From Eubacterium sp. (GTDB lineage: Bacteria; Bacillota; Clostridia; Lachnospirales; Lachnospiraceae): 40,860 nucleotides of DNA. Each line of letters opens with the position of its first letter. The first letter of the stretch is position 1. The notes under the pieces were generated by a model, which did not search any database, was not told where the DNA came from, and saw only the letters and a list, made by a program, of their open reading frames with translations. Below are positions 1 through 40,860 of this stretch, piece after piece. The stretch is from the NCBI GenBank assembly GCA_024698585.1, contig JAILRB010000042.1, forward strand, positions 1-40,860, written 5' to 3'. Both the position numbers and the translations under genes were made by a program.

Positions 1-140
1 TTACAATGAACAAAGAATTAAAGAGAAACTAGGATGGATGAGTCCTGTTCAATACAGGCTCAGCCTCTTGGCTGCATAAAAACAGCGTAGCAGCCAAAAA
101 CTGCTACGCTTAAAAAGTCTAACTTTTTGGGGTCACCTCA
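1..140 (+). mobile_element. Right end of an IS3-family insertion sequence
   Basis: The window opens inside the 3' end of a transposase gene that is followed by a typical IS3-family terminal region. A perfect 9-bp hairpin lies at 85-93/101-109. A 7-bp AAAAAGT/ACTTTTT inverted repeat sits at 112-118/122-128. The outer tip (about 118-140) read in reverse begins TGAGGTGACCCCAAAAAG, the pattern seen at ends of IS150-like members. The left end is outside the window, so completeness and target duplication cannot be judged. The exact boundary near 140 is inferred. Confidence 0.7.
2..79 (+). CDS. IS3-family transposase OrfB, C-terminal fragment (cut by window edge)
   Basis: Reading from base 2, 25 codons run to a TAA at 77-79. 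They contain YNEQRIKEKLGWMSPVQYR, which matches the extreme C-terminus of IS3/IS150-type DDE transposases (the 'YN..RI...L...SPV.YR' signature). The catalytic core lies upstream, outside the window. The fragment is too short to name the element or to tell whether it is active. Confidence 0.75.
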   Translation, partial: YNEQRIKEKLGWMSPVQYRLSLLAA

Positions 141-162
141 TGATTCAGAAGGTGTTTTTTTA

Positions 163-171
163 TGTTATAAT
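163..171 (+). promoter_or_regulatory. Extended -10 promoter for the (p)ppGpp synthetase gene, next to the IS end
   Basis: TGTTATAAT gives a TG-extended consensus -10 box, 37 bp upstream of the chosen start at 209. No good -35 box is visible at 17-18 bp; that stretch (142-148) directly abuts the IS terminus. The insertion may therefore have replaced the original upstream promoter region. Confidence 0.45.
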
Positions 172-208
172 GAATGCATCGGAAAACCATGGAAAAGGGG
201 TAGATTTT

Positions 209-796
209 ATGGAAGAAAAGAGTATTTATGGAGAACATTTGCCACGAATGCTTCAAATAAAAGGGGAAATTGAAGAATACATTCAAAAATTGCGTGCTGA
301 AATCAAGGAAGAGCAGGGGATGGATCCAATCGAGCATTGCCTTGCCCGAATTAAATCGGACAGTAGCATGCGGGAGAAATGTCAGCGAAGAGGTTTTGCG
401 GTTACGACAGAAAGTGCGTTAACAGAGATTAAGGATGCTATCGGATTTCGCATTGTATGTGCATTCGTGAATGATGTGTATTTTGTACGGGATTATCTGG
501 TACAATCAGGCTTGTTAAAAGTCGTTGAGGAAAAAGATTATATTAAGAAGGCGAAGCCGAATGGATATCGTAGTTATCATATGATTATGGAGACAAAGGA
601 TGGGTATTTTGTGGAATTTCAGATTCGAACCATCTCCATGGATACCTGGGCAGCTCTGGAACATCACCTGAAATATAAGAAGGGTGTGATAGCCAATGAA
701 CAGCTCATCGTCAGCGAATTGAAGCGATGTGCGGATGAACTGGCGTCCACCGATGTTTCCATGCAGACAATTAAAGATATGATTTTCACAAAATAG
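209..796 (+). CDS. Small alarmone synthetase (RelA/SpoT-domain GTP pyrophosphokinase)
   Basis: This is a 195-residue single-domain protein of the small alarmone synthetase class (RelQ/YjbM-like). That family makes (p)ppGpp from GTP or GDP and ATP and has no HD hydrolase domain. The RelA_SpoT fold is recognised from KPNGYRSYH and from FQIRTISMDTWAALEHHLKYK-like residues in the last third. The ATG at 209 was chosen because AAAAGGGG lies just upstream and the extended -10 is at 163-171. An in-frame ATG at 140 would start inside the IS boundary and before the -10. It probably responds to stress or cell-wall signals, but nothing in the sequence shows this. Confidence 0.88.
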   Translation: MEEKSIYGEHLPRMLQIKGEIEEYIQKLRAEIKEEQGMDPIEHCLARIKSDSSMREKCQRRGFAVTTESALTEIKDAIGFRIVCAFVNDVYFVRDYLVQSGLLKVVEEKDYIKKAKPNGYRSYHMIMETKDGYFVEFQIRTISMDTWAALEHHLKYKKGVIANEQLIVSELKRCADELASTDVSMQTIKDMIFTK

Positions 797-845
797 ACAT
801 AGCAAAGGCTTATGATGAATGCAATGAATCAGATGGGAGGAGCCT

Positions 846-1514
846 ATGAAATTATTATTTGCTGAAGATACAGCGGACTTGAACCGCACAATTACAATGG
901 TATTGGAACACGAGGGATACGATGTGGATTCGGCACTGGATGGAGAACAGGCATGGGAATTTCTTCAGGAAAACAGTTACGATGGAGTAATTCTCGATAT
1001 CATGATGCCAAAGAAAACAGGGATGGAAGTTTTAACGGAAATGCGTTCTCATCATATCCTGGCACCGGTGCTTCTATTAACGGCGAAAACGGAAATTGAC
1101 GATCGAGTTGCCGGATTGGATGCAGGAGCAGACGATTATCTTGCGAAACCTTTTGCAATGAAGGAATTACTGGCGAGAGTGCGTTCCATGATTCGTCGCC
1201 ATGAAGATTATGAAGAAAAGCAGATTCAATATAAGGATATTTACTTAAATGGAGAAAACTTTTCTCTGACCGCAGGAAATTCTATTCGTTTATCTACTAA
1301 AGAATTCGAATTAATGAAGGTGTTGATTACAAACTCGGAAGTGGAACTCTCCACAAAGTACATTTTGGAACATGTGTGGAATGGAGAAGAGGATGCAGAC
1401 GAGGAGACAGTTTGGCTATATATTTCTTATCTGAAAGGAAAAATCAGAGCTGTCGGTTCCGTGGTGGATATCCAAGGGAAAAAAGGTGGAAGTTTTCAGT
1501 TGATTACAGGTTAA
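846..1514 (+). CDS. OmpR/PhoB-family response regulator
   Basis: A 222-residue cytoplasmic DNA-binding regulator. The N-terminal receiver domain has the acidic pocket ED near residues 7-8, the phospho-acceptor Asp51 in VILDIMMP, the switch Thr in LLTAKTE and the conserved Lys in AKPFAMKELL. The C-terminal winged helix (about 125-222) includes LSTKEFELMKVL. GGAGG precedes the ATG. It lies 15 bp upstream of the histidine kinase gene and forms a cognate pair with it. The target genes are unknown. The linker is slightly short but both domains are complete. Confidence 0.93.
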   Translation: MKLLFAEDTADLNRTITMVLEHEGYDVDSALDGEQAWEFLQENSYDGVILDIMMPKKTGMEVLTEMRSHHILAPVLLLTAKTEIDDRVAGLDAGADDYLAKPFAMKELLARVRSMIRRHEDYEEKQIQYKDIYLNGENFSLTAGNSIRLSTKEFELMKVLITNSEVELSTKYILEHVWNGEEDADEETVWLYISYLKGKIRAVGSVVDIQGKKGGSFQLITG

Positions 1515-1529
1515 GACGGAGGTATTCGG

Positions 1530-2786
1530 ATGAATACAGCGGCGATTAAACAATTACGAAGAAAATTTATTTTTGTGGCAATGATATCCTTGTTTTTAAC
1601 AATGCTCTTTATCAGTGTCACGATTAATATTGCAAATTATAATACATCCAAGATGATGATTCGCGGAGTCATGGATCATATCATTGAAAACGATGGGGAA
1701 ATGGATCTGGAACATGACCATTACAACAATTATTTAAAGGGTGGAATAGGATTCGTTGATGTGTTTAGTCCGCATTATGGGCGCTATCAGTATTATTCCT
1801 GCATCTTTGACAAATCTGGAAATATCGTAAAGAGCATTAATCGGATTGAAAATTCGGAAATTGATGATAGTACCTATCAGGATTATGCAAAACGGGTTAT
1901 GGAAAATGATAAAATCTTTGTCCGATATGGAAATTACTATTTCATGAAAGGTGAAACCTCAGAACATCAACCGATTGTTGTCATTTTGGATGCTGCTAGT
2001 GAAATTGCAGCGATGATGCGTGTACTCTATCAGACTATTCTGATTTGTATTTTCGGAATTGCCATTACATTCATATTTGTATTGGTATTCTCGAAAAAAC
2101 TGATTCAACCGGAAATTGAAAATGCTAAAAGGCAGAAACAGTTTATTACCAATGCCAGTCATGAGTTAAAAACACCATTGGCTGTGATTCGAGCCAATGT
2201 GGAAACAGAAGAAATGTTGAATGGGGAAACGGAATTGTCCCGGTCTACCATTAAGCAGATTGAGCATATGAATGGATTGATTCAGAATCTTGTTATGATT
2301 GCCAAGGCTGATGAACGGGAAGATAAACGGGTTATGTCCAAGGAAGATGCAACGAAACTGGTGGCAGAATCCGTGGAACCATTCCAGCCGGTTGTAACTC
2401 AGGAGCACTTACATCTCAATGTGAATCTGGAAGAAGACGTCTATATTCTGGCAGATGGCAGCAAAATCAGACAGTTGGTAACCATCTTACTGGACAATGC
2501 CATCAAGTATTGTGATGATGAGGGATTGATTAAAGTGGAATTGACTTCTGTGAAAAAGGGAAAGGGGATGATTTTAAAAATTTCCAATACTTATGCAGAA
2601 GGAGCATCCGTTGACTATCGAAGATTTTTTGATCGGTTTTATCGACAGGATAAAGCTCATAATATTGACCAGGGTGGATATGGAATCGGATTGTCCATAG
2701 CAGAGAGTATTTGTAAGCAACACTTAGGAACTATCAAAGCTGAGTGGAGCAATGGTGAGATATCATTTATTTGTAAGATATTATAG
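1530..2786 (+). CDS. Membrane sensor histidine kinase
   Basis: A 418-residue kinase partner of the preceding regulator. Two membrane segments (about 13-34 and 167-188) flank an extracytoplasmic domain of roughly 130 residues rich in Tyr, Asp and Asn, which presumably senses the signal. The HisKA motif NASHELKTPLAV carries His211. The ATPase part has the N box LLDNAIKY and the G box GGYGIGLSIA. No HAMP domain is evident; the linker after the second membrane segment is short. It is followed closely by maf, so the pair may share a transcript with housekeeping genes. Confidence 0.93.
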   Translation: MNTAAIKQLRRKFIFVAMISLFLTMLFISVTINIANYNTSKMMIRGVMDHIIENDGEMDLEHDHYNNYLKGGIGFVDVFSPHYGRYQYYSCIFDKSGNIVKSINRIENSEIDDSTYQDYAKRVMENDKIFVRYGNYYFMKGETSEHQPIVVILDAASEIAAMMRVLYQTILICIFGIAITFIFVLVFSKKLIQPEIENAKRQKQFITNASHELKTPLAVIRANVETEEMLNGETELSRSTIKQIEHMNGLIQNLVMIAKADEREDKRVMSKEDATKLVAESVEPFQPVVTQEHLHLNVNLEEDVYILADGSKIRQLVTILLDNAIKYCDDEGLIKVELTSVKKGKGMILKISNTYAEGASVDYRRFFDRFYRQDKAHNIDQGGYGIGLSIAESICKQHLGTIKAEWSNGEISFICKIL

Positions 2787-2808
2787 AATTGTTTGATAGG
2801 AGGAAACA

Positions 2809-3402
2809 TTGGAAATAATTTTGGCATCTCAGTCGCCTAGACGAGAGGAACTTTTAAAACGGTTGGGAGTGGACTTTAAGATCATTACTTCATCGGTAGA
2901 TGAAAATATAGAGGAAGAAAACGCAGAGGCACTTGTGGAAGAATTATCCTTCCGCAAGTCCATTGCTGTTATGGACCGGTTGGTGCAGGAAGATGGAACG
3001 AAGGACTATCTGGTTATTGGAGCAGATACCGTGGTAGCAGTCAATGATGTTGTGCTGGGAAAACCGGCAACGAAAGAGGAAGCCTTCGAGATGATTGACA
3101 GCATTCAGGGCTCTAGTCATTTTGTGTTTACTGGGGTTACGGTTAATTGTTATAAAAATGAAACGGGACGAATCATGCGAACTTCTTTTGTGGAAGGAAC
3201 ACAGGTTACGGTCTTTCCAATGACAGAAGAAGAAATCTGGGAATACATTGATACCGGTGACTGTATGGATAAAGCCGGTGCCTATGGAATTCAAGGAGAA
3301 TTTGGAAAATTCGTGGAAATGATTTACGGGGACTACAACAATGTTGTGGGACTCCCCCTGGCAAGACTATATCAGGTAATAAAAGGAATGATTAAAGAAT
3401 GA
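2809..3402 (+). CDS. maf: Maf-like nucleoside triphosphate pyrophosphatase
   Basis: A 197-residue protein with the Maf signature SQSPRREELLKRLG at the N-terminus and GADTVV in the middle. The family hydrolyses dTTP/UTP or modified nucleotides to the monophosphate and has been linked to septum control in Bacillus. The start is TTG at 2809, supported by AGGAGG a few bases upstream and by the expected 'EIILASQSPRR' beginning immediately after it. The stop overlaps the next start (ATGA at 3399-3402), which indicates translational coupling with ybaK. Confidence 0.92.
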   Translation: MEIILASQSPRREELLKRLGVDFKIITSSVDENIEEENAEALVEELSFRKSIAVMDRLVQEDGTKDYLVIGADTVVAVNDVVLGKPATKEEAFEMIDSIQGSSHFVFTGVTVNCYKNETGRIMRTSFVEGTQVTVFPMTEEEIWEYIDTGDCMDKAGAYGIQGEFGKFVEMIYGDYNNVVGLPLARLYQVIKGMIKE

Positions 3403-3875
3403 AAAAGAAAGAAAAAACAAATGTAATGCGTGTATTGGATAGCAAGAAGATTTCCTACAAGGAGCATTACTATGGAGATACCGAAGCCATCAGTGGAGTC
3501 GAGGTGACAGAAGCATTGGGACAAAACCCGGAGAAGGTTTATAAGACATTGGTAACAACCGGAAAAACGAAAACCCATTACGTATTCATGATTCCGGTGG
3601 CAGAAGAACTGGATTTAAAGAAAGCGGCAAAGGCAGTCGGAGAAAAATCCATTGAGATGTTAAAGTCCAAGGAATTGTTGGGATTGACCGGATATATTCA
3701 CGGAGGCTGTTCTCCGATTGGAATGAAAAAATTATTTAAGACAATGATTCAGGCCGGAGCAGACCAGTATGACACCATTTTGTTTAGTGGTGGGAAAATA
3801 GGATTTCAGGTGGAACTTTCGTTTGCAGACCTGCAAAAAGTAGTACCGGTGGAAATGGCAGAACTGTGTAAGTAA
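3399..3875 (+). CDS. ybaK: Cys-tRNA(Pro) deacylase, YbaK family
   Basis: A 158-residue protein of the YbaK/EbsC family, which removes cysteine wrongly attached to tRNA(Pro) by prolyl-tRNA synthetase. Recognisable features are the N-terminal NVMRVLDSKKISYKEH, the central KTLVTTG, the Lys-rich DLKKAAKA helix and GYIHGGCSPIGMKK. It overlaps maf by 4 bp and is 5 bp from trmO, so it sits in a translation-quality and tRNA-modification cluster. The substrate is assigned by family, not from residues specific to YbaK versus ProX. Confidence 0.88.
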   Translation: MKKKEKTNVMRVLDSKKISYKEHYYGDTEAISGVEVTEALGQNPEKVYKTLVTTGKTKTHYVFMIPVAEELDLKKAAKAVGEKSIEMLKSKELLGLTGYIHGGCSPIGMKKLFKTMIQAGADQYDTILFSGGKIGFQVELSFADLQKVVPVEMAELCK

Positions 3876-3880
3876 AAAAT

Positions 3881-4564
3881 ATGAAAAAAATAGCAACAAT
3901 TTATACAGATTTCCCTACGAAGTTTGGGATTCCAAGACAGGGAAATCTGATAGAAGAATTAAAAGGAAAAATAGTATTTGAAGAGGCATATCGAAATCGA
4001 GAAGCTTTTCGGGGATTAGAGGATTTTTCACATATCTGGCTTTTGTGGGAATTCTCTGAAAACCAACGAGAGGGTTGGTCTCCTACAGTACGTCCGCCGA
4101 AACTTGGAGGAAATGTGCGGAAAGGTGTCTTTGCGACCCGTTCTCCCTTCCGACCGAATTCCATTGGACTTTCCTGTGTGAAGTTAGAAAAGATTGAATT
4201 TACTAAGGAACAAGGACCGGTACTCCATGTGGCAGGGGCAGACTTAATGAATGGCACACCGATTTACGATATCAAACCGTATTTGCCTTATGTGGATTCC
4301 ATTCCTGATGCGGCAAATGGATTTACGGAGCGCACGAAAGACCAAAAACTTTTCGTGGAGTTTCCGGAAGAGATGTGGGAAAAAGTTCCGGAAGGAAAAA
4401 TGGAGGCACTAGTGAAGGTGCTGGAACTGGATCCTCGCCCAGGCTACCAAAAAGAAGAAAGTCGCATTTACGGATTTGGGTTTGCGGGAACTGAAGTAAA
4501 ATTTATGGTAGAAGAGGAAAAGAGGATTAAGGTAGTTTCCATTGAGACGATAGAAGAGGAGTAA
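3881..4564 (+). CDS. trmO: tRNA (N6-threonylcarbamoyl-A37) N6-methyltransferase TrmO
   Basis: A 227-residue member of the TsaA/VirR/TrmO family, which uses S-adenosylmethionine to methylate t6A37 in certain tRNAs. The diagnostic block is ATRSPFRPNSIGLS, with GTPIYDIKPYLPYVDS downstream. The start at 3881 is 5 bp after ybaK. The C-terminal region is longer than the core beta-barrel, as usual for the full-length enzyme. An intrinsic terminator overlaps its stop codon, so it ends the operon that begins with the two-component genes or with maf. Confidence 0.88.
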   Translation: MKKIATIYTDFPTKFGIPRQGNLIEELKGKIVFEEAYRNREAFRGLEDFSHIWLLWEFSENQREGWSPTVRPPKLGGNVRKGVFATRSPFRPNSIGLSCVKLEKIEFTKEQGPVLHVAGADLMNGTPIYDIKPYLPYVDSIPDAANGFTERTKDQKLFVEFPEEMWEKVPEGKMEALVKVLELDPRPGYQKEESRIYGFGFAGTEVKFMVEEEKRIKVVSIETIEEE

Positions 4565-4579
4565 GAGACTCCTCTTTTT
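4556..4579 (+). terminator. Intrinsic terminator overlapping the trmO stop codon
   Basis: GAGGAGT at 4556-4562 pairs with ACTCCTC at 4568-4574, followed by five T residues. The last codons of trmO form the left arm. Confidence 0.75.
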
Positions 4580-4621
4580 GGTTGTCATTATTGTACGATT
4601 GTGGACTCCTTTCTTGAGACG

Positions 4622-4851
4622 GTACCCCGAAATTTGAGAAAATGCGAATTCTAGGGTACACGTAAGTCGCTCATTTTTGTGTGGCGTACCCTGAAAATCG
4701 AGAAAGTGTGAAAATTAAGGTACACGCAAGTCGCTCATTTTTGTGTGGCGTACCCTGAAAATTGAGAAAACGCGAAAACCAGGGTACACCGCAAAAAACT
4801 CATGCCCGAAAGTGTACCCTGAAAATTGAGAAAACGCGAAAACCAGGGTAC
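4622..4851. repeat. Four 38-bp repeats with 26-bp spacers, exact 64-bp period
   Basis: Copies lie at 4622-4659, 4686-4723, 4750-4787 and 4814-4851. Each begins GTACCC and ends GGTAC, so the ends can pair as a 7-bp hairpin stem (GTACCCT/AGGGTAC), around a purine-rich interior on the + strand. Copies 3 and 4 are identical; copies 1 and 2 are diverged. Spacers 1 and 2 are almost identical to each other (one difference in 26); spacer 3 is different. The array fills most of the 353-bp gap between trmO and the glycosyltransferase and ends just before that gene's promoter. No ORF was seen in it. The function is unknown. Confidence 0.9.
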
Positions 4852-4876
4852 ATAGCGTAAGATGGACCGCTTTTTG

Positions 4877-4905
4877 TTGACAGTCATTGGGTCCTATGGC
4901 AAAAT
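4877..4905 (+). promoter_or_regulatory. Sigma-A promoter for the glycosyltransferase operon
   Basis: A perfect TTGACA at 4877-4882 is separated by 17 bp from CAAAAT at 4900-4905. It lies 25 bp downstream of the repeat array and about 35 bp before the chosen start codon. Confidence 0.7.
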
Positions 4906-4938
4906 GAAACTGCTGACTTGAATGAAAGGATTTGTAAT

Positions 4939-6366
4939 ATGAAATTCAAAGTGCGAATGACAAAACTGTGGAAACTTGTGACGAATAAAATGGATGTTTT
5001 TTTCCCGCGAATGGATCTGGTTTTGTCATGGTTAAGAAAATATAAAAATTTCTATTTGCTTCTTGGACTGTTTGCACCGGAAAAGAAGTACCCGGAGACT
5101 GATAAGAAGTATCGATATGGAATTATTATTTGTGCAAGAAATGAGCATTTGGTTATCGGAAACCTGATTGATTCCATTTATGCACAGACCTACGACCAGG
5201 ATAAAATGGATATTTTTGTTGTAGCAGATAACTGCACGGATGATACAGCACAAATATGTCGGGACAAGGGATGTATTGTATATGAGCGATTTGATCAGGC
5301 ACATGCCCGAAAGGGTTATGCCATGGAATTCTTATTTGATCGAATTATAGAAGATTATGGCATTGATAGTTATGATGGATATATTGTTTTTGATGCAGAT
5401 AATTTATTGAATCCGACTTTTGTTGAGGAATTGAATAAGGCTTTTGATACCGGTGTAGGGATTGCAGTAGGGTATCGAAATACCAAAAACTTTGATACGA
5501 ATTTTATTACCGCAGGGTATGGAATTCATTTTTATCAAAGTGTAGTGGCATATCATCGTCCAAGAGCCTGGTTGGGAATTAGTACCCATATTGCCGGAAC
5601 CGGATTTGTAATTGCCTCCAGACTGCTAAAAAATGGTTGGCACTACACTTGTTTAACCGAGGATTCTCAGTTAACACTGAATAGTGCGGCTCAAGGGGAA
5701 CGAATTGCATTTTGTGAAGCGGCAGAGTTTTTTGATGAGCAGCCTTATGAAGTCAAGGTTATGATGCGACAGAGAATTCGATGGATTCGTGGTCGATTGT
5801 ATTCCTTTTTTTCAACATTGCCTAAAACAACCAAGGGACTTTTCTCGATTTTTGGAAAACAATCTTTGATTGTAGAAGAAGAGGAAGGAAAACGAAAAAA
5901 TATTTTCTTAAGAGGTTGGAGAAAAACGCTGTCCTGTTACGATATGATTGTGTATGCGTTTCCGCATAGTACATACTATGGACTAAGGATTATCCTGTTT
6001 CCAATTCTTGCAAAGGTGATTAGTGTTATTTTGGCATTGATTGTTGGAGAAAAAATGGGAGTCGGAGATGGAGCAGGTGCGTCAAGCCCGGTATGGATGA
6101 CTGCATGGGTAATGCTGACAACTCATTGGTTTACGATCATTAAAGCGGAACTGAGTGGATTCATCATCATCTTCCGTGAAAGAAAACGAATTCGTTGTTC
6201 AAAACTGAAGTTGTTTTTCTATACACTGGTGTTTCCGTGGTTTGACGCCATTGGTGCACCTTTGGCAATAATCGCACTGTTTTCTAAATCCCAGTGGAAG
6301 CCAATCAAACATGATGAGGCTTTGACCTTAGAGGATTTAAATATACATATAGAAGAGGAGAACTAA
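4939..6366 (+). CDS. Membrane glycosyltransferase, family 2 (processive type)
   Basis: About 475 residues. The cytoplasmic GT-A domain shows IICARNEHLVIGNLIDS, the nucleotide-binding VVADNCTDDTA, the metal-binding FDAD motif and a Q-x-x-RW-type acceptor motif (QRIRWIRGR), as in cellulose/hyaluronan-synthase-like enzymes. C-terminal hydrophobic segments around FPILAKVISVILALIVG and KLFFYTLVFPWF anchor it in the membrane. It is therefore expected to make or extend an envelope polysaccharide; sugar and acceptor are unknown. The ATG at 4939 has AAAGGA eight bases upstream and is preferred over a TTG at 4918, which would begin almost at the transcription start. The next gene follows after one base. 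Confidence 0.85.
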   Translation: MKFKVRMTKLWKLVTNKMDVFFPRMDLVLSWLRKYKNFYLLLGLFAPEKKYPETDKKYRYGIIICARNEHLVIGNLIDSIYAQTYDQDKMDIFVVADNCTDDTAQICRDKGCIVYERFDQAHARKGYAMEFLFDRIIEDYGIDSYDGYIVFDADNLLNPTFVEELNKAFDTGVGIAVGYRNTKNFDTNFITAGYGIHFYQSVVAYHRPRAWLGISTHIAGTGFVIASRLLKNGWHYTCLTEDSQLTLNSAAQGERIAFCEAAEFFDEQPYEVKVMMRQRIRWIRGRLYSFFSTLPKTTKGLFSIFGKQSLIVEEEEGKRKNIFLRGWRKTLSCYDMIVYAFPHSTYYGLRIILFPILAKVISVILALIVGEKMGVGDGAGASSPVWMTAWVMLTTHWFTIIKAELSGFIIIFRERKRIRCSKLKLFFYTLVFPWFDAIGAPLAIIALFSKSQWKPIKHDEALTLEDLNIHIEEEN

Positions 6367-6367
6367 A

Positions 6368-7030
6368 ATGGAAAATAAAAATAAACTGATTTATGTGATT
6401 GTACCAATTTTAACTTTTGTAATCGTTTTTTCAAAACACTACATTAGAAACTCTAATAAAGAGATGGAAAGCCTGCAGAATGCACAGCAGGAAGCCAGGG
6501 AAGCACGATCCAAGGCAGAAGAGGCAATGAAGCGCGGAAGGGATATCATAAATGGACAAACCGACCAGGAACAATCAGAAAATGGAATCGTGGAAGGAAA
6601 TACATATAGTAATTCTTATTTTGGATTCGTTCTTACCTTACCGGAAGGTTATGAATTAGAGAGCAATTCAGATTCTGAAATAGTGGCAACAAATTCAACA
6701 GATAAAACATTTATAAAGCTTTCCATTGATAGTGTTTCAGAAGGAGTTACATCAGAGCAGGCAATAGAAGCCTATAAAAAAGTAATTGAAGAAAGTCTTA
6801 AAGGGTCAATAGATAGTGTTGTAGTAGATTATAAGATTTCAAAAGTTAAAACTTGTACATTGGCTAATGAGGAGTACGTTTATTTCGATTATGAACAAGT
6901 ATACAGTGATGGGGATAAGAACTTGTTCAGAAGTATGATGCGATGCAAGGATGCGAAAGTTATTGGAATTACATTCAATGGAGATGAAAACCAAATGAAA
7001 CAGATGATGGAATACTTTAGTGCTGAATAA
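6368..7030 (+). CDS. Membrane-anchored protein of unknown function
   Basis: 220 residues. One N-terminal membrane segment (about 7-23) is followed by an Ala/Glu/Lys/Arg-rich stretch (about 30-57) predicted by eye as a coiled coil. A globular domain from about residue 75 begins YSNSYFGFVLTLPEGYEL. This type of domain (a short beta-rich lobe after an 'F..P.GY' motif) occurs in many Clostridia surface proteins. It is probably exported and tethered. It starts one base after the glycosyltransferase stop and is followed by a terminator, so the two are a bicistronic unit and it may assist polysaccharide synthesis. That role is inference only. Confidence 0.75.
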   Translation: MENKNKLIYVIVPILTFVIVFSKHYIRNSNKEMESLQNAQQEAREARSKAEEAMKRGRDIINGQTDQEQSENGIVEGNTYSNSYFGFVLTLPEGYELESNSDSEIVATNSTDKTFIKLSIDSVSEGVTSEQAIEAYKKVIEESLKGSIDSVVVDYKISKVKTCTLANEEYVYFDYEQVYSDGDKNLFRSMMRCKDAKVIGITFNGDENQMKQMMEYFSAE

Positions 7031-7064
7031 ATATCGCAAAAAGTGAAATAATAAAGTTATCAAA

Positions 7065-7095
7065 AGAAAAATCCATAATGGGTTTTTCTTTTTTT
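7065..7095 (+). terminator. Intrinsic terminator after the glycosyltransferase operon
   Basis: A 10-bp stem (AGAAAAATCC at 7065-7074 with GGGTTTTTCT at 7080-7089, one G-T pair) is followed by T residues. Confidence 0.75.
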
Positions 7096-7107
7096 GTAAA
7101 AAAGTAC

Positions 7108-7136
7108 TTGAAAAACAAGTTGAGGTTTGATATGAT
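7108..7136 (+). promoter_or_regulatory. Sigma-A promoter of eno
   Basis: TTGAAA at 7108-7113 is 17 bp from TATGAT at 7131-7136. It predicts a transcript starting near 7143, about 104 bases before the eno start codon. Confidence 0.75.
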
Positions 7137-7142
7137 TAACTA

Positions 7143-7162
7143 CGGTTAGTAAAGACTAACCG
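7143..7162 (+). promoter_or_regulatory. 5'-terminal hairpin of the eno transcript
   Basis: CGGTTAGT and ACTAACCG form a perfect 8-bp stem with the tetraloop AAAG. It begins at the predicted first base of the mRNA and has no T-tract, so it is not a terminator. It could protect the 5' end from decay or be a DNA operator overlapping the start site. Confidence 0.6.
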
Positions 7163-7187
7163 AAATGTGAATAATCATCTGAATGAC

Positions 7188-7216
7188 CTTTCGGAGGAAA
7201 TGCTGGCCTCCGAAAG
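7188..7216 (+). promoter_or_regulatory. Second eno leader hairpin, containing a Shine-Dalgarno-like arm and its complement
   Basis: CTTTCGGAGG (7188-7197) pairs perfectly with CCTCCGAAAG (7207-7216). The right arm's CCTCC (7207-7211) is also complementary to the GGAGG of the eno ribosome site (7233-7237). The hairpin could therefore keep an anti-Shine-Dalgarno element occupied. No T-run follows. Confidence 0.6.
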
Positions 7217-7225
7217 TGTTGTTAG

Positions 7226-8542
<1,317 letters not shown>

Positions 8543-8553
8543 GGTGAAGTGTC

Positions 8554-9141
8554 ATGCCAATTAGTGAAATGAAAAAAGTAATTGAAGGAAAAAATCGCGA
8601 GCAGCAGGTTGCTTTAGTTTTAGCAATGCATGGTGCGGCAATTCTGAGAGGAAGCAAGATTGCCAATTTATTTACCGTTTCCCAAAAAGATGCATTATTA
8701 CTAAAAAAACTGTTGCAGGGAACAAAAATCAATTATCGAATCATTGTTCTAAAAAATCAGCGGGTTATGGTGTATTTATATCGCCGGGAATATTTGAAAA
8801 GCTATCTTTTCAACGAACAGGTCTTAAGCTTTATTGCAGGGTATGGATATTGCCAGATGACATTGGAAGAAATGCTTGATTTATTAATGACACGAATTAC
8901 AAAATACAGACAGGGAAAAGCAGAGTTCCCTCATGAAATTGGGATTTTTTTAGGATACCCATTAGAGGATGTTTTGGGGTTTTTAGAAAATCGTGGAGAA
9001 AATTTTTCTTATGTGGGATATTGGAAAGTATATTGTAATGTGCAGGAAAAAATAAAAATCTTTGATCATTTTGATAGAGAAAGGGATTGGGTAATTCGGG
9101 AAGTGCTTTCCGGAAAGAAAATCCGAGAGATTGCAGTTTGA
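8554..9141 (+). CDS. DUF3793 family protein
   Basis: 195 residues, cytoplasmic, with no membrane segment. The signature is the C-terminal half, FPHEIGIFLGYPLEDVLGF followed by GYWKVYCN, which I recognise as DUF3793. The family is common in Clostridia, and its genes are often found next to flavodoxin or iron-related genes. Here too the next gene is a flavodoxin. The N-terminal part contains a short segment that could bind nucleotide or protein, but no catalytic motif is visible. The biochemical role is not known; a link to flavin or iron redox metabolism is inferred from the neighbour only. Confidence 0.78.
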   Translation: MPISEMKKVIEGKNREQQVALVLAMHGAAILRGSKIANLFTVSQKDALLLKKLLQGTKINYRIIVLKNQRVMVYLYRREYLKSYLFNEQVLSFIAGYGYCQMTLEEMLDLLMTRITKYRQGKAEFPHEIGIFLGYPLEDVLGFLENRGENFSYVGYWKVYCNVQEKIKIFDHFDRERDWVIREVLSGKKIREIAV

Positions 9142-9147
9142 GAGGTG

Positions 9148-9176
9148 CCTGTTTTTAACAAAATGTTAAAAGCAGG
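9148..9176 (+). promoter_or_regulatory. Intercistronic hairpin before the flavodoxin gene
   Basis: CCTGTTTTTAAC (9148-9159) pairs with GTTAAAAGCAGG (9165-9176) with one G-T pair and the loop AAAAT. There is no T-tract, so a processing or stability element is more likely than a terminator. Confidence 0.5.
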
Positions 9177-9202
9177 AAATACATAAAAGAAAGGAAAAAG
9201 AA

Positions 9203-9637
9203 ATGAGTAAAGTAAAGATTGTTTTTTGGAGTGGAACTGGAAATACAGCAATGATGGCGGGAGCCATTGCAGAGGGGGTCGGCGCAGCCGGAGCGGAAGC
9301 AGAGGTTCTTCCGGTAAACGAAGCCAATGTGGCTGACCTGAAAAATGAGAAAGCGTTTGCATTGGGATGTCCATCCATGGGAAGTGAAGTATTAGAGGAA
9401 ATGGAAATGGAACCTTTCATGAAAGCATTAGAGGATGGAATTGCCGGAAAGCAGATTGTCCTCTTTGGTTCTTACGGTTGGGGAAATCAGGAATGGATGC
9501 GCGATTGGGAAAGCAGAATTGCCGAAGCAGGAGCCACGGTAGTAGATGGAGAAGGAATCACAGCAAATTATGTGCCAGGTGAAGATGTGCTAGAAACATT
9601 AAGAGATGCAGGACGCACACTTGCCTCACTAATTTAA
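9203..9637 (+). CDS. Flavodoxin (short-chain)
   Basis: 144 residues with the FMN phosphate loop WSGTGNTAMMAGAI at the N-terminus, CPSMGSEV in the middle and FGSYGWGNQEWM for the isoalloxazine site, so it should bind FMN. Length fits short-chain flavodoxins, which carry low-potential electrons in place of ferredoxin and are often induced by iron shortage. It is downstream of a DUF3793 gene, separated by a hairpin, and ends at an intrinsic terminator. No Fur-like box is evident immediately upstream. Confidence 0.92.
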   Translation: MSKVKIVFWSGTGNTAMMAGAIAEGVGAAGAEAEVLPVNEANVADLKNEKAFALGCPSMGSEVLEEMEMEPFMKALEDGIAGKQIVLFGSYGWGNQEWMRDWESRIAEAGATVVDGEGITANYVPGEDVLETLRDAGRTLASLI

Positions 9638-9655
9638 TAAATCTTTTTGTAAGCC

Positions 9656-9692
9656 AAAAGGGGAGTACATCGTTATAGATGTACTCCCTTTG
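9656..9692 (+). terminator. Intrinsic terminator after the flavodoxin gene
   Basis: GGGAGTACATC (9661-9671) and GATGTACTCCC (9678-9688) form a perfect 11-bp stem. It is flanked by AAAA on the left and TTTG on the right and may act in both directions weakly. Confidence 0.7.
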
Positions 9693-9766
9693 TTTGTTGA
9701 TTTATATATGTAAAACGGAGGGAGTTTTCGTTTTATCTCAAGAAAAGAAAAAATTTTGAAAAAGTG

Positions 9767-9795
9767 TTGACATAAAAATATCAAAATGATATTTA
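9767..9795 (+). promoter_or_regulatory. Possible promoter with a 19-bp palindromic operator between its boxes
   Basis: TTGACA at 9767-9772 is 17 bp from TATTTA at 9790-9795. The spacer and -10 are covered by a perfect inverted repeat, AAATATCA-AAA-TGATATTT (9776-9794). The placement fits a repressor site. The regulator is unknown, and the palindrome does not match the 29-bp motif found at the sulfur promoters. Confidence 0.4.
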
Positions 9796-9808
9796 TCCAC
9801 GGAGCTGT

Positions 9809-9883
9809 ATGAAAGTCCGGCAGAAAAAGCATAAAGAAAGGGTTGCTCTCTTGACAAGATATGCTACAATGAAGGATAAATGA
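9809..9883 (+). CDS. Possible 24-codon ORF (doubtful)
   Basis: An ATG at 9809 opens 24 codons ending at a TGA at 9881-9883, rich in Lys and Arg (MKVRQKKHKERVALL...). It follows the palindromic promoter and a GGAG at 9801-9804. It overlaps the presumed tcdA promoter, and its composition is unremarkable. It could be chance; it is listed because it is the only ORF in a 283-bp gap. Confidence 0.18.
   Translation: MKVRQKKHKERVALLTRYATMKDK
9843..9870 (+). promoter_or_regulatory. Promoter of tcdA
   Basis: TTGCTC (9843-9848) lies 16 bp from TACAAT (9865-9870), and TGC before the -10 gives an extended -10. A perfect TTGACA at 9851-9856 is also present, but only a poor -10 lies 17-18 bp from it. Confidence 0.45.
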
Positions 9884-9920
9884 AAGAAAGAGTTAGAATG
9901 TTGTTATTCGGGAGAGAATC

Positions 9921-10679
9921 ATGCAAAATCAATTTTCAAGAACGCAGTTGCTATTAGGGAAAGAAAACATGGAAAAATTAGCCAATGCCAGAGTAGCCAT
10001 TTTTGGCGTAGGTGGCGTTGGAGGATATACGGTGGAAGCTTTGGCACGAAGCGGAGTTGGAACCTTTGATTTGATTGATGATGATCAGGTGTGTCTTACA
10101 AATATTAATCGTCAGATTATTGCCACAATGGATACAGTAGGGAAAAATAAGATTGATGTGGCAAAGGAGAGAATTCTATCCATTAATCCTAAAGCTACGG
10201 TTCATACCTATCAGACGTTTTATTTACCGGAAACAGCAGACCAGTTTGACTTTACCCAATATGACTATGTGGTGGATGCCATTGATACGGTAACGGGAAA
10301 GATTCAATTGGTTATGGCAGCAAAGGAAGCAGGCGTTCCGATTATCAGTTCCATGGGAGCAGGAAATAAACTGGACCCGACGGCTTTTGAAGTGGCAGAT
10401 ATTTATAAGACTTCTGTCTGCCCATTGGCAAAAGTCATGCGGCGGGAATTGAAAAAACGTGGTGTAAAAAAATTAAAGGTTGTTTATTCCAGGGAAAAAG
10501 CATTGACACCAATTGATGATGAAACCATCAGTTGTCGTTCCCATTGTGTTTGCCCTCCGGGTGCAGAAAAGAAATGTTTGCAACGCAGACAGATCCCGGG
10601 AAGCATATCTTTTGTTCCGTCTGTGGTAGGTTTAATCATCGGCGGGGAGGTTATCAAGGACTTAGTTCAAAAGAATTAA
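9921..10679 (+). CDS. tcdA: tRNA threonylcarbamoyladenosine dehydratase TcdA (ThiF/E1-like)
   Basis: 252 residues. The family uses ATP to cyclise t6A37 of tRNA to ct6A. The nucleotide-binding VAIFGVGGVGGYTVEAL, the Asp-rich LIDDDQV, the INRQ motif and the central YVVDAIDTV match the YgdL/TcdA branch of the E1-like superfamily. The Cys cluster CRSHCVCPPGAEKKC is in the region where TcdA carries conserved cysteines. The start at 9921 follows GGGAGAG. It has its own promoter. In other bacteria TcdA works with a cysteine desulfurase system; none is seen here. Confidence 0.9.
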   Translation: MQNQFSRTQLLLGKENMEKLANARVAIFGVGGVGGYTVEALARSGVGTFDLIDDDQVCLTNINRQIIATMDTVGKNKIDVAKERILSINPKATVHTYQTFYLPETADQFDFTQYDYVVDAIDTVTGKIQLVMAAKEAGVPIISSMGAGNKLDPTAFEVADIYKTSVCPLAKVMRRELKKRGVKKLKVVYSREKALTPIDDETISCRSHCVCPPGAEKKCLQRRQIPGSISFVPSVVGLIIGGEVIKDLVQKN

Positions 10680-10684
10680 TTTCG

Positions 10685-10713
10685 CTGACTTGAAATCAGA
10701 GGACGATTATAGT
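10685..10713 (+). promoter_or_regulatory. Weak promoter for the LysR regulator gene
   Basis: CTGACT (10685-10690) is 17 bp from TATAGT (10708-10713). It lies in the short gap after tcdA, which has no terminator, so read-through from tcdA is also possible. Confidence 0.35.
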
Positions 10714-10741
10714 AAGATGGGCACATTAAATGGAGGCGAAA

Positions 10742-11638
10742 ATGACACTACAACAATTAAGATACATTGTGACGGTTGCGGAAACCGGGAATATCACAGA
10801 AGCAGCAAAAAGGCTGTTCATTTCACAACCCAGTCTTACCAATTCCATCCGGGAACTGGAAAAGGAAATGCAGATTACCATTTTCAATCGAACCAATAAA
10901 GGGGTAACCCTCTCCAATGAAGGGGATGAGTTTTTATCCTATGCACGGCAGGTTTTGGAACAGGCAAATTTATTAGAGGAAAAGTATCTCAATAAACAGG
11001 AAGCCAGACCAAAGTTTTCTGTTTCCTGTCAGCACTATTCCTTTGCGGTAAATGCATTTGTTGATTTGATCCGAACCTTTGATGCGGATCGTTATGATTT
11101 CACTCTAAGAGAAACCCAGACTTATGAAATCATAGAGGATGTAAGTCGCCTAAAAAGTGAAATTGGAATTTTATATACGTCGTCAAAGAATGAAGAAGTG
11201 CTCATGAAACTGATGAAACAGAATGAATTGCAGTTTGAGGAATTGTTTGTGGCAAAACCTCACGTGTTTATCAATTCGAATCATCCGTTGGCAGGAAAGA
11301 AGACATTGACCTTAGAAGATCTGGAGGATTATCCATATCTTTCTTTTGAACAGGGAGACTATAATTCCTTCTATTTTTCCGAGGAAATCCTTAGCACGCT
11401 GGATCGTAAGAAAAATATTAAGGTTCGGGACCGGGCCACTTTATTTAATTTACTAATCGGACTGGACGGATATACGGTCAGCTCCGGTGTGATCAGTAAG
11501 GAATTAAACGGTGAGAACATCATTGCAAAGCCGCTGAAGGTAGAAGAATATATGCGTATCGGAGTGATTACACAGAAGAATGCAGTGCTTAGCCGATATG
11601 GAAAAGTGTATATGGAAGCACTGAAAAAACACATCTAA
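10742..11638 (+). CDS. LysR-family transcriptional regulator
   Basis: 298 residues. The N-terminal winged helix starts MTLQQLRYIVTVAETGN and contains AAKRLFISQPSLTNSIRELE, the classic LysR recognition region; a co-inducer domain follows from about residue 90. The ATG at 10742 was chosen because GGAGG is six bases upstream and the domain begins there. An ATG at 10730 would overlap that ribosome site. It lies directly upstream of metE on the same strand. LysR proteins such as MetR and MtaR control metE elsewhere, so a role in methionine synthesis is likely but not shown. Confidence 0.88.
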   Translation: MTLQQLRYIVTVAETGNITEAAKRLFISQPSLTNSIRELEKEMQITIFNRTNKGVTLSNEGDEFLSYARQVLEQANLLEEKYLNKQEARPKFSVSCQHYSFAVNAFVDLIRTFDADRYDFTLRETQTYEIIEDVSRLKSEIGILYTSSKNEEVLMKLMKQNELQFEELFVAKPHVFINSNHPLAGKKTLTLEDLEDYPYLSFEQGDYNSFYFSEEILSTLDRKKNIKVRDRATLFNLLIGLDGYTVSSGVISKELNGENIIAKPLKVEEYMRIGVITQKNAVLSRYGKVYMEALKKHI

Positions 11639-11695
11639 AGATTACTTGTAAAAGCCCCCTATCATGTAACGAGTTATATATAACAAGCAATGAGC

Positions 11696-11737
11696 AGAGG
11701 TTTGAAATAGTTTAAAACTATTTCAAACCTCTATTTT
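11696..11737 (+). terminator. Long-stem intrinsic terminator between the LysR gene and metE
   Basis: AGAGGTTTGAAATAGTTT (11696-11713) and its exact complement (11715-11732) form an unusually long, near-perfect stem, followed by ATTTTTAT. The repeat is symmetrical, so it could also act on the opposite strand. Confidence 0.75.
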
Positions 11738-11744
11738 TATGTAT

Positions 11745-11773
11745 TTTTCAAATAGCAGAAAGCCAATTATACT
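11745..11773 (+). promoter_or_regulatory. Promoter of metE
   Basis: TTTTCA (11745-11750) lies 17 bp from TATACT (11768-11773), predicting a start near 11780, immediately before the operator-like palindrome. Both boxes depart from consensus, as expected for an activated gene. Confidence 0.5.
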
Positions 11774-11781
11774 AATCACAG

Positions 11782-11810
11782 ATAAAACCCACTGGAAAAG
11801 TAGGAATAAA
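11782..11810 (+). promoter_or_regulatory. Predicted Rrf2/CymR-type operator at metE
   Basis: ATAAAACCCACT, seven bases, then TAGGAATAAA. It has the same layout and spacing as the elements at 15029-15057 and 19854-19882. It covers the predicted transcription start and ends next to the AAGGAGG ribosome site. It is the least symmetrical of the three. Confidence 0.6.
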
Positions 11811-11823
11811 AAGGAGGCTATTT

Positions 11824-14094
11824 ATGAACAATAACGTAGTTGGTTTTCCAAGAGTCGGAAAGTTGAGAGAGTTAAAATTTATATCAGAAAAATACTTCCG
11901 CGGAGAAGTAAATGAGCAGGAACTGCAGCAGGTGGCAAAAGACCTTCGAGCAGAACATTGGAAATTTCAGAAGTCAGCAGGAATTCATTGGATTCCTTCC
12001 AATGATTTTTCTTTTTATGACGGAGTGCTGGATACCGCAGTGTTACTGAATGTGATTCCGAAGAAGTATCAGCAGCTGCAATTGGGTGAAACAGATACCT
12101 ACTTTGCAATGGCCAGAGGCTATCAGGGAGAAGCCGGGGATGTACCGGCGCTGGCAATGAAGAAATGGTTTAACACCAATTATCATTACCTGGTTCCGGA
12201 AATTAGTGACGACACAGAAATTAAACTGGTTGGAGAAAAGCCGTTTCTGGAATATCAGGAGGCGAAACAATTTGGAATTCAGACAAAGCCGGTGTTGGTT
12301 GGACCATTCACATTCCTGAAACTGGCGAAGTATCAGGGAACAAAGAAAGCGGAGGATTTTGCCGGAGATTTGGCAAAGGCTTATGCGGAAGCTCTTAAAA
12401 AATTAGGAGACTTAGGTGCGGAGTGGATTCAGCTTGATGAACCGGCATTGGTTCAGGATCTGAGTGCAGAGGATTTCGAATTATTCTATGAGCTTTATCA
12501 GGAAATTTTAGCAGCAAAGGGAACGGTTAAAGTTTTATTACAGACCTACTTTGGTGACATCAGAGATTATTATAAGGAAATCGTTACCCTGGATTTTGAT
12601 GGAATCGGATTGGATTTCGTGGAAGGAAAACAGAGCCTGTCTCTTGTTCAGAAATATGGACTTCCAAAAAATAAAGTCCTGTTTGCAGGATTGGTCAATG
12701 GAAAGAATATCTGGAAGAGTAATTACGAAACTGTCCTTGGAGCATTGGAAGAGTTAAAGGCCTATGCATCAGAAATTGTTTTATCCACATCCTGCTCACT
12801 ACTTCACGTTCCATATACCTTACAGAATGAGACTTCTTTGGAACCGGAAGTGGAACAGTACTTCGCGTTTGCTCTGGAAAAATTGCAGGAACTTAAGGAA
12901 TTGAGCGTTTTAACGGAAACTGATGATTATAAAGTGGAAAAGGAATATCTGGAAAACAAGGAATTGTTTGCGAAAGAAAGACTGTATCAGAACGACGATA
13001 TCAAGAAGCAGGTGGCAGACTTAAAGGAGGAAGAGTTCGTCAGACTTCCACTTCGTAAGGAAAGACAGAAACTGCAGAAAGAGGCATTGAACCTTCCATT
13101 GTTCCCGACCACCACCATTGGTTCCTTCCCACAGACAATTGAGGTAAAGAAAAACAGAACTGCATACAGAAAAGGGGAAATAGATAAGAACGCTTATGAC
13201 AATCGGGTATATGAGTTTATCAAGGATTGTATTGCAAAACAGGAAGAACTGGGAATTGATGTTCTGGTGCATGGGGAATATGAGCGAAATGACATGGTGG
13301 AATTCTTTGGAGAAAATCTGGAAGGCTATGTGTTTACGGAAAAGGCGTGGGTACAATCCTATGGAACCCGTTGTGTGAAACCACCGATTATCTTTGGAGA
13401 TGTAAAGCGAAGCAAACCGATTACGACCTCGTATTTGGAATACGCTCAGAGACTCACGGACCTTCCGGTGAAGGGGATGTTAACCGGACCGGTAACCATT
13501 CTGAACTGGTCCTTCCCACGAGAAGATATTTCCTTAAAGGAAATGGCATATCAGATCGGAATTGCCATTCGCAGTGAGGTGCTGGATTTAGAAAAGGCAG
13601 GAATTAAAATCATTCAGATTGATGAAGCGGCCTTAAAGGAAAAACTTCCGATTCGCAAAAGTGATTGGTATAGCGAGTATCTGGACTGGGCCATTCCGGC
13701 ATTTCGTTTATGCCACAGTGGCGTGAAACCGGAAACTCAGATTCACACCCATATGTGTTACAGCGAATTCAATGAAATCATTCACGACATCGACAATATG
13801 GATGCAGATGTTATTTCCTTTGAAGCATCCCGGTCGAAACTGACCATTCTGGATGCCATTCAGGAAAGCAATTTTGAAACAGAGGTGGGACCGGGGGTTT
13901 ACGACATTCATTCCCCGCGCGTTCCTTCTGTGGAGGAAATTGTGGAAGCTCTGAAAACAATGCTTGAGAAAATTGATGTGAACAAGCTTTGGGTGAACCC
14001 GGACTGCGGATTAAAAACAAGAGGAATTCCGGAAACGGAAGCCAGCCTTAAGAACCTGGTTCAGGCAGCAAAAATATTAAGAGAACAATATTAA
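11824..14094 (+). CDS. metE: Cobalamin-independent methionine synthase
   Basis: 756 residues, full length for MetE. It transfers a methyl group from 5-methyltetrahydropteroyl-glutamate to homocysteine, forming methionine. Two barrels are visible: the N-terminal one begins [17 protein letters not shown], and the catalytic C-terminal one starts around [12 protein letters not shown]. Zinc ligands are expected in HTHMCYSEF and the later [19 protein letters not shown] is also conserved. AAGGAGG precedes the ATG. metF follows 43 bp later, so enzyme and methyl-donor supply are co-transcribed. No SAM riboswitch or T-box was recognised upstream. An Rrf2-type operator lies at the start site. Confidence 0.97.
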
Positions 14095-14137
14095 AGAACA
14101 GGGCGGGCTTCTCCGCTCTGCAGAGAGAGGAATCATT

Positions 14138-14995
14138 ATGTTAATTTCAGATGTATATAAGAAAAAAGGAAGAAGCCTGTCCTTCGAAATTTTTCCACCA
14201 AAGAAGGATGAACAATTAAAAAATATTGATGAAACATTATCGGTGCTTAGTGAGTTGAATCCGGATTTTATTAGTGTGACCTTTGGGGCAGGTGGCGGTT
14301 CTAATTGCAACCGAACCATTGAGCTGGCAAAGAAAATTAAAGAGGAATATCATATTGAACCGGTGGTTCATCTGACCTGCTTAAGTTATGACAAAACAGA
14401 GATTGATGAATTTGCCAAAGTTCTGGAAGCAGAAGGGATTCAAAATATCTTGGCATTACGAGGAGACCGTAATCCAAGCCTTCCGGAAAAGAATGACTTT
14501 CATCATGCATCGGATCTGATTTCTTATATGAGAACGAAAGGAAACTTCTGCCTGGCAGGAGCCTGCTATCCGGAATGCCATCCGGAATCCGAAAATCGTG
14601 TCAGTGAAATGAGAAACCTGAAAGGAAAAGTAGATGCCGGAGCAGAAGTATTGTTATCCCAGCTGTTTTTCGACAATAATGAATTTTATCGTTTTGTGGA
14701 TGACTGTAGAATCGCGGAAATCAATGTCCCTGTTATTCCGGGAATCATGCCGGTAATCAATGCAGCTCAGATTAAACGGATGATTACCATGTGTGGCGCA
14801 TCCCTGCCAATCCGTTTCCAGAAAATCATCAGTAAATATGAAAGTAATAAGGAAGCCTTATTCGACGCTGGAATGTCTTATGCTACCAGCCAAATTGTGG
14901 ATTTACTGGCGAACGACATTGATGGAATTCACTTGTATACCATGAATAATCCAAGGGTTGCCAGAAGAATCTGTGAAGGAATTAAAAATTTATAG
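14138..14995 (+). CDS. metF: 5,10-methylenetetrahydrofolate reductase
   Basis: 285 residues, the usual length for bacterial MetF, a flavoprotein that reduces methylene-tetrahydrofolate to the 5-methyl form used by MetE. SFEIFPPKKDE carries the catalytic Glu. SVTFGAGGGS, ALRGDRN and LSQLFFDN are conserved active-site and flavin-binding segments, and PVIPGIMPV is also present. GAGAGGA precedes the ATG. It forms a two-gene unit with metE. No terminator was found after its stop; the promoter of the Cys/Met-rich leader begins 10 bp downstream, so some transcripts may read through. Confidence 0.95.
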   Translation: MLISDVYKKKGRSLSFEIFPPKKDEQLKNIDETLSVLSELNPDFISVTFGAGGGSNCNRTIELAKKIKEEYHIEPVVHLTCLSYDKTEIDEFAKVLEAEGIQNILALRGDRNPSLPEKNDFHHASDLISYMRTKGNFCLAGACYPECHPESENRVSEMRNLKGKVDAGAEVLLSQLFFDNNEFYRFVDDCRIAEINVPVIPGIMPVINAAQIKRMITMCGASLPIRFQKIISKYESNKEALFDAGMSYATSQIVDLLANDIDGIHLYTMNNPRVARRICEGIKNL

Positions 14996-15004
14996 AAAAA
15001 AGTG

Positions 15005-15033
15005 TTGACAGTAAAAAAAGGGAATGCTATAAT
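15005..15033 (+). promoter_or_regulatory. Strong promoter of the Cys/Met-rich leader and cystine-uptake operon
   Basis: Consensus TTGACA (15005-15010), 17-bp spacer, consensus TATAAT (15028-15033) with an upstream TGC extension. The strength implies that control depends on repression and/or attenuation. Confidence 0.85.
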
Positions 15034-15057
15034 ACCTACTATCCCGATAGGAAATAT
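15029..15057 (+). promoter_or_regulatory. Predicted Rrf2/CymR-type operator at the leader promoter
   Basis: ATAATACCTACT, seven bases, then TAGGAAATAT. It overlaps the -10 box and the transcription start, a repressor position. It matches the site at the rrf2 gene's own promoter (19854-19882) and the one at metE (11782-11810). Confidence 0.75.
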
Positions 15058-15077
15058 ATGATAAGGAGAGCGAAACA

Positions 15078-15230
15078 ATGAAATTTGGAATTTATGCGAC
15101 TAACAAAAAAATGTGTTGTGTGTGTATGGCTATGTATCAGTGTTGTTACATGGCTTGTTGTCGTGTGAAAAAATTTCATGAGATGCTTCTAACCCCTGCC
15201 GGACGGCGAAGGGGCGTATATGGAATCTGA
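15078..15230 (+). CDS. 50-residue Cys/Met-rich leader peptide (candidate sulfur attenuator)
   Basis: An ORF absent from ordinary length-cutoff gene calls. AAGGAGAG precedes the ATG at 15078 and the TGA is at 15228-15230. Residues 12-28 read MCCVCMAMYQCCYMACC: seven Cys, all TGT, and four Met within 17 residues, in the pattern CC-x-C-x5-CC-x3-CC. The tail is basic (TPAGRRRGVYGI). It has a consensus promoter with an Rrf2-type operator and is followed 26 bases after its stop by an intrinsic terminator, then by a cystine-uptake operon. It is best explained as a leader peptide whose translation senses Cys (and perhaps Met) tRNA charging. An alternative is a small metal-binding or modified peptide. 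No known family was recognised. Confidence 0.72.
   Translation: MKFGIYATNKKMCCVCMAMYQCCYMACCRVKKFHEMLLTPAGRRRGVYGI
15193..15214 (+). promoter_or_regulatory. Hairpin inside the 3' part of the leader ORF
   Basis: CCCCTGCC pairs with GGC-GA-AGGGG (8 bp with a two-base bulge and the loop GGAC). It is GC-rich against a poor background and lies 31 bases after the last Cys codon. It would be free when a ribosome stalls on the Cys codons and covered when the ribosome reaches the stop. Confidence 0.55.
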
Positions 15231-15255
15231 GAGAGGATAATATCTGTTTGTGCGT

Positions 15256-15290
15256 TAAGGAGCTTTCATGGAAAGCTCCTTATTTTTTTT
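15256..15290 (+). terminator. Intrinsic terminator downstream of the leader ORF (candidate attenuator)
   Basis: TAAGGAGCTTTC (15256-15267) pairs perfectly with GAAAGCTCCTTA (15271-15282), with a three-base loop and eight T residues. It lies between the leader ORF and the operon that shares the promoter. A short competing segment, GCTTCT at 15185-15190, could pair with AGGAGC at 15258-15263 (six pairs, one G-T). Confidence 0.85.
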
Positions 15291-15486
15291 GTACAAGATG
15301 AGGAAAATTCCGAAACAAGCGTAGCAGTTTCGGGGATTGGGAAAGGATTTAGTCAAATGAAAGAAAAATATCGTAAGTCCATGATTTTTCTTTTTCATAA
15401 TACACCTGAGAAATTCTGTTGCAGCATACGATGTTGTTAGAAAAGAACTTAGGAAATAAAAAGAAAAATATTTGGAGGAAAGATAA
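15291..15486 (+). other. Untranslated stretch between attenuator and first structural gene
   Basis: No promoter of convincing quality was seen here, so the downstream genes probably depend on read-through from 15005-15033. One hairpin is clear: CCGAAAC (15310-15316) with GTTTCGG (15327-15333). A weak A/T-only stem near 15362-15389 is followed by T residues. The rest is A-rich leader leading to GGAGGAAAG before the next ATG. Confidence 0.5.
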
Positions 15487-17379
15487 ATGAGAAAATTAAC
15501 AAAGAAAGCCATTGCGGTAACATTATCCGCAGCATTACTTACAACAACTTTTTTAAGCAATACAACAACTCAGGCAGGAGAGGAAGCACCAATTAAGAAA
15601 ATTGAAGTGACTTACCCATGGACTCCTGTTGAAGGAGGAACCACAGGAGATTACATTGCAGACTCCTACGATGGAGTGGAAGCAGGACATGTTTTCGAAT
15701 CGGTAACCCAGGAACGATTACTTGATATTTTAGCAAGTGAAGGAAACTATTACATTGTATTCGGTGGTCCGGAACATAGCACGACTCAATCGGTACTCGC
15801 AACAATTAATGAGCAGGCTAAAGAAAACGGAATCACAAAGATTTATCACTTTGATCCATATGTGGATGGATATCAGATTGATATTACAGATAAGGATACA
15901 GGATTCAAAGGAAACAATAAATCAGTTTCTGAATTATGGACCAGAATTAAAGAAGCACTTCCGGAAAATCCGGAAATCAACAATTTTAAGGGAGAAGACA
16001 CATTACTCTTTGCTTATGAAAATAAAGGTGGCGTGAAGAAAATCACAGGTTTTTATGCAAAGAAAAGCGGACTGAAAGCTCCGGGACCAAAGAATGAGAA
16101 AGAAGAAATCGCAAAGGTCTTTAAAGATAAAGAAGGAAACGTCGTACAGGCATCTGTACGAAGTGATTATGAATTCTTCAGTAGAAATTATAACGGATCA
16201 GCCTCTTATGTAGAACAGAGACAGGACCGTTCTGAAAACAGACTGGGAGCGGCAGTGGAAATCTTCACAAAGGATGACGAAACAGACTTCCCACTTCATC
16301 AGGTAAACTTTAATGAATTAATTAACCTGTTACAGTCACCGGGACAGAAATACATCTTCTTTGGAACTTCTTGGTGCCATAATACTCAGGCAATCATTGG
16401 CTCTGTGGCAAGAAAGGCGAAAGCTAACGGAATCCAGACTGTTTACGTATATGACACAACTCTTGGAAATCAGCTGACATTTGATGAAACAGACGTGAAT
16501 AAAGTAGTTGGAACCAATAGCGCATTTAATACCAGAAACAATGCCAACGTGAATGGAAATAACAACATTAGTTATCTTTACGGAGAACTTGCAAAATTAT
16601 TAGGAGACTTCCAGACAGAAAACAACTCTAAGCAGAACAACAGCATTGCATATTATCCAAATGGTGATTTGGAAGGAACGATTACATCTGTAAAACCTTG
16701 GGAAACTGCAGAAGCAGGAACCGTAACAAGTGCCATTCGTCTTCAGCTTCCATTCTTAATCGGATACGACAAAGATGCACAGCCGAAAGTAAACAAGCAG
16801 TGGTTACATGCAAACAAGACAGAAGGAACCGAAGGAACTTATACAGAATATATGTTAGAACTTGCATGGGTTCTTGGAACAGAGGAAGCAAAGGCTTCCA
16901 CATCAAAAAGAGATGGATTAAGCATCGTGGATTTTGCAGCTGAAGCTGTCAAGGAATTAAGCGCAGTATTAGGAGACAAGGAAATCGGACAGCAGACAAA
17001 TGAACAGGAAACAACAACTTCTGGTGAAGAGACTACTGGAACGACAGAGGCTACTTCAAAGGAAGAAACTACTGTAAAAAATGGGGCAGTAAAGAAGTCT
17101 GCCGTTAAGAAGGCAACAAAAAAGAAATCAGCGAAAAAACTTAACATTCAGTTGGAAAAGGCTGCCGGCGTATCAGGATATCAGATTCAGATTTTCAAAA
17201 GTAAGAAGGCAAAGAAAGCATTAGTAAGTAAGAAAATCAATAAGGTACGTGTAACAATTACTTCTAAGAAATTGAAGAATCAAAAGAAACTGTTTGTCAA
17301 GGTTCGCGCTTATGTAAAGAATGGAAAGAAGTATCAGTATAGCGATTGGTCTTCTTTGAAAGCAGTAAAGATTAAATAA
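15487..17379 (+). CDS. Secreted protein with two thioredoxin-like domains and a C-terminal fibronectin-like domain
   Basis: 630 residues. A Sec signal peptide (about 1-31, ending TTTQA) is followed by two similar domains. One is at about 60-170, with the degenerate loop FGGPEHSTTQ; the second, at about 270-380, has FGTSWCHNTQ in the same place. Both loops follow a hydrophobic YIVFG/YIFFG strand, as in thioredoxin folds. Cys in the second loop is the only cysteine of the whole protein, so it would be a monothiol. A Thr/Glu linker and a Lys-rich stretch lead to a terminal domain (about 550-630: VSGYQIQIF... VKVRAY... SDWS) like the Fn3-type modules of clostridial surface proteins. It is first in an operon with a cystine-type symporter; extracellular thiol/disulfide handling is inferred. 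Confidence 0.72.
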   Translation: MRKLTKKAIAVTLSAALLTTTFLSNTTTQAGEEAPIKKIEVTYPWTPVEGGTTGDYIADSYDGVEAGHVFESVTQERLLDILASEGNYYIVFGGPEHSTTQSVLATINEQAKENGITKIYHFDPYVDGYQIDITDKDTGFKGNNKSVSELWTRIKEALPENPEINNFKGEDTLLFAYENKGGVKKITGFYAKKSGLKAPGPKNEKEEIAKVFKDKEGNVVQASVRSDYEFFSRNYNGSASYVEQRQDRSENRLGAAVEIFTKDDETDFPLHQVNFNELINLLQSPGQKYIFFGTSWCHNTQAIIGSVARKAKANGIQTVYVYDTTLGNQLTFDETDVNKVVGTNSAFNTRNNANVNGNNNISYLYGELAKLLGDFQTENNSKQNNSIAYYPNGDLEGTITSVKPWETAEAGTVTSAIRLQLPFLIGYDKDAQPKVNKQWLHANKTEGTEGTYTEYMLELAWVLGTEEAKASTSKRDGLSIVDFAAEAVKELSAVLGDKEIGQQTNEQETTTSGEETTGTTEATSKEETTVKNGAVKKSAVKKATKKKSAKKLNIQLEKAAGVSGYQIQIFKSKKAKKALVSKKINKVRVTITSKKLKNQKKLFVKVRAYVKNGKKYQYSDWSSLKAVKIK

Positions 17380-17393
17380 AGGAGATGGTTTAG

Positions 17394-18746
17394 GTGAGTG
17401 GTATTGATTGGTTATCAGTAGCGGCACTGGTGGTAGTGCTGGCACTGTTTGTAGGAATCTATTATTTGAAAAACAAGGTTGATTTTACAATCTTGACCTT
17501 AGGAACTTTAGTAGCAGGTGTGATTGTAGGGGCAATATTTAGCGGACATACCACATGGATCACACCGATAGGAAAAATATACGTTAGCGTATTAAATGCA
17601 CTGGTAACGCCACTGATTATTGTGGCGATTATCAGCAGCATCACATCTTTATCCAATACAGCACAGTTAAAGGGAATCGGACTTCGTTCCATTATTACAT
17701 TATTATCCACAACATTATTGTCCATCATCCTGGCGTTGGGATTAGGACTGACCTTTGGAATCGGAAGAAATTCCTATCTTTCCCTGGACGGAATTGATGC
17801 CAGCACATTCCAGGCGAAGGTGACATCTTTTTCGGAAGTGCTGATTGGATTTTTCCCAAGAAACGTGATATCGGATATCTCTGAGGAAAACACTATTCCG
17901 GTCATTCTGTTTGCACTTTTAATTGCAGTATCTTATGTTCTGGTTGCAAACAAGACTCCGGAAAAGGTGAAGCCGTTTAAGGATTTTATTGAAGCATTCA
18001 AGGAAATAATTTTTAAGGCATTGGATTTCATCATCGGCTTAACACCGTATGCAGTACTTTCCCTGATTGCAACAAGTATTGGAAACGGATTAAGTAAATC
18101 AGGAATCATCTGGTCTTTACTGGTATTATTGCTTGTTTCCTTTATCGCATTTATCATAGACATCTGGTTTATTAATGGAGTATTGATTTCCGTCTTTGCA
18201 AAATTGAATCCGGTGAAGTTCTTTAAGAAGATTATTCCGGCCCAGGTCATTGCATTCTCTACGCAATCCAGTGCAGGAACTTTGCCGGTGGCAACTGAAA
18301 TCCTGACAGATAAAATCGGGGTGGATGGAAGTGTAGCCAATGTAACCACTCCTCTTGGTACAACCATCGGAATGCCTGGATGTGCAGGAATCTGGCCGGT
18401 ACTTTTGGCAGTTTATGGAATTAACGGATTACAGCTTCATTACGGACTTGGAAATTATTTATTACTGATTGTTGTGGCATTATTCGTTTCCTTAGGAACT
18501 GCCGGAGTACCCGGAACAGCTACCATTACTACGGCAAGTGTATTGACTGTATTGGGACTTCCATTGGAAATCATCGTATTGACGATTCCAATCTCAGCAT
18601 TGGCTGACACCGGAAGAACAGCGACCAATATCACAGGAGCAATTGTATCGGCAACCATTGTAGGACGACAGGAAAATAAATTAGACGATACTATTTTTGA
18701 ACAATCAGGAACCGTGCAGTCTTCGAAAGAAGCAGCAACTGCATAG
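17394..18746 (+). CDS. tcyP: L-cystine (TcyP-like) cation symporter
   Basis: 450 residues with eight or more membrane helices, of the dicarboxylate/amino acid:cation symporter family. Conserved segments are TTPLGTTIGMPGCAGIWP, GTAGVPGTATITTAS and DTGRTATNITGA, the last giving the substrate-binding hairpin and helix regions. The family also carries glutamate, aspartate or serine; TcyP is preferred because the closest resemblance by eye is to that subgroup and because of the sulfur-gene context. The start is GTG at 17394 after AAAGGAGA. It is 14 bp downstream of the secreted thioredoxin-like gene and 15 bp upstream of the next ORF, so it is central to the operon. Confidence 0.82.
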   Translation: MSGIDWLSVAALVVVLALFVGIYYLKNKVDFTILTLGTLVAGVIVGAIFSGHTTWITPIGKIYVSVLNALVTPLIIVAIISSITSLSNTAQLKGIGLRSIITLLSTTLLSIILALGLGLTFGIGRNSYLSLDGIDASTFQAKVTSFSEVLIGFFPRNVISDISEENTIPVILFALLIAVSYVLVANKTPEKVKPFKDFIEAFKEIIFKALDFIIGLTPYAVLSLIATSIGNGLSKSGIIWSLLVLLLVSFIAFIIDIWFINGVLISVFAKLNPVKFFKKIIPAQVIAFSTQSSAGTLPVATEILTDKIGVDGSVANVTTPLGTTIGMPGCAGIWPVLLAVYGINGLQLHYGLGNYLLLIVVALFVSLGTAGVPGTATITTASVLTVLGLPLEIIVLTIPISALADTGRTATNITGAIVSATIVGRQENKLDDTIFEQSGTVQSSKEAATA

Positions 18747-18761
18747 AAAGGAGTGTTGGAA

Positions 18762-19829
18762 ATGAGAAAGAATAATAAATTCATAAAAAATATTGTAGTA
18801 AGCCTTGTGTTAGTTTCTTCTCTGGTTATTACACAGCCAATCTATGTAAAAACCGTACAGGCTGCGGAAATCGAGGATTGTGATTTAGACGGTTATGATG
18901 ACCATACAGGAAATCCGGTTCCTTGGATTGGATTTGATTCCACAAAGGGCGAAGCCATTCCGGGGGACTGGGACCACTCAACCATTTATAAAAGTGTCAA
19001 GGCATACCAGGATGCTCACAGTAAAAAGGAAGAACCAAAGGAAAAATCCGGAAGTTCTTCTGAAACAAAAAGTAGTGCAGCAGGAAAAAGTACTGTAAAA
19101 GAAAATGGCAGCAACAGTGGTAATCAGAATACTTCTTCTAAGCAGTCTTCTTCCGTGAAAAAGAGCAGTACTGCAAAAAAAAGTACGCCAAAAAAAGAAA
19201 AGGTGGAACCTTCGAAAAAGACAGAAGAAAAAGAGACAGTGACTACAGAGGAAACAACCGAAGAAACCACAGAGACAAAAAAGAAACATAAGAAGAAACA
19301 TAAAAAAGCTGCAGTGACAAAGGATGATTTGAAACAGAAGGAAAATGAAGGACAGGACCTGCAGGAAGAGACAGAACAGAATGAAGAAAGCGAAATTGCT
19401 GTGGGATCCTTTGACATCAATGAGGCAGACGGAAGTATTATTCATGCAGGAAGTAAGCTGATTGTATCCGGAGCAGATTTTGAAGGAAACATCGAAGGCA
19501 TCGAAATTGAAATCCACTCAAAAAATCATATTCATTTAGGATATGCGAATACATTAGAGGATGGAAGTTTTGAATCGCAGGTATCTATACCGGAAACTCT
19601 TCCGGCAGGAAACCATAAAATTGTATTGAAATACCAGGGTAGTGTAATTGCGACAAAGAACATTCAGGTGGGCGAAAAAGTAGCGGATACATTCTTAAGT
19701 GCCTTGACGGTCGGATTCACCGGAGAAAACCAGGGATTGATTCCGGGACTCCTTCTCTTAGCCGGTCTGTTTACAGTAGGAATCCTTACCTTATTAAGCG
19801 GAAGAATTGCAGAAAAAATCAAATCCTAG
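18762..19829 (+). CDS. Secreted, C-terminally membrane-anchored surface protein
   Basis: 355 residues. A signal peptide (about 1-35, ending VQAAE) leads to a short acidic motif DCDLDGYDDHTG resembling a calcium-binding loop. Then comes a long low-complexity Ser/Lys/Thr/Glu linker (about 85-215) with KKKHKKKHKK. A beta-rich Ig-like domain follows (about 225-315: GSKLIVSGADFEGN... LPAGNHKIVLKYQG), and then a C-terminal membrane helix GLIPGLLLLAGLFTVGIL with a short basic tail. The linker would span the wall. The ATG at 18762 has AAAGGAG eight bases upstream; an in-frame GTG at 18753 overlaps that site. No enzyme motif was seen. Its operon suggests a role in sulfur-source capture, which is unproven. 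Confidence 0.75.
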   Translation: MRKNNKFIKNIVVSLVLVSSLVITQPIYVKTVQAAEIEDCDLDGYDDHTGNPVPWIGFDSTKGEAIPGDWDHSTIYKSVKAYQDAHSKKEEPKEKSGSSSETKSSAAGKSTVKENGSNSGNQNTSSKQSSSVKKSSTAKKSTPKKEKVEPSKKTEEKETVTTEETTEETTETKKKHKKKHKKAAVTKDDLKQKENEGQDLQEETEQNEESEIAVGSFDINEADGSIIHAGSKLIVSGADFEGNIEGIEIEIHSKNHIHLGYANTLEDGSFESQVSIPETLPAGNHKIVLKYQGSVIATKNIQVGEKVADTFLSALTVGFTGENQGLIPGLLLLAGLFTVGILTLLSGRIAEKIKS

Positions 19830-19858
19830 TTGACAAGTAGGAGATAACATTTTATAAT
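19830..19858 (+). promoter_or_regulatory. Promoter of the rrf2-gshA operon
   Basis: Consensus TTGACA (19830-19835), 17-bp spacer, consensus TATAAT (19853-19858). The -35 begins just after the stop codon of the preceding gene. Confidence 0.85.
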
Positions 19859-19882
19859 ACCCACTAAGCATATAGGAATTAT
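19854..19882 (+). promoter_or_regulatory. Predicted autoregulatory Rrf2/CymR-type operator
   Basis: ATAATACCCACT, seven bases, then TAGGAATTAT. It is the most symmetrical of the three copies: ATAATACCCA against the complement of TAGGAATTAT differs at two positions. It overlaps the -10 and start site of the regulator's own gene. Confidence 0.78.
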
Positions 19883-19902
19883 GGACGGGAAAGGAGAAGA
19901 CA

Positions 19903-20349
19903 ATGAAAATATCAAAGAAAAGCAGATATGGAATCACAGCGTTAATTGATTTAGCAATCAATTCGAAGGATGGACATGTTGCATTAAGCCATATTGCGGA
20001 ACGAAATGGTATTTCCTTACAGTATTTAGAGCAGGTTTTTGCCGGTCTCAGAAGAGTAGGTATTATAAAAAGTATTAAAGGAGCTCAGGGAGGATATCTG
20101 CTGAATAAACCGTCGAAGAGTATCACAGTGGCAGAAATCATTGAGGCATTAGATGGAACGTATCATATTGACAGTGAGGAAGGAACAAAAAACAGTGAGA
20201 ATCCTGCAATTGCAATTACGCTTCAAACAAGAATCATTGATAAGGTCAATGAAGAGATGGATGCGATTCTTTTAAATATCACATTGGATGATTTGGTGAA
20301 TGATTATAAGAGCAACAATGAATTCAATGAGCAGATGTATTATATCTAA
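19903..20349 (+). CDS. Rrf2-family regulator, CymR-like
   Basis: 148 residues. The Rrf2 winged helix is clear: MKISKKSRYGITALIDLA at the start, ISLQYLEQVFAGLRRVGII as recognition region and KGAQGGYLLNKPSKSITVAEIIEALDG as wing and dimer helix. It contains no cysteine, so it cannot bind an iron-sulfur cluster as IscR does. This fits CymR, which in Bacillus and Staphylococcus represses cysteine uptake and transsulfuration genes together with O-acetylserine thiol-lyase. A palindromic site overlaps its promoter, and the same site is at metE and the leader/cystine operon. The genes downstream are sulfur genes. No cysK is in the window. Confidence 0.87.
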   Translation: MKISKKSRYGITALIDLAINSKDGHVALSHIAERNGISLQYLEQVFAGLRRVGIIKSIKGAQGGYLLNKPSKSITVAEIIEALDGTYHIDSEEGTKNSENPAIAITLQTRIIDKVNEEMDAILLNITLDDLVNDYKSNNEFNEQMYYI

Positions 20350-20378
20350 GAGATAAAATAAATTACCATTCATTTTAT

Positions 20379-20410
20379 AGAGAACTTTAAAAGGTTATTT
20401 AAAGTTCTCT
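20379..20410 (+). terminator. Partial terminator or processing hairpin between rrf2 and gshA
   Basis: AGAGAACTTTAAA (20379-20391) pairs perfectly with TTTAAAGTTCTCT (20398-20410). The trailing sequence is TTCAGC, a poor T-tract. Read-through into gshA is likely, giving more regulator than enzyme message or the reverse. Confidence 0.5.
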
Positions 20411-20441
20411 TTCAGCATAAATAATTGACAGGAGTTTTGGT

Positions 20442-21725
20442 ATGGAAGTTCGGAAACAGTTAATTAATGAATATCTTTTAGAAGGGCAATTTGGTCTGGA
20501 AAAGGAAAGCCTTCGTGTTGACAGGGAAGGCTTTTTGTCTCATACCCCTCATCCCTTCGATGATCTGGTTCAGATTGATCGGGATTTTTGTGAAAATCAG
20601 ATTGAAATTATTACCGGAGTCAATGACAGCGTGGATGATGTATATGATGAATTAAAAAGTTTACATAATCTGGCAGTGGAACGCCTGTACCATCTGGAAT
20701 CCGGTAGGGAATATATCTGGAATTTTTCCAATCCTCCGTTCGTGAAAAGTGAGGAGGACATCCCCATTGCAAAATTCCATGGTCACTTAAAAACAAAGGA
20801 ACGATATCGGGAATATCTTTCCAAAAAATATGGTAGAAGGAAAATGCTGTATTCCGGGATTCATTTTAATTTTTCTTTTTCCAAGCGATACCTGGAGCAG
20901 GCATTCCATGACAGTGGGGAGGAAGATTTTAAGACCTTTAAGGATACATTATATCTGGAACTGGCACAAAAGGTGGTTCGCTACGGTTGGCTCATTGTAT
21001 ATCTGACAGCAGCCAGTCCGCTAATGGATGGTTCGTTTTTAGACTATGAAAAAATCGGGACGGACGTCTTAAGTCCTTATGCATCCGGTCGTTGCAGTGA
21101 AATCGGATATTGGAATCAGTTTGTTCCGATTCTGGACTATTCCAATTTAAGCTCTTATACGGACAGTATGCAGGAATATGTGGATCAGGGACAGCTAAAA
21201 GCGGCAGGAGAGTTGTACTATCCGGTAAGACTGAAACCCTTAGGGGAGAATTCCTTGGAAAACTTAAAGGAGACCGGAGTGAATCATATTGAACTTCGAA
21301 ACATCGATTTAAATCCTTTGGCAGAGATTGGAATTCAGAAGGAAGATATTCATTTCCTTCATCTGCTCCTGGTTTATTTAAATGCATTGGAGTATGAGAC
21401 TCTTGCGGACTTTGAACAGGTGATGTCCATTAAGAATATTAAGGAAGCAGCAAAGTTTAATGATAAAAAAATAGAAATTGAAACCGGATGGGATCAAAAG
21501 AAAAACATCCGGGAACTTACCAAAAAAATCTTAGAGGATATGGAAAACTTTTTCCGTCCTTTCGGAAACCCGGAAACAGAATCAGTTCTGGCATATCAGA
21601 AAAATAAGGTACTCAATGAAAAAGCGCGTTATGCGAAGAAAATCATGCATGCTTTTGAAGGAGGTTATGTGAATCATGGCCTGGAACAATCAAAGGCGTA
21701 TGCAAAACGGGTTTTGGCAAAATAA
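20442..21725 (+). CDS. gshA: Glutamate-cysteine ligase (GshA type 1-like, stand-alone)
   Basis: 427 residues, similar to E. coli GshA and to the N-terminal half of bifunctional GshAB. It joins glutamate and cysteine with ATP to form gamma-glutamylcysteine. Recognised segments are FGLEKESLRVDREGFLSHTP, DFCENQIEIITG, YSGIHFNFSFS and VNHIELRNIDLNP. There is no ATP-grasp GshB domain, and no gshB lies nearby, so the product may be gamma-glutamylcysteine itself unless a second gene exists elsewhere. It is shorter than E. coli GshA by roughly 90 residues, mainly at the C-terminus. The start at 20442 follows ACAGGAG. Confidence 0.87.
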   Translation: MEVRKQLINEYLLEGQFGLEKESLRVDREGFLSHTPHPFDDLVQIDRDFCENQIEIITGVNDSVDDVYDELKSLHNLAVERLYHLESGREYIWNFSNPPFVKSEEDIPIAKFHGHLKTKERYREYLSKKYGRRKMLYSGIHFNFSFSKRYLEQAFHDSGEEDFKTFKDTLYLELAQKVVRYGWLIVYLTAASPLMDGSFLDYEKIGTDVLSPYASGRCSEIGYWNQFVPILDYSNLSSYTDSMQEYVDQGQLKAAGELYYPVRLKPLGENSLENLKETGVNHIELRNIDLNPLAEIGIQKEDIHFLHLLLVYLNALEYETLADFEQVMSIKNIKEAAKFNDKKIEIETGWDQKKNIRELTKKILEDMENFFRPFGNPETESVLAYQKNKVLNEKARYAKKIMHAFEGGYVNHGLEQSKAYAKRVLAK

Positions 21726-21745
21726 AGGAAAAGCAGGAATGAAAA

Positions 21746-22516
21746 ATGTGTGAATTGTTTGGCTACAGTGCAGAAACTAAATATGAAGTCAATGAATACT
21801 TAAAGACTTTTTTTAAGCATAGTCCGAAGAATCCCAATGGATGGGGACTTGCCTGTATGGATGGCAATGAGGCAATGATTGAAAAAGAACCGATTCAGGC
21901 CACGAAAAGCAACTACTTAAAGGAACGTTTGAAGCAGCCGGTTCTATCTCATAATGTGTTTGGACACATTCGGTTTGCCACCATTGGAAATGAAGAGTAC
22001 AGTAATTGCCATCCTTTAAGTGGAAAGGATGCAACGGGGCGACGTTGGACAGTCATCCATAATGGGACAATTTTTGACTTCGAGCCACTGTCTAAATATA
22101 TCAAGGTCCAGGAAGGAACCACGGACAGTGAACGAGTTTTATTGTATATCATAGATAAAATTAATCGGACAGAGACCGAGGATAAACGATTAAGCGGTCG
22201 AGAACGATTTGAAATCATCGATTGTCTGATTGGAAACATGGCAAAAGGAAACAAACTGAATTTTATGATTTATGATGGCGAGTATATGTATGTCCACACG
22301 AATTATAAAGATTCACTTTATTATCTGGAAAAGGAAGGAGCGGTTTTCTTTTCCACAGGACCACTGACCGGAGAGTGCTGGAAAAATGTTCCCTTCACCC
22401 GATTGTTGGCATATAAGAATGGGAAACTGATTTTTACCGGAAAAAGCCATGGACATGAGTATATTGACAGCGAAGAAAACATGCGATTTATTTTTCAGAA
22501 TTATTCACAATTATAA
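21746..22516 (+). CDS. Class II glutamine amidotransferase-like hydrolase (YafJ/EgtC-like)
   Basis: 256 residues. The mature N-terminus would be Cys2 (MCELFGYSAE), the nucleophile of Ntn-type class II amidotransferases, with HIRFATIGN and the HNG motif in VIHNGTI forming the glutaminase pocket. There is no synthase domain, so it should hydrolyse a gamma-glutamyl amide instead of feeding ammonia to a partner domain. It lies 20 bp after gshA. In ergothioneine pathways an EgtC of this type removes glutamate from a gamma-glutamyl-cysteinyl intermediate, but EgtB and EgtD are not seen here. Activity on gamma-glutamyl thiols is a hypothesis. Confidence 0.83.
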   Translation: MCELFGYSAETKYEVNEYLKTFFKHSPKNPNGWGLACMDGNEAMIEKEPIQATKSNYLKERLKQPVLSHNVFGHIRFATIGNEEYSNCHPLSGKDATGRRWTVIHNGTIFDFEPLSKYIKVQEGTTDSERVLLYIIDKINRTETEDKRLSGRERFEIIDCLIGNMAKGNKLNFMIYDGEYMYVHTNYKDSLYYLEKEGAVFFSTGPLTGECWKNVPFTRLLAYKNGKLIFTGKSHGHEYIDSEENMRFIFQNYSQL

Positions 22517-22527
22517 AGGAGAGCAGT

Positions 22528-23679
22528 ATGGCATACGATATTGAGACACGATGTATTCACGGAGAGGAAACACAGGAGGAGCATCCATTTGGAGCTTTAT
22601 CCGTGCCAATCTTTCAGACGGCGACTTTTTCACATCCGGGAATCGGGGAAACAACAGGGCACAATTATACAAGAGAGAGTAATCCTACCCGGGACGAGTT
22701 AGAACGACTGGTTTCTTCTTTGGAAGGCGCTATTGATACGGTAGCCTGTTCCAGCGGAATGGCTGCTATCAGATTGTGTATGGAATTATTTGATTTGGGA
22801 GATCACATTATTTGTACCGATGATTTATATGGCGGATCGGTTCGATTGTTTGATTCTGTTGGAAAAACTCATGGATTGGAATTTTCTTATGTAGACACTT
22901 CGGATATCGAACAAATTAAGGCGGCAATCAAACCGAATACAGCAGCGTTTTATATTGAGACACCAAGTAATCCGACAATGAAGGTAACAGACTTAGAAGC
23001 GGTAATCAAGCTGGCAAAAGAACACAATATTTATGTAGCGGTGGACAATACCTTTTTAACACCGTATTTCCAGAATCCGTTAAAACTGGGAGCGGATGCG
23101 GTTATTCACAGCGGAACAAAATATCTGGGTGGTCACAATGATACGCTGGCAGGTTTTTTCTCCACAAACAATGAATATGTAGCAAATAAATTACGTTTCT
23201 TATATAAAACCACCGGAAGCAATCTGGCACCTTTTGACAGTTTTCTGCTGATTCGTGGAATCAAGACCTTAGGTGTTCGTATGGAACGTTCCGCTGAAAA
23301 CGCACTAAAAATTGCTAATTGGCTGAAAACCCAGGAGAAAATCAAGGAAGTTTATTATGTGGGACTTCCGGAACATCCGGGATATGAAATCAATCAAAAG
23401 CAGGCCAGAGGAGCCGGCGGAATGATTTCCTTCCGTGTGGATTGTAAGGAAACTGCGGAACAAATTTTAGAGCGGGTAAAAATCATTGCCTTTGCAGAAA
23501 GTTTGGGAGGTGTGGAATCCTTAATAACCTATCCAATGACCCAGACCCATGCGGACGTACCGGTAGAAATTCGGGAGAAACTGGGAATTACAGATACACT
23601 GCTTCGAATCTCTGTTGGAATCGAAAGCGCAGAAGATTTAATTGCAGACTTGAATCAGGCATTAAATGGTGAGGAATAG
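22528..23679 (+). CDS. Cystathionine gamma-synthase/gamma-lyase family PLP enzyme
   Basis: 383 residues of the Cys/Met-metabolism PLP family (fold type I). Lys198 in HSGTKYLGGHND is the cofactor lysine. NYTRESNPTRDELE, CSSGMAAI and ETPSNPTMKVTDL are the substrate and phosphate-binding segments. Members act as cystathionine gamma-synthase, gamma-lyase, beta-lyase or O-acylhomoserine sulfhydrylase, and sequence inspection cannot decide which. Followed by a PatB/MalY-type beta-lyase gene 2 bp later, the simplest reading is a synthase making cystathionine from cysteine (MetI/MetB role). A gamma-lyase for the reverse direction remains possible. Confidence 0.88.
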   Translation: MAYDIETRCIHGEETQEEHPFGALSVPIFQTATFSHPGIGETTGHNYTRESNPTRDELERLVSSLEGAIDTVACSSGMAAIRLCMELFDLGDHIICTDDLYGGSVRLFDSVGKTHGLEFSYVDTSDIEQIKAAIKPNTAAFYIETPSNPTMKVTDLEAVIKLAKEHNIYVAVDNTFLTPYFQNPLKLGADAVIHSGTKYLGGHNDTLAGFFSTNNEYVANKLRFLYKTTGSNLAPFDSFLLIRGIKTLGVRMERSAENALKIANWLKTQEKIKEVYYVGLPEHPGYEINQKQARGAGGMISFRVDCKETAEQILERVKIIAFAESLGGVESLITYPMTQTHADVPVEIREKLGITDTLLRISVGIESAEDLIADLNQALNGEE

Positions 23680-23681
23680 AA

Positions 23682-24851
23682 ATGAAATATGATTTTGATC
23701 AGATAATCGACAGAAAAAATACTAACAGTTTGAAATATGATTTTGCCAGGGAACGCGGCATGAGAGAAGACGCCCTTCCTCTTTGGGTGGCAGATATGGA
23801 TTTTCAGACAGCACCGGAAATTCTGGAACGACTGCACCAGGCAGTGGACCACGGGATTTTCGGTTATACAGAAGGTAAGGAACCTTATTTCAATGCAGTA
23901 AAGCATTGGCTTAAGACCTACCATCACTGGGAAGTAAAGAGGAATTGGTTAATTAAGACTCCGGGAATCGTCTTTGCTTTGGCGATGGCGGTAAAGGCCT
24001 ACACGAAAGAAGGGGAAAGCGTTCTCATTCAGCAGCCGGTCTATTATCCGTTCAGTGAAGTCATTGAAGACAATGGACGAAAGTTGATCAATAATTCCCT
24101 GAAAAATATTCAGGGACATTACGAAATCGATTTTGAGGATTTTGAAGAAAAGATTGTGACCCATAATGTGAAATTATTCTTGCTTTGTAATCCATATAAT
24201 CCGGCAGGAAGAGTATGGACGAAAGAAGAGTTAAAACGTATGGGAGAAATCTGTCTGCGCCACGGAGTGATTGTGGTCAGTGATGAAATCCATGCAGACT
24301 TTACTTTTTCCGGATATGAACACACTGTGTTTGCATCTCTGTCGGAAGAAATTGCAGACATTACTGTGACCTGCACCTCGCCAACGAAGACCTTTAATTT
24401 CGCAGGATTGCAGATATCCAACATCTTTATCTCAAATCAAACGTTACGCAGAGCCTTCCGGAAACAGGTGGATGCAGCAGGATACAGTCAGGTAAACACC
24501 ATGGGATTGGTAGCCTGCCAGGCTGCTTACGAGGAAGGAAGACCATGGTTGGAAGCGTTAAAGGAGTATCTGACAGAGAATCTTGATTATGTGAGAAACT
24601 TTTTGAAGGAAGAACTTCCCCAGGTGAAATTGATTGAGCCGGAAGGAACGTATTTAATCTGGCTGGATTTCAGGGAACTGAATTTATCCAAGGAAGCGTT
24701 GGAGGACTTGATTGTCAATAAAGCGAAACTATGGTTAGACAGCGGAGTTATTTTCGGAGAAGATGGCATTGGTTATCAGCGAATCAATATTGCATGTCCG
24801 AGAAAAATTCTGGAGCAGGCAATGAACCAACTGAAAAGTGCAATGGAATAA
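23682..24851 (+). CDS. Cystathionine beta-lyase, PatB/MalY family
   Basis: 389 residues of aminotransferase class I/II fold. The PLP lysine is Lys236 in SPTKTFNFAGLQ. LPLWVADMDF, NPYNPAGRVW and SDEIHADF are hallmarks of the PatB/MalY group, which cleaves C-S bonds of cystathionine or cysteine. It starts 2 bp after the preceding PLP enzyme and shares its transcript. It would release homocysteine for methylation by the MetE of this window. A cysteine desulfhydrase activity giving sulfide is also common in this group. Confidence 0.9.
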   Translation: MKYDFDQIIDRKNTNSLKYDFARERGMREDALPLWVADMDFQTAPEILERLHQAVDHGIFGYTEGKEPYFNAVKHWLKTYHHWEVKRNWLIKTPGIVFALAMAVKAYTKEGESVLIQQPVYYPFSEVIEDNGRKLINNSLKNIQGHYEIDFEDFEEKIVTHNVKLFLLCNPYNPAGRVWTKEELKRMGEICLRHGVIVVSDEIHADFTFSGYEHTVFASLSEEIADITVTCTSPTKTFNFAGLQISNIFISNQTLRRAFRKQVDAAGYSQVNTMGLVACQAAYEEGRPWLEALKEYLTENLDYVRNFLKEELPQVKLIEPEGTYLIWLDFRELNLSKEALEDLIVNKAKLWLDSGVIFGEDGIGYQRINIACPRKILEQAMNQLKSAME

Positions 24852-24907
24852 AAGGTAAAGAACTGAGTCGTTTTGAAGAACGCTTGGTTCTTTACCTTTT
24901 TTTTCTG
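24851..24907 (+). terminator. Intrinsic terminator of the rrf2-gshA-transsulfuration operon
   Basis: AAAGGTAAAGAAC (24851-24863) pairs with GTTCTTTACCTTT (24887-24899), followed by a T-run. An inner CGTT/AACG stem extends the structure. Confidence 0.8.
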
Positions 24908-24934
24908 ACAAATTATAATAAAATAAGATTTTTT

Positions 24935-24958
24935 ATAACATTTGGGGAAAACCACGGA
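24935..24958 (+). promoter_or_regulatory. Possible ECF-type autoregulated promoter
   Basis: ATAACATTT (AAC at 24937-24939) and ACGGAT (CG at 24955-24956) are spaced about as in ECF promoters (an AAC-type -35 and a CG-type -10). No good sigma-A pair precedes the sigma gene. Speculative. Confidence 0.3.
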
Positions 24959-24980
24959 TTATATATTGTGAGAGGTGGAT

Positions 24981-25532
24981 ATGATAGCGCTATATATGGC
25001 CCTCATAGAGGAAGAAGAACAACAGAATAAATTTGAAAAGCTTTACTACAAATACCGAAATCTGATGTACTATATCGCAGAAGAAATATTGCATCATCCC
25101 AAGGATAGTGAAGATGCAGTGCAGGAAGCATTGATTCGCGTGGCAAAGAACATGGAAAAAATTGGAGCAGTGGAAAGTACGGCAACGAAAAATTTTCTTG
25201 GGATTATTACAAAACGGGAAGCTATGAAATTATATGATAAGAGAAAAAAACGGGCAGAAATTGCAGAGTCAGATCTTTCTGTGGAAGAGGATGGGAAGGA
25301 ACTTCGTTTTTTTGACACATACACAAAGGACGGAAGTGATGTACCGGTAAACGAAGTGGCGATGGCTTTGGAAACATTGCCTTATAAGTATCAATCATTA
25401 ATGACTTTAAAATATGTCATGGGGTATTCAGGAAAAGAAATTGCGGAGATTGTAGGAATGTCAGAAAACAATGTGCGGCAGCAGCTGTTTCAGGGACGGA
25501 AATTATTGGAACAACAGCTGGGACAGCATTGA
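24981..25532 (+). CDS. ECF-type RNA polymerase sigma factor
   Basis: About 183 residues with two regions. Sigma-2 (about 15-85) contains LYYKYRNLMYYIAEEIL and the acidic DSEDAVQEALIRVAKN. Sigma-4 (about 125-180) has LPYKYQSLMTLKYVMGYSGK and the helix-turn-helix EIAEIVGMSENNVRQQLFQG. There is no sigma-3. The ATG at 24981 has AGAGG five bases upstream; a GTG at 24975 overlaps that site. A membrane anti-sigma-like protein follows 32 bp later, then secreted proteins, so the signal is probably at the envelope. Confidence 0.88.
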   Translation: MIALYMALIEEEEQQNKFEKLYYKYRNLMYYIAEEILHHPKDSEDAVQEALIRVAKNMEKIGAVESTATKNFLGIITKREAMKLYDKRKKRAEIAESDLSVEEDGKELRFFDTYTKDGSDVPVNEVAMALETLPYKYQSLMTLKYVMGYSGKEIAEIVGMSENNVRQQLFQGRKLLEQQLGQH

Positions 25533-25564
25533 AAACGTAGGAAAGTTTCAGGAAAGGAAAATCA

Positions 25565-26257
25565 ATGATTAGTGAGAAGACTTTATCAGAGGCATTAGCC
25601 CTTAACAATGAAAAATTTATGGAACAAATGCCGAAAGTGAAAGAACCACATCGGTTTTCCAAATCATTTGAACGGCGGATGAATCATTACATGAAGGCGG
25701 AAAGAAAATATGGGGGAAGCGTCTTTATGGAACGCGCAGTCCGTTATTGTGCCACGGCAGCAGCAATGGTGGTTTGTCTGGTGTCACTGAATTTGATTTC
25801 GGCGAAGGTGTTTGAGCAAAGCATCTGGAATATGATCACCGGGAATAAGTCCGGTTATACCCAGGTGTCTTTCGAGAAGGCATCGGAAACGAAACAGGAA
25901 TTGACCGGACAGCACTATAGACTGGCAGAGATTCCGAAGAACTATGAAGTGACTATGAGTGTACCGAAGGGAGAACACCTGGAAATTCTGGTACGAACGG
26001 ATGGAACGGGAAGTATTTCCTATGTGGAAGGAGATGTTTCGGAGCAGGTTGTGGCAGACATTGCATCAAAGAAACAAAAGCAGGAAATCATTGGGGGACA
26101 TGATGTAATGATAGCAGAAGATGATGAAAGTATTACAGCCTGTTTCGTGGATGACCGGTATTATCATATCGTCACCATTCAGGGAAGAGATGCATCTATG
26201 GAAATGGTTCGAAAGATTATAAGTACATTGGAAGGAGTGGAGTCATATGAATCATAA
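25565..26257 (+). CDS. Membrane anti-sigma-like protein (DUF4367-type sensor)
   Basis: 230 residues. A cytoplasmic N-terminal part of about 55 residues (with KFMEQMPKVKEPHRFSKSFE) precedes one membrane helix (about 60-82, CATAAAMVVCLVSLNLIS). An external domain follows (about 95-228, with YRLAEIPKNYEV... IIGGHDVMIAEDDESITACF), of the kind annotated DUF4367. This layout, directly after an ECF gene, is that of an anti-sigma factor holding the sigma factor until an external cue. No zinc-binding anti-sigma motif (HxxxCxxC) is present. The stop overlaps the next start by 11 bp. Confidence 0.8.
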   Translation: MISEKTLSEALALNNEKFMEQMPKVKEPHRFSKSFERRMNHYMKAERKYGGSVFMERAVRYCATAAAMVVCLVSLNLISAKVFEQSIWNMITGNKSGYTQVSFEKASETKQELTGQHYRLAEIPKNYEVTMSVPKGEHLEILVRTDGTGSISYVEGDVSEQVVADIASKKQKQEIIGGHDVMIAEDDESITACFVDDRYYHIVTIQGRDASMEMVRKIISTLEGVESYES

Positions 26258-26858
26258 AAGAATAAGTTTATTAGGTTTTTCACTCCTTTTCTTTCTGATT
26301 GGGTGGATGAATATGAAGGAAATTTCTGCAGAGGAAACTACTATGGAAGAAGTGGTAACATTGGAAGAAACCACAGAGGAGCAAACTACGGAAGGGCAGA
26401 CCGGCACCATCATTGAGCCAATCACAGAAGAGAAAACTACGGAAGTTACAACAAGTAAGGAAGGGACCACAAAGATTCCAGCAGGATACATGCCCCCCAA
26501 AAAGAATCAGGATTCTGTGGTGAACAGTGAGAGTTCCGCGGTGGCAAAGTCGGTGGTGACTGTGGTTTCTCTTTCAAAAAAAGGAAAGAAACAGGCGAAA
26601 CTTTATATTTATTCCGAAGGCAAATATAAAACGAAAAAGACGAAATTGGTTGTAAGAATTCAGATGAAAAAAAATGGAACGTGGAGTACTTATCGGACTT
26701 TTCAAAAAGCGAAGAAAAGCTTCTACTGTATCATGAAAAAGAAATTCCGTCTGAGAGGAAAATGTAAATATCGTGCCGATGTGACCGTGTATTATTACAA
26801 TAAAAAGAAAAAGAAAATCGGGAAACATCGAAAAAAATCGAAAATTATTTTAACGTAG
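26247..26858 (+). CDS. Small secreted Thr/Glu- and Lys-rich protein
   Basis: 203 residues. A signal peptide (about 1-28, ending KEISA) is followed by a low-complexity Thr/Glu linker (about 30-75). The C-terminal domain (about 100-203) is strongly basic and beta-like (KKAKLYIYSEG-type strands, then TWSTYRTFQKAKKSFY and KCKYRADVTVYYYNKKKKK). The overlap with the anti-sigma gene shows translational coupling. No catalytic motif was seen. The very basic domain may bind the anionic cell wall. It lies between the anti-sigma gene and the serpin and is probably secreted under the same control. Confidence 0.75.
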   Translation: MNHKRISLLGFSLLFFLIGWMNMKEISAEETTMEEVVTLEETTEEQTTEGQTGTIIEPITEEKTTEVTTSKEGTTKIPAGYMPPKKNQDSVVNSESSAVAKSVVTVVSLSKKGKKQAKLYIYSEGKYKTKKTKLVVRIQMKKNGTWSTYRTFQKAKKSFYCIMKKKFRLRGKCKYRADVTVYYYNKKKKKIGKHRKKSKIILT

Positions 26859-26872
26859 CAGGAGGATGAAAA

Positions 26873-28333
26873 ATGAAACGAACAAAAGTAATCGGCGTAT
26901 TGATGGCGTTGGTGATGGCAATGACTGTTGCTTCTCCAATGGTATTGCATCAGGAAAAAACGGTGCAGGCAACCACCAAGAAGAGTGGAAAAATTAAATT
27001 GAATTATAAAAAGAAAACCATTCGCGTGGGACAGAAGGTTACATTAAAACTGAAGCATGCGAAAGCGAAAAAGGTAAAATGGAAGAGCTCTAACAAAAAG
27101 ATTGCCACCGTGAAAAAAGGTGTTGTAAAAGGAAAACGTAAAGGAAGAGTTACCATTACAGCAAAATACAGAGGAAAGAAATATAAGGCAAAGATTCGGA
27201 TAATAAAAGGAAAGTATATCATATCGAAAGATGACTGCTGGGTTGATGTGTCAGACACTTCCATCAAACAGGCACAAAAAATGGTGGATGAAATGGATCA
27301 GGCAAAGAACATCATTGTAAGCCCAACGTCCTTGAATGTTGTCCTCGGTATGGTTGTAAACGGTGCGGATACCAAGGTGCAAAAAGAAATCGAAACATAT
27401 CTGGGAAAGACAAAAGAAGAGTATAATCAGGAAATACTGAAGTTCATGAATCGTACAGGAAAGGAGACGGCGCTGAACGTCCATAATAGTTTCTGGTACA
27501 AAAATCTTTATCAGGTTCAGCCGGATTTGGAGAATGTGCTGAAGAATTCCTATTTGTCAGAAAATCAAGGAATCCAAATGATTCAGGATGATGTCAAGAC
27601 AATTAATCAATGGGTATCAGATAAAACGGACAAAATGATTCCAACAATTCTAGATGGTATTACAGCCGATACCGTTGCGATTTTCATTAATGCGATTTTA
27701 TTTAAAGGAGAATGGACCGTTCCGTTTGAGGCGAATAACACCTATGCTAATACATTTACACAGTTTGACGGAACGAAGAAAAAAATCCCTATGATGCATG
27801 GGGAAGAATCTATTTATTATGAAAATAAGAAAGCAATCGGTTTTGAAAAGACTTATGGGAAAAACAAAGAATATTCTTTTATCGCAATGCTTCCGAAAAA
27901 AGAAGGCGCGTTTACTGTGAAAAGTCTGAATCCGGAGAGCTTCTTACAGTCACGTACAGATCGATATCGAGTGAATGTTGAAATGCCGAAATTTACTTAC
28001 GACTGGTCGGATGAAGGCGTATTAAATGATTATCTGAAAGCCAATGGATTGCCAACAATGTTTGACGCTACGGTAAATCCGTTGGGAAAAATATTTGTTA
28101 ATTGTCCGGAGAATGTATATGTTTCCGATGTAATTCAGAAATGTAAAATCATTGTGGACGAGGAAGGCACAAAAGCAGCTGCTGTTACAGCGGTGATTGC
28201 GAAAGCAACTGCAATGCTACACCCGTCGGTGAAAAGAAAAACGGTGAAGCTGAACCGACCATTTGCTTATATGATTGTGGATAATCAAAGCGGAGAGATT
28301 CTCTTTATGGGAAAAATGATCCAGCCAAAATAA
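26873..28333 (+). CDS. Secreted serpin with an N-terminal bacterial Ig-like domain
   Basis: 486 residues. A signal peptide (about 1-33) and a basic Ig-like (BIG2) domain (about 38-110, with KWKSSNKKIATVKKGVVKG) precede a complete serpin fold (about 115-486). Serpin marks are NIIVSPTSLNVVLGMVVNGA, NAILFKGEWTVPFE and the C-terminal LNRPFAYMIVDNQSGEILFMG. The hinge EEGTKAAAVTAV (about 430-441) has the small residues needed for loop insertion, so it should be inhibitory. The loop is about six residues longer than that of alpha-1-antitrypsin; counting from the hinge puts P1 near Thr446 in the AKATAMLH stretch, so the target is uncertain, possibly an elastase-like protease. It is last in the ECF operon. 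Confidence 0.92.
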   Translation: MKRTKVIGVLMALVMAMTVASPMVLHQEKTVQATTKKSGKIKLNYKKKTIRVGQKVTLKLKHAKAKKVKWKSSNKKIATVKKGVVKGKRKGRVTITAKYRGKKYKAKIRIIKGKYIISKDDCWVDVSDTSIKQAQKMVDEMDQAKNIIVSPTSLNVVLGMVVNGADTKVQKEIETYLGKTKEEYNQEILKFMNRTGKETALNVHNSFWYKNLYQVQPDLENVLKNSYLSENQGIQMIQDDVKTINQWVSDKTDKMIPTILDGITADTVAIFINAILFKGEWTVPFEANNTYANTFTQFDGTKKKIPMMHGEESIYYENKKAIGFEKTYGKNKEYSFIAMLPKKEGAFTVKSLNPESFLQSRTDRYRVNVEMPKFTYDWSDEGVLNDYLKANGLPTMFDATVNPLGKIFVNCPENVYVSDVIQKCKIIVDEEGTKAAAVTAVIAKATAMLHPSVKRKTVKLNRPFAYMIVDNQSGEILFMGKMIQPK

Positions 28334-28353
28334 AAACAGAAGAATAAGAAAAA

Positions 28354-28403
28354 AACGAGTTTACGGGAGTTTCTTTAGATTCCGGTAAGCTCGTTCTTTT
28401 TTA
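28354..28403 (+). terminator. Intrinsic terminator after the serpin gene
   Basis: AACGAGTTTACGGGA (28354-28368) pairs with TCCGGTAAGCTCGTT (28381-28395) with one mismatch and one G-T pair, followed by CTTTTTT. Confidence 0.8.
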
Positions 28404-28432
28404 TTGCATGAAGGAAGGTGGTATGCTAAAAT
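28404..28432 (+). promoter_or_regulatory. Promoter of the c-di-AMP/envelope operon
   Basis: TTGCAT (28404-28409), 17 bp, TAAAAT (28427-28432) with a TGC extension. It begins immediately after the serpin terminator. Confidence 0.6.
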
Positions 28433-28484
28433 AAAAGACGATTGTGGGTTTCTGTGCCCAGACGAAAGGATAAGGAGTCTTTTT

Positions 28485-28931
28485 ATGCTTAATAATGAAA
28501 AAATCATACTGATGACAAAGCTATCATTGTACGAGCAGAAAAATCAAAAATCACAGATTAGTACCAGTAAGTATTTTAAGGGAGATTATGTATCATTAAA
28601 GATGATTAGTTCCTTCCTTTACATTACGATTGCGTACATGATGGGATTGGCGATTACCGTATTATATGCTGCAGATAAACTGCTGGCATTTACTTCTACT
28701 ACAGGAGTATTTACCGGACTGATTGCTTTGTTACTTTTAATATATGTGGTGGTCATGGCCGTTTATATGACATTCTGTCATGCCTTCTATTCTCATAAGT
28801 TCAGACAAACCAGAAAAAAACTGAATGAATACAATGGGGATTTAAAAACATTACATAGAATTCAGGAACTGGAATATGATGCGATTATTGATGAGTTAGA
28901 AGAACAGGAACAGGAGGAAACACAGTGGTAA
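28485..28931 (+). CDS. Small two-helix membrane protein of unknown function
   Basis: 148 residues with two hydrophobic segments (about 41-62 and 72-97) and charged termini; the C-terminal tail (about 105-148) is acidic and helical. The ATG at 28485 follows AAGGAG at a good distance. An upstream TTG at 28404 coincides with the -35 box and is not credible. The stop overlaps the next GTG start by 7 bp. It is the first gene of a transcript leading to cdaA. No family was recognised. Confidence 0.72.
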   Translation: MLNNEKIILMTKLSLYEQKNQKSQISTSKYFKGDYVSLKMISSFLYITIAYMMGLAITVLYAADKLLAFTSTTGVFTGLIALLLLIYVVVMAVYMTFCHAFYSHKFRQTRKKLNEYNGDLKTLHRIQELEYDAIIDELEEQEQEETQW

Positions 28932-29884
28932 AGTTATTGGAATTTAAGGAAAAATTAAAAAACTTTTATGCAGAGCATGAAGTATATATGAGACCGGTAT
29001 TAAAATTTTTAATTCTGTTCATCTCCCTTGCAACGATTCGTTATAAATTTGATGTGCAGAATGCTGTAAGTTCATGGGTGATTATTTTAGGGATGTCTGT
29101 TGTATTTGCGTTCCTTCCATGGGCGTTGATCGTTACTGGAATCATGTCGGTAATCTTATTGGATGTTTTTGCGTTATCCATGGAACTGGCAGCCTTTGTG
29201 TTTATGCTGATTGTCATTATGATGGTAGTCTTTTTCCGATTTGCGCCGGAGCAGGGCTTGTTCTTAATTCTTGTCCCGTTGGCGTTTTTCTTAAAGATTC
29301 CATATTTGATTCCAATTGCTGCAGGATTGCTTTTTGCTCCGACAGCAGTAGTATCCGTAAGCTTTGGAACATTGATTTATTATATTATTACAATTATTAG
29401 TGCGAACAGGGAAGTATTATCGAATATTACTTTGGGAGAAGGAAAATCCACAGGTAGTTTTGCAGTGGTAAATCTTTTGGCGCATGATGTGGAAATGTAT
29501 CTTGTGATGGTTTCCTTTGCTGTGACTATTCTGGTGGTTTACTTTACCAGAAGATTGTCCATTAACAATGCATGGATGCTGGCAATCATTACCGGTGGAG
29601 TATTGGATTTCGTATTGATTCTTGTGGGAAGCATTGTTTTAAAAATCAATTATTCTAATTTATGGTTGATTTTAGGAAGTGTGATTTCCCTGGTATTAAC
29701 CTATATTTTACATTTCTTTGTTTTCTCTGTGGACTACTCGCGAACGGAGCATACACAGTTTGAGGACGATGAATATTATTACTACGTGAAAGCGGTACCG
29801 AAGATTAATGTAATGGCACCGGAAATGAATGTGAAGCGTATTAACGCACAAAGAAAAAAGAAACATATGTCAAAAGGGAAATAA
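28925..29884 (+). CDS. Polytopic membrane protein of unknown function, upstream of cdaA
   Basis: 319 residues with about eight hydrophobic helices between residues 20 and 275. A short cytoplasmic N-terminus (KLLEFKEKLKNFYAEHE) and a basic C-terminal tail (NAQRKKKHMSKGK) flank them. The start is GTG at 28925, overlapping the previous stop and so coupled to it. I associate this kind of protein with cdaA loci of Lachnospiraceae, but no named family or transport motif was recognised. Position suggests a partner or sensor of the cyclase, which is inference only. Confidence 0.75.
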   Translation: MVKLLEFKEKLKNFYAEHEVYMRPVLKFLILFISLATIRYKFDVQNAVSSWVIILGMSVVFAFLPWALIVTGIMSVILLDVFALSMELAAFVFMLIVIMMVVFFRFAPEQGLFLILVPLAFFLKIPYLIPIAAGLLFAPTAVVSVSFGTLIYYIITIISANREVLSNITLGEGKSTGSFAVVNLLAHDVEMYLVMVSFAVTILVVYFTRRLSINNAWMLAIITGGVLDFVLILVGSIVLKINYSNLWLILGSVISLVLTYILHFFVFSVDYSRTEHTQFEDDEYYYYVKAVPKINVMAPEMNVKRINAQRKKKHMSKGK

Positions 29885-29925
29885 ATTGATTCTCTTTTAC
29901 GTTTTAATAGAAAGGAGGGGATTTC

Positions 29926-30828
29926 ATGAATGCAATAGGAAGTTATCTGGAAAGTGTTTTCAATAAATATTTTGCAGTTCCTGTCTTGGATTTTGGCGAT
30001 GTCATTGAAATTATTTTAATTGCGATTCTGTTTTACTATATCTTTTTATGGTTTCGAAAAAGCAGAGCATGGTCGTTGTTAAAAGGAATCTCTTTCCTGG
30101 TTATTATTATGGTAGTGGCAGGATTATTAAATCTTTCCACCATTGTATGGTTGATTAATAAGACATTAAGTGCCGGAATTATTGCAGTTGTAATTATCTT
30201 CCAGCCGGAACTGCGAAGAGCGTTGGAAGAATTAGGAAAGAAAAATGTCATTTTTAAAGTATTGAAGTTCGGTGGCAGCAGCGATGAAGATCAGTTAGAT
30301 GATCATTCCATTGATGAAATCACCCGTGCAACACTGGAAATGGGGAAGGCGAAAACAGGAGCTCTCATTGTAATCCAGCAGGAACATGATTTGCAGCAGT
30401 ATGTGGAAACCGGAATTCGTGTGGATGCAAAGATTTCCAGTCAGTTGTTAATTAATATTTTTGAAAAGAACACACCACTCCATGATGGAGCGGTAATCAT
30501 TGAAGCAAACAGAATTAAAGCTGCGACCTGTTATCTTCCGTTGTCTGACAGTATTTCCTTAAGTAAAGATTTAGGAACCCGTCATCGTGCAGGACTGGGA
30601 ATTAGTGAGGTAACAGACGGTATTGTCATTATCGTATCAGAAGAAACCGGAAGTATCTCCATTGCGAGAGAAGGAAAGCTGATTCGTTATGCAGATGCAG
30701 CGATTATTAAGAAGGAACTGAGAAAAACTCAGGTTGAGCAAGAGGAAAAGAAAGCAAGAAGATTCTGGAAAGGAAGAGATCGGATTGAGGAAACTAATAG
30801 CAAATCTGAAAAAGATGCTAACAAATAA
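29926..30828 (+). CDS. cdaA: Membrane diadenylate cyclase CdaA
   Basis: 300 residues. Three N-terminal membrane helices (about 25-43, 55-70, 75-93) precede a DAC (DisA_N) domain with DGA at 187-189 and TRHR at 218-221, the residues that bind and align two ATP molecules to make cyclic di-AMP. c-di-AMP controls potassium, osmolyte and wall homeostasis in Firmicutes. An AAAGGAGGGG ribosome site precedes the ATG. The 3' end is overlapped by the ybbR/cdaR gene. glmM, the usual third gene of this cluster, is replaced here by galE and an LCP gene. Confidence 0.95.
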   Translation: MNAIGSYLESVFNKYFAVPVLDFGDVIEIILIAILFYYIFLWFRKSRAWSLLKGISFLVIIMVVAGLLNLSTIVWLINKTLSAGIIAVVIIFQPELRRALEELGKKNVIFKVLKFGGSSDEDQLDDHSIDEITRATLEMGKAKTGALIVIQQEHDLQQYVETGIRVDAKISSQLLINIFEKNTPLHDGAVIIEANRIKAATCYLPLSDSISLSKDLGTRHRAGLGISEVTDGIVIIVSEETGSISIAREGKLIRYADAAIIKKELRKTQVEQEEKKARRFWKGRDRIEETNSKSEKDANK

Positions 30829-32053
30829 CATAGGGATAAAAATCTTAGCGGTAATTGTTGCTTTCATTGTTTGGCTGGCGGTCGTGAATATTAATGATCC
30901 GGAAAAGATTGTGACGGTTTATAATATACCGATTGAAGTAACAGATACAGAGGTATTAACCGAGCAGAACATGGTATACAGTGCGAAGGCTGTGTACACT
31001 GTAAACATTACAGTGTCGGGAAAGCGTTCCGTCGTGACGAATCTTACAGAAGATGACTTCAAGGCGACTGCGTCCTTGAAGGATTTGTCAAAAGTGAATT
31101 CCATTCCTGTCAATGTGGAAGCAAAAAACATTACGGTTTCCAGAAATGTTACCATAGTGAAGCAGTCTGTACATACCATTGAAGTGGGTGTGGAACAGAT
31201 TACTGAGAATGATTTTGAGATTGAACCGGAATTCCATGGAAGTCTGGCCGAGGGGTATGTGTTGGGAGAATATTCTCTTTATACGAATAAGGTTACTATC
31301 GATGCACCAACGTCAGTATTGGACCGAATTGATAAAGTTGCGGCAATCTGCGACATTGAAAACCTGAATGAAGATGTAGAAGGAAAGAAATGTAAGATTG
31401 TCTTATATGATGAAGCTGGTAAGAAAATTAGCTTGAAAAAGAATAACATTACGTTATCCATTTCCAAGGTTCGGATTAATGTGAGTATCCTGAAAGAAGT
31501 TGTTCTGAATATCTTGCCGGTAACGGTTGATAACATTGGAACACCGGCGAAGGATTGTGAAGTTACTGAGGTAACCATGCAGCAGAAGAACATTACGGTC
31601 ATTGGAGATGCAGAAATTCTGGATGGATTAACAGATCTGGATATTTCAGAACAGATTGATATCTCTAAGGATGAAAGTGATGTGACGAAAACAGTGGATG
31701 TTTCAAAGATGTTACCACAGGAAGTTACAATCACCAGTGGAAGTATCATTTCCATTGATGTAAAAATTGATAAGTATATTTCAAAAAGTATTACCATAGA
31801 AAAATCAGATGTTGCGGTAAACAATGTGGATGACAGCGTTGATGCTACAGTTTTGTCGAAAAATATCAGCATTGAATTTTATGGAAAAGAAAGAGACTTG
31901 AACAACCTAAAATCAGAAGACGTTTCAGTCAGTGTGGATTTAAGTGGCGTTGTGGCTGAGGGAACACAAGATATGAAAGCGACCGTAGGATGCCCGAACA
32001 ATATTTCCCCGGTCAACGATGTTTTAGTAAAAATAAGTATTAAGAAAAGATAA
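30785..32053 (+). CDS. cdaR: YbbR-domain protein, CdaR-like regulator of CdaA
   Basis: About 423 residues from the start used. One membrane helix (IKILAVIVAFIVWLAVV) near the N-terminus is followed by about four external YbbR repeats, each a beta-rich unit of about 80 residues, as in CdaR, which binds and modulates CdaA. The start is uncertain. TTG at 30785 has AAGGAAGAG upstream and gives MRKLIANLKKMLTNNIG. ATG at 30815 has a poorer ribosome site, and a TTG at 30734 would extend the cytoplasmic tail. All overlap the cdaA 3' end, implying coupling. Confidence 0.85.
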   Translation: MRKLIANLKKMLTNNIGIKILAVIVAFIVWLAVVNINDPEKIVTVYNIPIEVTDTEVLTEQNMVYSAKAVYTVNITVSGKRSVVTNLTEDDFKATASLKDLSKVNSIPVNVEAKNITVSRNVTIVKQSVHTIEVGVEQITENDFEIEPEFHGSLAEGYVLGEYSLYTNKVTIDAPTSVLDRIDKVAAICDIENLNEDVEGKKCKIVLYDEAGKKISLKKNNITLSISKVRINVSILKEVVLNILPVTVDNIGTPAKDCEVTEVTMQQKNITVIGDAEILDGLTDLDISEQIDISKDESDVTKTVDVSKMLPQEVTITSGSIISIDVKIDKYISKSITIEKSDVAVNNVDDSVDATVLSKNISIEFYGKERDLNNLKSEDVSVSVDLSGVVAEGTQDMKATVGCPNNISPVNDVLVKISIKKR

Positions 32054-32063
32054 TGGAGGGTTT

Positions 32064-33080
32064 ATGAGCAGCATTTTAGTTACCGGTGGTGCCGGATTTA
32101 TTGGAAGTCATACCTGTGTGGAATTATTGGAAGGTGGATATGACGTTGTAGTTGTGGATAATCTTAGTAATTCTTGTCAGGAATCATTAAACAGAGTAGA
32201 AAAAATCACAGGAAAAGCAATTAAGTTTTATGAGGCAGATATTGCAGATAAGGAAAAGATGAATCAGATTTTTGACGAAAATGATATTTTTGCCGTGATT
32301 CATTTTGCAGGCTTAAAGGCGGTGGGAGAATCCGTTCAGAAGCCGTTGGAATATTATACTAATAATATTGCAGGAACCTTGTCAATGTGCGAAGTGATGA
32401 GAAATCATAATGTGAAGAATATCATTTTCAGTTCTTCCGCAACTGTTTACGGAGATCCTGAAATGATTCCAATTACAGAAGAATGCCCGAAAGGTCAGTG
32501 TACCAATCCTTATGGATGGACAAAATCCATGTTGGAACAGATTCTGATGGATATTCAACATTCTGATCCGGAATGGAATGTAATCCTGCTTCGCTACTTT
32601 AATCCAATCGGAGCACATAAGAGTGGGATTATTGGAGAAGATCCGAACGGAATTCCAAATAATCTGATGCCTTACATCACAAAAGTCGCTACAGGACAGC
32701 TTCCAAAATTAAATGTATTTGGAAACGACTACCCGACTCCGGATGGAACCGGTGTGAGAGATTACATTCATGTTGTGGATTTATCCATTGGTCATGTGAA
32801 GGCATTGGAAAAGATTAAGGAAAATCCGGGAACAAAAATTTACAATCTGGGAACAGGAAAAGGATATAGTGTTTTAGAGGTAGTTGAAAACTTTAAAGAA
32901 GCCAGTGGCGTGGATATTCCATATGAAATTGCTCCGAGAAGAGCAGGTGACATTGCAGAATGTTATGCTGATCCTTCTTTGGCAAAAGAAGAACTGGGAT
33001 GGGAAGCGCAGTATGGAATTCGTGAAATGTGTGCTGATTCCTGGAACTGGCAGAAAAATAATCCAAAGGGCTATCGCTAA
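32064..33080 (+). CDS. galE: UDP-glucose 4-epimerase
   Basis: 338 residues, the normal length. The NAD-binding TGGAGFIGSH starts at residue 7, and the catalytic Tyr150-x3-Lys154 lies in NPYGWTKSM with the Ser/Thr of SSSATVYGDP. RYFNPIGAH and GTGVRDYIHVVDL are GalE-specific. It interconverts UDP-glucose and UDP-galactose (or the N-acetyl forms), giving precursors for surface polysaccharide. It starts 11 bp after the YbbR gene and is followed by an LCP ligase, so it likely serves glycopolymer synthesis here, not sugar catabolism. Confidence 0.96.
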   Translation: MSSILVTGGAGFIGSHTCVELLEGGYDVVVVDNLSNSCQESLNRVEKITGKAIKFYEADIADKEKMNQIFDENDIFAVIHFAGLKAVGESVQKPLEYYTNNIAGTLSMCEVMRNHNVKNIIFSSSATVYGDPEMIPITEECPKGQCTNPYGWTKSMLEQILMDIQHSDPEWNVILLRYFNPIGAHKSGIIGEDPNGIPNNLMPYITKVATGQLPKLNVFGNDYPTPDGTGVRDYIHVVDLSIGHVKALEKIKENPGTKIYNLGTGKGYSVLEVVENFKEASGVDIPYEIAPRRAGDIAECYADPSLAKEELGWEAQYGIREMCADSWNWQKNNPKGYR

Positions 33081-33112
33081 GTAGTCTGAAAATACCGATG
33101 ATGGAGAAAAAG

Positions 33113-34429
33113 ATGAGTACGAAGAGTAAAATAAGTAAAAAGTTAAAACGGGTAAAGCGGGCCAAGAAATTTATGATCTTTTTGGAAAGCATTGTAGGAA
33201 TTGTTGTTGTATTATATCTGGCGGTGATGTTCATTCCGGGGGTACGTACAGCAGTGGTTAAGGCAGCGGCCTCCACAGCACTGGGACAGAAAATCATTTC
33301 CTTAATGGCAAGCGACTCCTTTAATGATGTTGTTTTTGATAAAAACTTTAAAAAAGAAAATATTAAGACCAATGACTTGAAATATAATTACTCTGAAGAA
33401 TATACGAATTTTATCCTGTTTGGCGTTGATTCCAGACACGGAGAAGTGGACGCTTCAAACAGTGATTCCATGCTGATTGTCAGTGTTCATAATACTACCG
33501 GTGAGGTAAAGATGGTTTCTGTTTATCGAGATTCCCTGTTAGGAATTTATGATAAGGAAGGAAATTTAAATAATTATTTCAAAGTGAATTCCGCTTATGC
33601 AGGTGGTGGTCCGGAAGCGGCAATTAATACGATGAATAAGAATCTGGACTTAGACATTAAAGATTATGTAACAGTAAACTTTGCCGGTGTGGCAAAAATC
33701 ATTGATTCCTTAGGTGGTATTAAGGTAAATCTTACCGACGATGAAGTAGCACAGTTAAACCAGCATCTGAGAAGTACCATTAGCTCCACAGGAGATTATT
33801 CTCCGGGAATCAAACATAGTGGAAAGAACATTACTTTGAATGGATTGCAGGCGACAACTTATTGTCGTATCCGTAAAGCAACATTCTATGATCCGGAAAC
33901 CGGTGAAGCAATCAGCAATGACTTTGGTCGTGCAGCAAGACAGCGATTTGTCATGACCCAGTTGATTGCCAAGGCAAAGAAAGCAGGAGTTGCCCAGTTA
34001 CAGGATATGGTACAGGAAGTGCTAAAAGGAAAGAAGAAAAAGAACAGAATTATTTCCACTAGTTTTTCTCTGGATGAAATCACTAATATGCTTCCTATTG
34101 TTATGGACTTCGAATTGGCAGGAAGCCAGGGATTCCCATCCAGCCTTACCACCGGAACCATTAATGGTGCCAGTTACGTAATTCCATTAGGGGTAAGCGC
34201 AAACGTAAAGGAACTTCATAAATTCCTTTTCGGTGAGGAAAACTATGAACCGACCGAAGCGGTGAATTCTATCAGTAATTATGTAGAAGGATTTACCGGA
34301 TATGGCGAATTTAGTTCCGGATTAAATTACAAAGGAAACACCGATAGTGGAGAGGTAGAAGAACCTACCACAGAAAAATATGTTCCGGATACGGACTATG
34401 ATGACGGTGGAGACAGTCAATATTATTAA
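33113..34429 (+). CDS. LytR-CpsA-Psr (LCP) family cell-wall glycopolymer ligase
   Basis: 438 residues. A basic cytoplasmic N-terminus and one membrane helix (about 23-44) precede the external LCP domain, which shows FGVDSRHGEVDASNSDSM, VYRDSLLGI and later the Arg-containing YCRIRKATF. Family members transfer polyprenyl-linked glycopolymers to peptidoglycan. The C-terminal tail is Asp/Glu/Tyr-rich. The ATG at 33113 has GGAG six bases upstream and begins MSTKSK; an in-frame ATG at 33098 lacks a site. It ends the cdaA operon at an intrinsic terminator. galE before it may feed the same polymer. Confidence 0.92.
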   Translation: MSTKSKISKKLKRVKRAKKFMIFLESIVGIVVVLYLAVMFIPGVRTAVVKAAASTALGQKIISLMASDSFNDVVFDKNFKKENIKTNDLKYNYSEEYTNFILFGVDSRHGEVDASNSDSMLIVSVHNTTGEVKMVSVYRDSLLGIYDKEGNLNNYFKVNSAYAGGGPEAAINTMNKNLDLDIKDYVTVNFAGVAKIIDSLGGIKVNLTDDEVAQLNQHLRSTISSTGDYSPGIKHSGKNITLNGLQATTYCRIRKATFYDPETGEAISNDFGRAARQRFVMTQLIAKAKKAGVAQLQDMVQEVLKGKKKKNRIISTSFSLDEITNMLPIVMDFELAGSQGFPSSLTTGTINGASYVIPLGVSANVKELHKFLFGEENYEPTEAVNSISNYVEGFTGYGEFSSGLNYKGNTDSGEVEEPTTEKYVPDTDYDDGGDSQYY

Positions 34430-34436
34430 AAAAACA

Positions 34437-34471
34437 GGCAACTTATGTGTGAGGCATAAGTTGCCTTTTCT
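34437..34471 (+). terminator. Intrinsic terminator of the cdaA operon
   Basis: GGCAACTTATG (34437-34447) and CATAAGTTGCC (34455-34465) form a perfect 11-bp stem followed by TTTTCT. Confidence 0.82.
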
Positions 34472-34563
34472 AATGAAAACCTTTCTTTTTTGACAGATAA
34501 AACACAAAATGAACACATCTTATGGATAAACTAAATATCAGATTAACGAAAGGAGAACTTCAA

Positions 34564-36006
34564 ATGTACGAAAACGAAGAAAATAAAATTGAGAATGAGA
34601 ATGAAGTGACTTCTCAGGAAAATGGAAATGAGTCCGAAACAAATCGGGAAAATAATCAGAATACACAGCAGAATTTTAATCAGGGATATAATCGTTCCTC
34701 GCAGAATCAGCCACCGAAGAAGAAAAGTCCGGTGCCAATTATTATTGTGGCAGTGATTGTAATCATCGGTATGTCAGGTGCTCTTGTAGTCGCAGCGCTA
34801 CTGGCTGTATTTACAGGGGTTATGTCCTCAGAAGATGGAATCAAGCACATTCAGAAAACTGTGGAAGGTGAGATTTCTGAAGAGGATGAAAAGGTGGATG
34901 AAGCAGAAACCTTTGATAAGACAAAAGTTTACGAATCCGCTGACGGATTATATGTAACAGATGTTTCTGAAGTAGTGGAACAGAACATGCCATCAGTTGT
35001 GGCTATTACCAGTACTACAATCGTAGAATCCGGTGACTACTACGACATTTATGATTTTTATTTTGGAAACGGTGGAAATGGTGGTGGAACTCAGGAACAG
35101 CAGGCTGCCGGATCCGGAATTATCATTAAGCAGACGGATGGAGAACTTTTAATTGTCACAAACAATCATGTAGTAGAAGACGCAGATAAGTTAAAGATTC
35201 AGTTCAATGGAATGAGTGAAGACAGCGAAGGAGTAGATGGATATGTGAAAGGAACAAATTCTACTTCCGACGTAGCTGTTGTAGCAGTAAAGGTTAAGGA
35301 TATTCCAAAATCAGCAAATATTAAGGTGGCAAGCATCGGAGATTCCGATTCCGTACAGGTCGGTGATGGTGTTGTGGCAATTGGAAATGCTTTAGGATAT
35401 GGACAGTCTGTAACCACCGGAATCATTAGCGCAAAAGACCGTAAGGTAGAATTAGACAATGGAGTTATGACGTTACTTCAGACGGATGCAGCTATCAATG
35501 GTGGAAACAGTGGTGGAGCATTATTGAACTCCAGCGGTGAAGTCATTGGAATTAATGTTGCAAAATATTCTTCCAATGGAGCAACCTCAGCCAGCATTGA
35601 AGGGATGGGATTTGCGATTCCGATTTCTTCGGTAAAGGAAATCATTGGAAATCTGGAAACCATGGAAACACGTCAGAAGGTGGCAGAAGCAGACAGAGGA
35701 TACCTTGGCATTGGCGGAAATGATGTTAGTGAAGAAGATGCAGAATTTTACAATATTCCAATCGGTGTCATTGTAACTTCGACCAGTGATAATTCACCGG
35801 CTGCAAAAGCAGGAATTGCGGTACGTGACATTATTACAGAATTCGACGGTCAGCAGATTACTTCTATGAAGGAACTTCAGAAGAAACTAGAATATTATAA
35901 GAAGGGCGAGAAAGTTAAGGTTACTATCAAGAAGAGTAGCGGAAATGGTTATGAAGATAAAACAGTGACCGTAACACTTGGGGATAAGAGTGTTTTGGGA
36001 AAATAA
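34564..36006 (+). CDS. HtrA/DegP-like serine protease with PDZ domain
   Basis: 480 residues. A cytoplasmic N-terminus rich in Asn, Gln and Glu (about 1-50) and one membrane helix (about 57-86) precede the external S1C protease domain with the triad His202 (TNNHVV), Asp236 (STSDVAV) and Ser316 (GGNSGGAL). One PDZ domain (about 380-475) follows. Such proteins degrade misfolded exported proteins. The ATG at 34564 follows GAAAGGAG; the upstream in-frame ATG at 34522 has no site. A TTGACA at 34490-34495 may be its -35, but no good -10 was found. It is a single-gene unit between terminators. Confidence 0.93.
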   Translation: MYENEENKIENENEVTSQENGNESETNRENNQNTQQNFNQGYNRSSQNQPPKKKSPVPIIIVAVIVIIGMSGALVVAALLAVFTGVMSSEDGIKHIQKTVEGEISEEDEKVDEAETFDKTKVYESADGLYVTDVSEVVEQNMPSVVAITSTTIVESGDYYDIYDFYFGNGGNGGGTQEQQAAGSGIIIKQTDGELLIVTNNHVVEDADKLKIQFNGMSEDSEGVDGYVKGTNSTSDVAVVAVKVKDIPKSANIKVASIGDSDSVQVGDGVVAIGNALGYGQSVTTGIISAKDRKVELDNGVMTLLQTDAAINGGNSGGALLNSSGEVIGINVAKYSSNGATSASIEGMGFAIPISSVKEIIGNLETMETRQKVAEADRGYLGIGGNDVSEEDAEFYNIPIGVIVTSTSDNSPAAKAGIAVRDIITEFDGQQITSMKELQKKLEYYKKGEKVKVTIKKSSGNGYEDKTVTVTLGDKSVLGK

Positions 36007-36022
36007 ATGCTAAGATAGGAAG

Positions 36023-36072
36023 AGAGTTTACTGCAAGAGGTAATTACTGGAACCGGCAGTAAACTCTTTTTC
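36023..36072 (+). terminator. Intrinsic terminator after the HtrA-like gene
   Basis: AGAGTTTACTGC (36023-36034) pairs perfectly with GCAGTAAACTCT (36056-36067), followed by TTTTTC. The 21-base apical part contains a smaller imperfect stem. Confidence 0.8.
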
Positions 36073-36086
36073 TTTTACATCATTTA

Positions 36087-36095
36087 TGTTAAAAT
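36087..36095 (+). promoter_or_regulatory. Extended -10 promoter of the clpX-like gene
   Basis: TGTTAAAAT forms a TG-extended -10 about 40 bp before the start codon. The -35 region (about 36067-36072) lies in the T-tract of the preceding terminator and is weak. Confidence 0.4.
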
Positions 36096-36134
36096 CATAG
36101 CAGTTTTGTGAAGGAATACAAAAGGAGATTCAAA

Positions 36135-37619
36135 ATGAGTAATGATACCAACGAAAAAGATATTGAAGATTTACGGGAAGTAAAAGACGAGGAAACCGTT
36201 GCAACTGAGGAATCTTTCAACGATACAGTACCTACAGATACAGACGATGATGAATACGAGAAAATCTGTTACGTTTGTCGGAGACCGGAAAGTAAAACCG
36301 GGAAGATGGTAAACATGCCGGGTGGGTTGTGCGTCTGCGCCGACTGTCTGGAACGAAGTTTTAACAGCTTTGGGTCTATGGGAATGGGTCAGCCTGTGAA
36401 CATCAGCAAAGAGGAGCTGGAAGAATTATTGAAAATGCCGGGAGTACATATGATGACACCGGAAGAATTTCGTAACAATATTCCACAGAATCAAAAACTA
36501 AAAAAGAAGAGTAAAAAAGATAAAGAAAAACCAATGTTGGACATTAATAAAATTCCAGCGCCACATATCATTAAGGGGAAATTGGATGAATATGTGATTG
36601 GTCAGGAATATGCAAAGAAGGTTATGTCCGTAGCAGTGTACAATCATTATAAACGTGTGGCGACAAACACCATGGATGAGATTGAAATTGAAAAATCCAA
36701 TATGCTGATGATTGGACCGACCGGTTGCGGAAAGACATATTTGGTAAAAACATTGGCGAGACTTTTAGATGTCCCATTGGCAATTACAGATGCTACATCC
36801 CTGACGGAAGCCGGATACATTGGCGATGACATAGAGAGCGTTGTTTCAAAGTTGCTTGCAGCAGCAGATAATGACGTGGAACGTGCAGAAACGGGAATTA
36901 TCTTTATTGATGAAATTGACAAGATTGCAAAGAAGGACAGTGAGAGACGTCGTGATGTCAGTGGAGAATCGGTACAGCAGGGACTTCTCAAAATGTTGGA
37001 AGGCAGTGATGTGGAGGTTCCGGTGGGTGCTACCAGTAAGAATGCCATGGTGCCATTAGCCACGGTAAATACCAGAAACATTCTATTTATTTGTGGTGGA
37101 GCTTTTCCGGACTTAGAGGATATTATTAAAGAACGAATGAATAAGCAGGCAGCCATTGGTTTTCTGGGAGACTTGTCAGATAAGTATGACAATGACCCGA
37201 ATATTTTGCAGAATGTGACGCAGGATGACCTCCGTAAGTTTGGTATGATTCCGGAATTCTTAGGAAGACTTCCAATGGTATTTACCCTGGAAGGTCTGAC
37301 GGAAGAAATGCTGGTACGCATTTTGACGGATCCGAAAAATGCGATTTTAAAACAATACCAGAAACTTCTGGAATTAGACGAAGTGAAGCTGGAATTCACA
37401 GAGGATGCATTGCATCTGATTGCAAAGAAGGCATTGGAACGAAAGACCGGTGCCAGAGCGCTTCGTGCAATTTTGGAAAAGCATATGTTAGACATTATGT
37501 ATGAAATCCCTAAGGATGATCTGATTGGAACAGTTAAGATTACCGCGGATTATCTGGAAGGAAAAGGGGCTCCGATTATCGGGATGCGTGGACAGGATTT
37601 AATGGAGCAGGCAGAATAG
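36135..37619 (+). CDS. clpX: Divergent ClpX, ATP-dependent protease/unfoldase ATPase subunit
   Basis: 494 residues, longer than typical ClpX because of an acidic N-terminal extension (about 1-42) before the zinc domain (CYVC... CADC, about 45-75). The AAA+ core has GPTGCGKTYL (Walker A), FIDEIDKIA (Walker B), the pore loop GYIGDD and the ClpP-docking loop AAIGFLG. The RKH loop found in most ClpX (GGRKHP after the 'VP' of LLKMLEG..) is absent; the same place reads VGATSKNAMVPL. Substrate choice may therefore differ. No clpP or tig is adjacent. The ATG at 36135 follows AAAGGAG. It may be a second ClpX in this genome. Confidence 0.88.
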   Translation: MSNDTNEKDIEDLREVKDEETVATEESFNDTVPTDTDDDEYEKICYVCRRPESKTGKMVNMPGGLCVCADCLERSFNSFGSMGMGQPVNISKEELEELLKMPGVHMMTPEEFRNNIPQNQKLKKKSKKDKEKPMLDINKIPAPHIIKGKLDEYVIGQEYAKKVMSVAVYNHYKRVATNTMDEIEIEKSNMLMIGPTGCGKTYLVKTLARLLDVPLAITDATSLTEAGYIGDDIESVVSKLLAAADNDVERAETGIIFIDEIDKIAKKDSERRRDVSGESVQQGLLKMLEGSDVEVPVGATSKNAMVPLATVNTRNILFICGGAFPDLEDIIKERMNKQAAIGFLGDLSDKYDNDPNILQNVTQDDLRKFGMIPEFLGRLPMVFTLEGLTEEMLVRILTDPKNAILKQYQKLLELDEVKLEFTEDALHLIAKKALERKTGARALRAILEKHMLDIMYEIPKDDLIGTVKITADYLEGKGAPIIGMRGQDLMEQAE

Positions 37620-37630
37620 ATATTTTAAGA

Positions 37631-37673
37631 AACTCCTGAATATACTGAAATAAGTATGTTCAGGAGTTTTTTT
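37631..37673 (+). terminator. Terminator hairpin that contains the ribosome site of the next gene
   Basis: AACTCCTGAATATACT (37631-37646) pairs with AGTATGTTCAGGAGTT (37653-37668), 16 bp with one G-T, followed by a T-run to 37673. The right arm includes AGGAG (37662-37666), and the start codon of the S8 protease gene begins at 37674, directly after the T-run. Confidence 0.8.
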
Positions 37674-39368
37674 ATGCCTGATTGCCGAGAATATATTGCG
37701 TCGGAAAACGTCATGGATTTGATTGTGCGTCACAGTGTCAGTAATGTGGAAATAAAGAATACATATGAGGGGTTTTGTCCGCAGATTGTAAATGATAAAT
37801 ATGTGATTTTATATGTGGAATCTAATCCGGAAACCATGAACTTTAACAATTATACCTACGCAAACATTCCAAAACTTTATGGCTTGATGGATACCACTGC
37901 GGTGGCGGATACAGGTGCATTGCGGTTACAGAATCAGTCTAGTCTGAATCTGACAGGAAGGGATGTGATTGTGGGAATTATTGATACGGGGATTGATTAT
38001 CGCCGGCAGGAATTTCAGACAGTGACAGGGCAGACTAGAATTCTTGGAATCTGGGATCAGACGGATGATTCAGGAAATTTACCGGAAGGGTTTGATTTTG
38101 GTAGTGAGTATACCAAAGAGGACATTAATCGGGCGTTGGAAAGTGACAATCCTTATGAAATTGTGCCCAGTCGAGATGAAAACGGACATGGAACATTTAT
38201 GGCAAGTGTTGCCTGTGGCACACCGGTGGAACAGGAGGATTTCGAAGGTGCTGCTCCGGGAACATTGATTGCCATGGTAAAAATGAAGGAGGCAAAACAA
38301 TATTTGAAGGACTATTACCTGATTGATGGAGAAGAACCAGTGTATCAGGAAAATGATATTATGCTGGCGTTAGCCTATCTTCGGAGCCTGCAACAGAAAT
38401 ATAACAGACCCATTGTATATTTGCTGGGGCTTGGCACCGGTAGTGGTTCCCGACGTGGTGGAACCCCGCTGGATCAGGTGCTCTCGAACTTTGGAAATTA
38501 CGTAGGAAACTGCGCGGTCACATGTATTGGAAATGAAGGAAATGTACGGCTTCACTACTCAGGGCTTCTTAGAAATGATGATATGGAGGATGTGGAGCTG
38601 CGGGTAGGGGAAAATGAGAAAGGATTTGTATTGGAACTGTGGGGCAATGCTCCGGACATTTTCTCTGTGGCTTTTGTATCGCCTCTTGGGGAGAGCACTG
38701 CGCGGATTCCCGCAAAGAAAGGTGCTAGCGAGACACTGCGCTTTTTAATAGAAGAAACAGTGATTCAGGTGGATTATGCCTTAGTAGAGTCGGGAACCGG
38801 TGCAGAGCTTATTCTCATGCGGTTTCAGAATCCATCGCCGGGAATTTGGACCATTCGGGTGTACGGGAACAATATTCTTTCCGGACAATATAACATCTGG
38901 GGAAACTTACGGGAGTTTACCAATGAGGGGGTCTATTTCCTAAAGCCCACGCCGGAAATGACATTGACAGAGCCTTCGGCCACAGAGAATGTGATCTCAG
39001 TAGGAGGGTATAATCATTTGAACAATGCAATCTACCCTGCCACCAGTCGTGGATTCTCCGCAGATGAGGAGGTAAAACCGGATCTGGTGGCACCGGCAGT
39101 CAATGTCTTTGGGGCGGATATTGGAGAAGAAGGCTATGTGCGACGGACAGGAACCTCTGTGGCTGCAGCATTGACGGCAGGGTGCTGTGCCCAGATGTTA
39201 GAGTGGGGAATTGTGAATGATAATGAACCTTATATGAAGACCAATGTAATCAAGAATTATTTGATTCGGGGAGCCCGAAGAGACCGGGATATTGTGTACC
39301 CAAGCACCCAATGGGGATATGGAAAGCTGGATGTATATAACAGCTTCTTGATTTTAACGACGGTGTGA
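37674..39368 (+). CDS. S8-family subtilisin-like protease (Csp-like)
   Basis: 564 residues, the size of clostridial Csp-type subtilases (CspA/B/C), which in spore formers activate cortex lytic enzymes at germination. All three catalytic residues are present: Asp104 (GIIDTGIDY), His172 (ENGHGTFMA) and Ser495 (RTGTSVAAA). A jellyroll-like insert separates His and Ser, as in Csp proteins. The N-terminal part could be a short prodomain; no signal peptide is seen. The ATG at 37674 was preferred over 37656 because AGGAG is seven bases upstream. Its translation start lies at the foot of the clpX terminator. Whether this organism sporulates cannot be judged here. Confidence 0.88.
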   Translation: MPDCREYIASENVMDLIVRHSVSNVEIKNTYEGFCPQIVNDKYVILYVESNPETMNFNNYTYANIPKLYGLMDTTAVADTGALRLQNQSSLNLTGRDVIVGIIDTGIDYRRQEFQTVTGQTRILGIWDQTDDSGNLPEGFDFGSEYTKEDINRALESDNPYEIVPSRDENGHGTFMASVACGTPVEQEDFEGAAPGTLIAMVKMKEAKQYLKDYYLIDGEEPVYQENDIMLALAYLRSLQQKYNRPIVYLLGLGTGSGSRRGGTPLDQVLSNFGNYVGNCAVTCIGNEGNVRLHYSGLLRNDDMEDVELRVGENEKGFVLELWGNAPDIFSVAFVSPLGESTARIPAKKGASETLRFLIEETVIQVDYALVESGTGAELILMRFQNPSPGIWTIRVYGNNILSGQYNIWGNLREFTNEGVYFLKPTPEMTLTEPSATENVISVGGYNHLNNAIYPATSRGFSADEEVKPDLVAPAVNVFGADIGEEGYVRRTGTSVAAALTAGCCAQMLEWGIVNDNEPYMKTNVIKNYLIRGARRDRDIVYPSTQWGYGKLDVYNSFLILTTV

Positions 39369-39374
39369 AAAAAC

Positions 39375-39403
39375 TTGACAGGAAAAAACATTCGTGGCAA
39401 AAT
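39375..39403 (+). promoter_or_regulatory. Promoter of the rhodanese-TtcA fusion gene
   Basis: TTGACA (39375-39380), 17 bp, CAAAAT (39398-39403). It shares the same two boxes and spacing with the glycosyltransferase promoter at 4877-4905. Confidence 0.7.
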
Positions 39404-39442
39404 CCCTAGTGTTGTAATATGAATTAAATGCGGGAGGATTAT

Positions 39443-40588
39443 ATGAATCCAATTACCATAGAAGAATTAGAACAGAAAAAAGCAGATGACATCATTGTAC
39501 TTGACGTAAGGAACAGAGAAGATTTTTCCAAGGGAAGTATGGAGCAGGCCATCAATATTCCCATGGAAGAGTTTCCGGATGAAATTCAATCCATTGAAAA
39601 AGGGAAACCGGTATATGTTTTGTGCTATACCGGAGATCGTAGTTTAGAAATTGTAGAAATGTTGGAAGAGGCAGGATATGAAGCTGCCAATATTATTGGT
39701 GGTTATCGTTCGTTTCTTAGAATTCAATTAAGTCGTTTTCTGGCAGAAGAAGATCAAAAACAGGAAAAGACGAAACAGATTGAACGAAGCATCATTAAAA
39801 AATTCCGGAAGCCAATCTGGAGAAAATTCACGAAAGCCATTAACGAATATCAGCTGATTCAGGAAGGAGATAAGATAGCGGTCTGTATCTCCGGTGGGAA
39901 AGACTCCATGCTAATGGCGAAGCTGTTTCAGGAAATACAAAGACACGGAAAGATGAATTTTGAATTGGTATTTCTTGTAATGAATCCGGGATATAACGAA
40001 GAAAACTGGAAAATTGTTCAGGACAATGCAGAAATCCTTGGAATTCCATTGACAGTCTTCAATACGGAAATCTTTGATATTGTTGCTACAGTAGATAAAA
40101 GTCCGTGCTACTTATGTGCCAGAATGCGAAGGGGGTATTTGTATTCTTATGCCAAGGAACTGGGATGCAATAAGATTGCTTTAGGACACCACTTTGATGA
40201 TATGATTGAGACAGTATTGATGGGAATGCTTTACAGTGGAAAGATTGAGACCATGATGCCGAAGCTGCATAGTAGAAACTTTGAAGGAATGGAATTAATT
40301 CGACCAATGTATATGATTAAGGAAGAAGCGATTAAGGCATGGAGAGATTATAATCAGTTACACTTTATCCAGTGTGCCTGTCGCTTTACGGAAAACTGTG
40401 CCAGCTGTGGTGGCGGGCAGGGCTCCAAGCGTGATGAGATGAAGGCATTGGTGGAACAGTTCCGGAAAACTTCTGATGTAATTGAAACCAATATCTTTAA
40501 AAGTGTTCATAATGTGAATTTGAGTACTGTGATTGGTTATCAGAAGGACGGAGAAAAACATAGCTTTTTGGATGAGTATAATCAGTAG
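39443..40588 (+). CDS. Rhodanese domain fused to a TtcA-like tRNA thiolation ATPase
   Basis: 381 residues in two parts. The N-terminal rhodanese (about 1-98) has the persulfide Cys61 in VLCYTGDRS. The C-terminal PP-loop ATPase (about 140-370) has SGGKDS at 150-155, CYLC at about 222-225, GHHFDDMIETVLM and a downstream Cys group (CACRFTENCASC). TtcA enzymes bind an Fe-S cluster through such cysteines and make 2-thiocytidine at tRNA position 32. The fusion suggests that the rhodanese hands sulfur straight to the thiolase. The ATG at 39443 has GGGAGG five bases upstream. The exact tRNA target is not certain. Confidence 0.87.
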   Translation: MNPITIEELEQKKADDIIVLDVRNREDFSKGSMEQAINIPMEEFPDEIQSIEKGKPVYVLCYTGDRSLEIVEMLEEAGYEAANIIGGYRSFLRIQLSRFLAEEDQKQEKTKQIERSIIKKFRKPIWRKFTKAINEYQLIQEGDKIAVCISGGKDSMLMAKLFQEIQRHGKMNFELVFLVMNPGYNEENWKIVQDNAEILGIPLTVFNTEIFDIVATVDKSPCYLCARMRRGYLYSYAKELGCNKIALGHHFDDMIETVLMGMLYSGKIETMMPKLHSRNFEGMELIRPMYMIKEEAIKAWRDYNQLHFIQCACRFTENCASCGGGQGSKRDEMKALVEQFRKTSDVIETNIFKSVHNVNLSTVIGYQKDGEKHSFLDEYNQ

Positions 40589-40629
40589 AAAAGGAATAAT
40601 TGATTTTTAAAGGAAATTGTACTACACTA

Positions 40630-40662
40630 TTACTGTTCTGAATTTCAGAACAGTAATTTTTT
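40630..40662 (+). terminator. Intrinsic terminator before proS
   Basis: TTACTGTTCTGA (40630-40641) and TCAGAACAGTAA (40645-40656) form a perfect 12-bp stem with a three-base loop and six T residues. Confidence 0.82.
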
Positions 40663-40680
40663 ATACAAGGAGAAAGAGAA

Positions 40681-40860
40681 ATGAAATTATCAAAATTAGT
40701 GGGAGACAGATTTAAAGAGAGACCTGCCAATTGTTTGATTGACAGTCATGCATTAATGGTTCGAGGAGGATATATCAAAAACGTAGCCAATGGTATTTAC
40801 TCTCAGTTCCCGCCGATGAAAAGAATTTCTCAGAAAATAGAAGCAATCATCCGTGATGAA
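40681..40860 (+). CDS. proS: Prolyl-tRNA synthetase, N-terminal part (runs off the window)
   Basis: Sixty codons are open to the window edge. They begin MKLSKLVGDRFKERPANC and contain DSHALMVRGGYIKNVANG, the N-terminus of bacterial-type ProS, which charges tRNA(Pro). AAGGAGAAAGAG precedes the ATG. The catalytic motifs lie outside the window. A terminator hairpin lies just upstream, but no T-box leader was recognised in the 90-base gap. YbaK, which clears Cys-tRNA(Pro) made by ProS, is encoded at 3399-3875. Confidence 0.92.
   Translation, partial: MKLSKLVGDRFKERPANCLIDSHALMVRGGYIKNVANGIYSQFPPMKRISQKIEAIIRDE

Follow-up and report, generated by a model that had tools for sequence, protein, structure and literature searches.

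Attenuators of the E. coli trp type control the transcription of amino-acid operons through a ribosome that translates a leader peptide. In Firmicutes, the sensing of amino acids by leader RNAs is mostly credited to T-boxes. The excerpted text of a 2010 survey (PMC2965389) is consistent with this predominance; according to it, no classical leader peptide was known outside Proteobacteria and Actinobacteria before the survey's own case in bacilli, the histidine leader peptides preceding hisS*/hisZ, where a classical leader replaces the T-box in Firmicutes. For cysteine, passages of PMC8632094 describe uORFC-8-2, a predicted attenuator upstream of cysS in Rhodobacterales, which combines a uORF containing Cys codons with an intrinsic terminator. 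The polycysteine sORF attenuators of mycobacteria (Canestrari 2020, as cited in portions of PMC9094748 and PMC13236596) are described as short Cys ORFs that respond to cysteine and act on translation, and actinobacterial cys leaders, as far as the excerpted text of PMC1262725 goes, are short ORFs with Cys codons before cysteine genes, without terminators. The Cys-codon leader design is known mainly from other bacterial phyla.

Here we describe a leader in a Eubacterium sp. of the family Lachnospiraceae. The window, i.e. the whole stretch of DNA that was analysed, is 40,860 nucleotides long, and the leader, the operon and the Rrf2 and glutamate-cysteine ligase genes described below lie on its + strand. 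The region 15005-15290 is probably a ribosome-mediated transcription attenuator sensing charged tRNA-Cys, which most likely would let the cell switch on the operon behind it when cysteine is short. Judged by those features that can be tested in silico, the leader appears to work like a classical amino-acid attenuator: it has in common with the E. coli trp type a leader ORF in which codons for the sensed amino acid are clustered, a terminator and an antiterminator that exclude each other, and a competing stem further upstream. It differs in the codon, which is Cys, in the host, which belongs to the Lachnospiraceae and not to Proteobacteria or Actinobacteria, and in geometry, because the ORF extends 38-44 nt past the antiterminator strand, so that a terminating ribosome would separate the two strands instead of covering one of them.

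The described cysteine leaders are different in other respects. As given in the passages cited above, uORFC-8-2 has two tandem Cys codons (14-15) and is associated with cysS only, in alpha-proteobacteria, whereas the Lachnospiraceae leader precedes other genes, and cysS, which marks the location of uORFC-8-2, was not found downstream of it. The mycobacterial and actinobacterial ORFs are, in the same excerpts, leaderless and lack a conserved terminator hairpin, in contrast to the terminator found here, and the hisS*/hisZ leaders, to the extent that the excerpts cover them, belong to histidine and to the class Bacilli. None of the NCBIfam models, among them those of actinobacterial Cys leaders (NF042934, NF042936, NF042933), matched the leader ORF (ORF 1) or a second Cys ORF behind it (ORF 2) at E ≤0.1, although the same library does name a leader in Jiangella. 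A preliminary description of the locus, made from the DNA alone, knew of no described leader of such sequence; we likewise found no description of a cysteine leader in Lachnospiraceae in the open-licence papers searched.

Promoter, leader ORF and operon

The leader is preceded by a sigma-70 type promoter, TTGACA-17-TATAAT (15005-15033), which agrees with the consensus in 12 of 12 positions and has a TG ahead of the -10 box. At a looser limit (9/12) shuffled sequences contained 2.0 sites on average, thus it is the exactness of the match that counts. The promoter is conserved in the alignment of five genomes of the genus (own included), with an identical -35 box and TATAAT or TATTAT as the -10 box. 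The Shine-Dalgarno sequence AAGGAG (15063-15068), also kept in the five aligned genomes, is followed by ORF 1, MKFGIYATNKKMCCVCMAMYQCCYMACCRVKKFHEMLLTPAGRRRGVYGI (15078-15230, 50 amino acids), which contains seven TGT codons (residues 13, 14, 16, 22, 23, 27 and 28) and Met at residues 12, 17, 19 and 25. Cys makes up 0.94% of the residues in + strand frames of at least 150 amino acids, and seven Cys within 17 residues occur once in the window, where 200 first-order Markov simulations gave an expectation of 0.005 occurrences. In the five aligned leaders of the genus Cys 13, 14, 16, 22, 27 and 28 are invariant; besides these and the start Met, so are F3, M19, M25, A26 and F33. By sequence, ORF 1 is a translatable leader with a run of codons for one amino acid. 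Cys is the only codon run; Met codons beyond the start number 3-6 in each of nine leaders compared, some of the recurrent ones falling within a hairpin in the Cys run (see below). A joint Cys/Met ('sulfur') signal is conceivable.

A terminator of perfect stem follows at 15256-15290, consisting of 12 uninterrupted base pairs (15256-15282) and eight T; one site of this kind was found, as compared with a mean of 0.3 in shuffled sequences. A terminator hairpin was present after the leader ORF in all nine leaders folded, and the leader as a whole (15041-15300) is more stably folded than shuffled versions of it (z -3.89). The hairpin at 15193-15214, which would lie in the loop of the antiterminator, is present in the sequence and in the folds, and hairpins of other sequence are predicted at its position in two relatives, G206 and G201.

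Three genes follow. Gene 1 (15487-17379) codes for an exported protein which probably has thioredoxin-like domains: no Pfam family was found at the cut-off, and in a structural model of low confidence (mean pLDDT 47.5) the PDB matches include PDI and thioredoxin folds. Gene 2 (17394-18746) encodes an SDF-family symporter (PF00375), probably for cyst(e)ine uptake as suggested by its context, and gene 3 (18753-19829) a protein of no family, judged by eye to be exported from its N-terminus. It is a fair guess that a surface reductase feeds the cyst(e)ine symporter. A glutamate-cysteine ligase gene is located at 20442-21725, and in E. oxidoreducens a relative of this gene follows the leader. The metE and metF genes lie upstream of the leader, the terminator being 260 nt behind metF. 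The stretch 11824-24851 can be described as a sulfur amino-acid cluster of metE, metF, the Cys-leader operon, an Rrf2 gene, the glutamate-cysteine ligase gene and genes of further enzymes, which beyond the ligase are a class-II amidotransferase (weak EgtC match), a cystathionine lyase/synthase-type enzyme and a PatB-type C-S lyase.

All the elements listed in the preliminary description (the consensus promoter, a 50-codon ORF with seven TGT and four Met codons in residues 12-28, the hairpin, the perfect-stem terminator, and an operon for a symporter and two exported proteins) were thus found again. It had overlooked a palindrome at the transcription start and the second Cys ORF.

Predicted alternative structures of the leader RNA

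The antiterminator strand CAUGAGAUGCUUCU (15177-15190) can pair with the left arm of the terminator. In the genome of the window (G000) CAUGA and GCUUCU of this strand pair with AGGAGC..UCAUG of the terminator left arm and loop. The preliminary description had proposed that GCTTCT pairs with AGGAGC once the ribosome stalls, and had considered the antiterminator to be only six pairs long. The pairing was predicted in all six leaders of the main family, and it is longer than supposed: CATGA (15177-15181) pairs with TCATG of the terminator loop and extends the GCTTCT/AGGAGC helix to a duplex of -18.3 kcal/mol, which was equalled by 1.2% of 500 shuffles. The corresponding energies (kcal/mol, with the share of shuffles as good) were -19.7 (0) in G207, -13.0 (11.6%) in G206, -17.5 (3.4%) in G201, -20.1 (0) in G220 and -13.0 (5%) in E. 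oxidoreducens. In G000, G207, G201 and G220 the antiterminator strand is not surpassed as a partner of the left arm by any distant part of the leader; in G206 and E. oxidoreducens another stretch pairs slightly better (-14.1 and -13.4).

Stalling was modelled by folding the RNA behind a ribosome placed at the first or the last Cys codon, up to the left arm. The antiterminator was the minimum free energy (MFE) structure of this free RNA in all six leaders, and with the ribosome at the stop codon the terminator formed in all six. For the full-length free RNA the terminator was the MFE structure in five of the six leaders, which implies that antitermination must be kinetic, set by the order of synthesis. 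As a second control, we counted the pairs that the 32 nt directly behind the ribosome make with the left arm, in 300 shuffles. The observed number was reached by few shuffles of G000 (13/300), G207 (1/300), G206 (8/300) and G220 (5/300), and also of G033 (4/300), a distant leader; the control was weak for G201 (43/300) and E. oxidoreducens (39/300), and for the distant leaders G162 (136/300) and G221 (68/300) it gave no support for an antiterminator. Taken together, an antiterminator is predicted in the six main-family leaders and in G033, with good shuffle controls in five of these seven, G000 and G207 being near-identical and thus not independent. In G033, which represents another genus and another downstream gene, the antiterminator is an unbroken helix of eight pairs, GUUUUCUG/CAGAAAAC.

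In all six leaders 38-44 nt separate the antiterminator strand from the stop codon, despite differing codons in between. The strand itself, AAATTTCAT..GCTTCT (AAATTTATG..GCTCC in G201), falls into phase 0 of the ORF in four leaders (G000, G207, G201 and E. oxidoreducens) and into phase 2 in the two others (G206 and G220). Conservation of almost identical bases in spite of this frame change points to a constraint on the RNA, not on the peptide.

Two further stems were recognized by pairing and covariation. One is a hairpin inside the Cys run, GCUAUGUA...UACAUGGC (15129-15154), with 97.9% of the alignment cells paired in six leaders and two-sided changes in two of its eight pairs; in single-sequence folds it was not significant in 3/5. 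The other joins the segment at the start codon, AUGAAAUUU (15078-15086), to AAAUUUCAU (15171-15179), with 92.6% of the cells paired and a two-sided change in one of nine pairs, two of the nine being broken in E. oxidoreducens. For the two stems together, 95.1% of the cells are paired as compared with 24-50% when slid; their three two-sided pairs were reached by 14 of 500 column shuffles and their covariation score by 5 of 500, these covariation figures being inflated by the relatedness of the leaders.

In the mechanism that we propose from these folds, the leading ribosome would, when cysteine is plentiful, pass the Cys codons and reach the stop codon, 38-44 nt beyond the antiterminator strand. 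Standing there it would separate this strand from the left arm of the terminator, the terminator would form and transcription would end at about 15290. When Cys-tRNA is short, the ribosome would stall at residues 13-28 and leave CAUGAGAUGCUUCU free to pair with AGGAGC..UCAUG ahead of the synthesis of the right arm, so that the polymerase could continue into the operon of the thioredoxin-like protein and the symporter. In the absence of translation the start-codon segment would pair with AAAUUUCAU, competing with part of the antiterminator. The attenuator reading of the preliminary description is thus supported in an amended form: a ribosome at 15230 was thought to mask 15185-15190, but it would instead stand between the two strands, and an operator and a second Cys ORF are added.

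Distribution of the leader and rival explanations

Gene 1 was detected (E ≤1e-10) in 6 of the 23 genomes of the genus, namely in G000, G207, G201, G206, G220 and G221, and in all six it is preceded by a Cys-rich leader ORF with a Shine-Dalgarno sequence and a terminator; it was not found in the 17 other genomes, several of which are incomplete. The leader peptide of G221, MSTIRVFVRNIHMCCMMCCCERYYIIPCLCA, contains seven Cys but is unlike the others; this leader, too, has a terminator of its own. In E. oxidoreducens DSM 3217 the same leader, with four Cys codons, precedes a glutamate-cysteine ligase gene (gshA), and in two further genera a Cys leader with a terminator precedes an M20 peptidase gene (G033, nine Cys codons; G162, four). 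M20 enzymes of such kind act on N-acyl-cysteine compounds in Bacillus. The genes behind the leaders code for an SDF symporter, for which cystine is the presumed substrate, a probably thioredoxin-like protein, glutamate-cysteine ligase and M20 peptidase, and all nine leaders precede a gene of the same direction in a context plausible for cysteine supply. Leaders of other genera have Cys (and Met) codons in common and little else; G221, G033 and G162 show little other similarity, yet the Cys codons and the layout with the terminator are kept. Comparison across Lachnospiraceae for conserved Cys codons and antiterminator/terminator pairing, which had been suggested in the preliminary description as a check, came out in favour of the attenuator, with the Cys run and the terminator conserved in all six gene-1 genomes and in E. 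oxidoreducens.

The distribution of the leader is narrow. A covariance model gave strong matches in 2 of 397 sampled genomes of the family (own and E. oxidoreducens) and in 5 of the 23 genomes of the genus. Eight matches in the 397 genomes were weak, two of them (L129 and L135) being the Cys leaders of G033 and G162 and six not recognisable as such. Six weak matches in the genus included no leader; the frames rich in Cys that L169 and L171 contain run antisense to long ORFs. With a profile of the leader peptide (A1), 58 of the 397 genomes had matches at E ≤0.1; the 30 loci read, on both strands, included one new true leader, that of E. oxidoreducens, and 28 which looked like chance. An enlarged profile (A5) matched 23 of 130 genomes at E ≤0.3 and revealed no new leader; it includes the peptide of G033, which was not among the matches, and the sample of 130 genomes may not contain G033. 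An ORF with a terminator-like site from this search (L154) was dropped since it lies within another reading. None of the phage records resembled the leader.

The 1.2-1.3 kb read upstream of relatives of the symporter in G148, G141 and G191, which belong to three other genera, contained no Cys-run leader. Matches in the gene-1 family search were mostly to its C-terminal repeat, and the four outside this repeat (G148, G141, G191 and G198) had no Cys-run leader in the stretches read. In G148 a 29-residue ORF with three Cys stands before the symporter gene. On the reverse strand of L128 (about 1570-1608) a 12-codon ORF, MPVSFCVHFCRI, lies behind promoter-like sequence, just before an rpsL-like gene in G406.

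Alternatively, ORF 1 might be the gene of a small Cys-rich protein (a thiol buffer or a metal peptide) with its own terminator, and the operon might be regulated by the Rrf2 operator alone. Such an arrangement would suit the strong conservation of the operator, its recurrence in front of a cysK gene that lacks a Cys ORF (see below), and the fact that ORF 1 has its own Shine-Dalgarno sequence and terminator. We regard it as unlikely, considering that the C-terminal part of ORF 1 is unconserved whereas the antiterminator strand is kept across the frame change, that the dissimilar leaders of G221, G033 and G162 retain Cys codons and terminator, and that all nine leaders stand before genes of the kind described above. 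Somewhat less probable still is that the Cys-rich nascent chain is the sensor, through arrest by redox state, metal or antibiotic, and not charged tRNA-Cys. The invariance of F3, M19, M25, A26 and F33 and the recurrence of Met in the nine leaders could be taken in this sense, and ribosome-mediated attenuation was shown for an antibiotic response in B. subtilis (PMC4191407), but the leaders in other genera share little besides Cys (and Met) codons, and all five invariant residues map to RNA elements (start-codon stem, Cys hairpin or conserved RNA strand) that can account for them.

Control of the terminator by a ligand-binding RNA (T-box or riboswitch), with an incidental ORF, is very improbable. 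In the excerpted text of PMC2940859 Cys T-boxes control cysteine symporters of C. perfringens, and some other clostridia lack T-boxes of this type; here, no Rfam family, T-box included, reached the gathering score in the window or E ≤1 in 14990-15490, and what the leaders share is Cys codons, not a folded aptamer. We give hardly any credence to the reading that the terminator, 260 nt behind metF, is the 3' end of the metE-metF operon and unrelated to the Cys ORF, as a perfect promoter lies between metF and the terminator and the same layout occurs behind other genes in E. oxidoreducens and G220. The metal or thiol peptide, the end of the met operon and the T-box were considered and dropped. 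Against the transcription attenuator sensing charged tRNA-Cys, which we prefer, we count the weak or negative shuffle controls (G201 and E. oxidoreducens; G162 and G221), the weak duplex of G206, the competing stretches in G206 and E. oxidoreducens, the preference of the full-length RNA for the terminator, the presence of only four Cys codons in E. oxidoreducens and G162, the narrow distribution and the symporter relatives without a Cys-run leader.

A candidate Rrf2 operator and a second cysteine ORF

The palindrome ATACCTACTATCCCGATAGGAAATAT (15032-15057) is located at the transcription start and shares the last two bases of the -10 box. It is near-identical in the five aligned genomes of the genus and in E. 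oxidoreducens, recurs before cysK and is a candidate operator of the Rrf2 family. In its own genome it is the sole full match, one other place with three mismatches lying in an apparently coding stretch. The pattern ATACCNAYTANNNCGATAGGAAA was found at 14 loci in a set of 84,980 species. Among 397 genomes of the family, two (G000 and G103) contain a very similar pattern when one mismatch is tolerated. The Cys leader is present at five of the 14 loci (L084, L087, L089, L091 and L094). In L082, a Lachnospiraceae MAG, the pattern stands right after the -10 box and directly before cysK, without a Cys ORF. Five of the remaining loci look like chance. In a Treponema genome (L086, 3885-3907) about 20 nt separate the end of the pattern from the start of a gene for an ABC transporter ATPase, behind which a permease gene lies, and a second Treponema genome (L088, 1017-1039) has the same flank. 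In Jiangella endophytica (L085) the pattern is at 7024-7046 and a leader, MRSVLLTKRGHIDLMRIASAAC, at 6863-6931 on the reverse strand, with its start codon 115 nt from the start of the pattern; NF042934 of NCBIfam names it a putative leader peptide. The combination of operator and Cys leader may recur in Actinobacteria, or this locus may be one lucky match.

A candidate reader of the operator is encoded in the same cluster (19903-20349). The protein belongs to the Rrf2 superfamily, the best NCBIfam match at 120.4 bits, ahead of the CymR equivalog (115.9, against a cut-off of 195) and IscR (114.4), and its best solved relatives are IscR and CymR. It contains no Cys residue and so lacks the Cys cluster ligands of IscR; 'CymR-like' refers here only to these missing ligands and to the genomic context. 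CymR is a repressor of cysteine genes in B. subtilis, as described in part of PMC3828012. A CymR-like Rrf2 repressor probably governs initiation at 15032-15057, and we infer that the product of 19903-20349 is the protein that binds there.

Behind the terminator, all six gene-1 genomes contain a second Cys ORF, MKEKYRKSMIFLFHNTPEKFCCSIRCC (15357-15440), which ends with PEKFCCSIRCC and is degenerate in G221. In four lineages the codons for PEKFCCSIRC show 19 synonymous and 3 non-synonymous pairwise differences (the pairs are not independent), suggesting selection on the peptide or at least on its Cys codons. The first paired Cys codon is codon 21, 21, 21, 21 and 22 in five genomes, while the preceding residues are mostly poorly conserved. 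In the 5' half of ORF 2 an arm formed by TCCA and AUUUUUCUUUUU (15378-15395) can pair with the ribosome-binding region of gene 1, the predicted partner being AAAAAGAAAAAU with the Shine-Dalgarno sequence GGAGG (15458-15478). The energies of this pairing (kcal/mol; in parentheses the shuffles of either side as good, of 500) were -21.6 (0, 0) in G000, -17.2 (9, 20) in G207, -15.7 (53, 39) in G206, -18.0 (5, 7) in G201, -25.5 (0, 0) in G220 and -8.3 (287, 95) in G221. Other ribosome-binding windows paired as well with ORF 2 in 2/74 (G000), 23/74 (G206), 7/74 (G201) and 0/74 (G220) cases, and other 60-nt windows were as good as ORF 2 in 1/1089, 9/201, 3/202 and 1/202 cases, respectively. The arms vary in sequence between lineages: that of G201 pairs better with the site of G220 (-21.4) than with its own (-18.0), and that of G206 almost equally well with the site of G201. 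Consensus folding of the region yielded two small hairpins only and did not find the long pairing.

A ribosome stalled at the Cys codons of ORF 2, together with a queued one, would clear this pairing. Between naked RNA and this state the predicted openness of the gene-1 Shine-Dalgarno sequence rises from 0.51 to 0.95 (G000), 0.51 to 0.93 (G207), 0.24 to 0.85 (G206), 0.34 to 0.63 (G201) and 0.45 to 0.52 (G220). With one stalled ribosome alone the values are 0.66, 0.54, 0.27, 0.48 and 0.44, and with a ribosome at the ORF 2 stop codon 0.58, 0.61, 0.24, 0.43 and 0.54, in the same order, so that in G220 the ribosome at the stop opens the site more than the stalled state does. The case for an ORF 2 switch is weak in G206 as regards the pairing and in G220 as regards the opening, and G221 is at odds with it. 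A profile of ORF 2 (A2) matched 22 of 397 genomes at E ≤0.02; among the 20 loci read only the own genome was convincing. The segment AGCATACGATGTTG (15406-15451) is almost unchanged in all these genomes, G221 included in spite of its divergence, the one change being in G206; a small hairpin spanning the Cys codons can form from it. The hairpin CCGAAACAAGCGTAGCAGTTTCGG (15310-15333) belongs to an intergenic repeat that is dispersed in the own genome, where three further similar places have a longer version. Of the five aligned genomes, G000 and G207 alone carry it in the interval from the terminator to ORF 2.

We read the locus as an Rrf2 operator, a Cys transcription attenuator and, less surely, a Cys translation attenuator. 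The CymR-like repressor at 15032-15057 would form the upstream layer and ORF 2 a downstream, translational one. That two Cys-codon switches act in series behind the operator, the first on transcription past 15290 and the second on translation of gene 1, is a tentative proposal, and ORF 2 as a translation attenuator is a lead, not a result. In Salmonella mgtCBR, two short ORFs in series are said (PMC3641672) to control transcription of a Mg-transport operon; in contrast to that arrangement, no terminator follows the second ORF here, and its predicted effect is on translation.

In B. subtilis, RNA polymerase outruns the ribosomes, as reported in the excerpted text of PMC9226507. If this were true here too, coupling of leader translation to termination would be hampered. 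The Lachnospiraceae leader would need ribosome and polymerase to be close, and it would offer a direct test of whether the 'runaway' transcription of B. subtilis applies to the class. If the proposed attenuator is real, a switch that reads the ribosome does in Lachnospiraceae the T-box type of job for cysteine, and with ORF 2 acting in the way suggested above, one and the same codon would be read twice, once for transcription and then for translation.
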